A stretch of DNA of 64,000 nucleotides. Origin: Sulfitobacter undariae (GTDB lineage: Bacteria > Pseudomonadota > Alphaproteobacteria > Rhodobacterales > Rhodobacteraceae). The first letter of the stretch is position 1; the number at the start of each line of letters is the position of its first letter. Location: positions 372,001-436,000 of the forward strand of contig NZ_JACIEI010000003.1 of the NCBI RefSeq assembly GCF_014196805.1, given 5' to 3'. This document shows positions 1 through 64,000 of this stretch, in pieces. The position numbers and the translations under genes were made by a program. The notes beneath the pieces are model-generated. The model made no database searches. It was not told the DNA's origin and saw only the letters and a list, made by a program, of their open reading frames with translations.

Positions 1-553
1 GCCACAAAGCGCCCTCGAGATCGAGATAGTTTGTCGGTTCATCAAGCAGCAGCACATCGGGCTGGGCAAATAGAATACCCGCCAACGCCACGCGCATACG
101 CCAGCCGCCTGAAAAGGCAGAGCAGGGCTGCTGTTGGTCGTGGTCATCAAACCCTAGACCTTTGAGAATACTTGCAGCGCGGCCTTCGGCGGACCATGCA
201 TCAATATCGGCAAGGCGCGATTGGATGTCTGCAATCCGGCCCGGATCTTTGGCGGTCTCGGCTTCGGTTAGCAGGGCGGCGCGCTCAATATCGCAGGCCA
301 ACACTGTGTCGATCAAAGAGGTCTCGGAGGAAGGGACTTCTTGTGCCACACCGCCGATTTTTGCGCGTGAGGGCAGGGATATCTCACCTGCGTCCAGCGC
401 CAATTCGCCGCGAATGATCCGGAAGAGGGTGGTTTTGCCAGCCCCGTTTCGGCCCACAACGCCTACTTTATGACCTTCGGGAATGACGGCACTGGCCTCC
501 TCAAAGAGGGGGCGGCCTTCGACTGAATAGTTGATCTCTGATATACGTAGCAT
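1..553 (-). CDS. ABC-F family ATPase, N-terminal part (truncated by window edge)
   Basis: Reading leftwards from an ATG at 553, the first 184 codons of an ABC-F ATP-binding protein are visible. The first nucleotide-binding domain is nearly complete: Walker A GRNGAGKTT near residue 36, the signature FSGGWRMR, and Walker B followed by DEPTNYLD just before the window edge. The absence of membrane segments and the EPTNYLD form are typical of soluble ABC-F proteins (Uup/YheS/EttA group), which act on ribosomes or in stress tolerance rather than in transport. Such proteins are usually 530-630 residues, so about two thirds lies outside the window. The subtype cannot be assigned. It is divergent from ndk. 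Confidence 0.88.
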   Translation of the reverse strand, partial: MLRISEINYSVEGRPLFEEASAVIPEGHKVGVVGRNGAGKTTLFRIIRGELALDAGEISLPSRAKIGGVAQEVPSSETSLIDTVLACDIERAALLTEAETAKDPGRIADIQSRLADIDAWSAEGRAASILKGLGFDDHDQQQPCSAFSGGWRMRVALAGILFAQPDVLLLDEPTNYLDLEGALW

Positions 554-657
554 GGTCGGGGTTTGACCGATGTTGGGCCTGCCGTCAATCGCCGCTTTTC
601 ATGGGGCAGGTGCCATGTTAGGGAGCGCCCAAATTAACACCATATTGGAGACGACCC

Positions 658-1080
658 ATGGCTCTTGAGCGCACATTCTCGATCATCAAACCAGACGCAA
701 CAAAACGCAACCTGACCGGTGCGATTGCAAAGAAATTCGAAGACGCAGGTCTGCGCATTGTCGCATCCAAGCGTATCCACTTGTCAAAAGCACAAGCTGG
801 CGAATTCTACAAAGTACATGCTGAGCGCCCTTTCTATGACGAACTGTGCGAATTCATGGCATCCGCGCCAATCGTTTGCCAAGTTCTTGAAGGTGAAAAC
901 GCCATCGCGAAAAACCGCGAAGTTATGGGCGCAACCAACCCAGCAGACGCCGAAGCTGGTACAATCCGCGCTGAATTCGCGGAATCAGTTGGTGAAAACT
1001 CGGTTCACGGTTCCGACGCACCTGAAACAGCTGCAGAAGAAATCGCGTATTTCTTCTCCGGTCTGGAGTTGGTGGGCTAA
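658..1080 (+). CDS. ndk: Nucleoside diphosphate kinase
   Basis: The 140-residue protein has the full bacterial Ndk length. It transfers the gamma phosphate of ATP to nucleoside diphosphates through a phosphohistidine in the cytoplasm. The N-terminus [11 protein letters not shown] and the active-site segment NSVHGSD are both present, with the catalytic histidine at residue 117. A GGAG ribosome-binding site lies about 8 bases before the ATG. The gene is monocistronic and is followed by a strong hairpin terminator. Nothing is unusual. Confidence 0.98.
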
Positions 1081-1100
1081 GCCTGACTGCTAAAGTTTTT

Positions 1101-1135
1101 GAAAAGGGGTCGCTTTCGGGCGGCCCCTTTTTTGT
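1101..1135 (+). terminator. Rho-independent terminator after ndk
   Basis: A GC-rich stem (GGGGTCGC pairing with GCGGCCCC, one G-T wobble, short TTTCGG loop) is followed by a run of six or more T. It lies 20 bases after the ndk stop. Confidence 0.85.
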
Positions 1136-1141
1136 GTTTAC

Positions 1142-2371
1142 TCAGATAATGTTGGGGTTTTCGCCCAGATCAAGGCCCGGAAAGATTGTGGTCTCTAAGG
1201 TGGATTTTGGCAGACCGAATTGGCTGTGCAGTAGCCATGCCAGCATGCTTCGCAGATCGCGTGTCGGCATTAAATCACGCCGCTGATAGAGTTGGGCCTC
1301 ATCCACACCTGGCCAATCGCCGTAAATCTTACCACCACGTAGGGCACCGCCTGCCAGAACCATCACACCGCCTGTGCCGTGATCCGTTCCTTTTGATCCG
1401 TTTATCCGTGCGGTGCGCCCGAACTCGGTGACGGCTACCACGGTGGTCTTGTTCCAGACATTTTGTGTCACGGTGTCTTGCAATGTCAGTATTGCATCGG
1501 ACAATCGAGCAAGTGTGCGTGGTAACGTGCGGTCTTGGCTTTGATGGGTGTCCCAGCCGTTGATCGAGAATGCGGCGATGCGGGTTTGTGCGCGCAGCTG
1601 TTTGCCGATAAATTCGGCTACCCGCTTCTCAACGCCGCTGTTTTTGCCTTTTGGGGCCTTGCTGGCCATCGACATCATTTCTTCTGGCGTGCCACTCGTG
1701 GCGACTTTGTCGCCGTCATTGTCCGCAATTTCTAACGCTTGCGTAAAAGCGGCATCAAACAGGGGATCGTCTGCCATAATTAAGCGGGCAAGCTGGATGG
1801 CTTGCGGGCTGAGCGCCAGATCAGCCTCGGGGGACCAGCGTTGGATCAGGGCAGGGCCGCCCAACACCCCCAATGGATCGCGCCCTACAGCATAGGCTGT
1901 CGCAGGGCCGCTGTCGGGCAGGTTTTGCAGGACACGGTTTAACCAGCCATCACGCGAGGTCCCGCCGCTCAGGTCTGTCAGCCCAGCTTCTAACAGGTCT
2001 TGTCCATCAAAATGACTGCGTTTGTCGCGGTAAGGGGTGGAAACCGCATGGGCGAAACCCAATTGCCCGTTATGCCACAGAGGCATTAGCGGTTTGAGGG
2101 CAGGATGCAGGGCAAAATAGCCGTCCAGATCTATGGCGGGGTTTTTGGCATTCATGCCTGCATCGCCGCGAAGCGCTGTGTAGGCGGGGTCACCGTAGGG
2201 GCGCACCACGTCAAGCCCGTCCATCCCGCCGCGCAACAAGATCACGACAAGGCGGTTGTCACCAGAGGTGGCAGCAAGGCTGACCGGGGTCAAAAGCGGG
2301 CTGGCCGCAAGCGAGCAACCAATGAGGGCAGAGCGGGCCAGAAAATCACGGCGATTGAGGGGAGTTGTCAT
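1142..2371 (-). CDS. DUF1501 family protein with Tat signal
   Basis: This is a 409-residue protein of the DUF1501 family, a secreted alkaline-phosphatase/sulfatase-fold-like group with no settled function. The chosen start gives a twin-arginine signal (NRRDFLARSALIGCSLAA), so export as a folded protein is expected. An AGGA ribosome-binding site precedes this ATG; a longer reading frame upstream would run into the previous gene. Family-typical segments are the early LRGGMDGLD and the later TEFGRTARINGSKGTDHG, which look like metal-site segments. It sits 4 bases after the DUF1800 gene, and these two families are commonly found as a pair. Confidence 0.85.
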   Translation of the reverse strand: MTTPLNRRDFLARSALIGCSLAASPLLTPVSLAATSGDNRLVVILLRGGMDGLDVVRPYGDPAYTALRGDAGMNAKNPAIDLDGYFALHPALKPLMPLWHNGQLGFAHAVSTPYRDKRSHFDGQDLLEAGLTDLSGGTSRDGWLNRVLQNLPDSGPATAYAVGRDPLGVLGGPALIQRWSPEADLALSPQAIQLARLIMADDPLFDAAFTQALEIADNDGDKVATSGTPEEMMSMASKAPKGKNSGVEKRVAEFIGKQLRAQTRIAAFSINGWDTHQSQDRTLPRTLARLSDAILTLQDTVTQNVWNKTTVVAVTEFGRTARINGSKGTDHGTGGVMVLAGGALRGGKIYGDWPGVDEAQLYQRRDLMPTRDLRSMLAWLLHSQFGLPKSTLETTIFPGLDLGENPNII

Positions 2372-2375
2372 CTGG

Positions 2376-3761
2376 TCAGGTCCTTTGAAACGCTGGCGAT
2401 GCAAGTACGAGACCAACGCCATCGGATGTGCTTTCGGCTGAATCCGCGGCAAATTGCACGGCTGGCGGGATGAAGTCGCCCAATGTGGTTTTCACAAAGT
2501 CACGTGAATCAGGGAGGTCGGGCAAAAGCGCCTGAGGAACAGTTATTGCCCATTGCAGCCGTGCCGCGACGCCCTGAGGGGCGATCCATGCACTGTCTTC
2601 TTCGGGAAGACCATCTGGCCCATCGGGTTTTTCCCAAACATGACCCATCTGGGCCAGCGGTGTGATAAACAACCGCCGCATTGTTTTTTCATCCAAAGAC
2701 GCAAGCGTGTCAGCGGGTAGGGCCAATGCGCGCATCGCAGAGGCCATAAAGTGAAAGGCTGGTTTTACATTGGCGCGTTTAGGGGCCCATGCGGCAGGGT
2801 GCGATAACATTGCCTTGGTGACCTCAAACAGGTCGCCGCCGGTCTCAAGATAGCGGGTGGTAAGGGCTTCAACCAACGCGGGATCAGGGGTGTCGGATGT
2901 GAAATGAACCGCCAGTTTCCATGCAAGATGCCGTGCGGTCGCAGGGTGGCGGGCCAGATCACGCAGGGCGGTTTCAACGTCAACTTTACGTGCTTTGCCG
3001 CCGCCGTATGTTTTGCCAAGCACGGTCTCGGACCCCGGTTCGGCGTTGTTCTTGCGGAACTTAAACCGCATGGGGGATTGTTTGGAAATGCCGGTAAACA
3101 GCTCTGCCAATTCTCGCACATCGGTTTGGGTATAGGGGCCATTTACACCCAATGTGTGCAGTTCTAGCACTTCGCGGGCGAGGTTTTCGTTTAAGCCCGT
3201 GAGCTTTCCACCTTTGGCGGCTGTGCGTGAGTTAGGGCCGACAGATTTGTCCTGATCCAGATAATGCACCATCAGCGGATGCAATGCCGCCGCGATTAGC
3301 ATGTCTTCGAACAAGCCCGTGATACGCGGACGAATGACGCTCTCCAGATAGGGAGAGGCGGCGCGTCTGATCACGCCTGCTTTGCCTGTGACAGTAAAAT
3401 GATCCGCCCAGAAAAAGCTGAGACGTTCGCGCAGGGGGGCTTGCGTCCATGTCCAACGGTTCAGATGCTGGCCCATCCAGACGACATGGGCAATGCGGGC
3501 TTCCTTGTTCAGAACGCGCCCTGCCTTTTTGGCGGCCAAACCTACCGAAGTCCCTGCGTTTTTGCGTTTTACAGTGCCCAGTCTGTCGGCTTCGGCGACG
3601 CGCTTTTGAAATAAATCGAAGGTTTCGATAGGGAAACGTGCAGCAATAGTGTCAGGCTTTTGTAGGCTATCCAACATCTGCGCCACAGAAACAGGTGATG
3701 GTACAGCGGGTGAAAGTCCGCAGCCAAACCGAATATCCGCCAAGTGGGGAGTGAATTTCAT
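2376..3761 (-). CDS. DUF1800 family protein
   Basis: This 461-residue protein belongs to the DUF1800 family, which is large, mostly helical and of unknown function. Recognisable family segments include the WADHFTV block near residue 115, ENLAREVLELHTLGVNGPYTQ-type sequence near 190 and HLAWKLAVHF near 275. No clear signal peptide is seen at this start. It is the first gene of a two-gene operon with the DUF1501 gene. The pair is widespread in bacteria and is suspected to build a surface or periplasmic complex, but that is inference from co-occurrence. Confidence 0.85.
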   Translation of the reverse strand: MKFTPHLADIRFGCGLSPAVPSPVSVAQMLDSLQKPDTIAARFPIETFDLFQKRVAEADRLGTVKRKNAGTSVGLAAKKAGRVLNKEARIAHVVWMGQHLNRWTWTQAPLRERLSFFWADHFTVTGKAGVIRRAASPYLESVIRPRITGLFEDMLIAAALHPLMVHYLDQDKSVGPNSRTAAKGGKLTGLNENLAREVLELHTLGVNGPYTQTDVRELAELFTGISKQSPMRFKFRKNNAEPGSETVLGKTYGGGKARKVDVETALRDLARHPATARHLAWKLAVHFTSDTPDPALVEALTTRYLETGGDLFEVTKAMLSHPAAWAPKRANVKPAFHFMASAMRALALPADTLASLDEKTMRRLFITPLAQMGHVWEKPDGPDGLPEEDSAWIAPQGVAARLQWAITVPQALLPDLPDSRDFVKTTLGDFIPPAVQFAADSAESTSDGVGLVLASPAFQRT

Positions 3762-3881
3762 TTACAAATCCTTGTGGCCTCAGGATTTGAACATAGCATT
3801 GATAGGGATGGGAAACATTGGGTTTGTGAAAATCGCGGCGGGGCAATTGGCGAATTGCCGCCGCACAGAGGTTTACGCTGT

Positions 3882-4625
3882 TTAGCTTTCCAGAGATTTG
3901 CGCTGTGCACGGTAGGTGAAGGGCATAGACGCAAGATACAGCAGGTTTACGCAAATTAAGGTGGTCCACGGATAAACCATTAACCCAACTACCAAGATCA
4001 CCGCACTCATCACCGCATAGGGCAGATGCGCACGTTTGATGCTAGCGTGTTTGATCGACAATGTTGGGACTGTGCTGACCGCAAGAAAACCAATGCAAAT
4101 GATATAGAGTGCCTGCAACACAGGGAAATTGGCGTTTTCAAACCCGTTTAAATACATAAACACGGGCATCAACGCCAGACAGGCCAGCGCAGGGGCAGGC
4201 ACGCCGACAAAGTAATCATCCTTTTTCAAGGTTGCGGTTTCGCCATGTAGGGACAAGTTGAACCGCGCTAACCTCAGGGCACAACAGACGGCCAGCACTA
4301 ATGTCGCCAGCCAGCCGATGCTGGCATAGGCGGTGTTGATGTAGAGGGTGTTATACAACAGCATCCCCGGCACGATGCCGAAGTTAAAGAAATCTGCCAA
4401 TGTATCCAGTTCAGCGCCGAACGGGCTGGCAGTGTCCAGAAACCGCGCCAGTTTGCCATCGGCGGCATCCAGAAACACCGCCAGCAGAATGCAATAAAGC
4501 GCCATTTCGATCCTGCCATCCAAGCTCATCCTCACCGAGGTCATGCCTGCGCAAATGGCAAACACGGTCACGATGCTGGGCACCATATGGCGCAGTTTGA
4601 TGCGGGAGTTGGCAGGTTCGGTCAT
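3882..4625 (-). CDS. pssA: CDP-diacylglycerol--serine O-phosphatidyltransferase
   Basis: This 247-residue membrane enzyme makes phosphatidylserine from CDP-diacylglycerol and serine. The CDP-alcohol phosphotransferase signature is complete: DAADGKLAR, then eight residues, G, three residues, D, three residues, D (around residues 53-78). About six to eight hydrophobic helices follow. Its ATG overlaps the psd stop by 4 bases (ATGA), so the two are translationally coupled. Together with Psd it forms the phosphatidylethanolamine branch of membrane lipid synthesis. Confidence 0.95.
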
Positions 4626-5314
4626 TCTGCGATGCCAATGCGTGCAGGGGCGGTGCCCAGCAGGTCTGCAAGGATGGTTTCGCCGCCAACCGCGGTTTGG
4701 CCAACGGCGACCTGTGGCGTGATGCCTTGGGGCAGGTAAACGTCCAGACGGCTGCCAAAGCGGATCAGACCAAAGCGGAAACCGGCCTCTACGCTATCGC
4801 CTTCTTTGACAAAACACACGATGCGGCGGGCAACCAGACCTGCAATCTGAACAACGCCAATCCGCGCGCCTGAAGGGGTTTCCAAGGTCACGCTGTTCCG
4901 CTCATTATGCACAGATGCTTTATCCAGCGAGGCATTGAGAAATTTACCGTGGTGATAGACCACATTGGTGACCTTGCCCGCAATAGGGGCGCGGTTCACG
5001 TGGCAGTTAAACACGTTCATGAAGACAGACACACGCGTCAGCGGCGCATCGCCCAGACCCATATCCGCAGGCGGCACGACTTCTTCGATTAGGGATACAA
5101 CACCATCTGCGGGTGAAATGACCAGCCCCTCTTGCTGTGGGACCATCCGAACAGGGTTTCGGAAAAAGTAGTAACACCAGACGGTTGCGCCAGCGCCCAG
5201 CCAGAACAGCGGCTCCCAAATGAAACCTAGCAGCACAGTAATGGCTGCAAAGATCGCAACAAATTTGCGGCCTTCCTTGTGCATGGGTACCGCGACGATC
5301 TTGAGCATATTCAT
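4622..5314 (-). CDS. psd: Phosphatidylserine decarboxylase proenzyme
   Basis: This 230-residue short-type Psd decarboxylates phosphatidylserine to phosphatidylethanolamine. It carries two N-terminal hydrophobic segments (residues 18-50), the SPADG motif at 67-71, the [13 protein letters not shown] block at 98-110 and the autocleavage site RFGS, with Gly187-Ser188 giving the pyruvoyl group. I start it at the ATG that begins MNMLKIV: 27 extra upstream codons are possible but look unlike the family, and a GGAGA sits about 14 bases upstream (6 bases before the alternative second ATG at 5308). It is the first gene of psd-pssA and is divergent from the decarboxylase gene at 5475. Confidence 0.95.
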
Positions 5315-5474
5315 GGAGATTCTTTCAGTCTGAACTAAGTAATGCGTGACTTTACTACTGCCGCTGCCAAAACGCCATTGGCGATGCGCATACATAAGTT
5401 TAGAATGAAACAGCGGCGGGGCAACGGCAGCTTTGCCACCCTTAATCGCCCGCCAACCGCATCAGGAGTGTTTG

Positions 5475-7772
5475 ATGAAATTCCGTTTCCCGATTGTCAT
5501 TATTGACGAAGACTTCCGCTCGGATAATTCTTCTGGGCTTGGCATCCGTGCCGTGGCCGAAGCGATTGAGAGTGAAGGTTTTGAGGTGCTGGGCGCCACG
5601 ACTTATGGCGATCTGTCACAATTCGCGCAGCAGCAGTCGCGCGCCAGCGCCTTTGTTCTGTCAATCGACGACGAAGAGTTCACGGACGGGGACGAGTTGG
5701 ACCCTGCCGTGGTGAACCTGCGCAATTTCATCGAAGAAGTGCGTTGGAAAAATGCCGATGTGCCGATCTATATATACGGCGAGACAAAAACATCGCGGCA
5801 CTTGCCCAATGACATTCTGCGCGAGCTGCACGGCTTTATCCATATGTTTGAGGACACGCCCGAATTTGTGGCCCGTCATATCATCCGCGATGCCAAGAAG
5901 TACCTTGAGGGCATCCAGCCGCCGTTTTTCAAGGCGTTGCTGGATTACGCAGAAGATGGATCATATTCTTGGCACTGTCCCGGTCACTCTGGCGGGGTGG
6001 CGTTTTTGAAAAGCCCGATTGGCCAGATGTACCACCAGTTTTACGGCGAAAACATGCTGCGCGCCGATGTCTGCAACTCGGTCGAGGAATTGGGCCAATT
6101 GTTGGACCACAACGGTGCCATCGGCGCGTCCGAGCGCAATGCGGCGCGGATTTTCAACGCGGATCACTGTTTCTTTGTGACCAATGGTACAAGTACCAGC
6201 AATAAAATGGTGTGGCATCACACAGTTGCCCCCGGTGATGTGGTTGTGGTGGACCGTAATTGCCATAAATCAATTCTGCACAGCATTATTATGACAGGGG
6301 CCATTCCTGTCTTTATGAAGCCGACGCGCAACCATTACGGTATCATCGGTCCGATTCAAAAATCGGAATTCAGCATCGAAGCAATCCGCGAGAAAATTCG
6401 CGCCAACCCGCTGCTGGCGCATGTGGATGCTGATACCGTCAAACCCCGTATCATTACGTTGACGCAGTCCACTTATGACGGTGTTTTGTATAACACTGAA
6501 ATGATCAAAGACATGCTGGACGGGTATATCGACAACCTGCATTTTGACGAAGCATGGCTGCCCCATGCGGCGTTCCATCCGTTTTATGGCAACTTCCATT
6601 CGATGGGGCGTAAACGGGAACGGCCAAGCCACTCAGTCACTTACGCGACGCAGTCGATCCACAAACTGCTGGCAGGGATCAGTCAGGCCAGTCAGGTTCT
6701 GGTGCAAGATAGCCAAGACACCAAGCTGGACCGCCACCTATTTAACGAAGCCTATCTGATGCATTCCAGTACTAGCCCGCAGTATAGCATCATCGCAAGC
6801 TGCGATGTGGCTGCGGCGATGATGGAGCCTCCGGGCGGGCGGGCGTTGGTTGAGGAAAGCATCCTTGAGTCCCTCGATTTCCGCCGTGCCATGCGCAAAG
6901 TGGATCAAGAATATGGCGATGACTGGTGGTTCCAAGTCTGGGGGCCAGAGGAATTAGGCGAAGACGGTGTCGACGAGCCAAAAAACTGGGTTTTGAAAAA
7001 AACCGATGCCGAAGGTGTACAGCCCGCAGACGGCGAGGAATCGTGGCATGCTTTTGGCGACATGGCACCGGGTTTCAACATGCTGGACCCAATCAAGGCC
7101 ACGCTGATCACGCCCGGTCTTAATCTGGATGGCAAGTTTGAAGAAACGGGTATTCCCGCATCGATCGTGACAAAGTATTTGGCCGAGCACGGTGTTGTTG
7201 TTGAGAAAACTGGGCTTTACAGCTTTTTCATCATGTTCACCATCGGCATCACCAAGGGGCGCTGGAACTCACTTTTGACCGAATTGCAGCAGTTCAAAGA
7301 TGACTATGATAAAAACCAACCGATGTGGCGCTGCATGCCTGAATTCTGTGCCAAACAACCACGGTATGAAAAGATGGGCCTGCGCGATCTGTGCCAGCAT
7401 GTGCATACGCTATATGCTAAATACGACGTCGCGATCCTGTCGACAGAGATGTACCTGAGCGATCACACCCCTGAAATGACCCCAAGCGCTGCGTTCTCTT
7501 GCATTGCGGCGCGCACAACACAGCGGGTGCCGATTGATGATCTGGAAGGGCGGATCACCACCAGCCTTGTCACGCCTTACCCACCAGGTATCCCATTGCT
7601 GATCCCCGGTGAGGTGTTTAATCGTAAGATCGTTGAATATCTCAAGTTTAACCGCGCTTTTGCACGTGAATGCCCAGGGTTTGAGACGGATATTCACGGC
7701 CTTGTTCAAGAAGAAGATGATCTGGGACAGGTGCAGTATTTTGCAGACTGCGTTGCAATTGCGGCCCCGTAA
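5475..7772 (+). CDS. Orn/Lys/Arg decarboxylase, PLP-dependent (AdiA-like)
   Basis: This 765-residue protein has the three-part build of inducible basic amino-acid decarboxylases. It has an N-terminal response-regulator-like wing domain (residues 1-130), a PLP-binding core, and the C-terminal domain. The PLP lysine lies in SIHKLLAGISQAS (about Lys397) and the preceding FDEAW supplies the cofactor-binding Asp. The sequence THSVTYATQSIHKLL most resembles arginine decarboxylase AdiA. Arginine, lysine or ornithine as substrate cannot be separated by eye. An AGGAG site 7 bases before this ATG fixes the start. No antiporter gene lies next to it, so a biosynthetic (polyamine) role is as likely as acid resistance. 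Confidence 0.9.
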   Translation: MKFRFPIVIIDEDFRSDNSSGLGIRAVAEAIESEGFEVLGATTYGDLSQFAQQQSRASAFVLSIDDEEFTDGDELDPAVVNLRNFIEEVRWKNADVPIYIYGETKTSRHLPNDILRELHGFIHMFEDTPEFVARHIIRDAKKYLEGIQPPFFKALLDYAEDGSYSWHCPGHSGGVAFLKSPIGQMYHQFYGENMLRADVCNSVEELGQLLDHNGAIGASERNAARIFNADHCFFVTNGTSTSNKMVWHHTVAPGDVVVVDRNCHKSILHSIIMTGAIPVFMKPTRNHYGIIGPIQKSEFSIEAIREKIRANPLLAHVDADTVKPRIITLTQSTYDGVLYNTEMIKDMLDGYIDNLHFDEAWLPHAAFHPFYGNFHSMGRKRERPSHSVTYATQSIHKLLAGISQASQVLVQDSQDTKLDRHLFNEAYLMHSSTSPQYSIIASCDVAAAMMEPPGGRALVEESILESLDFRRAMRKVDQEYGDDWWFQVWGPEELGEDGVDEPKNWVLKKTDAEGVQPADGEESWHAFGDMAPGFNMLDPIKATLITPGLNLDGKFEETGIPASIVTKYLAEHGVVVEKTGLYSFFIMFTIGITKGRWNSLLTELQQFKDDYDKNQPMWRCMPEFCAKQPRYEKMGLRDLCQHVHTLYAKYDVAILSTEMYLSDHTPEMTPSAAFSCIAARTTQRVPIDDLEGRITTSLVTPYPPGIPLLIPGEVFNRKIVEYLKFNRAFARECPGFETDIHGLVQEEDDLGQVQYFADCVAIAAP

Positions 7773-7810
7773 TATGGGGAGTGTCGATCACTAAATTTGT
7801 GTAAATACCT

Positions 7811-7848
7811 GAACCCAAATACGCCGATGTCGTGGAGTATTTGGGTTC
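7811..7848. terminator. Perfect 12-bp inverted repeat after the decarboxylase gene
   Basis: GAACCCAAATAC is repeated inverted as GTATTTGGGTTC with a 14-base loop, 39 bases after the decarboxylase stop. It separates two convergent genes. There is no T-tract, so it may be a weak bidirectional terminator or a 3' stabilising hairpin. Confidence 0.5.
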
Positions 7849-7958
7849 TAGGTCTGAGATGAATAGAAGTTCTCGGTTATTGAATGTACTTTTCTAAATA
7901 TGACGACCCTATAAAAGCTCTAGGCAGGCGTCATACCCAAGATTGGGTAAAATTAGTT

Positions 7959-9728
7959 TTAATTAGGAAGTGTTGACAAAACCTTAATGACATCGGGCCA
8001 ATGCCGAAAGAATATGAGTTGACCTGCGTCTTCGTAAATACGGTAATCAATCCAGTCGTAGTCCCGTTGGAATTCTCGTAGTGTTTCGGGCGGGACATGC
8101 GGGTCTTGCATGCCATTCATGAAAATGACCGGCAGACGGCCTTTCAGCGCATGAACATCCGCTGACCAATCGTCGTTTTGACCTTCCAATATGGCGCGTG
8201 AAAACCCGTCATGTGCAATGTGGTTCGTCGATAGCGCGACTTCAGAACCCGTTATAATGGCTTCAAAAACCTCGGGGTGTTCGAATGTGGCAACATCGGC
8301 AGGTGAATCCCCATACACCGCATGGATGAAGCTGCGTTTGCCAATCTTCCGAGCGAGAAAGAACCCCGCCTTTACCATAAATGGAAGTAGATGTGGGGTG
8401 TATTTGGCACCCGCTAGAATGAAACGATGCCATTTGTCCATCCGCTCGTATTGCTCGCGTAGGGTTATGGGGAGGACTCCACCACAGGCTATCAAGGCGG
8501 TGAAGCTATCAGGATAATGCCGTGCCAGTTGGAAACCATAGTATGAATCGTTGCCCATCGACACAATCGGGCAGGTTTTAACCCCCTGATCATCAAGGAT
8601 TTGCATTGTGTCTGCGATAACAGCGTCACCATAGCTGGCTTTTTTAGGTACAAGATCAGATTTTCCATATCCTGAACGTACTGGCACAATTATACGCAGG
8701 CCCTTTTGGCTGGCCTCTGCCTCTGCTGAGGCCGGCCAACGCACCAAGCCGTAGTTTAAGGGCAAGAACAAGATTGGCTGACCTTTGGGGTCGCCCAACA
8801 CCAGATAGTCCAGTCGTCGGCCATCGGGCGTTGTCAGTGTTTGATAATCGCGCGATTCAAGGGAGTCGTAGCCTTTGCTGACCATACGTGGCTCAACTTG
8901 GGCATCCATCGTGAGATTGGCCATATCCATGACGGATAGCGCGAGGCGCACTAGTTCAACCTGTGAATGGGTTTCTGTTTTGGAAAGGATCGATTTGACC
9001 TGCGCACGGATCGTATCCACGGATCTCCCGCGCTGTTTGGCAATATCGCTTACGGAGCAGCATTCAACCAAGCTCTGGACAACGTCGGCCTCGGCGCCTG
9101 TCAGGCTAAAGGCGCGGCGCAGGATATCGTTAAACCCGTCGGGCCACCCGACTTCGCTTGACGCGGCCAATACCAAAGGCGGGCCCGCCACGGTAAGACA
9201 GCGTTGTAAGCGAAGCACCACAAAATGCGCTTGTTGCAAGGCGCGGACGCGGAGAACCGTGGTGTCATGTGCCTTGCCGTGCATAAGTGTACTGACAGCG
9301 CGGCCAATCGCATCTAGGTCATCGGGGTGCACAGCCAGTTCGGACAGTTTTGAGCCTTTGTTAAGTAACAGACGCTCGATGCCGGCAGAATTGACCCCTT
9401 TTACAGTGAGCGTTGCATCGAGGACAAAGGCCGACACTTGGCCAAAGGGGGCAAGAATGGTGTCCATGTCATTGGGGGCCTGTGACAGGTCAACGCGGTC
9501 AATGAACTCGCTCGCGCGTTTGAAGTGTCCCGCAATGATAGGATCATCCAACAAACGCGGCGCCGCAAAGTTTGCTTGTGCACGCAAAGGACGCACGGCG
9601 CTTTCCCAAACATCCAGTAAGGTTTCAAAACGCTCGGGGTCCAATGCGACATCATACAACCTGTCGATGGCTTCGTTGCGGTCTGCTTCTGACAAGTCAG
9701 TTTTATTCTGAGCGCGGCTGGGGTCCAT
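7959..9728 (-). CDS. LuxR-type HTH / alpha-beta hydrolase fusion protein
   Basis: This 589-residue protein has three parts. Residues 1-190 form a PAS-like sensory region. Residues 205-268 form a LuxR/GerE helix-turn-helix (SLTGAEADVVQSL through DIAKQRGRSVDTIRAQVKSIL). Residues 300-589 form an alpha/beta hydrolase fold. The hydrolase strand order is recognisable (PILFLPL, LRIIVPVRSGYGKSD, PVIFMNGMQDPHVP). The nucleophile elbow is GNDSYYG at 392-398 instead of GxSxG, and a histidine candidate sits in FFRHWPD (576). The HTH lies internally, which is unusual for LuxR proteins. The hydrolase part may act as a ligand sensor or as an enzyme. It is a single gene, convergent with the decarboxylase. 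Confidence 0.85.
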   Translation of the reverse strand: MDPSRAQNKTDLSEADRNEAIDRLYDVALDPERFETLLDVWESAVRPLRAQANFAAPRLLDDPIIAGHFKRASEFIDRVDLSQAPNDMDTILAPFGQVSAFVLDATLTVKGVNSAGIERLLLNKGSKLSELAVHPDDLDAIGRAVSTLMHGKAHDTTVLRVRALQQAHFVVLRLQRCLTVAGPPLVLAASSEVGWPDGFNDILRRAFSLTGAEADVVQSLVECCSVSDIAKQRGRSVDTIRAQVKSILSKTETHSQVELVRLALSVMDMANLTMDAQVEPRMVSKGYDSLESRDYQTLTTPDGRRLDYLVLGDPKGQPILFLPLNYGLVRWPASAEAEASQKGLRIIVPVRSGYGKSDLVPKKASYGDAVIADTMQILDDQGVKTCPIVSMGNDSYYGFQLARHYPDSFTALIACGGVLPITLREQYERMDKWHRFILAGAKYTPHLLPFMVKAGFFLARKIGKRSFIHAVYGDSPADVATFEHPEVFEAIITGSEVALSTNHIAHDGFSRAILEGQNDDWSADVHALKGRLPVIFMNGMQDPHVPPETLREFQRDYDWIDYRIYEDAGQLIFFRHWPDVIKVLSTLPN

Positions 9729-9863
9729 CTCGTGTCCTTACTGAGTATTCTTACACAATAGCGGATAGAAAATTTGCTGGAAGTATGGAAACCCCACCAC
9801 GTCCCAGCCCTGAGTTGCAAAATCACGACTTTGTTAGCTTTTATGCCGCAACGGCCTTTTGGA

Positions 9864-10757
9864 TTATACTGGCGCGGGTGCCTTGCGGCGCACACTGATC
9901 AACAGGCCTATGGTCAAAATCACAATTGCTGCAATGCTGGTCAGGCTCAGGCTTTCGCCTAAAATCAACGCGCCCAGAATAGCACCACCGCCGGGTACAG
10001 CGGCAAGAATGGCGGAGGTGTTCCCATTGCCGATGCTGCGCGATGCATGGGCGATGAAAAGCAGGCCGATGAGATTTGGCACAAACCCTTGATAGATCGC
10101 TTGCAGCATGAGCGGCCCAAGGGGGGCATCTGCAATGCCAGAGGGCAGCCAGAGTGCCCAGATCGGCAGATAGATCACCGCGTTTACGATTGTGCCACAA
10201 AAGATAATTTGCATCGCGCCCAGTTGCCAACGCTCGGACAAGATGACGTAAGATGAGAAAAAGACAGCACCAATGACAAAAAGGATATCGCCAATCCATG
10301 CGTCTGCGTTGCTGGCGGCGCTTGCGTCCCATGCTAAAACCACTGCCGAAGCAAGGATCATCGCCGCGCCGATCATCTGTTTGAGGCTGGGCATGATGCG
10401 TAAAGCAACAACCGCGAAAAGGATGCTGAGCAGGGGTAAGATCCCGTTCATGAAAATCCCGCCATGGGCCGCAGGCGCGTAAAGAAAGCCAGAGAAGACT
10501 GCCAGAATATAGACAGGTCCCAGAATAAACGCGATCACAGCGATTTGCCCCAGACGCAACCCGCGCCATGGTTTGTAATACAGGCACAAGGGCAGGGCGA
10601 TCAGGCTGGCCAAACCGTACCGCATGGCCGCGAGATCATAGATGGTTAGCCCGCTGTCTTTGGCGACCCGACTGACGATCAGCCAGAAAGACCAAACCAG
10701 AACGATGCTCCATGCGGCCGCATAGCCTGTTGCAGGAGAAGGAGAGCTATGGGCCAT
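9864..10757 (-). CDS. DMT family (EamA) transporter
   Basis: This protein of about 297 residues has ten hydrophobic segments and the two EamA repeats typical of drug/metabolite exporters in the inner membrane. It starts MAHSSPSPATGYAAAWS; a longer version beginning 25 codons upstream is possible but adds only a polar stretch. The substrate is unknown; relatives export amino acids, nucleosides or other metabolites. It is divergent from the YgiC-like gene. Confidence 0.88.
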   Translation of the reverse strand: MAHSSPSPATGYAAAWSIVLVWSFWLIVSRVAKDSGLTIYDLAAMRYGLASLIALPLCLYYKPWRGLRLGQIAVIAFILGPVYILAVFSGFLYAPAAHGGIFMNGILPLLSILFAVVALRIMPSLKQMIGAAMILASAVVLAWDASAASNADAWIGDILFVIGAVFFSSYVILSERWQLGAMQIIFCGTIVNAVIYLPIWALWLPSGIADAPLGPLMLQAIYQGFVPNLIGLLFIAHASRSIGNGNTSAILAAVPGGGAILGALILGESLSLTSIAAIVILTIGLLISVRRKAPAPV

Positions 10758-10940
10758 TGAAAATCTCGCTGTATGAAATGCGCTGGGGAAAAGTCTTGTG
10801 ACATGAGTAGGTTCAGGAGACCTCTGTGGCAAGGGCGCACCGCAGGTTGGGTTTGTTTCGCTGCGACACCGAGGGCTAAACTATGGCTGGCTGCGGGGCG
10901 CGAAATCCAGTAAATGAACACAAAACAGGGAGGCGATGCC

Positions 10941-12167
10941 ATGCAGAAAATAGATTTGCCAGAGCGGCCGGATTGGCGTGCATATGCGCAAGAGGTGGGG
11001 TTTACCTTTGCCGATATGCATGGCGAACCCTATTGGGATGAAACCTCGGCCTATGCGTTTTCACTTGAGCAGATCGAGAACGACATCGAAGACCCGGCAA
11101 CCGAACTGCATGAAATGTGCCGTGAGGCAGTTGCGCATATCGTGACCAGCGAAGATCTGATGGACCGTTTGGCGATACCTGAAAAACACCGTGATATGAT
11201 CGCGGCCAGTTGGCGGGACGGTGACCCTGAAATTTACGGTCGGTTTGATTTTGCCTATGATGGCAACGGCCCAGCCAAAATGCTGGAATATAACGCAGAT
11301 ACGCCAACGTCGCTTTATGAAAGCGCAGCGTTTCAGTGGCAATGGCTGGAAGACCAACTGGCCGCAGGGGTGCTGCCCGAAGGATCGGATCAGTTTAACG
11401 GTATCCATGAGGCACTGGTTGCGCGGTTTACCGACGTGTTCGAGCCAGAGAGCGACCTGCACTTTACAGCCGTCGCGGGCAACCCCGAGGATTACGGAAC
11501 GGTTGAGGCCATGGGATGGGCTGCGCGTGAGGCGGGGTTGGGGGCGCATTACTGTGACCTTGATAAAATCGCGCTCAGCGATGACGGGCAGTTTCTGGAC
11601 GATGAGGACCGCCGCATCGCCGTGTTGTTCAAGCTCTACCCCTGGGAAGACCTACTGCGGGACGACTATGCCGACCACATCACCGGATCGGGGTGCTTGT
11701 TCATCGAACCCGCTTGGAAAGCCCTGTTATCCAACAAAGGGCTATTGCCTGTGTTGTGGCAGATGTTTGAAGGCCACCCCAATCTACTGCCTGCCTTCTT
11801 TGAACAAGATATTGCAGATGCGATGACAGGGAATGGCACGGCGGCAGTGGATGTTGCCGAAACCTTTGGTCGCGCCGAGGCCCAATTGATCGCTGGCCAT
11901 GTCCGTAAACCGATTCTGTCGCGGGAAGGGGCCTCCGTTTCGATCCACAAATCGGGTGAGGTTGTTGAGCAATCCACAAATACTGACTACGCCGAACATC
12001 CACGTATCATTCAGGCCTATGCGCCTTTGCCTCAGTTTGACGGGTTTCGCCCCGTGATCGGGGCTTGGATTGTGGGGCAGGCCTGTGCCGGTATCGGGGT
12101 GCGGGAAGACCGCTCGCGTATCACCCAAGATTTGTCGCGATTTAAGCCGCACTATATTACTGCGTGA
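10941..12167 (+). CDS. Glutathionylspermidine synthase-like ATP-grasp protein (YgiC/YjfC type)
   Basis: This 408-residue protein matches the C-terminal synthetase domain of glutathionylspermidine synthase, as in YgiC and YjfC of E. coli (about 386 aa). Visible family features are the block GRFDFAYDGNGPAKMLEYNADTP (near residues 95-117), FIEPAWKALLSNKGLLP near 258, and a C-terminal SREGASVSI loop with GAWIVG. The amidase domain of full GspSA is absent. A GGGAGG ribosome-binding site 8 bases before the second in-frame ATG sets the start. The downstream gene is a YgiB-like lipoprotein, the same pairing as ygiB-ygiC. The true ligase substrate is not known. Confidence 0.85.
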   Translation: MQKIDLPERPDWRAYAQEVGFTFADMHGEPYWDETSAYAFSLEQIENDIEDPATELHEMCREAVAHIVTSEDLMDRLAIPEKHRDMIAASWRDGDPEIYGRFDFAYDGNGPAKMLEYNADTPTSLYESAAFQWQWLEDQLAAGVLPEGSDQFNGIHEALVARFTDVFEPESDLHFTAVAGNPEDYGTVEAMGWAAREAGLGAHYCDLDKIALSDDGQFLDDEDRRIAVLFKLYPWEDLLRDDYADHITGSGCLFIEPAWKALLSNKGLLPVLWQMFEGHPNLLPAFFEQDIADAMTGNGTAAVDVAETFGRAEAQLIAGHVRKPILSREGASVSIHKSGEVVEQSTNTDYAEHPRIIQAYAPLPQFDGFRPVIGAWIVGQACAGIGVREDRSRITQDLSRFKPHYITA

Positions 12168-12213
12168 AACGTGCTACACGCATATCCAAAGCCGAGTAGA
12201 AAGTAGAATTGTC

Positions 12214-12795
12214 ATGACCAAACGCTCCAAAACCGTTGCTATCGCCATTGTCGGGGCAGCCGCCTTTACCCTTGCAGGGTGCCGCGAAGAAAAAGTGGAT
12301 GCGGCCACCTTCCCAGACTTGGAAAGCTGTATGGCGGAAGCCGACCGTGGGGGCACGTTCACCGTGCAAGATTGTAAAGAATCGGTTGCCGCAGCCGAGA
12401 CACTGCACGTGGAAGCGGCACCGCGTTATGATAGTGTTGCGGTCTGCGAGGAGCAGCACGGCGCTGGCGCTTGCGGATCAGAGGCGACGCAAACACAGGG
12501 CGGATCAGGCAGTATTTTCATGCCACTTTTGGCAGGGTATCTGATTGGCAATATGCTGGGCGGGCGATCTGGTATGTCAGCGGGGCAGCCACTGTATAAA
12601 ACACCCGATGGTAAATACACCAATGCGGCGCGCACCAACACCTACTCCAGCAACCGTGGCGCAGCCAAGCTGGGGACATCCCAATTCAACAAACCAGCTA
12701 CCACAGCAGGCAAAACCCCGATGACACGGGCAACAGCCAGTTCGCGGGGCGGCTTTGGCAAATCCTCTAGGGGGCGGTCCAGCTTTGGGGGATAA
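12214..12795 (+). CDS. DUF1190 (YgiB-like) lipoprotein
   Basis: This 193-residue protein has a lipoprotein signal ending in LAGC (Cys23), so it should be anchored to a membrane on the outer face. Residues 28-100 match DUF1190: ESCMAEA and CEEQHG cysteine-containing segments, then a glycine-rich stretch around LLAGYLIGNMLGG. The C-terminal third is Ser/Thr/Gly/Arg-rich and low in complexity, as in YgiB. It starts 46 bases after the YgiC-like gene, so the two probably share a transcript. I chose this ATG because the longer frame overlaps the upstream gene and lacks a signal. Confidence 0.85.
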   Translation: MTKRSKTVAIAIVGAAAFTLAGCREEKVDAATFPDLESCMAEADRGGTFTVQDCKESVAAAETLHVEAAPRYDSVAVCEEQHGAGACGSEATQTQGGSGSIFMPLLAGYLIGNMLGGRSGMSAGQPLYKTPDGKYTNAARTNTYSSNRGAAKLGTSQFNKPATTAGKTPMTRATASSRGGFGKSSRGRSSFGG

Positions 12796-12983
12796 TGAAA
12801 TTATCGTCGTGCTTGCGGCTGGGCAGGGTAGATCGCTGTGAAACTGTGGGAAATTTCCAAGGGATTCAGTTTGAAAACGAAATTGTTGGCGACTACACGG
12901 ACATGTGATTGCGCTTATGGAGGCCAATCCTTTACATCTATACGGGATATTGCAAGGTCCGGAATAACTAGGAGCGTTACATT

Positions 12984-13649
12984 ATGTTGACCAAACGTCA
13001 TTTTATCATTTCTTCGGCGGCGCTGTTTTCAGCCCCGATTACTGTTGGCACAGCGGCGGCGGCAACAACCAACAGAGCAATGTGGGATGCTTGGGATGCC
13101 CAAGTGACGCCTGCGGGGTATGATCCGAAAACGACAAACCCTTGGGGTGTAAGGCAGCGGTTTTTGCCGCGCTTGGTGGAAGCCAACCCAAATTTGAGAG
13201 CAGGCGACATCCATGTGGATGCGGTTGCGCGCTATCTGTATCACATTCAGGCTGATGGCACTGCGATGCGCTACGGCGTCGCAATCGCGCGTGGCAACCT
13301 TTACGAGCCGGGAACGTATTCTATCAAACGTAAGGCAAAATGGCCCACATGGACGCCAACGGCCAACATGATCAGACGCGATCCAGAACTCTATGCACAG
13401 CACGCAGGGGGAATGGATGCAGGTCCGTCGAACCCGCTGGGTTCACGTGCATTGTATCTCTTTGTCGGAAATCGTGACACTTACTTGCGTATTCACGGAT
13501 CACCCAGCCCGCGCTCCATTGGCGGCAGGGCCAGTTCTGGCTGTGTGCGGATGATCATGCCGCACATCAATGATCTATACGAACATGTTAATACGGGCTC
13601 GGTGGCAACGCTGTATCCACCAGAAGAGCTGGTCACTGCAAAAAGCTAA
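12984..13649 (+). CDS. L,D-transpeptidase (YkuD domain), exported
   Basis: This 221-residue protein has an N-terminal export signal (residues 1-27, ending near TAAAA) and a YkuD catalytic domain. The active-site motif runs from HGSPSPRSIGG (171-181) to SSGCVRM, with the nucleophile Cys187. Such enzymes form 3-3 cross-links in peptidoglycan or attach proteins to it. The ATG follows an AGGAG site. It is monocistronic and ends at a strong bidirectional terminator. Confidence 0.92.
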   Translation: MLTKRHFIISSAALFSAPITVGTAAAATTNRAMWDAWDAQVTPAGYDPKTTNPWGVRQRFLPRLVEANPNLRAGDIHVDAVARYLYHIQADGTAMRYGVAIARGNLYEPGTYSIKRKAKWPTWTPTANMIRRDPELYAQHAGGMDAGPSNPLGSRALYLFVGNRDTYLRIHGSPSPRSIGGRASSGCVRMIMPHINDLYEHVNTGSVATLYPPEELVTAKS

Positions 13650-13674
13650 GCAGTTAAAGTTAAGACAGTTAGGG

Positions 13675-13715
13675 ATGGGCTTTGCGTTGTAATAACGCAA
13701 AGCCCATTTTCATTT
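13675..13715. terminator. Bidirectional terminator between convergent genes
   Basis: A perfect 14-bp stem (ATGGGCTTTGCGTT / AACGCAAAGCCCAT) with a 5-base loop is followed by TTTCATTTTT on the plus strand. It lies between the L,D-transpeptidase gene and the minus-strand lipoprotein gene. Confidence 0.85.
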
Positions 13716-14006
13716 TTAGCCGGTTGCAGCTTCTTTTGCCGCGCGGCTGCAAATTGGGTTGCCGGTTTTTGTACGAAGTGGCAGGAAAATCGTTTCAACT
13801 GGGCCTCTGTGACGATAGACATAACACCCGTCTGTTTCATCGATTTTGACCGCAGTTAGATCCTGATCTGGGGCTGCAATGGTCAAAATTGACTCGGGCA
13901 GCTCTTTGAAAATCCCTTCATCCGGTCCTGCAGTCGTATTTTGTGTATTTGCGCAAGCGGTGACCAGCATAGCGGTGCATCCTGCAATCCAAACCTTAGC
14001 GTTCAT
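13716..14006 (-). CDS. Small putative lipoprotein
   Basis: This 96-residue protein has a lipoprotein signal (MNAKVWIAGCTAMLVTAC, lipobox VTAC) and a short acidic mature part with two cysteines (in DGCYVYRH and NPICSRA) that could form a disulfide. The start is chosen for its GGAGA ribosome-binding site and a clean signal; five more upstream codons are possible. No family is recognised. Another small lipoprotein at 46633 has similar build but no obvious sequence match. Confidence 0.7.
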   Translation of the reverse strand: MNAKVWIAGCTAMLVTACANTQNTTAGPDEGIFKELPESILTIAAPDQDLTAVKIDETDGCYVYRHRGPVETIFLPLRTKTGNPICSRAAKEAATG

Positions 14007-14202
14007 GAGCCATATCTCCAATAAATCATCGTAAAATGGTAAGCTACTCTAGCTATAAAGTAAAACCAGTCATTCGCCATGTACGCTGGTTTGTTTCACA
14101 GTTTTGGTATTCTTGATACAGCAATGAAGCGGCTGGGCTTGTCCGTGCGCAAAAGGGACGATAACAACGAGCGAAAGACATGCTTGAGGACGGGGACACC
14201 TA

Positions 14203-15834
14203 ATGCCGCAAAGCACATCAACGCTGACGCTTTTTCGGAACCAGACATTCAGAATGCTCTGGCTGGCAGCTCTTACATCAAATTTTGGCGGGTTGGTTCA
14301 GGCGGTTGGCGCGGCGTGGATGATGACCTCGTTGACCGATTCACAAAGCATGGTTGCGCTGGTACAGTCTTCTGTGACGCTTCCGATTATGGTGTTCTCG
14401 CTGCTGGCAGGGGTCTTTGCTGACAACTTTGACCGCCGCAAGGTGATGCTGGTGGCGCAGTCATTTATGCTGGTTGTATCGGTCTTGCTGGCATTTATGG
14501 CGTTCCAAGGCTTGCTTTCGCCGTGGTTGTTGTTGGGATTCACCTTTCTGATCGGCTGCGGTACGGCGCTGCACAATCCTTCTTGGCAAGCCTCGATGGG
14601 GGATATCGTGTCGCGTGATGAACTGTCAGCGGCGGTGTCTCTTAACAGTATGGGATTTAATCTGATGCGCAGCATTGGCCCTGCTGCGGGCGGGGCCATT
14701 GTGGCTGTTGCAGGCGCGGCGGCGGCCTTTACGGTGAATGCCCTTAGCTATGTGGGCATCATCACGGCTTTGTGGATATGGCACCCCGTTACGCCCGAAC
14801 GGCATCTGCCCCGCGAACGCATGGGCAGCGCGTTTTCCGCTGGCTTGCGCTATGTCGCGATGTCTCCCAATCTGTTGAAAGTAATTTTTCGCGGCTTCAT
14901 GTTCGGGCTGTCTGCAATTGCGATTTTAGCTTTACTACCGCTGATCGTGAAAGAAATGCTGCAAGGTGGTGCCTTGGTTTACGGTGTCTTGCTGGGGTGT
15001 TTCGGTATGGGCGCTGTTGGCGGTGCGCTGATGAACGCACGGCTGCGTGCGCGTTTCCAGAATGAGCAGATTGCGCGCGCTGCATTTTTTGTCTTCGCGC
15101 TGAGCAGCATCACATTGGGTGTCAGTCAGCATTACCTGTTCAGTGGTGCAGCGCTGTTGTTTGCGGGGGCCAGTTGGGTGCTGGCATTGTCGCTGTTTAA
15201 TGTCACAGTACAACTGTCAACACCGCGTTGGGTGGTTGGCAGGGCTCTTGCCTTGTACCAAACGGGCGTTTTTGGCGGGATGGCCGGTGGTAGCTGGGCA
15301 TGGGGCAGCATCGCCGAAAACTTCGGTGCGGATCTGGCAATGTTTATCGCAGCAGGTTTGTTGGTTCTTGGAGGGCTGGCAGGGCTGATGTTTCCGCTGC
15401 CAGATTCCGCTGAACTTGACCTTAACCCGCTTAACTCCTTCACAGAGCCGCCTTTGCGGCTTGATCTGAAGCAGCGCAGTGGGCCGATCATGATCATGAT
15501 TGATTATGAAATTGCGCAAAAGGATGTCACGGCGTTTCTGGCTGTGATGAGCGGACGGCGGCGCATCCGAATTCGTGACGGCGCGCAGCAGTGGACGCTT
15601 TTGCGTGATCTTGAAAACCCTGACATCTGGACAGAAACATATCACGTGCCAACATGGATCGAATATGTCCGCCATCACGAACGGCGTACACAAGCCGATG
15701 CTGACTCTCATGCTCAGGTGTTGAAGTTGCATTGCGGCAGCGCGCCGCCCAAGGTGCACCGCATGATCGAGCGCCAGGCTATTTCGCTGCGCGATGATAC
15801 CCCGCTCAAAAGTGATACTGACAAAAATACCTAA
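14203..15834 (+). CDS. MFS transporter (MFS_3 type) with C-terminal extra domain
   Basis: Residues 1-410 of this 543-residue protein form a 12-helix major-facilitator exporter of the MFS_3 group (EntS-like). It opens with FRNQTFRMLWLAAL and carries the loop DNFDRRKVML after helix 2. Residues 425-530 form a soluble tail starting after PPLRLDL; its pattern (YEIAQKDVTAFLAVM, TYHVPTWIEYVRHHERRTQAD) resembles the ferredoxin-like monooxygenase/ABM fold found at the C-terminus of many MFS_3 proteins. The substrate is unknown. It stands alone, with no neighbour suggesting a cargo. Confidence 0.85.
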   Translation: MPQSTSTLTLFRNQTFRMLWLAALTSNFGGLVQAVGAAWMMTSLTDSQSMVALVQSSVTLPIMVFSLLAGVFADNFDRRKVMLVAQSFMLVVSVLLAFMAFQGLLSPWLLLGFTFLIGCGTALHNPSWQASMGDIVSRDELSAAVSLNSMGFNLMRSIGPAAGGAIVAVAGAAAAFTVNALSYVGIITALWIWHPVTPERHLPRERMGSAFSAGLRYVAMSPNLLKVIFRGFMFGLSAIAILALLPLIVKEMLQGGALVYGVLLGCFGMGAVGGALMNARLRARFQNEQIARAAFFVFALSSITLGVSQHYLFSGAALLFAGASWVLALSLFNVTVQLSTPRWVVGRALALYQTGVFGGMAGGSWAWGSIAENFGADLAMFIAAGLLVLGGLAGLMFPLPDSAELDLNPLNSFTEPPLRLDLKQRSGPIMIMIDYEIAQKDVTAFLAVMSGRRRIRIRDGAQQWTLLRDLENPDIWTETYHVPTWIEYVRHHERRTQADADSHAQVLKLHCGSAPPKVHRMIERQAISLRDDTPLKSDTDKNT

Positions 15835-16021
15835 TTGCGGAAGTGAAGCGCCGTTTGGGCGTATTGCAGGTGGTGAGGGCGCTGATTTGGCCACAATCCT
15901 CCTGCTGGGGGCATTCTGACCTTGAATTGCGAGAGTAGTTTTGACAAGGGTCCGTTAAGTGTCGAAAATTACGGCGGAAATGGTCTTTATCTATTCATTT
16001 CTTGATCTCTAGGAGTTTTTC

Positions 16022-16948
16022 ATGGCTATCACTCAACTCGTTACACATTCAGGCGGCTTTCACGCTGACGAACTTTTGTCATCGGTTGTCCTTACGCGCC
16101 TGTTTCCACAAGCTGAGTTGCTGCGCAGCCGTGACCGGCAGACGATCACGCCCGCGGAAAACAAAATCATCTATGATGTCGGCGGGGCCTTTGATGCCGA
16201 AGCACAGATATTCGATCACCACCAGCGTCCCGGCCCTTTGCGTGAAGATGATCAGCCCTATAGCTCCTTTGGTTTGATTTGGGCGCATTACGGGCGTGAC
16301 TATCTGACTGCGATGGATGTGCCAGCAGGTGACATCGAGGCAATTCACGCCAAGTTTGACGAGAAGTTTGTGTTGCCAATTGATTTGCTGGACAATGGCG
16401 CGATGGAACCTTCGGTTGCTGGCCCGTTGTCCATCCTGACACTACCGTCTTTGTTGGGCAGTTTGAAACCTGTGTTTGACGATGCTTCACCTACCGCGGA
16501 TGATGATGCATTTCTAACGGCCTTGCCGATCGCGCGCAGTTTCGTCGAAGCGCAAATCCGTAATTTTGCCGCCAAAGCGCGCGCGGTTGGGATTGTAGAA
16601 GAAGCCATCGCAAACGCGGGCACGTCTGCGATACTGGAACTGCCAATGGGTATGCCGTACCGCTCGGCGTTGGACAAGGCCGAGGCCGATCACATTTTGT
16701 TTGTGGTTCACCCGCGCGGTGAAGACTGGACACTAGGGGGTATCAAATTGTCTTCGGAGACCTTTGAACAACGTGCCGACCTGCCGCTTGCTTGGGCAGG
16801 TTTGACGGATGCGGATCTGGAAGCCGCCAGCGGCGTTGTAGGGGCCAAATTCTGTCACAACGCGCGCTTTATTGCTGTGGCTAGCACGCGCGAGGCAATT
16901 TTAGAGATGGCCGAGCTGGCTGTGCAAGAGGCCCAAAAAGAGAGCTAG
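16022..16948 (+). CDS. MYG1 family protein (UPF0160)
   Basis: This 308-residue protein matches the MYG1/UPF0160 family throughout. It has the N-terminal THSGGFHADELL motif, DVGGAFDAEAQIFDHHQ (DHH-like metal-binding site, residues 50-66) and a C-terminal CHNARFIAVA segment. Eukaryotic MYG1 is a 3'-5' RNA exonuclease, so a metal-dependent nuclease role is plausible. An AGGAG site 7 bases upstream supports the start. It is convergent with the B12/pseudoazurin operon. Confidence 0.9.
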   Translation: MAITQLVTHSGGFHADELLSSVVLTRLFPQAELLRSRDRQTITPAENKIIYDVGGAFDAEAQIFDHHQRPGPLREDDQPYSSFGLIWAHYGRDYLTAMDVPAGDIEAIHAKFDEKFVLPIDLLDNGAMEPSVAGPLSILTLPSLLGSLKPVFDDASPTADDDAFLTALPIARSFVEAQIRNFAAKARAVGIVEEAIANAGTSAILELPMGMPYRSALDKAEADHILFVVHPRGEDWTLGGIKLSSETFEQRADLPLAWAGLTDADLEAASGVVGAKFCHNARFIAVASTREAILEMAELAVQEAQKES

Positions 16949-16983
16949 GCTGTCATAGCCTAGGCCGCTACATCATTTTTTCT

Positions 16984-17418
16984 TCACTTTAGCGCTGTTT
17001 CAAGAATGGCGCTAAAGCGGTCTTTTGCACGGTTAGGCAAATCATCGGGTAGTGTGTCGCTGGTCGCTGTGTCCACTTCACCCACATCGATGATCATAAC
17101 CATACCCATCGAAAAATGCGGCGAACATTTAATGCCATAGCGCCCCGATACTGTCAGTTCGGTTGTGAAATCTTCGTTGATTTTGCTTTTGAAAGGCACA
17201 GCGCCGTCAGGCAGCATTGTGTCTATTGTCGCAGCGTTATGGCTGGATTGTTCGGGAATAAAGCGGACGCTGTCGCCCTGTGCAATCGCCAGATAAGAGG
17301 GCTCGTATTGCATGGCACCGTTTGCGTTGCGGTTATACATCCTGACCTCATGAATTTCTGCGAAGGCAGGCGCGGCAAGCAGGCAGAAGATAAAAGGCAG
17401 CGCGCATTTGAGCGTCAT
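16984..17418 (-). CDS. Pseudoazurin (type I copper protein)
   Basis: This 144-residue protein has a cleaved signal peptide (ends AFA) and a mature cupredoxin domain closely matching pseudoazurin: YEPSYLAIAQGDSVRFIP, FKSKINEDF, then the copper loop. All four copper ligands are visible: His in SSHNA, Cys and His in KCSPH, and Met in SMGM. It is a periplasmic one-electron carrier, classically the donor to nitrite or nitrous oxide reductase. Oddly, its ATG overlaps the stop of the B12-transporter ATPase gene by 4 bases, making it the fourth gene of a cobalamin-riboswitch operon. No denitrification gene is in the window. Confidence 0.93.
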   Translation of the reverse strand: MTLKCALPFIFCLLAAPAFAEIHEVRMYNRNANGAMQYEPSYLAIAQGDSVRFIPEQSSHNAATIDTMLPDGAVPFKSKINEDFTTELTVSGRYGIKCSPHFSMGMVMIIDVGEVDTATSDTLPDDLPNRAKDRFSAILETALK

Positions 17419-18191
17419 ATGAGTTCGTCCTCGATGCTATGAAAACGCAAGATGGTGCTATTGTCGGTGGGGTCATGCAACGGCGTGGCACGAACGCGGA
17501 ATACACTGGCAAGGCGTTCAGGCGTCAGAACGTCGGCAGGGGCGCCGCAAATGATCAGCCGACCGTTATCCATGACCGCCAAGCGATCACAGGTCATTGC
17601 TTGGTTCAGGTCATGCAGGGCCATGACCACGGTGACATCTAGGGTGCTGACCAGCCGCAAAAGCGAAAGTTGATAGTGAATATCAAGATGGTTTGTCGGT
17701 TCATCCAGCAGCAGCAGTTGGGGGCGTTGTGCCAGTGCACGGGCGATGTGCACCCGCTGGCGCTCTCCGCCAGAAAGCGTATCCCAGCTGTGGTCGATCA
17801 TTTGCGCCATGCCAACGGCATCTAGGACCTCGTTCACAATGGCTTCATCTTGGGGGCCAAAGGGCGATAAGGCCGAAAGCCAAGGCGTGCGACCCAGTTC
17901 AACCACATCACGCACGGTGAGGGCTTCGGATGTTTCGGCCAATTGTTCGACAAAGGCGATGCGTTGCGCCATTTCGCGGCGCGAAAGTGTCTCGGTCGGC
18001 TGTCCGTCAAGGAAAACCTGCCCCCGAGGCCGCCGGAGCAACCCTGCCATCAGACGTAAAAGTGTTGATTTTCCAGATCCGTTTGGCCCGATCAGACCCA
18101 ATGTCTCACCGGGTTGTACATCAAGGGTTATGCCCTCGATGATGGGTTTAGAACTGCGGTTCCATCCGACATCCTGTGTGGTTAGCCTCAT
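17415..18191 (-). CDS. btuD: Vitamin B12 ABC transporter ATPase
   Basis: This 258-residue FecE/BtuD-type ATPase has Walker A GPNGSGKST, signature LSGGERQR, Walker B LLLLDEPTNH and switch histidine MALHDLNQA. It powers uptake through the adjacent FecCD-type permease. The start overlaps the permease stop by 4 bases; an upstream in-frame extension of over 120 codons only reads through the permease gene. The cobalamin riboswitch at the head of the operon points to B12 rather than an iron chelate. Confidence 0.85.
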   Translation of the reverse strand: MRLTTQDVGWNRSSKPIIEGITLDVQPGETLGLIGPNGSGKSTLLRLMAGLLRRPRGQVFLDGQPTETLSRREMAQRIAFVEQLAETSEALTVRDVVELGRTPWLSALSPFGPQDEAIVNEVLDAVGMAQMIDHSWDTLSGGERQRVHIARALAQRPQLLLLDEPTNHLDIHYQLSLLRLVSTLDVTVVMALHDLNQAMTCDRLAVMDNGRLIICGAPADVLTPERLASVFRVRATPLHDPTDNSTILRFHSIEDELI

Positions 18192-19252
18192 GTGCGCTTC
18201 CTGTTGCGGATCAGGATCAAGGCAAAGGCAGGCGCACCGACAAGCGCTGTGACAACGCCAATGGGGACAACTTGACCGGGGATCAGCATGCGCGATGTGA
18301 CATCGGCTGCGATCAAAAACAGGGCACCTGCAAGGGCCGACGCAGGGATCAGGCGTGCATGGCGGGGGCCAACGACAAACCGCATGGCATGGGGGATAAC
18401 CAGCCCGACAAAGCCGATGGAACCGACAAGGCTCACCATGGTGGCGGTCATCAATGTGGTGGCACCAATCAACATGGCTTGTACACGCCGCACGTTGATC
18501 CCGAGTGAGGCTGCAGAGGAACTGCCGAAGGTAAACGCATCCATGGCGCGCATGAACCACATGGCCGTCAGTAACCCGAATACAGCAGCAGGGGCCGCGA
18601 GCCAGACATCAGGCCAGCGGACGCCAGATAGATTGCCCAGAAGCCAAAACATGATCCCGCGTGCTTGTTCTGCATTTGCAGATTTGGCGATAAAAAAGGA
18701 CGTCAGCGCGTTGAAGAGCTGCGAGCCAGCGATGCCCGCCAACACAAGCTGCGCCGAGCCGCCGCCTGCCGCACGCGCCAGCAGCGCGACCAGAACAAAG
18801 GCCAGTGTTGCGCCGACAAATGCGCCAGCCGAAATGCCGATCATGCCGCCACCAATGCCCAGAATGGTCACGGCAACGGCACCAGTAGATGCGCCAGCAG
18901 ATACGCCCAGTAGATAGGGGTCAGCGAGCGCATTGCGCACCAGAGATTGTAAAACAACCCCCGACAACGCAAGCCCCGCGCCACAAGCAGCTGCAACCAA
19001 AGTACGCGGCAGGCGGTAGCTCCAGATAATGCCTGCATCTATTGGATCGACGGGATAACCCGCCCCCCAGAGGTTATTGGCCAGCACCATGCCCACTGTG
19101 CGCGCTGAAATGGGCATTTCGCCAATAATCACACCCGCTATAATTGCCAGTAACAGTACGGCGACCGCAGGCACACCTCTGACGAGCAGGGTGCGCAATA
19201 GCACCCGAGCAGTTTCGCCATTGGCACGCACAGTGGCCGCCGCACTTCTCAT
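18188..19252 (-). CDS. btuC: Vitamin B12 ABC transporter permease (FecCD family)
   Basis: This 354-residue protein has about ten membrane helices and classic FecCD landmarks: YRLPRTLVAAACGAGLALSG (near residue 78), NALADPYLLGVSAGAS and GSIGFVGLVIPHAMR. It forms the channel of a type II ABC importer. Its ATG overlaps the stop of the binding-protein gene by 4 bases. The substrate is inferred from the riboswitch. Confidence 0.88.
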   Translation of the reverse strand: MRSAAATVRANGETARVLLRTLLVRGVPAVAVLLLAIIAGVIIGEMPISARTVGMVLANNLWGAGYPVDPIDAGIIWSYRLPRTLVAAACGAGLALSGVVLQSLVRNALADPYLLGVSAGASTGAVAVTILGIGGGMIGISAGAFVGATLAFVLVALLARAAGGGSAQLVLAGIAGSQLFNALTSFFIAKSANAEQARGIMFWLLGNLSGVRWPDVWLAAPAAVFGLLTAMWFMRAMDAFTFGSSSAASLGINVRRVQAMLIGATTLMTATMVSLVGSIGFVGLVIPHAMRFVVGPRHARLIPASALAGALFLIAADVTSRMLIPGQVVPIGVVTALVGAPAFALILIRNRKRT

Positions 19253-20259
19253 TTCAGGCCAAACGAAGCGAGTGCGTCAGCCAGCGTTTCAAGCGCGCTG
19301 ATGTTGCGGATGGAAGGGTCCATGGAGTGGCCGTCCATGATGACGATGCGGTTATTCTTCACCGCGTCCATCTGGCTGGCTACTGGGTCGGATTTAAGGA
19401 ATTCCAGCTTTTTCTCAATATCATCCGCTTCAAAACGGCGGCGCTCCATCCTTGCGATGACCAGAACTGAAGGGTTTGCACGTGCAATGGTTTCCCAACT
19501 GACTGTGGGCCATTCTTCGTTGCTTTCTACCACGTTACGCAGGCCCAAGGCATTCATCATATAGGCGGGGGCACCGCCCTGACCGGCAACATAGGGATCA
19601 ATGTCCATCTCGGCAGAGGAGAACCAGAAGGCAGCAGAAGCATCCGGTAAATCCAGCCCTTTGGCCTTGGCAATAGCTGCGGCTTCGCGGGTCTTGAGGG
19701 CATCAACCATCTCCTCACCGCGTGCGGGCACATCAAATATCTGGGCCAGTTCTGTCACACCGCGGTAAACGCTATCCATTTTGTAAAGCTGCGTACGGGT
19801 ACCATCGGACCCTGTGGAGTTGTCTTTGCCGACACAATCTGCAGGCAGGGTATAGGTGGGGATGCCCACATCCATGAACTGTTCGCGCGTGGCAACGATG
19901 CCCTGCGCACCCACGTGCCATTCGTATTGCACGGTGACAAGGCCGGGGCGTTTGGCGACTACGGATTCAAAGCTGGGATCGTTATCCGCAAGGCGCTCAA
20001 CAGAAGCGTTTAGCGTTTCAAATTCTGGCAGGACTTTGGTGAACCAGACTGATGTACCGATTACTTGATCACCAAGGTCCAACGCGTACAATACTTCGGT
20101 TGCAGCTTGTCCGATGGTAACCGTGCTTTTGGGGGCATGATCAAAGGTGATATCAACACCGCAGTTCTCCAACGACAGCGGATATGCCGTTTGCGCCTGC
20201 GCGGCGCCTGCAAAAAGGCTGGCGGTGATAAGAGGGGTCGTCAGAAGTTTAAAGAGCAT
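19249..20259 (-). CDS. btuF: Vitamin B12 periplasmic binding protein
   Basis: This 336-residue TroA/BtuF-type substrate-binding protein has a signal peptide (to AQA near residue 22). Binding-protein features include the central helix between lobes and the IVIMDGHSMDPSIRN segment near the C-terminus. A GGAGAC ribosome-binding site precedes the chosen ATG; the longer frame reads into the leader. It is first in the order btuF-btuC-btuD-pseudoazurin. FecB-like proteins bind siderophores or B12; the leader riboswitch favours B12. Confidence 0.82.
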   Translation of the reverse strand: MLFKLLTTPLITASLFAGAAQAQTAYPLSLENCGVDITFDHAPKSTVTIGQAATEVLYALDLGDQVIGTSVWFTKVLPEFETLNASVERLADNDPSFESVVAKRPGLVTVQYEWHVGAQGIVATREQFMDVGIPTYTLPADCVGKDNSTGSDGTRTQLYKMDSVYRGVTELAQIFDVPARGEEMVDALKTREAAAIAKAKGLDLPDASAAFWFSSAEMDIDPYVAGQGGAPAYMMNALGLRNVVESNEEWPTVSWETIARANPSVLVIARMERRRFEADDIEKKLEFLKSDPVASQMDAVKNNRIVIMDGHSMDPSIRNISALETLADALASFGLK

Positions 20260-20425
20260 AGTCCGTCTCCGGAAATTGATGTGACCGGAAACGAGAAGGG
20301 ATTGGAACGCCGTCCACATGCCTGTGCAATTGCGCAGGTGCGGTTGTAAGTCGTGTGTAAACACACTGGTTGGCTAGTTTCATCCGACACCTCCCCAGAC
20401 ACCCCGTCCAGGTCACGTTAAGTTA

Positions 20426-20606
20426 CACTGCGTCGGCAGGTCTCCTGACTGACGGGTCAAAAAGTTCTGCAGCCTTCCCATGAAAAAGTGATCACAGTGG
20501 CATATTCGCAGTTCTCTCGCCGCCTACAGTTGCGGGGGCAGTTTCGTTACGCCGAAGACAATCGACGACAAATTCCCATTTAATTCCTTGTGGAAACCGA
20601 CACCCA
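20426..20606 (-). promoter_or_regulatory. Cobalamin riboswitch
   Basis: On the minus strand the conserved blocks of the adenosylcobalamin aptamer appear in order: GGTTTCC near 20596, AAATGGGAATTTG near 20570, CTGCCCCCGCAACTG near 20530, GCCACTG near 20500, GGGAAGGCTGCAG near 20475, and the hallmark GTCAGGAGACCTGCCG near 20445. It lies about 165 bases upstream of btuF. Binding of B12 would switch the whole four-gene operon off, at termination or at ribosome access; the expression platform was not resolved by eye. Confidence 0.95.
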
Positions 20607-20726
20607 CTTCTCTAAGTAGCCGCGAGTGCCTTTGCAATAGGGAACAGTGCGGACTCTCGGCCCGAAGGCATCCGTCATAAGTCGGGGCTGAGGGATAAAA
20701 GCTGTGGAGGGTTTTTCTAAAATAAG

Positions 20727-20759
20727 TTGACTCAATATAATAAGTACGCACTAATTGAG
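20727..20759 (+). promoter_or_regulatory. Possible promoter/operator of the oxoprolinase operon
   Basis: TTGACT at 20727 and ACTAAT at 20750 have a 17-bp spacing, which would place the transcript start at or next to the hyuA ATG. An inverted repeat CTCAAT (20731) / ATTGAG (20754) brackets the site and could bind the GntR regulator encoded at the operon end. No ribosome-binding site is seen before the ATG. This is inference from short motifs. Confidence 0.35.
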
Positions 20760-20761
20760 CC

Positions 20762-22825
20762 ATGATAAAAATTTCTATAGATATTGGCGGCACTTTCACA
20801 GATGTCGTCGCGCAAACCGAAGTGGGCCTGACGTCGATCAAAGTATTGACCACACCGGATTCCCCAGACCGCGGCGCGCTTGATGGGGTGGGGCGGCTGC
20901 TGTCTGATCTTGGCAAGTCCTATTCAGATATTTCTGCGGTCATTCATGGCACGACCCTTGCCACAAATGCGCTGATTGAGCGGCGCGGCGCCAAGACTGC
21001 GTTTATCACAACAGAGGGTTTTCGCGATGTGCTGGATATGCGCTATGAAAAGCGGTTTGAGCAGTATGATCTGAACATTGAAATGCCCACCGCCTTGGTG
21101 GCGCGCCCGCTCCGCTTGGGGTTGAAAGAGCGCATACTGGCGGATGGCTCTGTGTTGCACGCGCCGCAAAATGACGAGATAGACGCACTGGCTGCCAAGA
21201 TCAAAAGCGAAAACGTCGAAGCCGTTGCCATCGGGTTTCTACATTCCTACCGCAACCCCGCGCATGAGGTCTATGTGGCAGAGCGTTTGCAGCAGGCTTT
21301 GGGTGCCAATGTTACGATCTGTCAAAGCGCTGATGTCGCCTGTGAAATTCGGGAATATGAGCGGTTTTCTACGGTCTGTGCCAATGCCTACGTTAGGCCG
21401 CTCATGTCCAAATATCTTGGGGCGTTGAAGGATGAGCTCAACAGTTTGGGCTTTGCCGGATCGTTCCTGATGATGCTATCTGGCGGCGGTCTAACCACGC
21501 TGGAACAAGCCATGCGATTCCCGATCCGTTTGGTTGAAAGTGGCCCCGCAGGCGGGGTTGCATTGGCAGCCCATGTTGCACGCGAAGTAGGTTCACGCAA
21601 AACACTGTCGCTTGATATCGGCGGGACTACCGCCAAGATTTGCTTTATTTGTGACGGCAATCCGCAAACCACGCGCCGTTTCGAAGTTGCCCGCGCATGG
21701 CGTGATGTTAAAGGCAGCGGTTTGCCCGTGCGTGTCCCAACGGTTGAGTTGGTTGAAATCGGCGCGGGTGGCGGCTCTATGGCTGGGGTCGATACCCTCG
21801 GGCGTCTCAAAGTTGGCCCGCGCAGCGCGGGGTCTGATCCAGGCCCCGCTGCATATGGCCGAGGCGGTGCAGATGCGACGATTACGGATGCGCATTTGAC
21901 GGTTGGCAACATCGCAGCAGAAGGGTTTGCCGGGGGAATGATCTCGCTTACCCCTGAAAATGCGCCAGCGGCGATTGCACAGCATGTGCAGGGGCCAATG
22001 GGCATCGCTGATGTAGAGACCGCTGCGGCGGGTATCATTGAGCTTTCTGATGAGACAATGGCGAACGCGGCGCGGGTGCATGGGATTGAACTGGGCCATG
22101 ATATCGCGGCGTTTGATCTGCTTGTGTCTGGCGGGGGCGGTGCACTCCATGCGGCGCGGATCGCTGAAAAGCTGGGCATCCGTCGGATCATTGTGCCGCA
22201 GAACGCAGGTGTTGGATCGGCGGTAGGGTTCTTGCGCTCGCCCGTCGCATTTGAAAGTGCAATCTCGGTTATGGCGCTGCTGTATGACGTCGATGCTCAG
22301 GAAATTTCCCAGCGGGTTGTCGATCAACTGGCCTATGTCCAAACCATTGTGCAAGAGGCTGTGCCAGCGGATCGTATCGCCGCAACGGTCAAGGCCGAAC
22401 TGCGGTATCAGGGGCAGGGGCTTGAGCTCGCACTAGACTACCCTGCCGAAGATTTTGTTATGGATGCCGCCGCTTTGGAGGCGGAATTTATAACGCGTTA
22501 TGAGGTGTTGGTGGGTTTCGCTTTGAAAAACATCCCAGTCGAATTGGTCTCGGTTAGTGTGACCGCGCGCGAGATACGCACGTTGGAGAAGCAGCCTTTT
22601 GAGCGTGCAGACGCTGAGGATGTGGCAATGACCCGAGAGGTTTTTGATTTGGCGGCCCACAAACAGATCCCCTATCAGATTTTGAAGCGTGCATCCCTTG
22701 GTCACGTGGTCACGCAGGGGCCTGCCGTTGTGACCGAAGACCAGACGACCACCTTGGTTCGGCCTGGGTGGTCAGTGCACACATCGGATGACGGCCATCT
22801 TATATTGGATCGGAGCCCATCATGA
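20762..22825 (+). CDS. hyuA: Hydantoinase/oxoprolinase subunit A
   Basis: This 687-residue protein covers the ATP-binding half of 5-oxoprolinase / N-methylhydantoinase. The N-terminal phosphate loop DIGGTFTDVV, the central THT-like GTTLATNALIERRG, and a second DIGGTTAKI near residue 284 are all present. These enzymes use ATP to open five-membered cyclic amides such as 5-oxoproline or N-methylhydantoin, working with subunit B. The subunit B gene overlaps by 4 bases. The operon also holds a TRAP importer and a GntR regulator, so a catabolic role for an imported substrate is likely. Confidence 0.92.
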   Translation: MIKISIDIGGTFTDVVAQTEVGLTSIKVLTTPDSPDRGALDGVGRLLSDLGKSYSDISAVIHGTTLATNALIERRGAKTAFITTEGFRDVLDMRYEKRFEQYDLNIEMPTALVARPLRLGLKERILADGSVLHAPQNDEIDALAAKIKSENVEAVAIGFLHSYRNPAHEVYVAERLQQALGANVTICQSADVACEIREYERFSTVCANAYVRPLMSKYLGALKDELNSLGFAGSFLMMLSGGGLTTLEQAMRFPIRLVESGPAGGVALAAHVAREVGSRKTLSLDIGGTTAKICFICDGNPQTTRRFEVARAWRDVKGSGLPVRVPTVELVEIGAGGGSMAGVDTLGRLKVGPRSAGSDPGPAAYGRGGADATITDAHLTVGNIAAEGFAGGMISLTPENAPAAIAQHVQGPMGIADVETAAAGIIELSDETMANAARVHGIELGHDIAAFDLLVSGGGGALHAARIAEKLGIRRIIVPQNAGVGSAVGFLRSPVAFESAISVMALLYDVDAQEISQRVVDQLAYVQTIVQEAVPADRIAATVKAELRYQGQGLELALDYPAEDFVMDAAALEAEFITRYEVLVGFALKNIPVELVSVSVTAREIRTLEKQPFERADAEDVAMTREVFDLAAHKQIPYQILKRASLGHVVTQGPAVVTEDQTTTLVRPGWSVHTSDDGHLILDRSPS

Positions 22826-24456
22826 GCGGCAACTTAGATATTGTAGCGCAAAATGTGCTGTGGAACCGGCTGGTTTCGGTCTGCGAAGAGCAGGCAAATG
22901 CGCTGATGCGCGCCGCCTTTGGCGCAATTGTGCGCGAAGCAGGCGATTTGTCTGCCGGTGTATTTGACGCAAATGGCGATATGTTGGCGCAGGCGGTGAC
23001 TGGCACGCCGGGGCATGTGAACACAATGGCGGCGTCTGTCCGTGCGATGCTGGCGCATATTCCCGCCGAAACCCTGAACCCGGGCGATGTTTTGGTGACA
23101 AATGATCCGTGGCTTGGGGCGGGCCATGTGTTTGATTTTGTTGTTGTGACACCTGCGTTTTTGGACGGTAAGATCGTGGGCTACCTCGCCTCGACCAGTC
23201 ACATCGTTGACATCGGGGGGCGCGGTTGGTCCGCCGAGGCGGCTTCGGTCTATGAGGAGGGCGTGACCTTTCCTGTGATGCATCTGCGCCGTGGAAAAGT
23301 TCTCAACGAAGACCTGCTTGCGATTGTGACAACAAACTCCCGTGTCCCTCATGAGGCGCGTGGCGATATTCTGTCGCTGTTGTCTTGCAATGATACGGGG
23401 GTTGCACGGCTGTTGGATCTGATGGGCGAATATGCCTTGTCGGATTTGATTTCGGTTGCAGCTTTTATTTTTGAGCGCTCGGCCATCGGGACGAAAAAGG
23501 CTTTGGCCCGCGCCCCTCAGGGTGTTTACGAGAACACAATGATGCTGGATGGCTATGACGCCCCGATTGAGCTTCGGGCAAAGATGACCATATCTGACGG
23601 CGCCATTTCAGTTGACCTTTCGGGGTCTTCGCCTGCTGTGGGGCGTGGGATCAACTGCCCGCTGAATTATAGTGCGGCATATGCGTCCTTTGGCATCCGT
23701 GCTTTGCTGACACCTGAAATCCCCAATAACCAAGCGTCGCTTGACGCGATTACAATCACTGCGCCTGCTGGCCTTGTGGTCAGTGCAGAACGCCCAAGCC
23801 CCGTTTCCGCCCGCCATGTTATCGGTCAGGCTTTGCCTGATCTGATGCTGGGGTGTCTTGAACAGGCGCTGCCGGGGGAGGTTCTGGCCGAAAGTGCCGG
23901 AGCATTATGGACGTTGTCGCTTTCGGGGGCAGGCAAAACGCCGTTCACCTCCCTTAACGTTGCGCTTGGCGGTATGGGGGCGCGGCCTGAAACCGATGGC
24001 CTGTCCACAACGGCATTCCCTTCTGGTGTGGGTTCCGTGCCTGTTGAGGCCGCAGAAGTGGCATCGCCCGTTATCTATCACTCCAAAGAATTCATCTGCG
24101 ACAGTGGCGGAGCAGGGCAATACCGGGGTGGTTTGGGGCAACGCATCGAAATCAGTTCACGTATCAACGAAGACATGTTCATGTCTGCCGCCGCGTTTGA
24201 ACGCCTGACATCTGGCCCTGAAGGCCGCCAAAACGGGGGGCGAGGTGCCAATGGCAAGGTCTCTATTAGCGATGGCACACAGGTGACGGACAAGGGCATG
24301 TACAAGATCCCAGCTGGGGAACGCGTGATCCTGCAAACTCCCGGGGGCGGCGGGTATGGCGATCCAGCCACACGTGACGTCAATGCCTTAGAACAGGATG
24401 TCGTCGACGGGTTGGTATCCAAAGATGCCGCTCAAAAAATCTATAAGCCAAAGTAA
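22822..24456 (+). CDS. hyuB: Hydantoinase/oxoprolinase subunit B
   Basis: This 544-residue protein is the partner of subunit A. Family landmarks are the N-terminal CEEQANALMRAAFGAIVREAGD, DPWLGAGHVFDFVV (metal-binding region), NSRVPHEARGDI and the C-terminal GGGYGDPATRD. The ATGA overlap with hyuA indicates coupled translation in equal amounts. The exact substrate (5-oxoproline, hydantoins, or acetone-carboxylase-like chemistry) is not settled by the sequence. Confidence 0.92.
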   Translation: MSGNLDIVAQNVLWNRLVSVCEEQANALMRAAFGAIVREAGDLSAGVFDANGDMLAQAVTGTPGHVNTMAASVRAMLAHIPAETLNPGDVLVTNDPWLGAGHVFDFVVVTPAFLDGKIVGYLASTSHIVDIGGRGWSAEAASVYEEGVTFPVMHLRRGKVLNEDLLAIVTTNSRVPHEARGDILSLLSCNDTGVARLLDLMGEYALSDLISVAAFIFERSAIGTKKALARAPQGVYENTMMLDGYDAPIELRAKMTISDGAISVDLSGSSPAVGRGINCPLNYSAAYASFGIRALLTPEIPNNQASLDAITITAPAGLVVSAERPSPVSARHVIGQALPDLMLGCLEQALPGEVLAESAGALWTLSLSGAGKTPFTSLNVALGGMGARPETDGLSTTAFPSGVGSVPVEAAEVASPVIYHSKEFICDSGGAGQYRGGLGQRIEISSRINEDMFMSAAAFERLTSGPEGRQNGGRGANGKVSISDGTQVTDKGMYKIPAGERVILQTPGGGGYGDPATRDVNALEQDVVDGLVSKDAAQKIYKPK

Positions 24457-24490
24457 CAAGAACAGTTCCACTCAACAGGAGGAAACAACA

Positions 24491-25477
24491 ATGACACTGA
24501 TGACCAAGATTTTTGCAGCAACAACTGCGCTGACCCTGACAGGTACCGCTGCTGTGGCACAAACCAACTGGGACCTGACAACGGCATGGGGCGCCAATAA
24601 CTTTCACGCACAAAGCGCGATCGCATTCGCTGATGCGGTACGCGATGCAACCGATGGGGCGGTTGATATTACCGTACATTTGTCTGGTGAGACGGGCGTT
24701 AAAATTACCGAAAAACTGGCCGCAGTAGAGAATGGCATCGTTCAGATGGCCGATATGTTGCTTTTCCTCCAAGCGGGCGAAGAACCCTTTTTGGGCGTCG
24801 ACACCTTGCCTTACCTGATCCAAGGGCAGGATGAGATGAAGACGTGGCTTGAGGTGGCTGGCCCGACCTATGACGCGATATTCGCGCGCCATAACCAGAA
24901 GGTTCTCTATTATGTGCCGTGGCCATCGCCTGGCGTTTACACCAAAGAACCGGTTGTCAGTGCCGATGACATGAACGGCCTGCGCATCCGCTCGTTTAAC
25001 GCGACTTCATTTACGTTCCTTGAGAAGATGGGCGCGGCGCCTGTTGAACTGCCGTTTGAAGAATTGGCGACGGCTGTGGCTGCTGGAACCGTTGATGGTG
25101 CCGCAACCTCGACCTCAACTGGAGCGAACTCAAAGCTGTATCAGTTTACTGGCAACTTTAATCCGTTGAACTGGTCGATGTCGCCGGATGCTGTGACCGT
25201 AAACCTTGATGCATGGAACGGTTTGACCGATCAAGAACGCGAAACGATCCAAAGCCTCGCCGATGAGATGGAGGCGGATTTTTGGGCGGCTTCTGCGCAA
25301 GAAGATGCGTCTAAGACAGCCGAGTTGGTTGAGAATGGCATGGTGATTTCCACCGCCGATGAAAGCCTGAAGGCGAAAATGGCGCAAGCAGGTAAGGCGA
25401 TGTGGGCAGCATTCTTCCTAGATGTGCCCGAAGCGCAAGCCGTTGTTGAGGCTTATGCCGCGAAAACTGGCAAGTAG
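24491..25477 (+). CDS. TRAP transporter substrate-binding protein (DctP family)
   Basis: This 328-residue periplasmic protein has a signal peptide ending AVAQ (about residue 24). DctP-family landmarks are FADAVRDATDGAVDITVH, GLRIRSFNA (carboxylate-binding arginine region near residue 165) and PVELPFEELATAVAAGTVDGAATS. It delivers the substrate to the DctQ/DctM membrane pair encoded next. A strong AGGAGG site precedes the ATG, in keeping with the high expression such proteins need. The conserved arginine suggests an organic acid ligand such as 5-oxoproline. Confidence 0.93.
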   Translation: MTLMTKIFAATTALTLTGTAAVAQTNWDLTTAWGANNFHAQSAIAFADAVRDATDGAVDITVHLSGETGVKITEKLAAVENGIVQMADMLLFLQAGEEPFLGVDTLPYLIQGQDEMKTWLEVAGPTYDAIFARHNQKVLYYVPWPSPGVYTKEPVVSADDMNGLRIRSFNATSFTFLEKMGAAPVELPFEELATAVAAGTVDGAATSTSTGANSKLYQFTGNFNPLNWSMSPDAVTVNLDAWNGLTDQERETIQSLADEMEADFWAASAQEDASKTAELVENGMVISTADESLKAKMAQAGKAMWAAFFLDVPEAQAVVEAYAAKTGK

Positions 25478-25484
25478 GTAGATG

Positions 25485-25511
25485 CACGGGGGCGGGCAGG
25501 CTCGCCCTCGT
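25485..25511 (+). other. Intercistronic hairpin between dctP and dctQ genes
   Basis: CACGGGGGCG pairs with CGCCCTCGTG (one G-T wobble) around a short loop, just after the binding-protein stop. No T-tract follows. Such hairpins usually protect the upstream mRNA so that the binding protein is made in excess over the membrane subunits. Confidence 0.5.
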
Positions 25512-25525
25512 GTGCTTTGATTGAT

Positions 25526-26047
25526 ATGAACCGTTTACTCACCCTCATTGACCGATTGTCACGATTGGCCGAGCTTGCTGCCGTAACCTTGATATTCGGG
25601 TACTGCATTTTGATGCTGACCGAAGTCGTCGCCCGTGCCCAAGCGCGCAGCTTTTCCTTCACTTGGGAGTATAGCCAATACGCGATGGCTGCGGTCTTTG
25701 CGCTGGCCTCTGGGCCTGCAATCCGAACGGCGGTGCATGTGCGCATCTCCTTGCTCACTGAAAAACTGCCCGCTGGTGTTGCTAGGGGGATGGATGTGGT
25801 GGCCAATCTGGTTGCGCTGATCATCGTGGCGGCGATTGTGAACGCCATGTGGACCAAGGTTTCCGTTTCCTTTGACCGTAATATCCTTGCGACCTCGGTT
25901 TCAAAGACACCGCTTTGGATTCCACAGGCGATTATTTTGTGGGGGTTTGCACAACTTTGGCTTGATCTGCTTGCTCGGTCGATACGTCGCATCGCCAACC
26001 AACAGTTTGAATGGCGCGGCGCAGATAAGGAACAAGCTGATGTTTGA
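25526..26047 (+). CDS. TRAP transporter small permease (DctQ family)
   Basis: This protein of about 173 residues has four membrane helices and the DctQ landmark FTWEYSQYAMAAVFALASGPAIR. It joins DctM in the membrane and is needed for TRAP transport. A TTG three codons upstream (25517) is an alternative start. Its stop overlaps the start of the large permease by 8 bases. Confidence 0.88.
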   Translation: MNRLLTLIDRLSRLAELAAVTLIFGYCILMLTEVVARAQARSFSFTWEYSQYAMAAVFALASGPAIRTAVHVRISLLTEKLPAGVARGMDVVANLVALIIVAAIVNAMWTKVSVSFDRNILATSVSKTPLWIPQAIILWGFAQLWLDLLARSIRRIANQQFEWRGADKEQADV

Positions 26048-27329
26048 GATCGCAATTGTCGCCTGCCTTCTTTTTGTGGTCCTGCTGGCGGGGTCCGTCT
26101 GGATCGGCCTGTCCTTATTTGCGACGGGCTATTTGATGCTATCGATATTTAAACCCAATATACCGATGGATATCTTCAGCAGCGGTGTGATCTGGGGCGC
26201 TATGATCCCCACGCCTTTGTTGTCGTTGCCGCTGTTCATTTTGATGAGTGAAGTATTGGTCAGCGCAGGTTTGGGGCGGTCGCTGTTTTCGGGACTTGCC
26301 CCGTGGGTGGGGCGTTTGCCGGGCGGGTTGCTGCATGTGAATGTTGTTGGATCGACTCTGTTTGCCGCTGTGTCGGGATCGTCGGCTGCGACAACGGCCA
26401 TAGTGGGCAACGTGAGCCTGCCAGAGTTAGAAGCCCGCGGTTATGACCGTCAGTTGGCGATGGGGTCGCTGGCTGGGGCAGGGACGTTGGGGTTTTTGAT
26501 CCCGCCGTCAATCATCATGATCATTTACGGCGTCGTTGCCGAGCAATCTATCTTGGAATTGTTCATCGCAGGGGTGATCCCCGGGCTGACGCTGGCGGCG
26601 TTTTACATGATCTACATTGCTGTGCATCAGACCCTCACCGGAACCCAGCCGCATGTTGAACGCCCGACGCGCCGTGAACTGCTGGGCGGGTTGCGTGATA
26701 TCGGGCCGATTGCAGCCTTGATCGGCACCATAATGGGCGCGCTCTACCTTGGGTTTGCTAGCGTCAGTGAACTGGCGGCCTTAGGGGTTCTGGGGGCCGT
26801 ACTGATCTCTGTCGCGATGGGGCGGTTTAGTGTGGGCGCGTTGATCGCCGCTGGACGGCGGGCTGTGCGTACATCTGCGATGATCGGGCTTATTGTGGTT
26901 GGTGCAGCTCTTTTGAATTCAGCATTTGGGTTCTTGGGAATACCCAAGGCCATTGCGGGACAGATCGCCAGTTTTGGCCTGTCTCCCATGGCGCTTATCG
27001 TTGTCTTGTTGGTGTTCTATGCTGTGTTGGGTATGTTTCTTGATGGGACATCGATCATTGTGATGACCCTTCCGATCACATTGCCATTGATTACGGCGGC
27101 AGGGTTTGACCCGATTTGGTTTGGTATCTTTGTCGTCGTGGCCGTTGAGATCAGCCAGATCACGCCGCCTATCGGGTTTAACCTATTTGTCATCCAGTCC
27201 CAAACTGGGGAAAGCATAGGCACCATCGCGCGGGCGGCTTTGCCTTTCTTTGGTATCTTGCTGGGCTTTGCGATATTACTTGCAGTGTTTCCCGATCTGG
27301 CCCTCTGGCTCCCTAGGACATTGCAATGA
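26040..27329 (+). CDS. TRAP transporter large permease (DctM family)
   Basis: This 429-residue protein has about twelve helices. DctM landmarks are PLLSLPLFILMSEVL, GSSAATTAIVGNVSLPEL, GAGTLGFLIPPSIIMIIYG and EISQITPPIGFNLFVI. It is the sodium-driven transport channel. The start ATG lies inside the end of the dctQ gene; the longer upstream frame lies within dctQ and is not coding. Confidence 0.92.
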   Translation: MFEIAIVACLLFVVLLAGSVWIGLSLFATGYLMLSIFKPNIPMDIFSSGVIWGAMIPTPLLSLPLFILMSEVLVSAGLGRSLFSGLAPWVGRLPGGLLHVNVVGSTLFAAVSGSSAATTAIVGNVSLPELEARGYDRQLAMGSLAGAGTLGFLIPPSIIMIIYGVVAEQSILELFIAGVIPGLTLAAFYMIYIAVHQTLTGTQPHVERPTRRELLGGLRDIGPIAALIGTIMGALYLGFASVSELAALGVLGAVLISVAMGRFSVGALIAAGRRAVRTSAMIGLIVVGAALLNSAFGFLGIPKAIAGQIASFGLSPMALIVVLLVFYAVLGMFLDGTSIIVMTLPITLPLITAAGFDPIWFGIFVVVAVEISQITPPIGFNLFVIQSQTGESIGTIARAALPFFGILLGFAILLAVFPDLALWLPRTLQ

Positions 27330-28042
27330 CAACATTACACCAACAGCTGTCAGATTCCCTTTTGCAAGAGATACAGTCAGGCAAGCTGAGCATTGGTGAC
27401 AAGCTTCCACCCGAAGCGGATTACGCCGTCGAACTTGGCGTCAGCCGCTCCACGCTGAGGCTGGCCTATTCCGAGCTTGAGCGTCTGGGGGTTTTGCAGC
27501 GCAAAAAACGTGCGGGCACGACGATCATCGCGGACCGTCCCCAATCGCGTTTCAACATGAGTACAACAGGTTTACATGAATTGCTGAGCTTGGGGCGCGA
27601 TACGGAGTTGGTCTTTACCGGAACCCAAACGGTGCACACGGCTGCCATTCCCCAACTGTGCGGGTATGAGAGCGAAACCGATCACTGGCTGGAAGTCAGC
27701 GGCACGCGCACCTTGGCCGGGGAAACCAAGCCCTTTAACAGCACCCAAATTTATGTGCCTGCCCGTTACGCTGCTATTGAACATATATTAGAGCAAAGCG
27801 GACCGTCCGTATTTCGAACGATTGAAGAGCGGTTTGACATTGTTGTGGGGCGGGTCAGTCAGACGGCGCAGGCCATTCGCTGTCCTGCTGCCATAGCGCA
27901 GATCATCGGTCTTGATGTTGACGCGCCTGCGCTGCGGATTGTGGCACAACTATACGACAGTAATTCCATTCTCATGGAAATCTCTGTGGCGACGTTTGAT
28001 CCTGAAAAATTTCAGCTGCAAACAGACGTTAAAATCGACTAA
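27326..28042 (+). CDS. GntR family regulator with UTRA domain
   Basis: This 238-residue protein has an N-terminal winged helix (residues 1-72, with SIGDKLPPEADYAVELGVSRSTLRLAYSELERLG) and a UTRA ligand-binding domain (about 90-232), placing it in the HutC subfamily. Its ATG overlaps the dctM stop by 4 bases, so it is the last gene of the oxoprolinase-TRAP operon. It most probably represses this operon and is relieved by the imported substrate or a breakdown product. The dyad at 20731-20759 is a candidate operator. Confidence 0.9.
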   Translation: MTTLHQQLSDSLLQEIQSGKLSIGDKLPPEADYAVELGVSRSTLRLAYSELERLGVLQRKKRAGTTIIADRPQSRFNMSTTGLHELLSLGRDTELVFTGTQTVHTAAIPQLCGYESETDHWLEVSGTRTLAGETKPFNSTQIYVPARYAAIEHILEQSGPSVFRTIEERFDIVVGRVSQTAQAIRCPAAIAQIIGLDVDAPALRIVAQLYDSNSILMEISVATFDPEKFQLQTDVKID

Positions 28043-28267
28043 AGCATCTATTGGCTAGCTGAGGTGCACGCCGCCCCAGTGATGGGGCGACGCAGTCGGA
28101 TCAGGCGGGGGCGCTGCCCAAGTGGCGTATGAACGACCAATCGGTTGTGTGGCCGATGTATCCCAAATCCAACGTCCTGACCTCGAAAGTCAGGTGTTTT
28201 ATGTATTTCCTTGTTCAACATCTGCCGTCAGTCTTGGACATAGGCGACCAGCCCAATTGACGTAGGA

Positions 28268-29029
28268 CTAGTTGGGGCCGGTTTTGGCAACGCGTCGCAA
28301 AAAGCTTTGCGTGCGCGGATCATCAGGGGACTCAAGAAGTTTCTCAGGCTTCCCTTGCTCAATAATCTGACCATCAGACATAAAAATAATCCGGTCCGCT
28401 ATTTCGCGCGCGAATTGCATCTCATGTGTGACGATCAGCATGGTCTGGCGCTTTTCGGCGACACGGCGCATCAGGTCTAGAACCTCGCCAACCCATTCGG
28501 GATCAAGAGCGGAGGTTGGTTCATCGAACAGCATCAGATCAGCATCCAACGCCATCGCACGGCCAATGCCGACGCGCTGCTGTTGCCCCCCTGAAAGGGC
28601 TGCGGGATAGGAATCGGCCTTGTCGGCCAGACCTGTCTCGCGCAGGGTTTCATCGGCACGGGCCAATGCGTCGGCTTTGGATTGTCCTTTGACGGTGATC
28701 AGCGCCTGCGTGATGTTTTCGCGGGCTGTCTTATTCGCAAAAAGAGCGTAGTTCTGGAAGACAAAGGACGTACGGCGCCGAAGGGCCAAGATGTCAGACC
28801 GTGAAGCCGTGGCGGGATCAACCGTTAGATCGCCCATCCGAATGGTCCCGCTGTCAGGACGATCAAGATAGTTCAAACAGCGGAGCAGAGTGGACTTTCC
28901 CGTACCCGACGGACCAATGACGACAACCCGCTCACCGGGTGCGATGTCCAGCGATATGTCCTTGAGGACAGAGGTGGTGCCGAAGGATTTATTCAGCCCC
29001 GTGATGGAAATGGCAGCATTTGAGGTCAT
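28268..29029 (-). CDS. Polar amino-acid ABC transporter ATPase
   Basis: This 253-residue protein of the GlnQ/HisP type has Walker A GPSGTGKST, signature LSGGQQQRVGIGRAMA, Walker B LMLFDEPTSALDPE and the switch region VTHEM. It drives the importer formed with the next two genes. The start overlaps the permease stop by 4 bases. The specific amino acid is not predictable. Confidence 0.93.
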   Translation of the reverse strand: MTSNAAISITGLNKSFGTTSVLKDISLDIAPGERVVVIGPSGTGKSTLLRCLNYLDRPDSGTIRMGDLTVDPATASRSDILALRRRTSFVFQNYALFANKTARENITQALITVKGQSKADALARADETLRETGLADKADSYPAALSGGQQQRVGIGRAMALDADLMLFDEPTSALDPEWVGEVLDLMRRVAEKRQTMLIVTHEMQFAREIADRIIFMSDGQIIEQGKPEKLLESPDDPRTQSFLRRVAKTGPN

Positions 29030-29700
29030 CTTGCATAGGCCTTGTTCAGATAGGTTTCCAAGTGGCGTTGCGCAAAAGACAGCGCCTCGACCATGATCCA
29101 GTAGATCGCAGCGACAACCAAAAATGCCTCAAAATACAGAAAACTGCCCGCAGCTTCCTTTTGCGTCGCACCCATAAGTTCAGTGACCCCCAAGGTGAAC
29201 GCAAGTGAGGTGCCTTTGATCATGTCGATAAAGTAATTGACCAACGTTGGTGCCGCCACACGTGCAGCCTGTGGCAGGATGATGTGCCCCATCATTTGCG
29301 TTTGGGTCATACCAACGGCTTGGGCCGCTTCCCATTGGCTGCGATCGACCCCCAAGATTGCGGCACGGATGCTCTCGGCCATATAGGCCGAGAAGTGGAG
29401 CGTTAGCCCCATGATGGTGGCCGTTACGCCGTTGATTGTAGTCAGAAACGCCAAAACCTGCGGCAGGCCGTAATAGAACAGGAACAGTTGCACCAGCAGC
29501 GGCGTGCCGCGAAAGAAGCTGATGAACAGACGCACAAACACGTCGAGCACTGGCACGCGGAATACACGTTCAACAGCCATAACCGACGCCAATATAAGGG
29601 CAAAAAACATCCCTATCAACGCCATGAAAAGTGTCAGAGGAACATAACCCAAAAGAACGGGAACCAATTCCCACATGTATTCAACGTCCAGCGCGCGCAT
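29026..29700 (-). CDS. Polar amino-acid ABC transporter permease
   Basis: This 224-residue HisM/GlnP-type permease has about five helices, the FFRGTPLLVQLFLFYYGLPQ segment and the EAA loop EAAQAVGMTQTQMMGHIILPQAARVAAP. It probably forms a homodimer, as only one permease gene is present. It lies 5 bases after the binding-protein gene. Confidence 0.93.
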   Translation of the reverse strand: MRALDVEYMWELVPVLLGYVPLTLFMALIGMFFALILASVMAVERVFRVPVLDVFVRLFISFFRGTPLLVQLFLFYYGLPQVLAFLTTINGVTATIMGLTLHFSAYMAESIRAAILGVDRSQWEAAQAVGMTQTQMMGHIILPQAARVAAPTLVNYFIDMIKGTSLAFTLGVTELMGATQKEAAGSFLYFEAFLVVAAIYWIMVEALSFAQRHLETYLNKAYAR

Positions 29701-29705
29701 GAAAG

Positions 29706-30458
29706 TTACTCCGCGACTGTAATGTCAGCGCCAAACCACTTTTGGGAAATTTCGGCCATGGTGCCGTTTTCCTTCAGTGTGGTGATGGCAGTATCGATCC
29801 GGTCACGCATTGCGATCCCGTCTTCGTCGTTACGGAAGGGGAGCGCATTGCGAATTTGGCTGAATGGTTTGCCAGCCAGTGCCAGCGGCAATGGGCTTTC
29901 TGCGATCAACTGGGCCGAAGACACGCGATCCATCACAAAAGCATCTACGCGACCCAGTGCGGTGTCTTGTGCGATATTGCTCTCATAGGTGCGGATGTCG
30001 ATTTCCTCGGCGTTCGGCAACTCGTTCAACAACTGCTCAAAGTTCGAACCCAGATTTACCGCGACAGTCTTGCCGCTGAGGTCTTCAACGCTGGTGATTG
30101 TTTCTTCGTTACCCTTTTTGACCACAACCTGTGCTCCATCAAAAACATAGGGTTGCGAAAAGGCAAATTTTGTCTCGCGCTCGGGTGTGATCGTAAGCTG
30201 GTTGGCAATGGTATCAATCCGCCCTGTTTCCAGCGCGCCAACCAGACCGGAAAATGACATTGTGACAAAGTTCACTTCGTCGCCTGTTTCCGCTGCGATG
30301 GCATTGATGAAATCAACTTCAAACCCTTGCAACACATCAAGCTTGACGAAAGTGAAAGGGAAGTAGCCGCCCGACATGCCCACGTTTAGCGTGTCGGCTT
30401 GCGCCGCGCCAAAGGAAGCCGAGAGGGCGAATGCTGTTATTGCTAGTGACTTTTTCAT
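29706..30458 (-). CDS. Polar amino-acid ABC transporter binding protein
   Basis: This 250-residue SBP_bac_3 family protein has a signal peptide ending AAQA. Landmarks are GGYFPFTF, GFEVDFINAIAAE and FAFSQPYVFDGAQVVVKKG. A GGAGAT site before the MKKSLAI start decides the start codon. First gene of the binding protein-permease-ATPase operon and divergent from gdhA; glutamate-family ligands would fit that neighbour, but this is inference. Confidence 0.92.
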   Translation of the reverse strand: MKKSLAITAFALSASFGAAQADTLNVGMSGGYFPFTFVKLDVLQGFEVDFINAIAAETGDEVNFVTMSFSGLVGALETGRIDTIANQLTITPERETKFAFSQPYVFDGAQVVVKKGNEETITSVEDLSGKTVAVNLGSNFEQLLNELPNAEEIDIRTYESNIAQDTALGRVDAFVMDRVSSAQLIAESPLPLALAGKPFSQIRNALPFRNDEDGIAMRDRIDTAITTLKENGTMAEISQKWFGADITVAE

Positions 30459-30582
30459 TTTTATCTCCGTTCGTTTGAGGTGGAAGTAACACGTCAAAGC
30501 CGCGCTTCAATGGCTAGAACAAAGACAAGACCAGCATTGTGTATACGCTGATTTGGCTGGGAAATCGTTCTTCTGGGCTGAC

Positions 30583-30750
30583 ATTTTAGAGAATGGCGGC
30601 CTCGCAGTGTGGCAATACTTTGTGTAGCCAAGTCTGAAAGGTGAACTGAAAGTAGTAAACACGACAGGGCAGGGCGCCGTGCAACCCATCATAATCTATG
30701 TTCGTTGCAACCCTATTGCAGCACAGATTCGGGCCGTAATTCTCTAAAAT
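30583..30750. repeat. Short element with terminal inverted repeats (MITE-like) upstream of gdhA
   Basis: ATTTTAGAGAAT at 30583 is perfectly inverted as ATTCTCTAAAAT at 30739-30750. The similarity continues inward imperfectly (CGGCC, then TGTG and GCAATA) for about 30 bases, as in transposon ends. The 168-bp interior has no gene, and no target duplication was seen. The rest of the 450-bp gap between the binding-protein gene and gdhA holds no recognisable gene. Confidence 0.4.
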
Positions 30751-30837
30751 ATAAAGCTCCTAAGGCCTTTGGAAAAATCGTTTTAAAACTGCACCGAAGC
30801 TGGCCTTTCTTTGGTGTTATGAATACTTCTGTTTTGA

Positions 30838-32259
<1,422 letters not shown>

Positions 32260-32478
32260 ATTCACTTGTGAAATGAAGGCACCGCCCTGTAAGGGGCGGG
32301 CCTTGCGTTGGTCGATGCCATTGGCCAGCGCTTTATCCGTCTGAAACTTGCTCCTGTTTAACGCCGAACGGTAAAAAGCCTGCGCAGCGAACCTCAAAGG
32401 CGCAATAAAAAAAACTGGTTTGTGGTGCAGGCGCAAACTACTTCCGTTAACGCCCCCCCAAAACTGTTTAAAATATAG

Positions 32479-32781
32479 TTGGTTGTTGAAGGTTTTCTCT
32501 CTTTGGCTGAGGACATCGACACGACAACCCCAGCGGGGTGGCCCGTTTCCCATGTCTTCGCTTCCATCTCCCAATTTGAGCGCGATGGCATTTCCGACCG
32601 AACCAAAGAGGGGTTTTCCGGCGCCCGTAAACGCGGACGTGTTGGAGGTAGGCCTCTTGCATTGCTCGCAGAGCGCTAATCCGAGGTGGTGCGTATGCGC
32701 GATCAGAAAGGCCGTGGCATTCTTGAGCTGGCGCGGCGGCTTGAGGTTGGTGCAAACACCATCAAGCGGCTTAAGGGATGA
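32479..32781 (+). pseudogene. Serine resolvase/invertase remnant
   Basis: The translation LAEDIDTTTPAGWP, then FASISQFERDGISDRTKEG and ARKRGRVGGRP, is the second half of a Tn3-type resolvase catalytic domain. The N-terminal half with the catalytic serine is missing. An in-frame TAA at 32677-32679 interrupts it, and after it the same frame continues into a helix-turn-helix-like tail (ILELARRLEVGANTIKRL) up to a TGA at 32781. It is a decayed fragment with no function expected. The 219 bases between gdhA and this remnant hold no gene. Confidence 0.8.
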
Positions 32782-33282
32782 ACGGAATGGCTTTATGCTA
32801 GTCCCATGCCTTATGGGTCGAGTTTGCCAAAGTTATGTGAACGTGAGGCACTGTTGCAAACAGCACTAAAAGTGAACTTTTGGACGCCCATAAGACAATA
32901 GACAAACATTTAACTCTGGGTGAGGCATCAAATGAAACAGGGGTTTAAAAGTCTACTTTTTTAGAGGCTTTAAGGTCAGGGAAGTTGTCGTATTTTGCAC
33001 TACCAAAGCCTGAAAGAGAGGCCACGGGGCAGGGGGTTGCAATTCGATAGATTCTAGGGCCATTCAAGAAGGTGAAAGCTTAAATGATACCTTTAGTTTT
33101 AACTGCTTCACATCATTCAGCATGCCACGTACCGTGACCTTAGGCCAAATCCATCAAGGGGAAGGGGCCACTCGACCTCAGGTCGTTTTGTTCAACCATG
33201 CCTTGCTGAAGGTACAAAAAACGTGATTAAGTAAAATGGTTGTTTGTGGTAAATTAATATAAATGAACGGGATTTTCGTATT
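32782..33282. other. 500-bp gene-free tract in the mobile-element scar
   Basis: No credible reading frame exists here. The only recognisable items are the IS6-type terminal repeat at 32847 and a small hairpin (CGACC-TCA-GGTCG followed by TTTTGTT) near 33173. The stretch before the 33283 gene is AT-rich and could hold its promoter. Confidence 0.6.
32847..32860. mobile_element. Lone IS6/IS26-type terminal inverted repeat
   Basis: GGCACTGTTGCAAA matches exactly the 14-bp terminal repeat of IS26 and close IS6-family elements. No transposase and no second end was found nearby, so it is a scar left by a lost or rearranged element. It lies 66 bases after the resolvase remnant, a common arrangement in transposon debris. 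Confidence 0.6.
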
Positions 33283-34038
33283 ATGATCACCTTTGAGGAG
33301 CTTCTAGAAGCCACGAAAGATCCACGTATCGTTGCGCTAGACACAAGTGTCTTCTCACCCGATGACATGGTTAACATTATTCTACAAAGATCCGAAGTTC
33401 TAGGTGATCAACATCGCTCGGGAAGGGCGATCAAGGCATGGGCGGAGGGAGACCACGGGCCTGTGAAAGAGTATGTTGAACAAATGGGCGACACATTGGT
33501 ACGCCGCGCAGCAGCTATTATATGGCTGGAGTATCTCGAACTCAAACCAACCCTGGATACTTTGTCTCCTAAAAGCGTTGCGGATATCGGTTGTGGATAT
33601 GCGATATTTGATCTCTTTTTGTGGCAGGATTATCCCGGCCGTATCCTATTGATTGATCTTGAGACAACAAAAGAACGTCATTTTGGGTTTGAAAAAGAAG
33701 GAGCAGCCTATTCCAATTTGAACGTCGCTAGACAGTTCTTGGAAGCCAACGGCGTCACCAGCTCTGATATAATATGCATTAATCCAAGGACTGCTGATCT
33801 TACTAAAGAAGCGCCTGTTGATCTGGCGGTAAGTTTCATTTCCTGTGGATTCCACTATCCCGTTGAAACTTATATAGACCTATTTAAAACAGGTGTAGAA
33901 CCTGACGGTGCAGTAATCTTAGATGTACGCAAAAGGAAATTGGAAGCTGCTACACTGTCTCTGCAAGACCTCGGGAAGGTTACAGTCTTGACAGCAGCAG
34001 CCAACGGTTCTGCAAGCCGGATCATGTTGAAGAAATGA
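33283..34038 (+). CDS. Methyltransferase-like protein of unknown function
   Basis: This 251-residue protein has a helical N-terminal part (1-95) and a class I SAM-methyltransferase-like core. The glycine motif is VADIGCGYAIFDLFL (about residues 99-113), followed by an acidic strand end ILLIDLE and a later VDLAVSFISCGFH in the motif IV position. The target is unknown. Base composition is visibly more AT-rich than in the neighbours, the ribosome-binding site is weak, and it lies between a resolvase remnant and an integrase remnant, which suggests horizontal arrival. The reading frame is intact. Confidence 0.7.
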   Translation: MITFEELLEATKDPRIVALDTSVFSPDDMVNIILQRSEVLGDQHRSGRAIKAWAEGDHGPVKEYVEQMGDTLVRRAAAIIWLEYLELKPTLDTLSPKSVADIGCGYAIFDLFLWQDYPGRILLIDLETTKERHFGFEKEGAAYSNLNVARQFLEANGVTSSDIICINPRTADLTKEAPVDLAVSFISCGFHYPVETYIDLFKTGVEPDGAVILDVRKRKLEAATLSLQDLGKVTVLTAAANGSASRIMLKK

Positions 34039-34260
34039 CACGCGTTCGGCGTAACGCAATTCTTGAGCGACGCAGATAGGTCGCTGACTTGTAGTTCGCC
34101 ACTTCAGAGGCTCTGAACCATTTGGGGCGCAGCGCGGACGACCTTGCCCCTTTCTGGGTACTTAGATTCGTCTGGGGTCTTTGGCTCCAAGGAACATGAA
34201 GAGGCGGTAAAGACCTGAAATAATATGCCTTTTCGAATGCGGTCTTGTCACGCTTACGTC

Positions 34261-34423
34261 ATGGCTGCCCGAGCAACACAATATGAAATCATGAGCCTGA
34301 TGGCTCACACGGAAGTAAAAAACTGATATTTACACAAAAGATGTCGAGCGAGCAGGCTTAGCCGCAGTCGTAATTGAGAGAATGTCAAAGATAGATTCTG
34401 AAAATGTGGACTATGCTGTCTAA
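34261..34423 (+). pseudogene. Tyrosine integrase C-terminal fragment, frameshifted
   Basis: Frame one reads ARATQYEIMSLMAHTEVKN before a stop at 34324. Shifting by one base at the A-run near 34317 continues as KTDIYTKDVERAGLAAVVIERMS up to a TAA at 34421. The combined pattern, an H in MAHTE and a Y in DIYTKDVERAGLA, matches the last catalytic His and the nucleophile Tyr region of phage/ICE tyrosine integrases. Everything upstream is lost. It lies 57 bases from a tRNA 3' end. The rest of the 440-bp gap (34039-34479) holds no gene. Confidence 0.7.
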
Positions 34424-34479
34424 TGTGTGGTCCACAATCATGTCGAAGCCCCAATAAAATATGGCGGAAATTGGGGTGT

Positions 34480-34556
34480 TGGTAGGCCCGGCAGGACTTG
34501 AACCCGCAACCAAAGCGTTATGAGCGCTCTGCTCTAACCAGTTGAGCTACAGGCCC
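34480..34556 (-). tRNA. tRNA with CAU anticodon (tRNA-Ile2 or elongator Met)
   Basis: A full 77-nt cloverleaf can be drawn on the minus strand. It has acceptor GGGCCTG / CGGGCCT with encoded ACCA, D arm GCTC...GAGC, anticodon stem GAGCG / CGCTT around CTCATAA, and T arm GCGGG-TTCAAGT-CCTGC. The anticodon is CAT. Base pairs C4-G69 and C5-G68 are those used by TilS to recognise tRNA-Ile2, so isoleucine (lysidine-modified) is more likely than elongator methionine, though automated tools would probably call it Met. Confidence 0.9.
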
Positions 34557-34670
34557 GCCGAGGGTGTGGGTATTGTGCAATGACGCATTCGTCAAGGGTT
34601 TGCGTTGCGACTTTTTGCTGAATGATTTAGGTCGGATGGCAACGGATTTTCAGCCAGAGGCATTTTGAGA

Positions 34671-35717
34671 ATGAACGAGCGACAAAACGGGATCACTTAC
34701 GCAGACGCGGGAGTGGATATTGATGCGGGAAATGCATTGGTTGAACGGATCAAACCAGCAGCAAAGCGCACAACGCGTTCTGGTGTTATGTCAGGGCTGG
34801 GCGGCTTTGGTGCGTTATTTGATCTCAAAGCGGCAGGATATAATGATCCGGTTCTCGTTGCGGCCACCGACGGCGTAGGCACCAAACTGCGTATCGCGAT
34901 TGATACAGGCAACGTGGACGGCGTGGGCATTGACCTAGTGGCCATGTGTGTCAACGATCTGGTGTGTCAGGGCGCTGAACCGCTGTTCTTCCTTGATTAC
35001 TTTGCCACGGGCAAACTGGAGCTGGATACAGCGACACGTATCATCGAGGGAATCGCCACAGGCTGTGAGCGCTCAGGCTGTGCATTGATCGGTGGTGAGA
35101 CGGCTGAAATGCCCGGCATGTACCCAGAGGGTGATTTTGACCTTGCAGGGTTTAGCGTCGGCGCGATGGAGCGGGGCGGTACGTTGCCCAAAAATGTGGC
35201 GGCGGGCGATGTGTTGCTGGGCCTTGCCAGCGACGGTGTGCACTCGAACGGCTATAGCCTTGTACGTGTGATTGTTGAACATTCCGGCATGCAATGGGAT
35301 GATCCTTGCCCGTGGGATGGCGGCACTTTGGGAGAAGTATTGCTGACGCCTACACGCCTTTACGTGAAATCGGCACTTGCTGCGGCACGTGCCGGCGCGG
35401 TGAATGCGCTGGCCCATATCACAGGCGGCGGTTTGACAGAGAATCTGCCACGCGTTTTGCCTGAGGGTTTGGGCGCGCAGATCAATTTGAATGCTTGGGA
35501 ATTGCCCCCCGTGTTTCGCTGGTTGACGGCGCATGGCGGCATGGATGAGGCCGAGTTGTTGAAAACCTTTAACTCGGGGATTGGCATGATTGTTGTCGTG
35601 CCCGCAGATAAAGTCGACGAAGCGCGCAAGCTTTTGGCCGATCATGGCGAGACAGTGTTTGACCTTGGTACTGTGGTTGAAGGCGAAGGCGTCACCTATG
35701 AGGGTAACCTCGTTTGA
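34671..35717 (+). CDS. purM: Phosphoribosylformylglycinamidine cyclo-ligase
   Basis: This 348-residue AIR synthetase catalyses the fifth step of purine synthesis. Landmarks are [14 protein letters not shown] at the N-terminus, [44 protein letters not shown] and the C-terminal [11 protein letters not shown]. The start is the ATG two codons after a TTG. Its TGA overlaps the start of purN, so PurM and PurN are translationally coupled. Confidence 0.96.
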
Positions 35718-36313
35718 CACTTCGGGTTGCTGTTTTTATCTCTGGCGGCGGCTCCAATATGGTGTCGCTGCTGGACGATATGGCGCGGGCAGGGCACGCA
35801 GGCGCGCCTTGTGTTGTGCTGGCCAATAGCGCCGATGCGGGTGGGTTGGCACGCGCGCATGAGCGCGGTGTGCCAACGGTTGTAGTGGATCATCGTCCTT
35901 TTGCAGGTGATAGGCCCGCGTTTGAGGCGGCGATTAGCGCGGCGTTAGAGCCCCATGCACCTGATATCATTTGCCTTGCTGGCTTTATGCGGATGCTGAC
36001 GGGGGGCTTCACCGACCAATGGGCGGGGCGGATGCTCAATATTCACCCGTCGCTATTGCCCAAATACAAAGGCTTGCACACACATGCGCGTGCTCTTGAG
36101 GCCGGCGACGCCGAGCATGGGTGTACCGTTCATGAAGTCACAGCCGCGCTGGATGACGGCCCGCTGCTGGGGCAGGCGCGTGTGCCTGTGCTGGAAGGCG
36201 ATACGCCTGACACTCTGGCGGCACGTGTGTTGGTCCAAGAACATTTACTTTATCCTGCCGTGTTGCGCCGTTTTGCAGCCGGCAATCACGAAATGCTGAT
36301 TTTACAAAGCTGA
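35714..36313 (+). CDS. purN: Phosphoribosylglycinamide formyltransferase
   Basis: This 199-residue formyl-THF-dependent enzyme acts at the third purine step. Landmarks are [20 protein letters not shown], the active-site block [20 protein letters not shown] and [15 protein letters not shown]. The start codon is TTG in a TTGA overlap with the purM stop; no ATG is available at a sensible place. Confidence 0.96.
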
Positions 36314-36369
36314 CTGGTCATTCCTCTGCGTATTCTGTACCGCTAGGCCAGCCCAAGGAAATATTTGCT

Positions 36370-37527
36370 ATGCGCACGATTACGACAACTGAAGAACTGG
36401 CCGCTTATTGCAAAGAGGCTGCGAACCATCCCTTTGTGACTGTTGATACGGAATTTCTGCGCGAGCGGACGTATTATTCCAAACTGTGTTTGGTTCAGTT
36501 GGCCATGCCCGGCACCGACGATAGTGGCGCAGTATTGGTCGATCCGCTGGTTGATGGCCTGTCGATGGAACCGTTATACGACTTGTTCCGTGATACTTCG
36601 GTGGTCAAAGTTTTCCATGCCGCACGGCAGGATCTGGAAATTTTCTTTGTGGATGCACAGGTTTTCCCTGAGCCGCTGTTTGACACTCAGGTCGCCGCGA
36701 TGGTTTGCGGATTTGGCGAACAGGTGGGCTATGAAACACTGGTGCGCAAGATTGCCAAGGAGGGCGTGGATAAGACATCGCGCTTTACCGATTGGTCACG
36801 TCGTCCGTTGACGGATGCGCAGAAAACTTATGCGCTGGCGGATGTGACGCACTTGCGCCAAGTCTATGAGTTTCTGGCGGCCAAGCTGGAAAAAACGGGC
36901 CGTCACAAGTGGGTAGAGGAAGAACTTGAAGTTCTGACAAACCCCGATACCTATATCACTGCGCCACGTGATGCGTGGAAGCGGGTAAAAACGCGTACAA
37001 ACTCTGGCCGTTTTCTGGGGATTGTACGGGAACTGGCTGCCTTCCGTGAGGCTTATGCACAAGATCGCAATGTGCCGCGCAGCCGTGTTTATAAAGACGA
37101 TGCCATGGTTGAGTTGGCCTCAAATAAACCCAAAAATCACGAAGAGTTGGGCCGTGCACGTCTTTTGCTGCGTGATGCGCGCAAAGGCGAGATCGCGGAT
37201 GGTATCCTCAAGGCGGTGGCTGCGGGTCTGGCCTGCCCAAATGATGATTTGCCCCAGCCAGATCGTGGCCGCGAGAAGCTACAGGTAAACCCTGCTTTGG
37301 CGGACTTGCTGCGTGTGTTGCTTAAGGCCAAAACTGAAAGCTCGGGGGTTGCTGCCAAGCTGATCGCGACCGCAGCCGATCTGGATGCAATCGCGGCAGG
37401 AGAGCGGGATGTGCAGGCTCTAGGCGGCTGGCGTCTGGAAGTATTCGGCACAGATGCACTGGCGCTTTGTGCTGGTAAAATCGCGCTGACAGCGGCAGGC
37501 AACGAAGTAAAAGTTGTGCCGGTTTAA
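36370..37527 (+). CDS. rnd: Ribonuclease D
   Basis: This 385-residue 3'-5' exonuclease acts in tRNA 3' end maturation. The DEDD residues lie in VDTEFLRERTYY (Exo I), KVFHAARQDLEIF (Exo II) and the YALADVTHL segment (Exo III, with Y and D). HRDC-like helices follow (about residue 205 onwards). An AGGA site precedes the ATG. It is convergent with the lipoprotein gene. Confidence 0.95.
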   Translation: MRTITTTEELAAYCKEAANHPFVTVDTEFLRERTYYSKLCLVQLAMPGTDDSGAVLVDPLVDGLSMEPLYDLFRDTSVVKVFHAARQDLEIFFVDAQVFPEPLFDTQVAAMVCGFGEQVGYETLVRKIAKEGVDKTSRFTDWSRRPLTDAQKTYALADVTHLRQVYEFLAAKLEKTGRHKWVEEELEVLTNPDTYITAPRDAWKRVKTRTNSGRFLGIVRELAAFREAYAQDRNVPRSRVYKDDAMVELASNKPKNHEELGRARLLLRDARKGEIADGILKAVAAGLACPNDDLPQPDRGREKLQVNPALADLLRVLLKAKTESSGVAAKLIATAADLDAIAAGERDVQALGGWRLEVFGTDALALCAGKIALTAAGNEVKVVPV

Positions 37528-37585
37528 TACCAGCACAACTTAATCAGCGTTCAATCTATTTAGAAGTATCGGCGCGCCGTTGTGA

Positions 37586-38113
37586 TTAGCGGCGCGTTAC
37601 TTGTGCGTTGCGCACGCCTTCGACACGGATGCTGCGAACACCGTTCAATGTCTGACGGGTAACTTTGCGCGCCGCAGTCACTTCGCGGGTCGCGGGTCCA
37701 CCTACAGCGGTATTTGCCGCAGGCGCCACACCCTCAAGACGGTAAGTTAACACGCCATCAATCGGGGTTTCATCTTCGTTAGCTGGGGTCAGTTGCACAG
37801 AGTAGATGCCTTGACGCGCCGCCAAACCTGTTGCGCGGATGATCGCACCACCTGAAACCTGTTCAACGGTCAGGTTTGTGATCTCGTCAAAGGGTTTGCC
37901 AATGTAGATCGCGTTTTGTGCGCGGCGTTTGGAGAATAAGCCGGTTTTGGTTGGGATCAGCGGGTTGATCGTGGCCGGGTCTTCGGTCGCGGCAATGGCT
38001 TCGGAGGTGCTGCGGCCAAACCAGTTCACAGGATTAAGGGCGCTTTCGCGCACCACGCCACATGCGCCTAAAGTGAGGGATGCAACCAGAAGAACAGAGA
38101 GGGAAATACGCAT
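37586..38113 (-). CDS. Putative lipoprotein
   Basis: This 175-residue protein has a signal ending in LGAC (Cys18), so it should be lipid-anchored. The mature part is rich in Ala, Thr and Arg, has no recognisable domain, and ends in the basic stretch SIRVEGVRNAQVTRR. Similar proteins are common in roseobacters as uncharacterised lipoproteins. It is divergent from sufE. Confidence 0.75.
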   Translation of the reverse strand: MRISLSVLLVASLTLGACGVVRESALNPVNWFGRSTSEAIAATEDPATINPLIPTKTGLFSKRRAQNAIYIGKPFDEITNLTVEQVSGGAIIRATGLAARQGIYSVQLTPANEDETPIDGVLTYRLEGVAPAANTAVGGPATREVTAARKVTRQTLNGVRSIRVEGVRNAQVTRR

Positions 38114-38262
38114 TGGACCTGCCGTGTGATACTGTCATTTAAAACAGACCTATCCCATCGCTGCGTCTATGGAAAGAGGCAGGTCGGGGAAAGAGGCAGG
38201 GGCTGGACGTTTGTGCAACTAACGCCTACCTCACAGGTAAATGCAGATCACAGGAGCACATC

Positions 38263-38670
38263 ATGGCGACCCCGCAGTTTGAAGAATTGGTCGAGGATTT
38301 CGAATTTCTGGACGATTGGGAAGACCGTTACCGCCATGTGATTGATCAGGGCAAGGCGATGGAGGCCTTGGCGCCTGAGCTTTGTGTGCCTGCGACCAAG
38401 GTAGACGGCTGTGCCAGTCAGGTCTGGTTGCATGCGGAAATGAAAGACGGTCTCCTGCATTTTGATGGGGCATCAGATGCGTTGATTGTATCCGGGCTGA
38501 TTGCTGTGCTGCGCACGCTTTATAACGGGCTGACGCCTGCGGACGTTTTGGCCGTGGATGCACGGGCTGAAATGGGGCGTTTGGGCTTGAACGAACATTT
38601 GTCGGCACAACGATCAAACGGATTAACCGCAATGATCGAGCGTGTGCGCGAAACCGCCGCAAAAGCCTAG
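38263..38670 (+). CDS. sufE: SufE family sulfur acceptor
   Basis: This 135-residue protein takes persulfide sulfur from the cysteine desulfurase SufS for iron-sulfur cluster assembly. The active-site loop KVDGCASQVWL carries Cys50, and the opening FEELVEDFEFLDDWEDRY is typical. No other suf gene is near, as is common for stand-alone sufE in this group. It ends 3 bases from the convergent DUF1638 gene. Confidence 0.93.
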   Translation: MATPQFEELVEDFEFLDDWEDRYRHVIDQGKAMEALAPELCVPATKVDGCASQVWLHAEMKDGLLHFDGASDALIVSGLIAVLRTLYNGLTPADVLAVDARAEMGRLGLNEHLSAQRSNGLTAMIERVRETAAKA

Positions 38671-38672
38671 TG

Positions 38673-39308
38673 TTAAAGCTGTTTGAGCGCCGTTTTTAGA
38701 TCACCATAGCCTGTGTATCGGCGCTCAAATGCCAGGCCTAGGCGTTCGGCGCAGGTTTGCGCCTTTTGCGTCAGGGCCGGATCATCCGTTTGGGCCTGAT
38801 AGACCAGCTTTTCATAATTTCCGAAATACATATCACGCAGCTCTGGGTGGCGATCGAGGCCCATGGGTTTGATGACAAAAGCGTCAAACTGGCGGACCAA
38901 AAAATCCGTGAGATAGAACGTGGTGATCTCATCCGCGCTGGTTTCGGCGAAGCGGTCATTGCCTTCAAAAAAGCTGTAGCAATGTGGGCCTGCGATCATC
39001 TGCACTCCCAGTTCTGCGCAGGCCGCTTGTAGTAAGCCGCCCGTGCCACAATCGGCATATGCGATGAAAATGTCGTCGTAATCATGGCGGTGCTTTGCCA
39101 CGCTTTGCCGTACAGCATCGGTGATTTTGTCCGGGAAAAGGTGGTAATTGGCGGGCAGGCAGGTCAGATCCATGTGGGTCCAGCCGTTAGCCTGTTTTAG
39201 ATCAATGATTTCACGTGCCAATGCGCCACAGGCGATGATCAGGATTTTCCCCTGCTTGCTGGTCAGCGGCAGTCCTTCACTTGCCAATTGGGTGTCACTC
39301 AGGCTCAT
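38673..39308 (-). CDS. DUF1638 protein, methionine-synthase associated
   Basis: This 211-residue protein belongs to DUF1638. Notable segments are ILIIACGALAREI, the paired FIAYADCGTGGL and GPHCYSFFEG with conserved cysteines and histidine, and FLVRQFDAFVIKPMGLDRHPEL. It lies downstream of the genes for a corrinoid protein and a homocysteine methyltransferase. In roseobacters DUF1638 has been linked to the split B12-dependent methionine synthase, so a part in corrinoid cofactor loading or reactivation is a reasonable guess. The biochemical role is not shown by the sequence. Its ATG overlaps the stop of the small membrane gene. Confidence 0.85.
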   Translation of the reverse strand: MSLSDTQLASEGLPLTSKQGKILIIACGALAREIIDLKQANGWTHMDLTCLPANYHLFPDKITDAVRQSVAKHRHDYDDIFIAYADCGTGGLLQAACAELGVQMIAGPHCYSFFEGNDRFAETSADEITTFYLTDFLVRQFDAFVIKPMGLDRHPELRDMYFGNYEKLVYQAQTDDPALTQKAQTCAERLGLAFERRYTGYGDLKTALKQL

Positions 39309-39460
39309 TTACGTAGCCAGATGAAAAGGAGCGCGGCCGTCAGTCCGACAACGGTGGTCAATGCCGTTAAGACAATACCAAGTTGGATCAGCAATAATAC
39401 GGTGATGCCAGCGGCGATAATCACCGCAAGCAGCATCACAAGGTAGGGCAGTGGGGGCAT
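39305..39460 (-). CDS. 51-residue membrane protein
   Basis: ATG at 39460 gives a 51-residue protein made of two hydrophobic segments (about 5-26 and 28-47) with a basic tail FIWLRK. A GGAGA ribosome-binding site lies 5-9 bases upstream. Its stop overlaps the DUF1638 ATG by 4 bases, which supports real translation. No family is recognised. Being coupled to DUF1638, it may anchor that protein to the membrane, but this is inference. Confidence 0.65.
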   Translation of the reverse strand: MPPLPYLVMLLAVIIAAGITVLLLIQLGIVLTALTTVVGLTAALLFIWLRK

Positions 39461-39504
39461 GTATGTCTCCGATCTATGGGAGTAAGATAGGGCGTCTATA
39501 GAAA

Positions 39505-39533
39505 GAAAAAAGGCCCCGCATATGCAGGGCCTT
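39505..39533 (-). terminator. Terminator after the corrinoid protein gene
   Basis: On the minus strand AAGGCCC pairs with GGGCCTT around a 10-base loop and is followed by TTTTTTC. It lies 22 bases after the stop of the corrinoid protein gene and splits it from the downstream small gene and DUF1638. Confidence 0.75.
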
Positions 39534-39555
39534 CAGTCTCAAACAGCAAATATCT

Positions 39556-40254
39556 TCACGCGTTGGCGCTGTTGTGTTTGCGCGCGACCCATTCTTTTGC
39601 GGTCTCCACCGCGACGGCAGCGTCACGGCAATAGGCATCCGCACCGATGGCTTTGCCAAATTCTTCGTTCAAGGGCGCACCGCCAACCAGCACGATATAG
39701 TTCTCACGGATGCCTTGTTCGATCATCGTGTCGATGACAACTTTCATATAAGGCATTGTGGTGGTGAGCAGGGCAGACATTCCCAAAATATCGGCGTCTT
39801 CTTTTTCAAGGGCTTCCAGATAGGCGTCAACGGAGTTGTTGATGCCCAGATCAACCACTTCAAAGCCCGCACCTTCCATCATCATACCGACAAGGTTCTT
39901 GCCAATATCGTGGATGTCGCCTTTGACTGTGCCGATCACCATCTTGCCCACACGTGGCGCACCAGTTTCGGCAAGCAGCGGCTTGAGAATAAACATGCCG
40001 CCTTTCATCGCGTTGGCCGCCAGAAGCACTTCGGGGACAAACAAAATACCGTCACGGAAATCAGCGCCAACAATGGTCATGCCGCCGACAAGCGCTTTGG
40101 TCAGGACGTCGTAGGGTGCCCAATTGCGTTCGAGCAGAATGTTGACGCCTTCTTCGATCTCTTCTTTGAGGCCGTCATAAAGGTCGTCGAACATCTGTTG
40201 GACAAGCTCTTCGTCGTCGAGTTCCGAGAGGATGATATCGCCTTCTTCAGACAT
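39556..40254 (-). CDS. Corrinoid (B12)-binding protein of split methionine synthase
   Basis: This 232-residue protein has a helical cap domain (about 1-95) and a B12-binding Rossmann domain. The base-off motif GDIHDIG puts the cobalt-ligand histidine at 115, with the later SALLTTTM and GGAPLNEEF loops. The architecture equals the MetH cobalamin module and the MtaC/MttC proteins. With the homocysteine methyltransferase gene just upstream it would carry the methyl group. A methyltetrahydrofolate-binding partner and reactivation domain are not in the window. Confidence 0.9.
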   Translation of the reverse strand: MSEEGDIILSELDDEELVQQMFDDLYDGLKEEIEEGVNILLERNWAPYDVLTKALVGGMTIVGADFRDGILFVPEVLLAANAMKGGMFILKPLLAETGAPRVGKMVIGTVKGDIHDIGKNLVGMMMEGAGFEVVDLGINNSVDAYLEALEKEDADILGMSALLTTTMPYMKVVIDTMIEQGIRENYIVLVGGAPLNEEFGKAIGADAYCRDAAVAVETAKEWVARKHNSANA

Positions 40255-40406
40255 TGTATTCCCTTTCATGGCGGGCCGTTGGGCCATCGTTTAATTTGTT
40301 TTGTCAGACCGTGGCGAAAATACTGAGGCATTTGCGACCAGACAGGCCCAAGCTGCGACGTGAGGTCGCAGAAAACATCAGCAATCATGCCTGCGCGGTG
40401 AAAACC

Positions 40407-41420
40407 CTAGCTGCGGCGGCGGCCACGGCGTGGCGCGCGTGTTGGGCCTTCGCCATCGGTGCCGTCGCTTTGGGATGAAAACGCACCAAGCGCCGCAACA
40501 ATTTCTTCCAGATCTGGTGTTGATCCTTTGGGCGTGGTGTCCAGTGCTTCGCGCATTTTCTCCAGATGCGAGGGCATGGTACCGCAGCAGCCGCCAATGA
40601 TCTGTGCACCGCAATTGCGGGCCATGATCGCATAGGTCGCCATCAGTTCTGGCGTGCCGTCATAATGGATGTGGCCCTCAACGTATTTCGGGATGCCCGC
40701 GTTGCCTTTGGCTACAATCGGAACGGCGCTGCCTTTGGCCGCAAAACCCAAGACGGTGCGCAGAAGGTCAGACGCACCTGTGCCGCAGTTCGCGCCAAAA
40801 GCCAGCGGTTTGTTGTCCATTTCGTCAACCATATCGACCATACCAGCCGAGGTCATGCCCATCATCGTGCGGCCTGCTGTGTCAAAGCTCATCGTGCCGA
40901 CCCATGGTAAGCCTGCCAGTGCAAAGCCTTCGGCGGCAGCGCGGTATTCTTCGGGCGCGGAAATGGTTTCTAGCCAACCGATGTCAGCACCGCCTGCTTT
41001 CAGGCCATCCGCAGTTTCGTGGAACATCTCGACAGCACTTGCATGGGTGAGCGGGCCTACGGGCTCCATGATCTCGCCCGTCGGGCCAACTGATCCGGCC
41101 ACCAGAACTTTGCGGCCTGCGGTATCCGCCACTTCACGGGCCAGTTCGGCTGCAACACGGCTGAGCTCATGGGCGCGCTTCTGGGCGTTGTGCAGTTTCA
41201 GGCGGGAGGCGTTTGCGCCAAAGCTGTTGGTGAGGAACAGATCAGAGCCTGCGTTTACGGCACCGCGATAAAGCGTCAGAATATTCTCTGGCTTGTCGGT
41301 GTTCCAGAACTCTGGCGGCTCGCCCGACATGAGACCCATATTGAACAGGTTGGTTCCGGTGGCACCATCGGCCAAAAGAACGCCCTTTTCGGCGAGAAGA
41401 TCAATCAGGGGATTTGTCAT
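40407..41420 (-). CDS. bmt: Homocysteine S-methyltransferase (BHMT-like, split MetH subunit)
   Basis: This 337-residue protein is the homocysteine-binding barrel. Landmarks are LLADGATGTNLF, TNSFGANASRL, the zinc ligands Cys in GANCGTG and the Cys pair in GGCCGTMPSH. Annotation pipelines call it betaine-homocysteine methyltransferase. With a separate corrinoid protein 152 bases downstream, the more likely job is the homocysteine module of a split B12-dependent methionine synthase. The C-terminus ends in the basic tail PRRGRRRS. It is divergent from purC. Confidence 0.85.
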   Translation of the reverse strand: MTNPLIDLLAEKGVLLADGATGTNLFNMGLMSGEPPEFWNTDKPENILTLYRGAVNAGSDLFLTNSFGANASRLKLHNAQKRAHELSRVAAELAREVADTAGRKVLVAGSVGPTGEIMEPVGPLTHASAVEMFHETADGLKAGGADIGWLETISAPEEYRAAAEGFALAGLPWVGTMSFDTAGRTMMGMTSAGMVDMVDEMDNKPLAFGANCGTGASDLLRTVLGFAAKGSAVPIVAKGNAGIPKYVEGHIHYDGTPELMATYAIMARNCGAQIIGGCCGTMPSHLEKMREALDTTPKGSTPDLEEIVAALGAFSSQSDGTDGEGPTRAPRRGRRRS

Positions 41421-41677
41421 GGTATATGCTCCGTATACAGGCTTGCGCGCTCATTTCATGGCCCTCTATTCAAGGCAAGTTCATAATCTTCATCATCTTT
41501 ATGAGGTATGGCACGTTGGCTACTGCCAAACGCCTCATTTTTGACAGGTATCAAGGCTTGGGCGAGGTCGTATAACATTGGTTCAGCTGGAGTCTTGCAG
41601 CACTGTGCCGTGTGCACTAAGAGAGGCACAACAGGGCAGCGGGACTCCCCCGCGCCCAAAACTGACAGGGGACGCCC

Positions 41678-42439
41678 ATGGCCCGCCGCAAGAAAATCTA
41701 CGAAGGCAAAGCAAAGATTCTCTATGAAGGCCCAGAGCCTGGAACGATTGTTCAGTACTTCAAAGACGATGCCACTGCTTTCAACGCTCAGAAAAAAGAC
41801 GTGATTGACGGTAAAGGTGTTCTCAATAACCGTTTGTCCGAATATTTCATGACCGGATTGAACCAGATCGGCGTGCCGACGCATTTCATCAAACGCCTCA
41901 ATATGCGCGAGCAATTGGTGCGTCAGGTTGAGATCGTGCCGCTGGAAGTGATCGTGCGCAACTATGCGGCGGGCACCATGTCCAAACGTTTGGGCATCGA
42001 AGAAGGTACACAGCTGCCGCGTCCGATTGTTGAATACAGCTATAAAGACGATTCTCTGGGTGACCCATTGGTCAGCGAGGAACATATCGCCGCTTTCGGA
42101 TGGGCCAGTCAGCAAGACATGGATGACATCCTGAGCCTAGCGCTGCGCGTGAATGATTTCATGTCTGGTGTGATGTACGGTGTGGGGATCAAGCTGGTTG
42201 ACTTCAAAATCGAAGTTGGTCGTGTCTATGACGGTGATTTCCAACGCTTGATCGTGGCGGACGAGATTTCTCCCGATAGCTGTCGTTTGTGGGACATTGA
42301 AACAGGTCGCAAGCTGGACAAAGACGTGTTCCGCCGTGATTTGGGTTCGTTGACGGATGCATATACAGAAGTCGCCACGCGGTTGGGTGTGATGCCCAAA
42401 ACCTCGACGCCGGTTTCGAAACCAACGCTGATCAACTGA
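41678..42439 (+). CDS. purC: SAICAR synthetase
   Basis: This 253-residue enzyme joins aspartate to CAIR in purine synthesis. Landmarks are [13 protein letters not shown], the FNAQKK block, [14 protein letters not shown] and [10 protein letters not shown]. It heads the purC-purS-purQ cluster, with a 51-base gap to purS. Confidence 0.97.
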
Positions 42440-42490
42440 CACCTGCTGTCGGATTGAGTTTAAAGGCTAAATAAAGAAGAGGGACGGGCC

Positions 42491-42721
42491 ATGAAAGCAC
42501 GGGTGCACGTGATGTTGAAGAATGGGGTTCTTGATCCGCAGGGTGAGGCCGTGCGCCATGCTTTGGGCGCGATGGGCTTTGATGGCGTGCAAGCTGTGCG
42601 TCAAGGCAAGGTGATCGAGCTTGATCTGGCGGACGGTGCCACGCAGGCAGACGTTGAGCAGATGTGCGAGAAGCTGTTGGCGAATACTGTGATCGAGAGC
42701 TACACGGTGGAGATCGCCTGA
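42491..42721 (+). CDS. purS: FGAM synthase subunit PurS
   Basis: The 76-residue protein is the small bridging subunit of the three-part FGAM synthase (PurS-PurQ-PurL). Landmarks are [24 protein letters not shown] and [15 protein letters not shown]. Its stop overlaps the purQ ATG by one base (TGATG). Confidence 0.96.
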
Positions 42722-43389
42722 TGCGCGCAGCTGTCGTTGTTTTCCCGGGTTCAAACTGTGACCGCGATCTTGCGGTGGCATTTGAGCAGGCGGGCGCCGA
42801 TGTCACCATGGTGTGGCACAAAGATAGCGAACTGCCGCAGGGCGTCGATATCGTTGGTATTCCAGGTGGTTTCTCTTACGGGGATTACCTGCGTTGCGGG
42901 GCAATTGCAGCGAATTCACCTATTTGCAAATCTGTTGCGGCCCATGCGGCGCGCGGTGGGTATGTGATGGGGGTCTGTAACGGCTTTCAGGTTTTGACCG
43001 AAACAGGTTTGCTGCCCGGTGCGTTGCTGCGTAATGCGGGGCTGAAGTATATCTGCAGAACCGTTGGCCTGAAGGTTCAGACGGCCTCTTCGGACTTCAC
43101 AAACGGGTACGCCGTTGGTGATGTGATCGACATTCCGATTGCCCACCACGACGGGAACTACTTTGCAGATGCGGAAACGATTGCCGCGTTGAAAGGGGAA
43201 GACCGGATTGCGTTTACCTATACCGATAACCCGAATGGGGCGATGGCGGATATTGCGGGCATTCTGTCCGAGAACCGTCGTGTGTTGGGTATGATGCCGC
43301 ACCCCGAACGGGCGGCAGACGCCGGGCATGGCGGCACCGATGGGGTGGCGCTCTTCCGCGCATTGGCAGGGGCCTTGGCCACCGCCTGA
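42721..43389 (+). CDS. purQ: FGAM synthase glutaminase subunit PurQ
   Basis: This 222-residue class I amidotransferase supplies ammonia to PurL. The catalytic cysteine is in GVCNGFQ, and the His/Glu pair is in MPHPERA. The start is the ATG of [16 protein letters not shown]; the longer frame lies inside purS. purL is not in the window. Confidence 0.97.
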
Positions 43390-43424
43390 CTTGAGCGCAC
43401 GCTGCCCTGTGGTAGTGTGCGTTT

Positions 43425-45197
43425 ATGAGCAAGGATAGCAGCAGCGTGAAAATTCCACCATGGCAGCCCGCTGCGATCAGCTGGCGGGTGCGCATCGCTT
43501 TGGCGGTGCTGTTAATCTTTGCTGTTGTTGTAATCTCGGTCACCAACCGATTACTGACGGACCGTTTCACTGACACAACGCGCAGCCGCGCTGAGTTGCG
43601 GATCGCACTTTATGGCGGGAACCTTCTGGCAGAGCTGCGCCAGAACGCCATTGTGCCGCAGTTGTTGGGGCGTGACCCGACGTTGATCGACGCGCTGGAA
43701 AGCGCTGATTATTCTCTTTCCACACAGCGGCTTATTTCCTTTGTAGAAGAAATCGGCGCGGCGTCTTTGATGTTGTTGGATATGGACGGGCGCACAGTGG
43801 CTGCGACAGACCGTAACCGTATTGGCGCAGGGCATCGGACAGAGGCCTATTTTGTGGATGCGATCCGCTCTAACGCGACAATTTTCAGCGTCATCTTGCA
43901 AGAAACAGGTGGATATCGTTTTTTCTATTCGCGCCGCATCCAGAATGGCGGTGCCACAGTTGGGGTGATCGCCGTTGAAGTGGATTTGCGCAAATTTGAA
44001 CGCGCTTGGGCCGGAATTTCAGATGCGGTGATTGTTGCGGATAGCAATGGCGAAATCCTGTTGGCAACGGAACCATTGTGGCGCGGAAAAACCGAGGCAG
44101 AAGCGCTTGAAAACCAGACACCGCAGAGCGCGATTGAGCGGGCGATCCAAGCCACAGCTGATTGGACCGCGCTGCCCCCTGATGCCTATTTGCGTGGCGA
44201 AGCGGTGATGCGGCTGGAGTCGCGGGTGAATTTCCGTGGCTGGCGCATGGTGAGTTACACGACTTATGCATCGGTGCGCGAGCGTGTGAACGGGGTTTTG
44301 GCGCTTGAGGTCATGGGCTTTGCGATTCTCTTGGCACTGGCTTTCTATTTTACGAGCCGCCGCACAGCAGGACGCGCCGCGATTTTCCAACGTGAGTCGG
44401 CGGAGCTTCGCGCATTGAACGTGGCGCTACAGCGCGAAATCGCCGAGCGCAAACGGGTGCAGCAGACGCTTGCCGTGGCAGAACAAACGCTTGAGCAATC
44501 CAGTAAATTGGCCGCGTTAGGCGAAATGTCTGCAGCGGTAAGTCATGAATTGAACCAACCGCTTGCGGCAATGAAAACCTATCTGGCAGGCGCACGGCTG
44601 CTGTTGATGCGAAATCGCCCCGATGAATCGCTCAGCGCTTTTGGCCGGATTGATGACCTGATTGAACGGATGAGCGCGATCACGCGGCAGCTAAAATCCT
44701 ATGCCCGCAAGGGGCAAGAGACGTTTACACCCGTGAATATGGCCGATGCGCTGGCTTCGTCACTGTCGATGATGGAACCGCAATTGCGGCAACGTCAGGT
44801 GCAGATTGTGCGCATCCTGCCCGACGATGCTGTTTATTCGTTGGGGGACCGGATGCGGATTGAACAAGTTCTGGTCAACCTCTTGCGCAATGCTTTGGAT
44901 GCCACCAAATCAGAACGGAACCCGATGGTTGAAATCATTTTGACCGCCGGAGAGACTGTTACATTGACCGTGCGTGACAACGGACCCGGCATTGAGGACT
45001 TGGATGCATTGTTCGAGCCGTTTTATACAACCAAACAACCCGGCGACGGTGTTGGTCTTGGCCTTGCGATTTCTTCGGGGATTGTAAGTGATCTTGGCGG
45101 TAGGCTGACGGCACGGAACGGGCAGGCGGGTGGCGCGTTGTTCGAGATGCAATTGCCGATCTATGACGGCACAAAAGAAACGAAGGCGGCGGAGTAA
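43425..45197 (+). CDS. DctB-like sensor histidine kinase
   Basis: This 590-residue membrane kinase has helix 1 at about 22-43, a periplasmic double-PDC sensor (45-290), helix 2 at about 292-312, a coiled linker, and a kinase core. The core shows the H-box SHELNQPLAAMKTY, the N-box NLLRNALDA and G-boxes DNGPGI and GVGLGLAIS. This is the build of DctB, the C4-dicarboxylate sensor. The response-regulator gene follows 3 bases later. No dctA or dctPQM gene lies beside it, so the signal is uncertain. Confidence 0.9.
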   Translation: MSKDSSSVKIPPWQPAAISWRVRIALAVLLIFAVVVISVTNRLLTDRFTDTTRSRAELRIALYGGNLLAELRQNAIVPQLLGRDPTLIDALESADYSLSTQRLISFVEEIGAASLMLLDMDGRTVAATDRNRIGAGHRTEAYFVDAIRSNATIFSVILQETGGYRFFYSRRIQNGGATVGVIAVEVDLRKFERAWAGISDAVIVADSNGEILLATEPLWRGKTEAEALENQTPQSAIERAIQATADWTALPPDAYLRGEAVMRLESRVNFRGWRMVSYTTYASVRERVNGVLALEVMGFAILLALAFYFTSRRTAGRAAIFQRESAELRALNVALQREIAERKRVQQTLAVAEQTLEQSSKLAALGEMSAAVSHELNQPLAAMKTYLAGARLLLMRNRPDESLSAFGRIDDLIERMSAITRQLKSYARKGQETFTPVNMADALASSLSMMEPQLRQRQVQIVRILPDDAVYSLGDRMRIEQVLVNLLRNALDATKSERNPMVEIILTAGETVTLTVRDNGPGIEDLDALFEPFYTTKQPGDGVGLGLAISSGIVSDLGGRLTARNGQAGGALFEMQLPIYDGTKETKAAE

Positions 45198-45200
45198 AAT

Positions 45201-46535
45201 ATGGCACAGGCTATGAAAATTGCGATTGTCGATGACGAAAAAGATATGCGGCAGTCGATCAGCCAATGGCTGGCCCTGTCGGGCTATGACACGGAAACAT
45301 TCGCCAGCGCCGAAGATGCGCTGAAAGTGCTGGGGCCAGATTATCCGGGGATTGTGATCTCGGATATCAAAATGCCGGGCATGGACGGGATGCAGTTTTT
45401 GAAGAAACTGATGGGCAGTGACAGTGCGCTGCCGGTCATCATGATCACAGGCCATGGCGATGTCCCTATGGCAGTTGAAGCAATGCGCGTCGGCGCGTTT
45501 GATTTTCTTGAGAAACCGTTCAACCCCGACCGGATGAGCGAGCTGGCCAAAAAGGCAACTGCTACGCGCCGTCTGGTGATGGATAACCGCCTGCTGCGTC
45601 GCGAATTGTCTGATGGCGGCCAGTTGATGAAAAAGCTGATTGGCCAAAGCCCCGTGATGGAGCGTTTGCGTGAAGATATCCTCGATCTGGGGCAGGCGGA
45701 TGGCCATGTTCTGATAGATGGTGAAACGGGGACGGGCAAAACTTTGGTTGCCCATGCTTTGCATGCTGTTGGCTCGCGGGCGGGCAAGAAATTTGTGCTG
45801 GTCAGCGCCTCTGCCTATGAAGAAGAAGCGCTGAGTAAACGTCTGTTTGGGCCGATGTTGCCAGAAGATGCGCAGCTTCCTGCGGTTGAAGAAGCCCGCG
45901 GTGGTACATTGGTGTTGGAAGACATCGAAGCGCTGTCAGAAACGCTGCAAGCGCGTTTGTTGGCCGTGATCAATGAACAAGGCACCCCTGCCGAAACGCG
46001 GATTGTTGCAATTTCAAATCTGCAAGAAGCGGGGCGCACCTCGGAAGATGTGCTGCGCTCTGATCTGTTTTACCGTTTAGCAGCCTTGCGCATCACTGTG
46101 CCGCCCCTGCGGCAGCGTGGCGAAGATATTTTGACCTTGTTCACGCGGTTAAGCGAGCAATTCTCCGAGGAGTACGGCTGCGATGCGCCGCAGGTGACTG
46201 CGCAAGAAGCGGCGCAGTTGTTACAGGCACCTTGGCCGGGCAATGTCCGTCAATTGATCAACGTTGCGGAACGCGCTGTCCTTCAATCGCGCCGGGGATC
46301 TGGCACTATTGCGTCGTTGTTGATGTCTGACCATGACGAAATGCAGCCGGTGATGACGACTGAAGGCAAACCGTTGAAGGAATATGTCGAGGCGTTCGAG
46401 CGGATGTTGATCGATAACACGATGCGGCGGCACAAAGGCTCTATTGCCAGCGTGATGGAAGAACTTTGCCTGCCGCGCAGGACGCTGAATGAAAAGATGG
46501 CGAAATACCAACTGTCCCGTTCAGACTATCTGTAA
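45201..46535 (+). CDS. DctD/NtrC-like response regulator lacking GAFTGA
   Basis: This 444-residue protein has a receiver domain (1-120, phospho-acceptor Asp55 in ISDIKMPGMDG), an AAA+ domain (about 145-365; Walker A GETGTGK at 174-180) and a Fis-type HTH (about 400-440). The loop that should hold GAFTGA after ELFG is replaced by RLFGPMLPEDAQ, and the Walker B region reads LVLEDIEA instead of LFLDEI. GAFTGA is needed to contact sigma-54, so this regulator probably works without sigma-54, as NtrC of Rhodobacter capsulatus does. It is the partner of the preceding kinase. Confidence 0.9.
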   Translation: MAQAMKIAIVDDEKDMRQSISQWLALSGYDTETFASAEDALKVLGPDYPGIVISDIKMPGMDGMQFLKKLMGSDSALPVIMITGHGDVPMAVEAMRVGAFDFLEKPFNPDRMSELAKKATATRRLVMDNRLLRRELSDGGQLMKKLIGQSPVMERLREDILDLGQADGHVLIDGETGTGKTLVAHALHAVGSRAGKKFVLVSASAYEEEALSKRLFGPMLPEDAQLPAVEEARGGTLVLEDIEALSETLQARLLAVINEQGTPAETRIVAISNLQEAGRTSEDVLRSDLFYRLAALRITVPPLRQRGEDILTLFTRLSEQFSEEYGCDAPQVTAQEAAQLLQAPWPGNVRQLINVAERAVLQSRRGSGTIASLLMSDHDEMQPVMTTEGKPLKEYVEAFERMLIDNTMRRHKGSIASVMEELCLPRRTLNEKMAKYQLSRSDYL

Positions 46536-46569
46536 TCTGAACGGTTCGATATGCGACCAGCACGCATAA

Positions 46570-46600
46570 AAAAGGGGCGCAGTTCATGCGCCCCTTTTGC
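46570..46600. terminator. Bidirectional terminator after the dctD-like gene
   Basis: AAAAGGGGCGC pairs with GCGCCCCTTTT around a 7-base loop. It stands between the response-regulator gene and the convergent lipoprotein gene and can work both ways. Confidence 0.88.
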
Positions 46601-46632
46601 TGTTTGATGGTTTGTGCGGCGGGTTTGCCGGA

Positions 46633-46929
46633 TTAACCTTGGCCCATTTTATAAAGCTGTGTGGCATTACCTTCGTCATCGGTGCGGCACATCCAGCGCT
46701 GCTGCCCTGTGGGCACGTCAATGACGTATTGGTTGATTTCGACGACGGGCAAGCTGGTGTTCGCTTGGGCGGGTGATCCTGCTTTGTCGCTCACGGCCTT
46801 AATGCAGGTGCGGTTTGCGCGTGCATCGCGCCGAACGTCGGGATCTTTGTCAAATTCTGTGGGGTCGCAGGCCGAAAGGGCCATGACTACTGTGCAGAGT
46901 AACAAAGCAGGGCGCATGAAATAAACCAT
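46633..46929 (-). CDS. Small putative lipoprotein
   Basis: This 98-residue protein has a lipoprotein signal with lipobox LSAC and a short mature part with two cysteines (RTCIKAV and WMCRTDD). The AGGAG site 5 bases before the first ATG supports the longer start MVYFMRP over the ATG four codons later. No family is recognised. It resembles in length and build the small lipoprotein at 13716. Confidence 0.7.
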   Translation of the reverse strand: MVYFMRPALLLCTVVMALSACDPTEFDKDPDVRRDARANRTCIKAVSDKAGSPAQANTSLPVVEINQYVIDVPTGQQRWMCRTDDEGNATQLYKMGQG

Positions 46930-47485
46930 AATGTCTCCTGGGTAACGGTGATGAGTGCGAAAACACCCTGTATATGATTAGAGCGTAAGCCTAAACTCTT
47001 GTGACAGCAACACACTGCTGTCGGGATTTCAGGGGGGAATTTTGTGCGTTTTACAAAATTGCAACGCGCAAGTGTAATTGCCCATTGTGTTTGCTGCCCA
47101 CGTGCACTTATCTAGAGGGATGGGTCACTTGCGAATATTCGCAGTATTTTGACCCTTGAAGAATTTCGCTGCCAACATCGTCGTATCGTCGTTGTTTGGC
47201 ACCCGATCGTGCCGGAAACGGTAAAGTGACGCTGATGGACGTTGAGGGCAAAGCGCCTGAGATAACACAGTTTTTAATGGATGCGCGGCACGCCTTGGAC
47301 AACAAGGCTGTGATCCCGTATCGGAGAAGAACCGCGATGACGCGCGCAAACGCTGATAACAGTTTTGGGAGTGGCCCTTGGGGCCGCACTGCTGCGCCGT
47401 CTCACATCGCCCTGACAAGACACCCGGCCCAACGGACAGCCCCCTCAGGGAGGCCCGTGCGTTCGCGCCCGTGCAAAAGAGTACA
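46930..47485. other. Leader region upstream of rne, no gene
   Basis: No credible protein gene is seen over these 556 bases. A perfect palindrome GCGAATATTCGC is at 47131. The last 250-300 bases may be a long 5' untranslated region, as expected for rne genes, whose mRNA leaders are targets of self-cleavage. Open frames here run through into rne out of frame and have no ribosome-binding site. Confidence 0.5.
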
Positions 47486-50347
47486 ATGCCTAAGAAAATG
47501 CTTATCGATGCCACCCACGCGGAAGAAACCCGCGTTGTTGTGGTTGATGGAAACAAAGTCGAAGAATTCGATTTCGAATCTGAAAACAGACGCCAGCTTG
47601 CTGGCAACATTTACCTCGCCAAAGTAACGCGCGTTGAGCCGTCCTTGCAGGCGGCGTTTGTGGATTATGGCGGCAATCGCCACGGCTTCCTTGCTTTCTC
47701 GGAAATCCACGCTGATTATTATCAAATCCCTGTAGCGGACCGTGAGGCTCTGCTAGAAGAAGAGCGCGCTTATGCGGCTGCCCAGTTAGCCAAGGACGAA
47801 GAAGACGAGCAACCCAAGCGTCGCTCGCGTTCACGTTCGCGCAGCAGACCCAAGGCAGAGGGGGCGGCTGACGACGACGCCAAAACCTCAACCGAGATTG
47901 AGGGAATGGAAACCGTCGATCTGGATGCAGATGATGTAGAAGTATCTGAGGATGAGGCCTCTTCTCCGATGGAGCGGGTTCAGGAATCGCCTGTTGATAC
48001 GCCAGAAGAACAAGCTGCTGACGATCATGATGCCCATGGCGATCATGACGCGGATGAAGAAGACGAAAGCGTATCTTCGGATGCAACGGCCAAAGATGAC
48101 AGCATCGAATCCGTTGCTGAGGAAGATGACAGCGCCGATATTCGCCCTGTGCGTAAACCACGCGTGCGTCGCTACAAAATTCAAGAAGTGATCAAAGTCC
48201 GCCAGATCCTTCTTGTACAAGTTGTCAAAGAGGAGCGCGGCAATAAAGGCGCGGCCCTTACAACCTATTTGTCGCTTGCAGGCCGTTACTGCGTTTTGAT
48301 GCCGAACACAGCACGAGGCGGCGGTATTTCCCGCAAAATCACCAATGCTGTAGACCGCAAAAAGCTCAAAGAGATCGCGCAAGAGATCGAAGTGCCACAA
48401 GGCGCTGGCCTGATCGTGCGTACAGCAGGGGCCAAGCGCACCAAAGCAGAGATCAAACGCGATTATGAATACCTGCAACGCATGTGGGAACAAATCCGCG
48501 AATTGACGCTGAAATCTGTTGCACCGGCAAAAATCTACGAAGAAGGCGATCTGATCAAACGCTCGATCCGCGATCTTTATAATCGTGACATTGACGAGGT
48601 GTTTGTTGAAGGCGAACGCGGCTATCGCATCGCCAAGGACTTCATGAAAATGATCATGCCGTCCCATGCAAAGAACGTGAAGCGCTACACCGAAAACCTG
48701 CCGCTGTTTGCACGCTATCAGGTCGAATCATACCTGTCGGGTATGTTTAACCCAACGGTGCAACTGCCTTCGGGCGGGTATCTGGTGATTGGTGTGACCG
48801 AAGCGCTGGTGGCTGTTGACGTCAACTCGGGGCGTGCAACCAAAGAAAACTCGATCGAGCAAACCGCCTTGAAAACCAACCTTGAGGCCGCAGCTGAAGT
48901 TGCACGCCAACTGCGTTTGCGTGACCTTGCGGGCCTGATCGTCATTGACTTCATCGACATGGACGAGCGTAAAAATAACGCCGCCGTTGAAAAGATGATG
49001 AAAGATAAGCTCAAGACGGACCGCGCGCGTATTCAGGTTGGCCGGATTTCGGGCTTTGGCCTGATGGAAATGTCACGCCAGCGTCTGCGCCCAGGCATGA
49101 TCGAAGCGACAACACAGCCGTGTCAAGCCTGTCATGGCACGGGTTTGATCCGTTCAGACGACAACCTTGCGCTGGCGATCTTGCGGGCCATCGAAGAAGA
49201 AGGCACGCGCCGCCGTTCACGCGAAGTTCTGGTCAAAGCCCCAGTGGGCATTGCCAACTTCTTGATGAACCAAAAACGCGAGCATATCGCGCATATCGAA
49301 TCGCGCTATGGCCTGAGTGTTCGGATTGAAGGGGATGTTCACCTCGTTAGCCCTGATTTCTCGATTGAGAAATTCAAGACCGCTACACGTGTTGTGCAGC
49401 AGATTTCGCATATTGTGTCGGCTGATACGACATTGATGGATGAAATCGACGAAGCCGATGCCGCCGCAGCCGAAGCCGCAGAAGCCGCGATTGCGAGCGA
49501 AGCGGAACAAGGTGAGGCTGTGGCCACTCCTGCTGATGCACCTGTGGGTGAAGATGGTGAAGAGCGGCCCAAGCGCAAACGCCGTCGTCGTCGTCGCAGC
49601 CGTGGTGGACGTACAAACGGTGACGATCAGCAAAACGGTGAAAACGGCACTGACGATGCGAACGGGAACGCGGCAGAAACGACTGCGGATAGCGAAAGCG
49701 CTGATGCAGTAGAGGTGCCAAAACCGGCTGATGAGAACGGTGAAGAGGCTCCCAAGCCGCGCCGCCGTTCGCGCAGCCGCAAGCCCAAGGTTGATGCCAC
49801 GGCTGAAGCTCCCGCTACTGAGGCGGAGGCAGTCGTTGCTGAAACACCGGTAGTTGAAGAGGCCTCTGCGCCCGACACAGCCGAGGCAGAGCCGAAGCCG
49901 AAACCCAAGCGGACACGTGCCCCCCGCAAGCCCAAGGTCGCAGCAGCAGTTGCTGCTGATGCGCCCGTAGCTGTGGACGGGCCTGTTGCTGAGGATGCGC
50001 CAGAAGCCAGCGCAGAACCTGTTGCTGCTGACGCGCCAAAGAAACGGGCACCGCGCAAACGTGCTGCTCCGAAAAAGGCTGCTGAACCTGAGGTCGTTGC
50101 TACAGCGCCAGAAGTTGAGAAAGCCGAGGCAGAGCCAGCACCAGTAGCCGAAGTGCAGGTTGCACCCGCGCCAGAGACCAAAGCTGCTGCGGAAGTGACA
50201 GCGGAGCCTATGGTGGAAGCAAAGGTTGAACCTGCGCCTGAAGCCAAAGCCGAGCCCGTCGCAGAAGCTGCACCAGCCGCCGAGCCTGTGGCAGAAGGAC
50301 CTGCCAAGCCAAGACGTAAAGGCTGGTGGTCATTGGGCGGCCGCTAG
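47486..50347 (+). CDS. rne: Ribonuclease E
   Basis: This 953-residue endoribonuclease is the core of mRNA decay and rRNA/tRNA processing. The S1 domain begins near residue 36 and is split by an acidic, repetitive insertion at about 90-225, resuming at YKIQEVIKVRQILLVQV. The RNase H-like and DNase I-like parts carry the catalytic aspartates in VAVDVNSG (about 445) and IVIDFIDMD. The zinc-link CQAC is near residue 546. From about residue 660 the tail is a low-complexity Ala/Pro/Glu scaffold broken by Arg/Lys clusters (KRKRRRRRR, PRRRSRSRK) that would bind RNA and partners. The start is the ATG of MPKKMLIDA. Confidence 0.96.
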   Translation: MPKKMLIDATHAEETRVVVVDGNKVEEFDFESENRRQLAGNIYLAKVTRVEPSLQAAFVDYGGNRHGFLAFSEIHADYYQIPVADREALLEEERAYAAAQLAKDEEDEQPKRRSRSRSRSRPKAEGAADDDAKTSTEIEGMETVDLDADDVEVSEDEASSPMERVQESPVDTPEEQAADDHDAHGDHDADEEDESVSSDATAKDDSIESVAEEDDSADIRPVRKPRVRRYKIQEVIKVRQILLVQVVKEERGNKGAALTTYLSLAGRYCVLMPNTARGGGISRKITNAVDRKKLKEIAQEIEVPQGAGLIVRTAGAKRTKAEIKRDYEYLQRMWEQIRELTLKSVAPAKIYEEGDLIKRSIRDLYNRDIDEVFVEGERGYRIAKDFMKMIMPSHAKNVKRYTENLPLFARYQVESYLSGMFNPTVQLPSGGYLVIGVTEALVAVDVNSGRATKENSIEQTALKTNLEAAAEVARQLRLRDLAGLIVIDFIDMDERKNNAAVEKMMKDKLKTDRARIQVGRISGFGLMEMSRQRLRPGMIEATTQPCQACHGTGLIRSDDNLALAILRAIEEEGTRRRSREVLVKAPVGIANFLMNQKREHIAHIESRYGLSVRIEGDVHLVSPDFSIEKFKTATRVVQQISHIVSADTTLMDEIDEADAAAAEAAEAAIASEAEQGEAVATPADAPVGEDGEERPKRKRRRRRRSRGGRTNGDDQQNGENGTDDANGNAAETTADSESADAVEVPKPADENGEEAPKPRRRSRSRKPKVDATAEAPATEAEAVVAETPVVEEASAPDTAEAEPKPKPKRTRAPRKPKVAAAVAADAPVAVDGPVAEDAPEASAEPVAADAPKKRAPRKRAAPKKAAEPEVVATAPEVEKAEAEPAPVAEVQVAPAPETKAAAEVTAEPMVEAKVEPAPEAKAEPVAEAAPAAEPVAEGPAKPRRKGWWSLGGR

Positions 50348-50370
50348 GGCGCTTTCACGGACTGAACAGC

Positions 50371-50405
50371 AAAAAGGCAGGCTCTGGGAGCCTGCCTTTT
50401 TCATT
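50371..50405. terminator. Bidirectional terminator after rne
   Basis: A 14-bp perfect stem (AAAAAGGCAGGCTC / GAGCCTGCCTTTTT) with a 3-base loop serves rne and the convergent tusA gene. Confidence 0.9.
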
Positions 50406-50421
50406 TGTAAAATCGTTTGGT

Positions 50422-50646
50422 TTAGGCCGACTTCTCAATGATATAGATTTGCGTATCACCGTCTTGAAGGCTCTCAATTAGCTTGTGACCTGATTGCGCG
50501 CAAAAATGCGGGACATCAATCACAGCAGCGGGATCATCTGCGCGCATGTGAAGCCTGTCCCCGATATCCAGAGATTGCAGGCGTTTGCGTGCTTTGAGTA
50601 CAGGTAGGGGGCACAGCAGCCCTGTTGCGTCTAGTTTATGCATCAT
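50422..50646 (-). CDS. TusA/SirA family sulfur carrier
   Basis: This 74-residue protein has the CPxP-type motif DATGLLCPLPVLKARKRL, with the sulfur-carrying Cys12. Such proteins shuttle persulfide sulfur, for tRNA thiolation or cofactor synthesis. It starts at the first of two adjacent ATGs after an AGGA. It is divergent from ccdA. Confidence 0.9.
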   Translation of the reverse strand: MMHKLDATGLLCPLPVLKARKRLQSLDIGDRLHMRADDPAAVIDVPHFCAQSGHKLIESLQDGDTQIYIIEKSA

Positions 50647-50738
50647 CGGTCCTGATTATGCCGCATGTTACAGCCTGTCCACAGCCTTGTGACAATGTGA
50701 CAGGTGACGGCGGCGGATGTAGGGTGTAGCAGGGGTAT

Positions 50739-51491
50739 ATGTTTGGAATTGAACTCATAGACGCAAGTCTGATACCCGCCATGACCGTTGCCTTGCTCGC
50801 AGGCATCATCAGCTTTTTATCGCCTTGTGTGCTGCCAATTGTGCCACCCTATCTGGCTTATATGAGCGGAGTCAGCCTCAATGAAATGAGCTCGATCTCT
50901 AGCGCACGGCGACGTGCTGTTGTGGCTGCGCTGTTTTTTGTCATGGGGTTGAGCACGGTATTCTTGCTCTTGGGTTTTACCGCCTCGGCGTTCGGTTCAT
51001 TTTTCCTGCAAAACCAGATATTGTTTTCGCAGATTTCAGGCGTGGTTGTGATTGTTTTCGGCATCCACTTCCTTGGGATATTCCGTATTCCTTTCCTTGA
51101 TCGCGAAGCACGTGTGGACGCAGGCGATAAAGGCGGCTCATCCTTTGGCGCTTACCTGCTTGGGCTTGCCTTTGCCTTTGGATGGACACCGTGCATTGGC
51201 CCCCAACTGGGCGCGATCTTGTCTCTGGCAGCGGGGGAGGCTTCGGTCTCACGCGGGACGTTGTTGTTGGGGATTTATGCACTGGGATTGGGGATACCTT
51301 TTCTACTGGCCGCAATGTTCATCACACGCGCTGTCAACGTGATGAACCGCCTCAAACGTCATATGAAAACGATTGAACGCGTGATGGGGGTTTTGCTCAT
51401 CTCTGTGGGTGTCGCGATGCTGACAGGGGCGTTTTCAGCGTTCAGTTTTTGGCTGCTAGAGACCTTCCCCGCATTGGGCAATATCGGCTAG
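50739..51491 (+). CDS. ccdA: Cytochrome c biogenesis protein CcdA
   Basis: This 250-residue, six-helix membrane protein passes electrons from cytoplasmic thioredoxin to periplasmic thiol proteins. The two redox cysteines lie in FLSPCVLPIVPPYLAY and GWTPCIGPQLGAI, in the mirrored helices 1 and 4. No other cytochrome c maturation genes are next to it. Confidence 0.94.
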   Translation: MFGIELIDASLIPAMTVALLAGIISFLSPCVLPIVPPYLAYMSGVSLNEMSSISSARRRAVVAALFFVMGLSTVFLLLGFTASAFGSFFLQNQILFSQISGVVVIVFGIHFLGIFRIPFLDREARVDAGDKGGSSFGAYLLGLAFAFGWTPCIGPQLGAILSLAAGEASVSRGTLLLGIYALGLGIPFLLAAMFITRAVNVMNRLKRHMKTIERVMGVLLISVGVAMLTGAFSAFSFWLLETFPALGNIG

Positions 51492-51559
51492 GCAAAAGCC
51501 TTACTTTGGCCGAAAATCCGCGCTAGCATTGGCAAAACAACATTGAGGCCCTGAGCACC

Positions 51560-52855
51560 ATGGCTGCCCCTGCACATAAGCCCGTCACCAAACGGGCGGT
51601 TTTCTACATTCCGGGCTATGATCCGATACACCCGCGTCGTTACCGCGAATTGTACCGCAGTGAATCTGCCGCTCAGGCCGAGATATCAGGGTACGGGATA
51701 TCCTTGTCTGCGCGGCAAGGTGGTGCGCGATATGGGTGGGATGTCAAAGGCTTGATCAACGGCGCGCATGTGGATGCTTCGGTGGATGTATTGGTATGGT
51801 CTGATATCGTTCGCGACAGCATGAACACCTCTGTTCTGGCTACCTACGCTCAACTTTTGCAGACTGCATGGGTCTATATTGGCACGGGCGCGCTGTGGCG
51901 GTTGATGCGTTTACGCAAAGGCCCTGTGATTGCCGCGCTGTATCCCATTGGGATGTTATTATTGCAATTGATCTTTGCGCTGGTGGTGGGGGGGCTTGTG
52001 TCTGCTGCGGTCTCAACATGGGTGTTGGAGCCTGCGATGACCGCCGTGCTGTCGCTTTTTTCTCAGAACCACGTCGCACTCGCGTTTATGGGGGCGCTGG
52101 CCCTTACTTCGGTGGTGGCGTGGGGTATTTTCTTCTTAGTTGCATGGCGAATATTACATTGGTTCAAGTCGAAAGACGGCAAGTTGTTTGCCTATTACCT
52201 CATGCACGATTACGCCTATGGCGCAGCCACACGCGGGGCAAACACGCCCCAGCTTGAGGCGCGTATGGCTGAGTTCGGAGCTGCGATTGGTGAGGCTTTG
52301 GCATCCGATGTGGATGAGGTTTTGGTTGTGGGCCATTCCTCGGGCGCGCATCTAGGTGTGTCGGTTCTGGCCGATCTGATCCGTCAGGGCCATGCAAGGC
52401 AAGACGGGCCAGCTTTGGGGTTCTTATCGCTGGGGCAGGTGGTTCCGATGGTGTCATTCTTGCCAAATGCCCAACGTCTGCGCGCTGATTTGGCATATTT
52501 GAGCGCACAAGAGAGGTTGAGTTGGGTGGATGTCACGGCACCCGGGGACGGCTGCGCCTTTGCTCTGTGTGATCCCGTTAGTGTGAGTGGCGTTGCACCT
52601 GCGGATAAACGTTGGCCCTTGGTATTTTCTGCGGCTTTCACCCAAACGCTCAGCCCTGCACGCTGGAAAAAACTGCGGTGGCGATTTTTCCGACTGCATT
52701 TTCAGTATCTTTGCGCCTTTGACCGGCCTCGAGATTATGATTACTTCCGTATCACTGCAGGTGCTCTAAGCTTGGCTGAACGATATGCGGATAGACCTGC
52801 GTCAAAATCGCGGATCGAAAAACCGGTGAATAAATTTACAAGCATGACACTATGA
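51560..52855 (+). CDS. Membrane-embedded alpha/beta hydrolase, unknown substrate
   Basis: The 431-residue protein opens like a hydrolase (RAVFYIPGYDP at 12-22). It has two long hydrophobic segments (about 125-160 and 170-195), then the nucleophile elbow GHSSG with Ser260, and a later VDVTAPGDGCAF segment that could supply the acid. No family name is recognised. Its last codons overlap the start of the cytochrome P450 gene by 4 bases, so the two are made together. A lipid or fatty-acyl substrate shared with the P450 is plausible but is inference. Confidence 0.75.
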   Translation: MAAPAHKPVTKRAVFYIPGYDPIHPRRYRELYRSESAAQAEISGYGISLSARQGGARYGWDVKGLINGAHVDASVDVLVWSDIVRDSMNTSVLATYAQLLQTAWVYIGTGALWRLMRLRKGPVIAALYPIGMLLLQLIFALVVGGLVSAAVSTWVLEPAMTAVLSLFSQNHVALAFMGALALTSVVAWGIFFLVAWRILHWFKSKDGKLFAYYLMHDYAYGAATRGANTPQLEARMAEFGAAIGEALASDVDEVLVVGHSSGAHLGVSVLADLIRQGHARQDGPALGFLSLGQVVPMVSFLPNAQRLRADLAYLSAQERLSWVDVTAPGDGCAFALCDPVSVSGVAPADKRWPLVFSAAFTQTLSPARWKKLRWRFFRLHFQYLCAFDRPRDYDYFRITAGALSLAERYADRPASKSRIEKPVNKFTSMTL

Positions 52856-54204
52856 TCTTACCGCCAAAACCCCCCAGCAGACCGGACAAAGTTTCACTTT
52901 GGCATTACGCCAAGCTGTTTCGTGCTGACCTGTTGTCTGCGCAACCTGCTCGCCTGTATCGCGCATGGATGGCAGAATTTCGAACGCCGTTCTTTCGCAG
53001 CTATCTGATTAACCAGCCCGAATTGGTGCAACGTGTTCTAAAAGAACGCCCCGATGATTTCCCGAAATCCACACGTGTGAATGAAGGGTTACGTCCCTTA
53101 CTGGGCGACTCTGTCTTTGTCACCAATGGCGAGACGTGGAAACGCCAACGTCGAATCATTGATCCCGCCTTTGAGGGGGGACGTTTGCGCGTGACGTTTC
53201 CTGCGATGTGGGATGCTGCGGAAGCCTCTGCAATCCGGTTGGAGCAGCAGCTGGGACAAGAGATCGACATTGAGAGCGAGTGCAGTCATGTGGCCGCCGA
53301 TGTGATTTTCCGAACGTTGTTTTCGCTGCCCATTGAGCATCATCTTGCACGAGATGTGTTCGAGGAATTTCGCATCTATCAACGTAGCCAACCTATATTG
53401 AACCTCGCGGCACTGATCCCTTTGCCGCGTTGGATGCCACGCCTCTTTGGCAAAGACACACGGCGCAGTGCTGCCCGTATTCGCGCGCTTATCACCGAAT
53501 TGACGCAAAACCGCGCGGATGAAATTGCGGCAGGCACCGCTCCCGAAGATTTGGCAACAAAGATAATGACCACAGCTGATCCTGTGACCAATGAACGTTT
53601 CACCACAGAGGAAATGGTGGATCAGGTTGCGATTTTCTTTCTTGCGGGCCACGAGACAAGCGCATCTACCTTATCTTGGGCGTTATATCTGATGGCGCTT
53701 TACCCTGAGTGGCAAGACAAGCTGGCCGATGAAGCGCAGGCATTGGAAGAATGCGATTTTGCAGTGATGGGAAAACTGCGTTTAAGCCGCGACGTATTTC
53801 GCGAAACCTTGCGCCTTTATCCGCCTGTACCGATGATGGTGCGCGAGAGCGCATGCCCGGAACAGATGCGGGAGCGCGATATCCGCAAAGGATCACAATT
53901 GGTGATCAGTCCTTGGCATTTACATCGACATGAACGCCTGTGGGACAATCCTGATGGTTTTGATCCGACACGGTGGCAAACAGAGAATGGCAAGGCCTGT
54001 CAACGTGAAGCATTTATCCCCTTTAGTGCAGGCGCGCGTGTCTGTCCGGGGGCAGGATTTGCGATGATTGAGGGGCCACTGATACTCAGCCGTATTCTAC
54101 GGGATTACCATGTGGCAGCAGGGCCTGTTCCTGTCCCCGTTGCACATTTAACGGTACGGGCGAAAAGCGGTATTCGCCTCACGCTCACCCGCCGTGAGCG
54201 GTAA
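52852..54204 (+). CDS. Cytochrome P450
   Basis: This 450-residue soluble P450 has the I-helix oxygen-binding motif AGHETSAST, the K-helix ETLRLYPP and the haem loop FSAGARVCPGAGFA with the thiolate ligand Cys398. Its form (ALYLMALYP, LRLYPPVPMMVRE) recalls the fatty-acid/terpene hydroxylating CYP102A/CYP4-like bacterial group. No ferredoxin or reductase gene is nearby. Translation is coupled to the upstream hydrolase gene. Confidence 0.93.
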   Translation: MILPPKPPSRPDKVSLWHYAKLFRADLLSAQPARLYRAWMAEFRTPFFRSYLINQPELVQRVLKERPDDFPKSTRVNEGLRPLLGDSVFVTNGETWKRQRRIIDPAFEGGRLRVTFPAMWDAAEASAIRLEQQLGQEIDIESECSHVAADVIFRTLFSLPIEHHLARDVFEEFRIYQRSQPILNLAALIPLPRWMPRLFGKDTRRSAARIRALITELTQNRADEIAAGTAPEDLATKIMTTADPVTNERFTTEEMVDQVAIFFLAGHETSASTLSWALYLMALYPEWQDKLADEAQALEECDFAVMGKLRLSRDVFRETLRLYPPVPMMVRESACPEQMRERDIRKGSQLVISPWHLHRHERLWDNPDGFDPTRWQTENGKACQREAFIPFSAGARVCPGAGFAMIEGPLILSRILRDYHVAAGPVPVPVAHLTVRAKSGIRLTLTRRER

Positions 54205-54286
54205 CAGCGCACAAGCGACTAGCGCAGCGCAATGGAACCCATTAGAACGGGGCAAACTCAAATTTCAGAACACAAAGGCAGTATTC

Positions 54287-55180
54287 ATGTCCGTAAAAGA
54301 CGCACAACGTACCCGTATGGCAACCGCACCTGGATTTATCGCAGCATTAGATCAATCGGGTGGCTCTACACCAAAAGCGCTGGCGCAATACGGCGTTGAA
54401 CCCGCAGATTATTCTGGCGAAGTTGAAATGTATGCAGCGGTTCACGCGATGCGCAGCCGGATCATTCTGGCGGATGATTTCACATCTGACAAAGTGCTGG
54501 GTGCAATTTTATTTGAGCGTACAATGGATAGCGACATCAATGGAAAACCAACGGCGCAGCTTTTGTGGGAAGACCGTGGTGTGGTGCCTTTCCTTAAGAT
54601 TGATAAAGGCTTGGCAGACGAAGCTAACGGCGTACAGTTGCTAAAGCCGATGCCAGAGCTGGATGCGTTGTTGGCCAAGGCAAACACCAAAGGTATTTTT
54701 GGCACTAAAGAACGCTCACTTGTATTGGAAGCAAATGCGCAGGGCATTGCGGATGTCGTGGCACAGCAATTTGACGTAGCACGTCAGGTTTCTGCCGCGG
54801 GTCTGGTCCCGATTGTTGAGCCTGAAGTGCATATTGAGAGCGCCACCAAAGCAGACGCGGAAGCGATGCTTGAAGCCGAAATTATGAAACACTTGAATGA
54901 CTTGCCTGAAGGTGTGGATGTAATTCTTAAGCTGACTATCCCAACCCAAGCAGGGCTATATGATGCGGCGGCTGATCACCCGCGTGTGTTGCGGGTTGTG
55001 GCATTGTCTGGGGGTTATTCAACTGAAGTCGCCTGTGACTTGCTGAGCCAGAACCACAAGATGATCGCAAGTTTCAGCCGTGCATTGGCCGAAGGCCTGA
55101 GCGTCAAGATGTCTGAATCAGAGTTCAACACAGCACTGGGTCAGAACATCACCAAGATCTACAACGCGTCGGTTGCTTAA
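54287..55180 (+). CDS. Class I fructose-bisphosphate aldolase
   Basis: This 297-residue Schiff-base aldolase of the short bacterial class I type cleaves fructose 1,6-bisphosphate. Landmarks are FIAALDQSGGSTPKAL near the N-terminus, VPFLKIDKGL, PIVEPEVHI and the lysine strand DVILKLTIPTQ. The longer open frame of 31 extra codons overlaps the P450 gene and looks unlike the family, so the start is at MSVKDAQ. It ends at a strong hairpin terminator. Confidence 0.92.
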   Translation: MSVKDAQRTRMATAPGFIAALDQSGGSTPKALAQYGVEPADYSGEVEMYAAVHAMRSRIILADDFTSDKVLGAILFERTMDSDINGKPTAQLLWEDRGVVPFLKIDKGLADEANGVQLLKPMPELDALLAKANTKGIFGTKERSLVLEANAQGIADVVAQQFDVARQVSAAGLVPIVEPEVHIESATKADAEAMLEAEIMKHLNDLPEGVDVILKLTIPTQAGLYDAAADHPRVLRVVALSGGYSTEVACDLLSQNHKMIASFSRALAEGLSVKMSESEFNTALGQNITKIYNASVA

Positions 55181-55197
55181 AAGTCGGAATATTGTGA

Positions 55198-55238
55198 AAA
55201 TATGGACCGTTTCCTTTGAATGGAAGCGGTCCATATTT
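55198..55238. terminator. Terminator hairpin between aldolase and RHH genes
   Basis: AAATATGGACCG pairs with CGGTCCATATTT; the stem extends inward through a G-T pair and TTCC/GGAA, about 17 bp in all, with a 7-base loop. It lies between two convergent genes. Confidence 0.8.
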
Positions 55239-55281
55239 AATTGCGTAAAACGCGTGATGACGCAGTTTGCTTAGCTATATG

Positions 55282-55515
55282 CTAATCCGGTTTTGGCAGT
55301 CGATCTTTTAAATCTTCCAAAACGTAAACGCGAATGGCCGACGCCAGTCCGCTATCCATTCCACGCATCGCATCAATTTCAGCCACTAGTGCGTTGATTG
55401 GTAATGTTTTTCTTTGGGCGATACTGCGAAGTTCCGCCCAAAAAGGGGCCTCTAGTGAAATAGAGGTGCGGTGCCCGTGCAAGGTCACGGAGTGCTTGAC
55501 GGGCCGCGCATTCAT
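55282..55515 (-). CDS. Ribbon-helix-helix domain protein
   Basis: This 77-residue protein has the RHH_4-type pattern (VTLHGHRTSISLEAPFWAELRSIAQRKTLPINALVAEID), with a beta strand for DNA contact and two helices. It is probably a small DNA-binding regulator of unknown target. Its ATG overlaps the stop of the DUF4169 gene by 4 bases; together with fumC they form a chain of three overlapping genes seen across roseobacters. Confidence 0.85.
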   Translation of the reverse strand: MNARPVKHSVTLHGHRTSISLEAPFWAELRSIAQRKTLPINALVAEIDAMRGMDSGLASAIRVYVLEDLKDRLPKPD

Positions 55516-55688
55516 GTTTCCCGCTTATGACCTTCGAGATTGCGTGCGATCAACTGAGCGCGCGCTTTTAAAGCCTCTTTCTGAGACTTGGACTGCCCGA
55601 ATTTCACAGCGTTTTCATCCGCTTGTGATTTTCTGGCAGACCGGTCACGGTCTTTACGCGCCTTGTTCAGGCTTAGGGGAGAACTCAT
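55512..55688 (-). CDS. DUF4169 family small protein
   Basis: ATG at 55688 gives 58 highly charged residues ([25 protein letters not shown]-like composition, then a Lys/Arg/Ala helix). This matches the DUF4169 family of short basic proteins. Its start overlaps the fumC stop by 4 bases and its stop overlaps the RHH start by 4 bases. Function is unknown; RNA or DNA binding would fit the charge. Confidence 0.85.
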
Positions 55689-57076
55689 TTTGGTCCAATC
55701 ATATTTTCCGGCCGCACAACGCGGTCGAATGTCTCGGCGTCTACAAAACCCAGCGCAATCGCCTCTTCTTTGAGGGTCGTGCCGTTTTTATGGGCTGTTT
55801 TCGCAACTTTGGTTGCGTTGTCATAGCCGATCTCTGGAGCCAGTGCAGTGACCAGCATCAGCGATTCGCGCATCAGTTTTTCGATACGGTCGGCGTCAGC
55901 CTTCAAATCAACGACAAGGTTGTCGGTAAATGCAGATGCCGCATCGCCCAAAAGCTGCATGGACTGCAGGACGTTATAGGCCATCATTGGCTTGTAAACG
56001 TTCAGTTCAAAGTGGCCTTGTGAACCTGCAAAACCAACGGCTGCATCATTGCCAAACACATGCGCGCAGACCTGTGTCAGGGCTTCGCATTGGGTCGGGT
56101 TTACTTTGCCCGGCATGATAGATGAGCCCGGTTCGTTTTCAGGCAAGATCAATTCGCCCAAACCGCAACGCGGGCCAGAGCCAAGTAGGCGAATATCGTT
56201 TGCGATTTTGAACAGGCTGGCTGCAACGGTTTTTAGGTGGCCAGAAATCTCGACCATCGCGTCATGTGCCGCGAGGGCTTCGAATTTATTAGGCGCAGTA
56301 ATGAAGGGCAGGCCAGAGATGCGTGCCATATTGGCGGCAACAGTTGTATCCCAACCGACCTTGGTGTTCAGGCCTGTACCCACGGCAGTCCCGCCTTGGG
56401 CCAGTTCATAAATACGTCCAAGCCCGTCTTCGACGCGGCGGATGCTCATCGCAACTTGGTGTGTGTAGCCAGAAAATTCTTGGCTCAGCGTCAGTGGCGT
56501 CGCATCTTGGGTATGCGTGCGACCAATCTTGATGATGCCCTCAAATTCTTCGACTTTGGCTTGCAGGGCTGCATGCAGTTTCTTCAGGCTGGGCAGCAAG
56601 ACGTTATGCGCCGTGGTGGCTGTGGCGATGTGCATCGCGGTGGGGAAGGTGTCGTTGGATGACTGCCCCATATTGCAGTGATCATTGGGGTGCACTGGAT
56701 CTTTTGAACCGATCACGCCGCCCATGATTTCAATCGCGCGGTTGGCGATAACTTCGTTGGCGTTCATGTTGGATTGTGTGCCGGAACCTGTCTGCCAAAC
56801 AACCAATGGGAAGTTGTCGTCAAACTTGCCTGCGACCACTTCGGATGCGGCTTGCACGATGGCTTTGCCACGTGTTTCATCCAGTGACCCTTGGGCCATG
56901 TTGGCTTCGGCGCAGGCTTGTTTGATCACACCCAATGCGCGCACGATGGCGATCGGCTGTTTTTCCCAACCGATGGGAAAGTTGATGATCGAGCGCTGCG
57001 TTTGCGCACCCCAATATTTTTCGGAAGGGACTTCCAACGGGCCAAAGCTGTCTGTTTCGGTACGGGTATCGGCCAT
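55685..57076 (-). CDS. fumC: Class II fumarate hydratase
   Basis: This 463-residue homotetrameric TCA-cycle enzyme interconverts fumarate and malate. Landmarks are [15 protein letters not shown], the [14 protein letters not shown] block, [19 protein letters not shown] and the catalytic loop [13 protein letters not shown]. It is first in the fumC-DUF4169-RHH chain. Confidence 0.97.
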
Positions 57077-57139
57077 GGGGCGCTCCTGAAGTAGATTTGT
57101 TCAGGGGCTGTTTAACGGGTGACGCGGCTCCGCGCTACC

Positions 57140-57619
57140 TTATGTTTTGCGAAAACTGTCCAGAGACACGATTTCGGCGGCCTTTACCGGCTCTTCTTCG
57201 ACTTCCAGCTCGGATTCCTCGGTCTGTGTCAGATCTTCGGCATCGTCAGCTGACTTGTCGCCGTCTTCTTGTTGCTCAAAGCGCAGGCCAAATTCTACTG
57301 AGGGGTCCACAAAGGTGCGGATGGCATCGTAAGGAATGTAAAGCGGCTCTGGCGCTTCGCCAAAGTTCAGCGTGATGAAAAACCCGTCATCCGTCACTTG
57401 TAGGCCATCAAACCAATGCTGGATTACAACGGTCATTTCATCTGGATAGCGGTCAGAAAGCCAATCGGCCAGCTCTGCATCGGGGTGGGACGTATCGAAG
57501 GTTATGAAAAAGTGATGCGCGCCCGGCAGGCCGTTGTCTGCAATATCTTGCAAAACTTTGCGGATCAGGCTGCGCATAGCGTCATGCATGAGATTGCCAT
57601 AGTCGATGGTGCGGCCCAT
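57140..57619 (-). CDS. sspB: ClpXP adaptor SspB (alphaproteobacterial type)
   Basis: This 159-residue protein matches SspB-alpha. The N-terminus GRTIDYGNLMHDAMRSLIRKVL and the core HHFFITFDTSHPDAELADWL with FDGLQV form the ssrA-tag-binding fold. An acidic, Glu-rich linker (about 115-145) leads to the C-terminal tail EIVSLDSFRKT that docks on ClpX. An AGGA site 7 bases before this ATG favours it over the ATG two codons upstream. It delivers tmRNA-tagged proteins to ClpXP; the tmRNA gene is about 1.5 kb away. Confidence 0.93.
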   Translation of the reverse strand: MGRTIDYGNLMHDAMRSLIRKVLQDIADNGLPGAHHFFITFDTSHPDAELADWLSDRYPDEMTVVIQHWFDGLQVTDDGFFITLNFGEAPEPLYIPYDAIRTFVDPSVEFGLRFEQQEDGDKSADDAEDLTQTEESELEVEEEPVKAAEIVSLDSFRKT

Positions 57620-57700
57620 GTTCATTCCTTCGGGTGTTGTTAACTACTTCTAGCATAGGCGATTCCGAGCGGGATGAAAGGGGCTGCGCTCAGTTGGTGG

Positions 57701-58972
57701 TCAGATCATGCCAAGCCCAAGGCCACAGGCCGCCAGAATGGCCATCACACGGACAAACCCCATATTGAGCCACAGCATCATTACAGCGGCCAAAGCTGTC
57801 AGGCCTGCCGCAGCGGGATCAAAGCTGATCCAGTCGGGCAGGGGGAGGGCAAGTGGTGAGGCTGTACCAACTGTGCGAAACAACACGTGCACGGAAAACC
57901 AGACCGTGAGATTTGCGATCACACCAACAACAGCAGCGGTTATGGCCTGAAGAGCGGCAGAGAGGCGCGGCTGTGTGCTGATCTTTTCTAAATAGGGGCC
58001 AGCAAGGAATATCCACAAAAAACAGGGGGTAAAAGTAACCCAAAGCGTCAAAACCCCAGCCGCAATGGCTCCGCCAACGCCTGATTGCGCAAACCCAGCC
58101 AGAAGCGCCACGAATTCAGTCACCAGAATAAGCGGGCCCGGCGTGGTTTCTGCCAGTCCCAAGGCATCGATCATTTCTTTGGTTGTGATCCAGCCCATGT
58201 CGGTCACGACCGTTTGCGTCATATACCCCAGAACCGCATAAGCTCCGCCAAAGGTAACAATGGCCAGTTTTGAAAAGAAGAGGCCAAGCTGGAGTAGGAA
58301 GCTGTGATCCAGCGCCCAAAGCGCTAACAGCGGGAGCGCCCAGAGCAGGCTCCACAGCGCGATCACCCGAATGGGATTGGCTGATATGGGGACGGCGGTC
58401 GCCGATGTGGTGGCAGGCAGTGCGCGCCACATGCCCCACGCTCCCGCTGCAAGGATGATGAGTGGGAAAGGCACAGCAAAGGCAAATAGGGCGACGAAGG
58501 ACAGCACAGCCAAGACCCAGCCTTCTGTGCCAATCAGGGCTTTGGCCGCTACTTTCTTGAGGGCTTGGAAAACAACAACGATCACCGCCGCCTTGATGCC
58601 TAGAAATGCGGCCTGCACCAGCGGCAACTGGCCATAAGCGGCATATAGCAAGGCCAGCACGGCAATCACCAATGCACCCGGGACCACAAATAATAGCCCT
58701 GCAAGCAGCCCGCCTGCTGTGCCGCGCATGCGCCAACCTGCGTAGGTGGCCAGTTGCATGGCCTCAGGGCCGGGCAACAGCATGCACAGGCTAAGGGCGC
58801 GCAGGTAGGTTTGCTCGCTCAACCAGTTGTTTTTCTCAACCAGTTCTTCGTGCATCAACGCGATCTGTGCGGCGGGGCCACCAAACGATAGCAGACCAAT
58901 GCGGCCAAATACGCGGGTCATCTCACGCCAGTTAGGGATTTGAGAAAGCGGCAGGTCGGTCGGGGCAGCCAT
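57701..58972 (-). CDS. chrA: Chromate transporter ChrA
   Basis: The 423-residue CHR-family protein is the long form with two homologous halves. The first opens with FGRIGLLSFGGPAAQIALMHEELV and carries LCMLLPGPEAMQLATYAGWR; the second has FSKLAIVTFGGAYAVLGYM and ETTPGPLILVTEFVA. It exports chromate from the cell in studied members. AAGGA 8 bases before the third clustered ATG sets the start. Confidence 0.93.
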   Translation of the reverse strand: MAAPTDLPLSQIPNWREMTRVFGRIGLLSFGGPAAQIALMHEELVEKNNWLSEQTYLRALSLCMLLPGPEAMQLATYAGWRMRGTAGGLLAGLLFVVPGALVIAVLALLYAAYGQLPLVQAAFLGIKAAVIVVVFQALKKVAAKALIGTEGWVLAVLSFVALFAFAVPFPLIILAAGAWGMWRALPATTSATAVPISANPIRVIALWSLLWALPLLALWALDHSFLLQLGLFFSKLAIVTFGGAYAVLGYMTQTVVTDMGWITTKEMIDALGLAETTPGPLILVTEFVALLAGFAQSGVGGAIAAGVLTLWVTFTPCFLWIFLAGPYLEKISTQPRLSAALQAITAAVVGVIANLTVWFSVHVLFRTVGTASPLALPLPDWISFDPAAAGLTALAAVMMLWLNMGFVRVMAILAACGLGLGMI

Positions 58973-59084
58973 GGCATGCATCCTTACGTCACTGGAAACA
59001 TGCGAACTTTGGCGGGCGCCTTCGGGGGGCGTTCGCAGTTAAAACCCCATGGCAGAAGGGGTCGCATATCATTGCACATCGGTC

Positions 59085-59413
59085 AATCTGGAGAAGGGGG
59101 TAAAGTGCAGGTTTCTGTTGCCAGGTACCTGCGAACCCCGCCTTAGGTCGCTAAACGTAAGGACTTAAGTTTCAATAGTTCCGGTCGCTTACGCGGCCAT
59201 CGCCATTGGAGCACGATTGTCATTTGCAATTGTACAGTTTTCGCCGATAACGGTGGCAGACAGCCGAGATAAAGCATAACCCCTTTAGACGTTCGTCGAT
59301 CCTGTTTCGACCCCATGATCCGCAAATGACGGATGATTGGTGGAGTCGCCGGGTACCGCCCCCGGGTCCGAACCGCTTATTACGAGCGCGTTTATATCCA
59401 TAGTCCCGAAGGA
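59085..59413 (-). ncRNA. ssrA: Transfer-messenger RNA, permuted two-piece type
   Basis: Reading the minus strand, the acceptor piece comes first and ends CTCCACCA at 59338, after the T-arm region GCGGTTCGGACC. A 23-base spacer follows, then the coding piece starts GGGGTCG at 59314. The two ends pair as a 7-bp acceptor stem with the G3-U70 wobble that alanyl-tRNA synthetase reads. The tag frame at 59227-59189 reads ANDNRAPMAMAA and a TAA stop. This circularly permuted order is the alphaproteobacterial form, later cut into two RNAs. The outer ends of the feature are approximate. Confidence 0.95.
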
Positions 59414-59420
59414 CAACTCA

Positions 59421-59449
59421 TATATAGGGGCAGGTGGCCGCCGTTGCAA
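59421..59449 (-). promoter_or_regulatory. Promoter of ssrA
   Basis: On the minus strand TTGCAA (-35) and TATATA (-10) are 17 bp apart. The transcript would start near 59414, just before a GTCC-TTCG-GGAC hairpin at the 5' end of the acceptor piece. The remainder of the gap up to 59695 holds no gene. Confidence 0.75.
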
Positions 59450-59695
59450 ATGCTGATGTGTAAAAAAGTTACATGTGGGCGATTAGGGGGCGAATCTATT
59501 CACAATATACGCGTCTTGAACGCAGGCACCGCCGCGCGATACATGCTTTTTTGCGGCGGAATGGGTCGGAAACATTCGCAGAGGTATGGAATACCGTAGT
59601 TTTTCTCTAGCTTAAGAAGTTAACCTTTGACTTGCTTTGCGTAACAGGGTGACTTCGTTGCGTAATAGTAAATCTACTCTGGGGAATTGTTAACT

Positions 59696-60124
59696 ATGAA
59701 ACTATTTGCATCTGCATTGTTCGCAGGATTGTTTCTTTTGTCTGCGCCTGCCAGCGTTGATGCGGGCCAGATCATTGCTAAGGTCGATGTGTCGGAGCAG
59801 ATCATGCGCGTGTACCGCGACGGCAAGCAAATCTATAAATGGCCTGTCTCTACAGCCCGCAAAGGTAAAGTGACTCCACGCGGAGCTTGGAAGGCAAAAT
59901 GGCTGTCAAAGGATCACAAATCCAGCCTGTATAACAATGCGCCGATGCCTTACTCGATCTTTTATAGCGGTAACTTTGCTGTTCATGGCACCAACCAAAC
60001 CAGCCGCCTTGGGCGCCCTGCCTCTGCTGGGTGTATCCGTCTCAAGACCAGCAATGCGGCCAAGCTATTTGCGCTCACCCAACAGGTTGGTTTGAAAAAT
60101 ATGAAAGTGGTGGTGCAAAACTAG
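59696..60124 (+). CDS. Small L,D-transpeptidase (YkuD domain)
   Basis: This 142-residue protein has a signal peptide (to VDA near residue 23) and a compact YkuD domain. The active site runs from FAVHGTNQTSRLG (His97) to SAGCIRL (Cys113). It is a second, shorter L,D-transpeptidase than the one at 12984, probably acting on peptidoglycan in the periplasm. The next gene starts at the following base. Confidence 0.92.
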   Translation: MKLFASALFAGLFLLSAPASVDAGQIIAKVDVSEQIMRVYRDGKQIYKWPVSTARKGKVTPRGAWKAKWLSKDHKSSLYNNAPMPYSIFYSGNFAVHGTNQTSRLGRPASAGCIRLKTSNAAKLFALTQQVGLKNMKVVVQN

Positions 60125-60949
60125 ATGTTTTCGATTTTAAAAGCAGCTCTGTCCGATATCGCTGCCCGTCGGATGGATGTCGCCAAATTGATATTTCTGC
60201 CAATGCTTGCGAATGTGTTGGCCGAGATGAACCTGACACGCGTGTACATTGCCACAGATTATGTGGGCGGTACTGGTGCAGGTTTTTTGGCGTTCTTTGT
60301 CAGCATCGCTACCGTAGCTTTTGTTGCGGTTGGGTGGCACCGTATTGTGCTGCTGGGTGAAAAGGCAAAAATAGTAGCTGCGCCGCGTGGGGCGATTTAT
60401 CTGAATTATGCCGTTTCTTGGTTTTTTATCGGCTTTGTTCCGATCCTTGGCGTTCTTTTGTTGGGTGTTGGTGTTTATGTAATAGCTGTTTTGTTTGGCT
60501 TAGATGCCGCGCTTTTTGATGAATATTACATGTATGTACCTGAGTTCGCGCAGGGGGTAGGAAGCATGTTTTACACGGGCATGGGCATGTTTGTTGTCGC
60601 TATGGCAGTGATTTGGTATTTGTTTCGCGTTGGTGTGGTCTTGCCGCACTTGGCTTTAGGTCACAATCACATCGGAATGCGTCGTGCTTGGGGGCTGACC
60701 CGACCGCAAGCGGGCCCGATCTTCGGGACTGCTTTGGTTGCAAGCGCCCTGCAATCGCTGGCTACGGTGCTACTTTTCGTCAGCACCTCGTGGGCAATTG
60801 ACTATGAAACAGGTGAAACTTCAATATTGTCAGAATATGTTACTACCTTACTAAATGTGATGGTTTTTACATTTTCCGGGCTGATCGGAGCGGCCATCTT
60901 GACCACGATTTACAAAAGGATTGAGCCGAGCGAATTGCCTCGCTCTTAA
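60125..60949 (+). CDS. Membrane protein of unknown function
   Basis: This 274-residue protein has about six hydrophobic helices. The helix-loop pattern (LSDIAARRMDVAK at the start, RRAWGLTRPQAGPIFG near residue 190, GLIGAAILTTIYKRI at the end) resembles the glycerophosphoryl-diester-type or DUF975-like integral membrane proteins, but no firm family is recognised. It follows the transpeptidase gene with no gap (TAGATG), so the two are probably one transcript. Confidence 0.7.
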   Translation: MFSILKAALSDIAARRMDVAKLIFLPMLANVLAEMNLTRVYIATDYVGGTGAGFLAFFVSIATVAFVAVGWHRIVLLGEKAKIVAAPRGAIYLNYAVSWFFIGFVPILGVLLLGVGVYVIAVLFGLDAALFDEYYMYVPEFAQGVGSMFYTGMGMFVVAMAVIWYLFRVGVVLPHLALGHNHIGMRRAWGLTRPQAGPIFGTALVASALQSLATVLLFVSTSWAIDYETGETSILSEYVTTLLNVMVFTFSGLIGAAILTTIYKRIEPSELPRS

Positions 60950-61045
60950 GCCATGTGTACACCTTCCCGTGGGAGTGGCACTTTGGGCATCCAAAGAATT
61001 GCCAGATGAAACGGGAGGGGCTGTAGCCCCGTACAGGAGAGACAT

Positions 61046-62032
61046 ATGTTCAACGCACTGATCGTAACAAAAGACGAAGAAGGCAAAACAAGCGCAGAGA
61101 TCACCCAGATCTCCGAAGATCAATTACCCGAAGGTGAGGTATTGGTTGCGGTCGAGTATACCACAGTAAACTACAAAGACGGTCTGTGCATGAGTGCGGG
61201 TGGCGGTGGATTGGTCCGTAATTACCCCCATGTGCCAGGTATTGATTTTTCAGGCACCGTCGAGGCATCATCCGATCCGCGTTATAAGGCGGGTGATAAG
61301 GTTGTACTGACCGGCTGGCGTGTGGGTGAGGCCCATTGGGGCGGGTATGCGCAAAAGGCACGTGTGAAAGCAGACTGGCTGGTGCCGCTTCCTTCAGGCC
61401 TGACACCACGTCAAGCCATGGCTGTTGGCACGGCGGGCCTGACCTCCATGTTATCGGTGATGGCGCTTGAAAACCACGGCATCAAATCGGGCCCTGTGCT
61501 GGTGACGGGGGCTGCGGGCGGCGTTGGATCGGTTGCGGTGGCGATATTGGCGGGTTTGGGCCATGAGGTTGCTGCGGTGACAGGCCGTCCCGAAACCGAG
61601 GAATACCTGACATCTTTAGGCGCAACACAGATCGTTGCACGTGAAGAGCTGAACGAGACCGTCAAACGCCCGCTGGAAGGCGAGACGTGGGGCGGTTGTG
61701 TGGACGCTGTTGGCGGCGCGATGTTGGCGCGTGTATTGGGGCAGATGCAATACGGGGCGTCTGTCGCCGCTGTTGGTCTGGCGGGCGGCGCAGGATTGCC
61801 GACAACTGTCATCCCGTTTTTGCTGCGCGGCGTGAACCTGCTGGGCATTGATAGCGTGATGCAGCCCTATGAAAACCGTTTGCGCGCTTGGGAGCGCGTG
61901 GCGAAGGATTTGCCGATGGACAAGTTGGAGGCGATGGTTGTGCCTGCTACGATGTCGGATTTGCCCAAGCTGACAACAGACATCCTGAACGGTCAGGTCA
62001 AAGGCCGCGTGGTTGTTGATATCAACGCGTAA
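61046..62032 (+). CDS. acuI: Acryloyl-CoA reductase AcuI (YhdH family)
   Basis: This 328-residue zinc-free MDR oxidoreductase of the YhdH/AcuI family has the opening MFNALIVTKDE, NYKDGLCMSAG, PGIDFSGTVE, GTAGLTSMLSV and the NADPH loop TGAAGGVGSVAVAIL. AcuI reduces acryloyl-CoA to propionyl-CoA with NADPH and detoxifies the acrylate made in DMSP breakdown. A BCCT transporter gene follows on the same strand, supporting a DMSP or betaine context. No dmd or ddd lyase gene is in the window. Confidence 0.88.
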   Translation: MFNALIVTKDEEGKTSAEITQISEDQLPEGEVLVAVEYTTVNYKDGLCMSAGGGGLVRNYPHVPGIDFSGTVEASSDPRYKAGDKVVLTGWRVGEAHWGGYAQKARVKADWLVPLPSGLTPRQAMAVGTAGLTSMLSVMALENHGIKSGPVLVTGAAGGVGSVAVAILAGLGHEVAAVTGRPETEEYLTSLGATQIVAREELNETVKRPLEGETWGGCVDAVGGAMLARVLGQMQYGASVAAVGLAGGAGLPTTVIPFLLRGVNLLGIDSVMQPYENRLRAWERVAKDLPMDKLEAMVVPATMSDLPKLTTDILNGQVKGRVVVDINA

Positions 62033-62340
62033 AGTACAGGTATTCCTGCTCCAAAAGCGACATGTTTTGGGGCAGGAAGCGACATTTTTGATTTGCAAGG
62101 GTTTGACTAGAGGTTTTAGTGATTGCGCCTGCAGTGATGTGTTCTAACTATTTGATATTTAATGGTTAAATTTGATTTCACTAGAGGGCGGGAAGGCCCG
62201 ATTGTCGCATTTGATCTTATTTTTTATTTCTACTGTTGAATAACTTAACTTATTGATTTTTAATAATTAGTTGTCCTGTTATACCCTGATTTGACCCTAT
62301 AGAGTAGGTCCCTCAAATAGTAATGAGGAACAACTCTGAT
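62033..62340. other. AT-rich intergenic region between acuI and the BCCT gene
   Basis: No gene is seen in these 308 bases. The last 170 bases are strongly AT-rich and probably contain the BCCT promoter. No clear terminator was found after acuI. Confidence 0.5.
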
Positions 62341-64000
62341 ATGGCACTAAAACCACCACTTATGGACTTGCCAATCGAGACCGCTGATAGCGGTTTTTAT
62401 AAAGGCTTTGCGACGTCTGTCGCCGTTTCGGGAAAGGTTCTGGTCGGAGCATTGATCCTCTGGGCCGTGGCCTTCCCTGATCCGGCGGCGGCTGCGCTGG
62501 CTGCAATCAACACTGTGATTCTGGCGACCTTCAGCTATTGGTACGTTTATGCGATGGCATTTTTCGTAATTGTCTCGCTGATCTTGGCCTTGTGGCCTGC
62601 CTCGGGCAAGCTCAAGCTGGGTCATCCTGATGACGAGCCGGAATTCAGCAATTTTTCTTGGTTTTCGATGATGTTCGGGGCAGGGATCGGGATTGGCATG
62701 CTGACCTTTGCCACTGCCGAACCGATTTACCACTTGGCGCAGAACCCCTCCACGATTCAGGGCATCACAGTCGGTGGCACCGCTGATAACGTGCGCGCCG
62801 CTTATGTCTGGAGCTTTACGCATTGGGGCATCGCTGCTTGGGCGGCTTACGCCGTTGTTGGTCTGAGCTTGGCTTACTTTTCTTACCGTCGCGACCTGCC
62901 GCTGACCATTCGTTCGGCGCTGACGCCGCTGTTTGGTAGTAGATTATCGGGGCCACTGGGCCACATGATCGACGTGGTTGCTGTTGTGGCCACTGTTCTG
63001 GGTGTTGCCCAAACATTGGGTTTTGGTGTTGAACAATTTGTATCGGGCCTGAGCCGTATCGGTTTCGGTGATTGGCTGTATACCGCAAAAGCGGATGGCG
63101 GACAGAAGATATCCCTCATTGCTTTGGTCCTCGCTTTGGTGGTGATCATGGGCGCATCGACACTGTCTGCGCTGTCTGGCGTTGGTAAAGGCATCAAGTG
63201 GCTGTCCAACATCAACATGGGTCTTAGCTTTTTCATCCTCGCGTTCTTCTTGATCTTTGGCTCCACCTTCTTTGGTTTACAGGCGCTGTTTGTCGGTATC
63301 TGGGATTACGTGATCTCGATCCCCGGTAACATCTTTACCGTTTGGTCTGGTGATGGTGTTGAGGGTTCCGTTGCGAACCAGCTGAAAGGCTGGCAGGGCG
63401 GCTGGACGATCTTCTACTGGGCATGGTGGATTGCTTTTGCGCCGTTTGTTGGTGTTTTCCTTGCGCGTATCTCGCGGGGCCGGACTGTGCGTGAATATGT
63501 GCTGGGTGCAATCATCATCCCATCCATCATGTGCTTTGTTTGGTTCGCCATCGTTGGCGGTACGGCGATTGATCTGGAACTGAATGGCGGCGCAAATGGT
63601 GCAATCATCGGGGCAGGTCAGGCAGACCAACTGTTTGCAATGTTGGCTGTGATCCTGAACCCGACGTTGGCTTGGATCATGTCTGTGATCGTTGTGATCT
63701 TGCTGCTGACCTATCTGGTGACCTCGGCTGACTCGGCTGTGCTGATCATCAACACGATCAATGCTGCAGGTGACGAAGGACCCAAAGCACGTCCCCATAT
63801 TATCTTTTGGGGTGTAGCACTGGCGTTGGTTGTGGGTGGCTTGATTGTTGCTGGCGGCTTGGGCGCGATCAAAACTGCCATGGTTATCGGCGCATTGCCG
63901 TTTAGCTTTGTGATGGTTCTGATGGGGATTGCCGTCATCAAAGCCATCTGGCTGGATGGTCGTCGCGAAGCGGCTGGCATTCAAACGTTGGCTGATATCT
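62341..64000 (+). CDS. BCCT family transporter (betaine/choline/DMSP), truncated by window edge
   Basis: An ATG at 62341, with GAGGA about 12 bases upstream, opens a frame with no stop through the window end (553 codons). Landmarks are FSWFSMMFGAGIGIGMLTFATAEPIYHL (glycine-rich helix), the SFTHWGIAAWAAY segment and the tryptophan box WTIFYWAWWIAFAPFVGVFLARISRGRTVREY. BCCT proteins import betaine, choline, carnitine or DMSP with sodium or protons. The acuI neighbour makes a DMSP-type substrate attractive. It is open on the right, so the C-terminus is not seen. Confidence 0.93.
   Translation, partial: MALKPPLMDLPIETADSGFYKGFATSVAVSGKVLVGALILWAVAFPDPAAAALAAINTVILATFSYWYVYAMAFFVIVSLILALWPASGKLKLGHPDDEPEFSNFSWFSMMFGAGIGIGMLTFATAEPIYHLAQNPSTIQGITVGGTADNVRAAYVWSFTHWGIAAWAAYAVVGLSLAYFSYRRDLPLTIRSALTPLFGSRLSGPLGHMIDVVAVVATVLGVAQTLGFGVEQFVSGLSRIGFGDWLYTAKADGGQKISLIALVLALVVIMGASTLSALSGVGKGIKWLSNINMGLSFFILAFFLIFGSTFFGLQALFVGIWDYVISIPGNIFTVWSGDGVEGSVANQLKGWQGGWTIFYWAWWIAFAPFVGVFLARISRGRTVREYVLGAIIIPSIMCFVWFAIVGGTAIDLELNGGANGAIIGAGQADQLFAMLAVILNPTLAWIMSVIVVILLLTYLVTSADSAVLIINTINAAGDEGPKARPHIIFWGVALALVVGGLIVAGGLGAIKTAMVIGALPFSFVMVLMGIAVIKAIWLDGRREAAGIQTLADI

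What the first reader, a model, noticed from the sequence alone, without database searches (positions are those of the whole stretch)
16984..20606. A pseudoazurin gene is locked into a cobalamin-riboswitch operon
The order riboswitch-btuF-btuC-btuD-pseudoazurin is joined by 4-base ATGA overlaps at all three junctions, so the copper protein should be made only when B12 is scarce. Pseudoazurin is known as an electron carrier for denitrification enzymes, none of which is here. A periplasmic electron carrier co-made with a B12 importer suggests a link between electron supply and corrinoid uptake or reduction, or a switch between B12-dependent and copper-dependent metabolism. The overlaps and copper ligands are seen; the functional link is inference.
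Basis: partly seen in the sequence, partly recalled or inferred. Interest (0 to 1): 0.72.

Follow-up and report, generated by a model that had tools for sequence, protein, structure and literature searches.

The report
Copper protein in B12-import operon
A small copper-carrying electron-transfer protein sits, in many bacteria, at the end of the same vitamin-B12-controlled import operon and forms its own branch of the family, so it is probably a dedicated helper of B12 uptake and not a stray denitrification part.

Summary
On the minus strand a cobalamin riboswitch (RF00174, 102.7 bits) precedes btuF-, btuC- and btuD-like genes and a true pseudoazurin, with ATGA overlaps at all three junctions. 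It is not confined to this genome: among the 80 best relatives found in one-per-species genomes, 74 lie behind all three transporter genes and 3 more behind btuD; the riboswitch is in 73 of those 74. The operon occurs in Alpha- and Betaproteobacteria, on chromosomes and plasmids. These pseudoazurins form one clade (100/99), apart from the nirK/nosZ-associated type, and keep the copper ligands. A denitrification role is unlikely: 28 of 53 genomes tested, this one included, lack nirK, nirS and nosZ. The dependence is one-sided: the transporter often occurs without the pseudoazurin, but all 81 clade members lie beside the transporter or in a genome that has it. Best explanation: a dedicated periplasmic redox accessory of corrinoid import, made when B12 is low. 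Which electron transfer it performs is not shown. The substrate is inferred from the riboswitch; the subunits fail the strict BtuC/BtuD models. Paper searches found no mention of this pairing.

The parts
20418..20616 (-). Cobalamin riboswitch aptamer (RF00174)
   Evidence: cmscan 102.7 bits, full length model 1-189
20264..20293 (-). Predicted 9-bp hairpin whose 3' arm holds the Shine-Dalgarno of btuF; candidate expression platform
   Evidence: RNA fold of the leader (the leader as a whole folds no better than shuffles, z -0.44); in relatives Shine-Dalgarno pairing is only slightly above a shuffle control, so suggestive only
19249..20259 (-). btuF-like substrate-binding protein (class III, PF01497)
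   Evidence: AlphaFold model pLDDT 90.8 with Foldseek hits to heme, siderophore and B12 binding proteins
18188..19252 (-). btuC-like permease (PF01032 FecCD)
   Evidence: 4-base overlap with btuF
17415..18191 (-). btuD-like ATPase (PF00005)
   Evidence: 4-base overlap with btuC
16984..17418 (-). Pseudoazurin with an N-terminal signal-like sequence (by eye) and type 1 copper ligands H60, C98, H101, M106
   Evidence: 4-base overlap with btuD
16945..16963 (-). Terminator-like hairpin closing the operon
   Evidence: pattern match, not above the chance count

Best explanation
This is a cobalamin-riboswitch operon for a corrinoid ABC importer that carries a dedicated pseudoazurin as its last gene. 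When intracellular B12 is low the riboswitch lets the operon be read; tight junctions couple the four genes. The pseudoazurin is exported, loads copper and works in the periplasm as a one-electron partner of corrinoid acquisition. It most likely changes or guards the cobalt oxidation state of captured corrinoid, for example taking an electron from cob(II)alamin so that the binding protein receives a Co(III) form. Shown: anatomy, conservation, common inheritance, copper ligands, one-sided dependence on the transporter, independence from denitrification genes. Inferred: the transporter's substrate, periplasmic location, the coupling, and the electron-transfer step and its direction.
For: Behind btuD in 77 and behind all of btuF-btuC-btuD in 74 of the 80 best relatives. 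The 3 others: L101 starts some 90 bases before its pseudoazurin match, and the transporter locus of its genome is cut short 117 bases behind the btuD match, so an assembly break is likely; L080 (Shimia) has the transporter elsewhere; L082 belongs to the other pseudoazurin type. Riboswitch in 73 of the 75 linked loci with upstream DNA: 70 by pattern and 3 by Rfam; none in L045 and in L077, whose btuF and part of btuC are missing. Linked pseudoazurins form one clade of 81 rows, 100/99. Copper ligands in 79, 79, 78 and 79 of 79. Pseudoazurin distances track btuC, btuF and btuD (Mantel r 0.82, 0.82, 0.81; largest of 500 permutations 0.15; 74 rows). Flanking genes differ between loci while the unit stays whole, also on plasmids of R. 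capsulatus, C. sphaeroides and Diaphorobacter. cob-type genes lie nearby in 6-7 loci (named by eye) and, by annotation, in C. sphaeroides.
Against: No expression, uptake or redox data. The scan was seeded with linked proteins and kept the 80 best of 289 relatives, so the 77 of 80 describes this clade, not pseudoazurins at large. The pseudoazurin is not needed for the transporter: in samples drawn by the permease it is present in 3 of 6 readable same-type operons of the family, own included, and 0 of 6 of the class. Comparing binding proteins with and without a neighbouring pseudoazurin shows only three modest residue differences, no obvious docking site. Substrate unproven: BtuC/BtuD equivalog cut-offs not met. 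Redox potentials behind the cob(II) idea are recalled, from no call.
Confidence: 0.45

Rival explanations
1. General electron carrier: B12 shortage is only the signal, and the pseudoazurin feeds or drains ordinary periplasmic redox enzymes (oxidases, peroxidases) when B12-dependent metabolism stalls.
For: Retains the copper ligands and mostly basic residues at positions 30, 77, 79 and 97. Sole pseudoazurin in 29 of 53 genomes, counted by hand (G026 counted although its only match is 1.5 bits under cut-off) and tabulated.
Against: A general carrier should not depend on one transporter: all 81 clade members are beside it or in a genome that has it. Lysines average 4.9, against 7.6 in 18 other unlinked rows and 11.5 in 21 high-scoring ones, so the docking surface has changed.
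Confidence: 0.2
2. N2O or denitrification link: N2O inactivates B12, which relieves the riboswitch, and the pseudoazurin then feeds N2O or nitrite reductase.
For: N2O acting on genes under B12 riboswitches in Paracoccus is reported (passages read in PMC12848317 and PMC5987163, citing Sullivan 2013, which was not held). Pseudoazurin is described as donor to nitrite, NO and N2O reductases. In G088 (L063) the linked copy lies about 7 kb from nirK.
Against: NosZ over cut-off in 15 of 53 genomes, NirK in 13, NirS in 7; 28 of 53 have none, this genome included. Genomes with a second pseudoazurin have these genes more often (16 of 24 against 9 of 29, Fisher p 0.014), so the second gene looks like the denitrification carrier. 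Completeness of 50 of the 53 genomes was not told.
Confidence: 0.07
3. Metal-chelate uptake: the transporter carries a cobalt or other metal complex, not a finished corrinoid, and the copper protein assists metal oxidation or release; the methyltransferase would act on the ligand.
For: The binding protein scores nearer the siderophore model EitA and the F420-0 model than any B12 protein model. Foldseek ranks heme and siderophore binders with, and above, a BtuF. A methyltransferase is often next. In Diaphorobacter the operon lies among siderophore receptor genes.
Against: The cobalamin riboswitch is kept in nearly every copy, Diaphorobacter included, though B12 riboswitches are also known before cobalt transporters (recalled).
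Confidence: 0.18
4. Passenger: the gene was captured once by a mobile operon and is kept without a function tied to uptake.
For: Single origin; plasmid-borne copies; absent from many related operons.
Against: The copper site is kept over long divergence, and linkage survives changes of flanks, replicon and class, which needs selection.
Confidence: 0.1

Closest known systems
Pseudoazurin (TIGR02375), e.g. PDB 1bqk
   Same: Passes the family cut-off, aligns over residues 24-139, same copper ligands
   Different: Separate clade, riboswitch operon, Met108 (see full report for the bias), fewer lysines, no NirK, NirS or NosZ over cut-off in this genome
BtuFCD vitamin B12 importer under a cobalamin riboswitch
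   Same: PF01497, PF01032 and PF00005 subunits in the order F-C-D behind RF00174
   Different: Below the BtuC and BtuD equivalog cut-offs; nearest NCBIfam models are EitA and EitC and the F420-0 transporter; carries a pseudoazurin and in some genomes a methyltransferase
Pyoverdine-iron release machinery FpvGHJK with FpvCDEF (recalled)
   Same: Periplasmic redox step tied to an ABC importer (recalled)
   Different: Uses a reductase to release iron; a blue copper protein is too oxidising for that role (recalled); no homologous parts looked for

Membership tests
Pseudoazurin (TIGR02375) | Score over curated cut-off 109.85 | tested here: met
   117.2 bits
Pseudoazurin (TIGR02375) | Type 1 copper ligands His, Cys, His, Met | tested here: met
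   H60, C98, H101, M106; in the linked rows 79, 79, 78, 79 of 79
Pseudoazurin (TIGR02375) | Electron donor to nitrite or N2O reductase (classical function, not part of the sequence definition) | tested here: inconclusive
   Only the presence of partners could be tested: this genome has no NirK, NirS or NosZ over cut-off. Family membership stands; the classical function is doubtful
Cobalamin riboswitch (RF00174) | Covariance model score over 31.5 | tested here: met
   102.7 bits, whole model
Cobalamin riboswitch (RF00174) | Binds cobalamin and represses the operon | not testable with these tools
   Needs in-line probing or a reporter; a Shine-Dalgarno hairpin is predicted but weakly supported across relatives
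BtuFCD importer | Class III binding protein, FecCD permease and ABC ATPase in one operon | tested here: met
   PF01497, PF01032, PF00005
BtuFCD importer | NCBIfam BtuC and BtuD equivalog cut-offs | tested here: not met
   BtuC 206.3 of 334 and 220 of 461; BtuD 145.6 of 281
BtuFCD importer | Binds and moves cobalamin | not testable with these tools
   Inferred from the riboswitch and nearby cob genes
EitABC siderophore transporter | EitA cut-off 640, EitC cut-off 485 | tested here: not met
   296.6 and 292.9 bits
Putative F420-0 transporter (TIGR03868, 03869, 03873) | Cut-offs 392.4, 437.35, 372.4 | tested here: not met
   180.6, 278.3, 295.8 bits

The most novel reading that the evidence does not exclude
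A type 1 copper protein is a working part of corrinoid uptake: it sets the oxidation state of cobalt in the periplasm, most plausibly by oxidising cob(II) corrinoids, before or while the binding protein hands them to the importer. This would be a redox step not described for B12 transport in the literature searched here, controlled by the same riboswitch as the importer.
Probability: 0.3. Interest if true: 0.82.

Novelty: new variant of a known kind. Interest (0 to 1): 0.62.

Why it matters
B12 uptake is usually drawn as binding and ATP-driven transport without redox chemistry outside the cytoplasm (recalled). A conserved copper electron carrier inside a B12-controlled import operon points to a missing periplasmic step, or to a corrinoid or metal form that needs oxidation or reduction before import. 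It also splits off a B12-operon type from the pseudoazurins found near nirK and nosZ, so a pseudoazurin gene alone should not be read as a sign of denitrification. Rhodobacter capsulatus SB 1003, a laboratory strain (recalled), carries the operon with its riboswitch on pRCB133 (RCAP_RS17710 to RS17690), so the idea can be tested at once.

Tried and rejected
Rejected: 'found in this genome only'. Rejected as the main role: denitrification or N2O respiration. Rejected: shared neighbourhood as the reason for linkage; no flanking gene other than a methyltransferase and, in 6-7 loci, cob-type genes recurs widely (the gene caller was crude, clusters in fewer than 6 loci were not listed, and groups of antisense frames were ignored). 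Considered: fusion of btuD and pseudoazurin as proof of contact; one open frame without a stop was seen in L077 only, where btuF and part of btuC are missing, while L032, L034 and L086 proved to have a stop; not used. Tried: a Shine-Dalgarno-sequestering hairpin as a conserved feature; paired fraction 0.81 against 0.77 in shuffles, p 0.044, 58 loci with a usable start; perfect 6-base anti-Shine-Dalgarno in 13 of 58 against 5.1 expected: too weak to claim. A first, uncontrolled count (58 of 76) is not used. Tried: Foldseek on the binding protein to find its substrate; hits are mixed. Tried: PADLOC on the pseudoazurin, no match.
Full report
What is there. The window holds, on the minus strand, a full-length cobalamin riboswitch (20616-20418), a class III binding protein, a FecCD permease, an ABC ATPase and a pseudoazurin. 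The stop of each gene overlaps the start of the next by ATGA. The pseudoazurin passes the curated family model and aligns to solved pseudoazurins over residues 24-139. On that strand no promoter-like site lies between riboswitch and pseudoazurin, and a terminator-like hairpin follows the gene, but both pattern counts are at chance level.

Is it more than this genome? In 61 genomes of the family, 17 have a pseudoazurin match and 3, own included, have it behind btuC and btuD. A profile of these three proteins was used to scan a collection of one genome for each of 84,980 species: 289 relatives, of which the best 80 were fetched. In 77 of the 80 btuD lies directly upstream on the same strand; 74 have matches to btuF, btuC and btuD in order, L043 and L065 are cut by contig ends, and L077 has only part of btuC and no btuF although 5.6 kb of DNA precede it. 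Two limits: the seeds were linked proteins and one search pattern contained MGMVM, so the count describes this clade, and 209 weaker relatives were not seen. Hosts are Rhodobacterales, Hyphomicrobiales (Agrobacterium, Rhizobium, Ensifer, Bartonella tamiae), Acetobacteraceae, Novispirillum and the betaproteobacteria Lautropia and, on a plasmid, Diaphorobacter. The three unlinked loci are explained by a contig start (L101: the transporter locus of its genome is cut short 117 bases behind the btuD match), relocation (L080, Shimia: transporter elsewhere and without a riboswitch in the 8 kb read) and the other pseudoazurin type (L082; no matching permease in its genome).

Riboswitch. Of the 77, L043 and L065 lack upstream DNA. 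Of the other 75, 70 show the conserved B12 box by pattern and three more (L052, L063, L100, with tandem btuF genes) by Rfam; L045 and L077 have none. So it is present in 73 of 75, and in 73 of the 74 complete operons. Rfam was run on 10 loci (riboswitch before btuF in 8; none in L045 and the unlinked L080) and on 10 (in 9; none in L077); all 14 pattern-positive loci among these were confirmed. In one search, three of four annotated plasmid stretches hold it before btuF; the fourth, L195, starts inside btuF.

One clade, own features. A 118-row tree puts 79 linked pseudoazurins plus L080 and L101 in one clade, 100/99; 3 label changes against a mean of 32.8 in shuffles (few columns, 33 of 115 inner branches open). 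The copper ligands are kept in 79, 79, 78 and 79 of 79 rows. Met108 is in 79 of 79; outside it is Ala or Gly in 32 of 39 and Met in 7, two of these being L080 and L101 and five the nearest relatives of the clade; because a search pattern held this Met, its invariance is partly ascertained. Lysines average 4.9, against 11.5 in 21 high-scoring rows and 7.6 in 18 other rows; net charge hardly differs (-5.2, -3.6, -5.4). Distances track those of the transporter proteins (73 loci plus the window, 78 linked rows before incomplete ones were dropped).

Not denitrification. In 53 genomes with the linked gene, NosZ is over cut-off in 15, NirK in 13 and NirS in 7; 28 have none of the three, the window's genome among them (union). 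The genomes were hand-picked for spread, and the completeness of 50 of them is not told. A second pseudoazurin over cut-off occurs in 24 of the 53 (counted by hand); in 12 of these 24 one lies within about 12 kb of nirK or nosZ by coordinates. In one genome, G088, the linked copy itself also lies about 7 kb from a nirK. Genomes with a second pseudoazurin carry denitrification genes more often (16 of 24 against 9 of 29, p 0.014). The P. denitrificans pseudoazurin Pden_4222 is described as clustered with the N2O reductase genes (passages of PMC9409073).

One-sided dependence. Sampling by the permease instead: of 149 family genomes, 9 match at 1e-80; 7 are of the same type (identity 61% or more), one of them is unreadable (N), and 3 of the other 6, own included, have the pseudoazurin. 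G026, which has it, is not among the 9; its btuC frame is broken. Of 385 class genomes, 8 match at 1e-100: the window, 6 of this type (59-67%) and one of a second type (54%); 0 of the 6 have a pseudoazurin in the 736 or more bases behind the btuD match. Of 10 operons of this type without a neighbouring pseudoazurin (L145-L147, L187-L192 and Shimia, L194), Rfam finds the riboswitch in 8; L147 (G136) and Shimia lack it in the stretch read. So the transporter does not need the copper protein, but this copper protein goes with the transporter.

Mechanism. The simplest reading is a dedicated periplasmic redox accessory of corrinoid uptake. Pseudoazurin potentials lie near +0.27 V and aquacob(III)alamin/cob(II)alamin near +0.2 V (both recalled, not from a call); if so, oxidation of cob(II) is feasible and reduction of cyano- or alkylcobalamins is not. 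That is an argument of plausibility, not a result. The leader of the window folds into a 9-bp hairpin over the btuF ribosome site, which would make control translational and the overlaps meaningful, but relatives support it only weakly. The methyltransferase that follows the pseudoazurin in many operons, and sits behind btuD in some without it, is a second unexplained accessory.

What remains open. Substrate: the binding protein is closer to EitA and F420-0 models than to any B12 model, its model matches heme, siderophore and B12 binders alike. A metal-chelate substrate is therefore a live rival. Literature: searches of the held full-text library for pseudoazurin with cobalamin, riboswitch, vitamin B12, btuF and corrinoid, and for blue copper or cupredoxin with cobalamin riboswitch terms, listed eight different papers; I read the matching passages of all eight (for two of them one of the terms only) and none describes this pairing. 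From one PduS paper I also read passages. The library lacks most subscription papers, among them the comparative B12 regulon studies that I recall, so an earlier mention cannot be excluded.

Noticed in passing
L027, L028, L036, L039, L050, L066, L079, L094, L096, L104 and others behind the pseudoazurin; L191 behind btuD without one: A class I SAM methyltransferase (PF08241) is a second recurring accessory of this operon, annotated as such in R. capsulatus (RCAP_RS17690).
   Followed up: partly
L052, L063, L100 (and a 50%-identical second copy in L036): Two btuF-like genes in tandem before btuC.
   Followed up: no
L077 near 5619-7369: In Pseudorhodobacter aquimaris btuD and pseudoazurin share one open frame without a stop, btuC is partial, btuF and riboswitch are missing; decay or a misassembly.
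   Followed up: partly
L083: A record titled Mesoflavibacter (Bacteroidota) MAG carries the operon and nests in the proteobacterial clade; a mis-binned or mislabelled genome is likely.
   Followed up: no
G000 contigs C2, C4, C20 (L124, L129, L134): Three further cobalamin riboswitches in this genome, before a DUF1636-like/cobW-like pair, a cobalt-transporter-like permease, and an IS transposase (names by eye from the translations).
   Followed up: partly
A3, residues C33 and C142 of the btuF-like protein: Two cysteines are invariant in all 22 aligned binding proteins and in all 84, with or without a neighbouring pseudoazurin; possible disulfide.
   Followed up: no
L197, Diaphorobacter plasmid: The operon with its cobalamin riboswitch lies among siderophore receptor genes, and an OprD-type porin follows the pseudoazurin.
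   Followed up: partly
window 59104-59453: Alphaproteobacterial (permuted) tmRNA.
   Followed up: no
window 20762-27329: Divergent from the operon: a hydantoinase-like pair and TRAP-transporter-like genes (named by eye), no evident B12 link.
   Followed up: no
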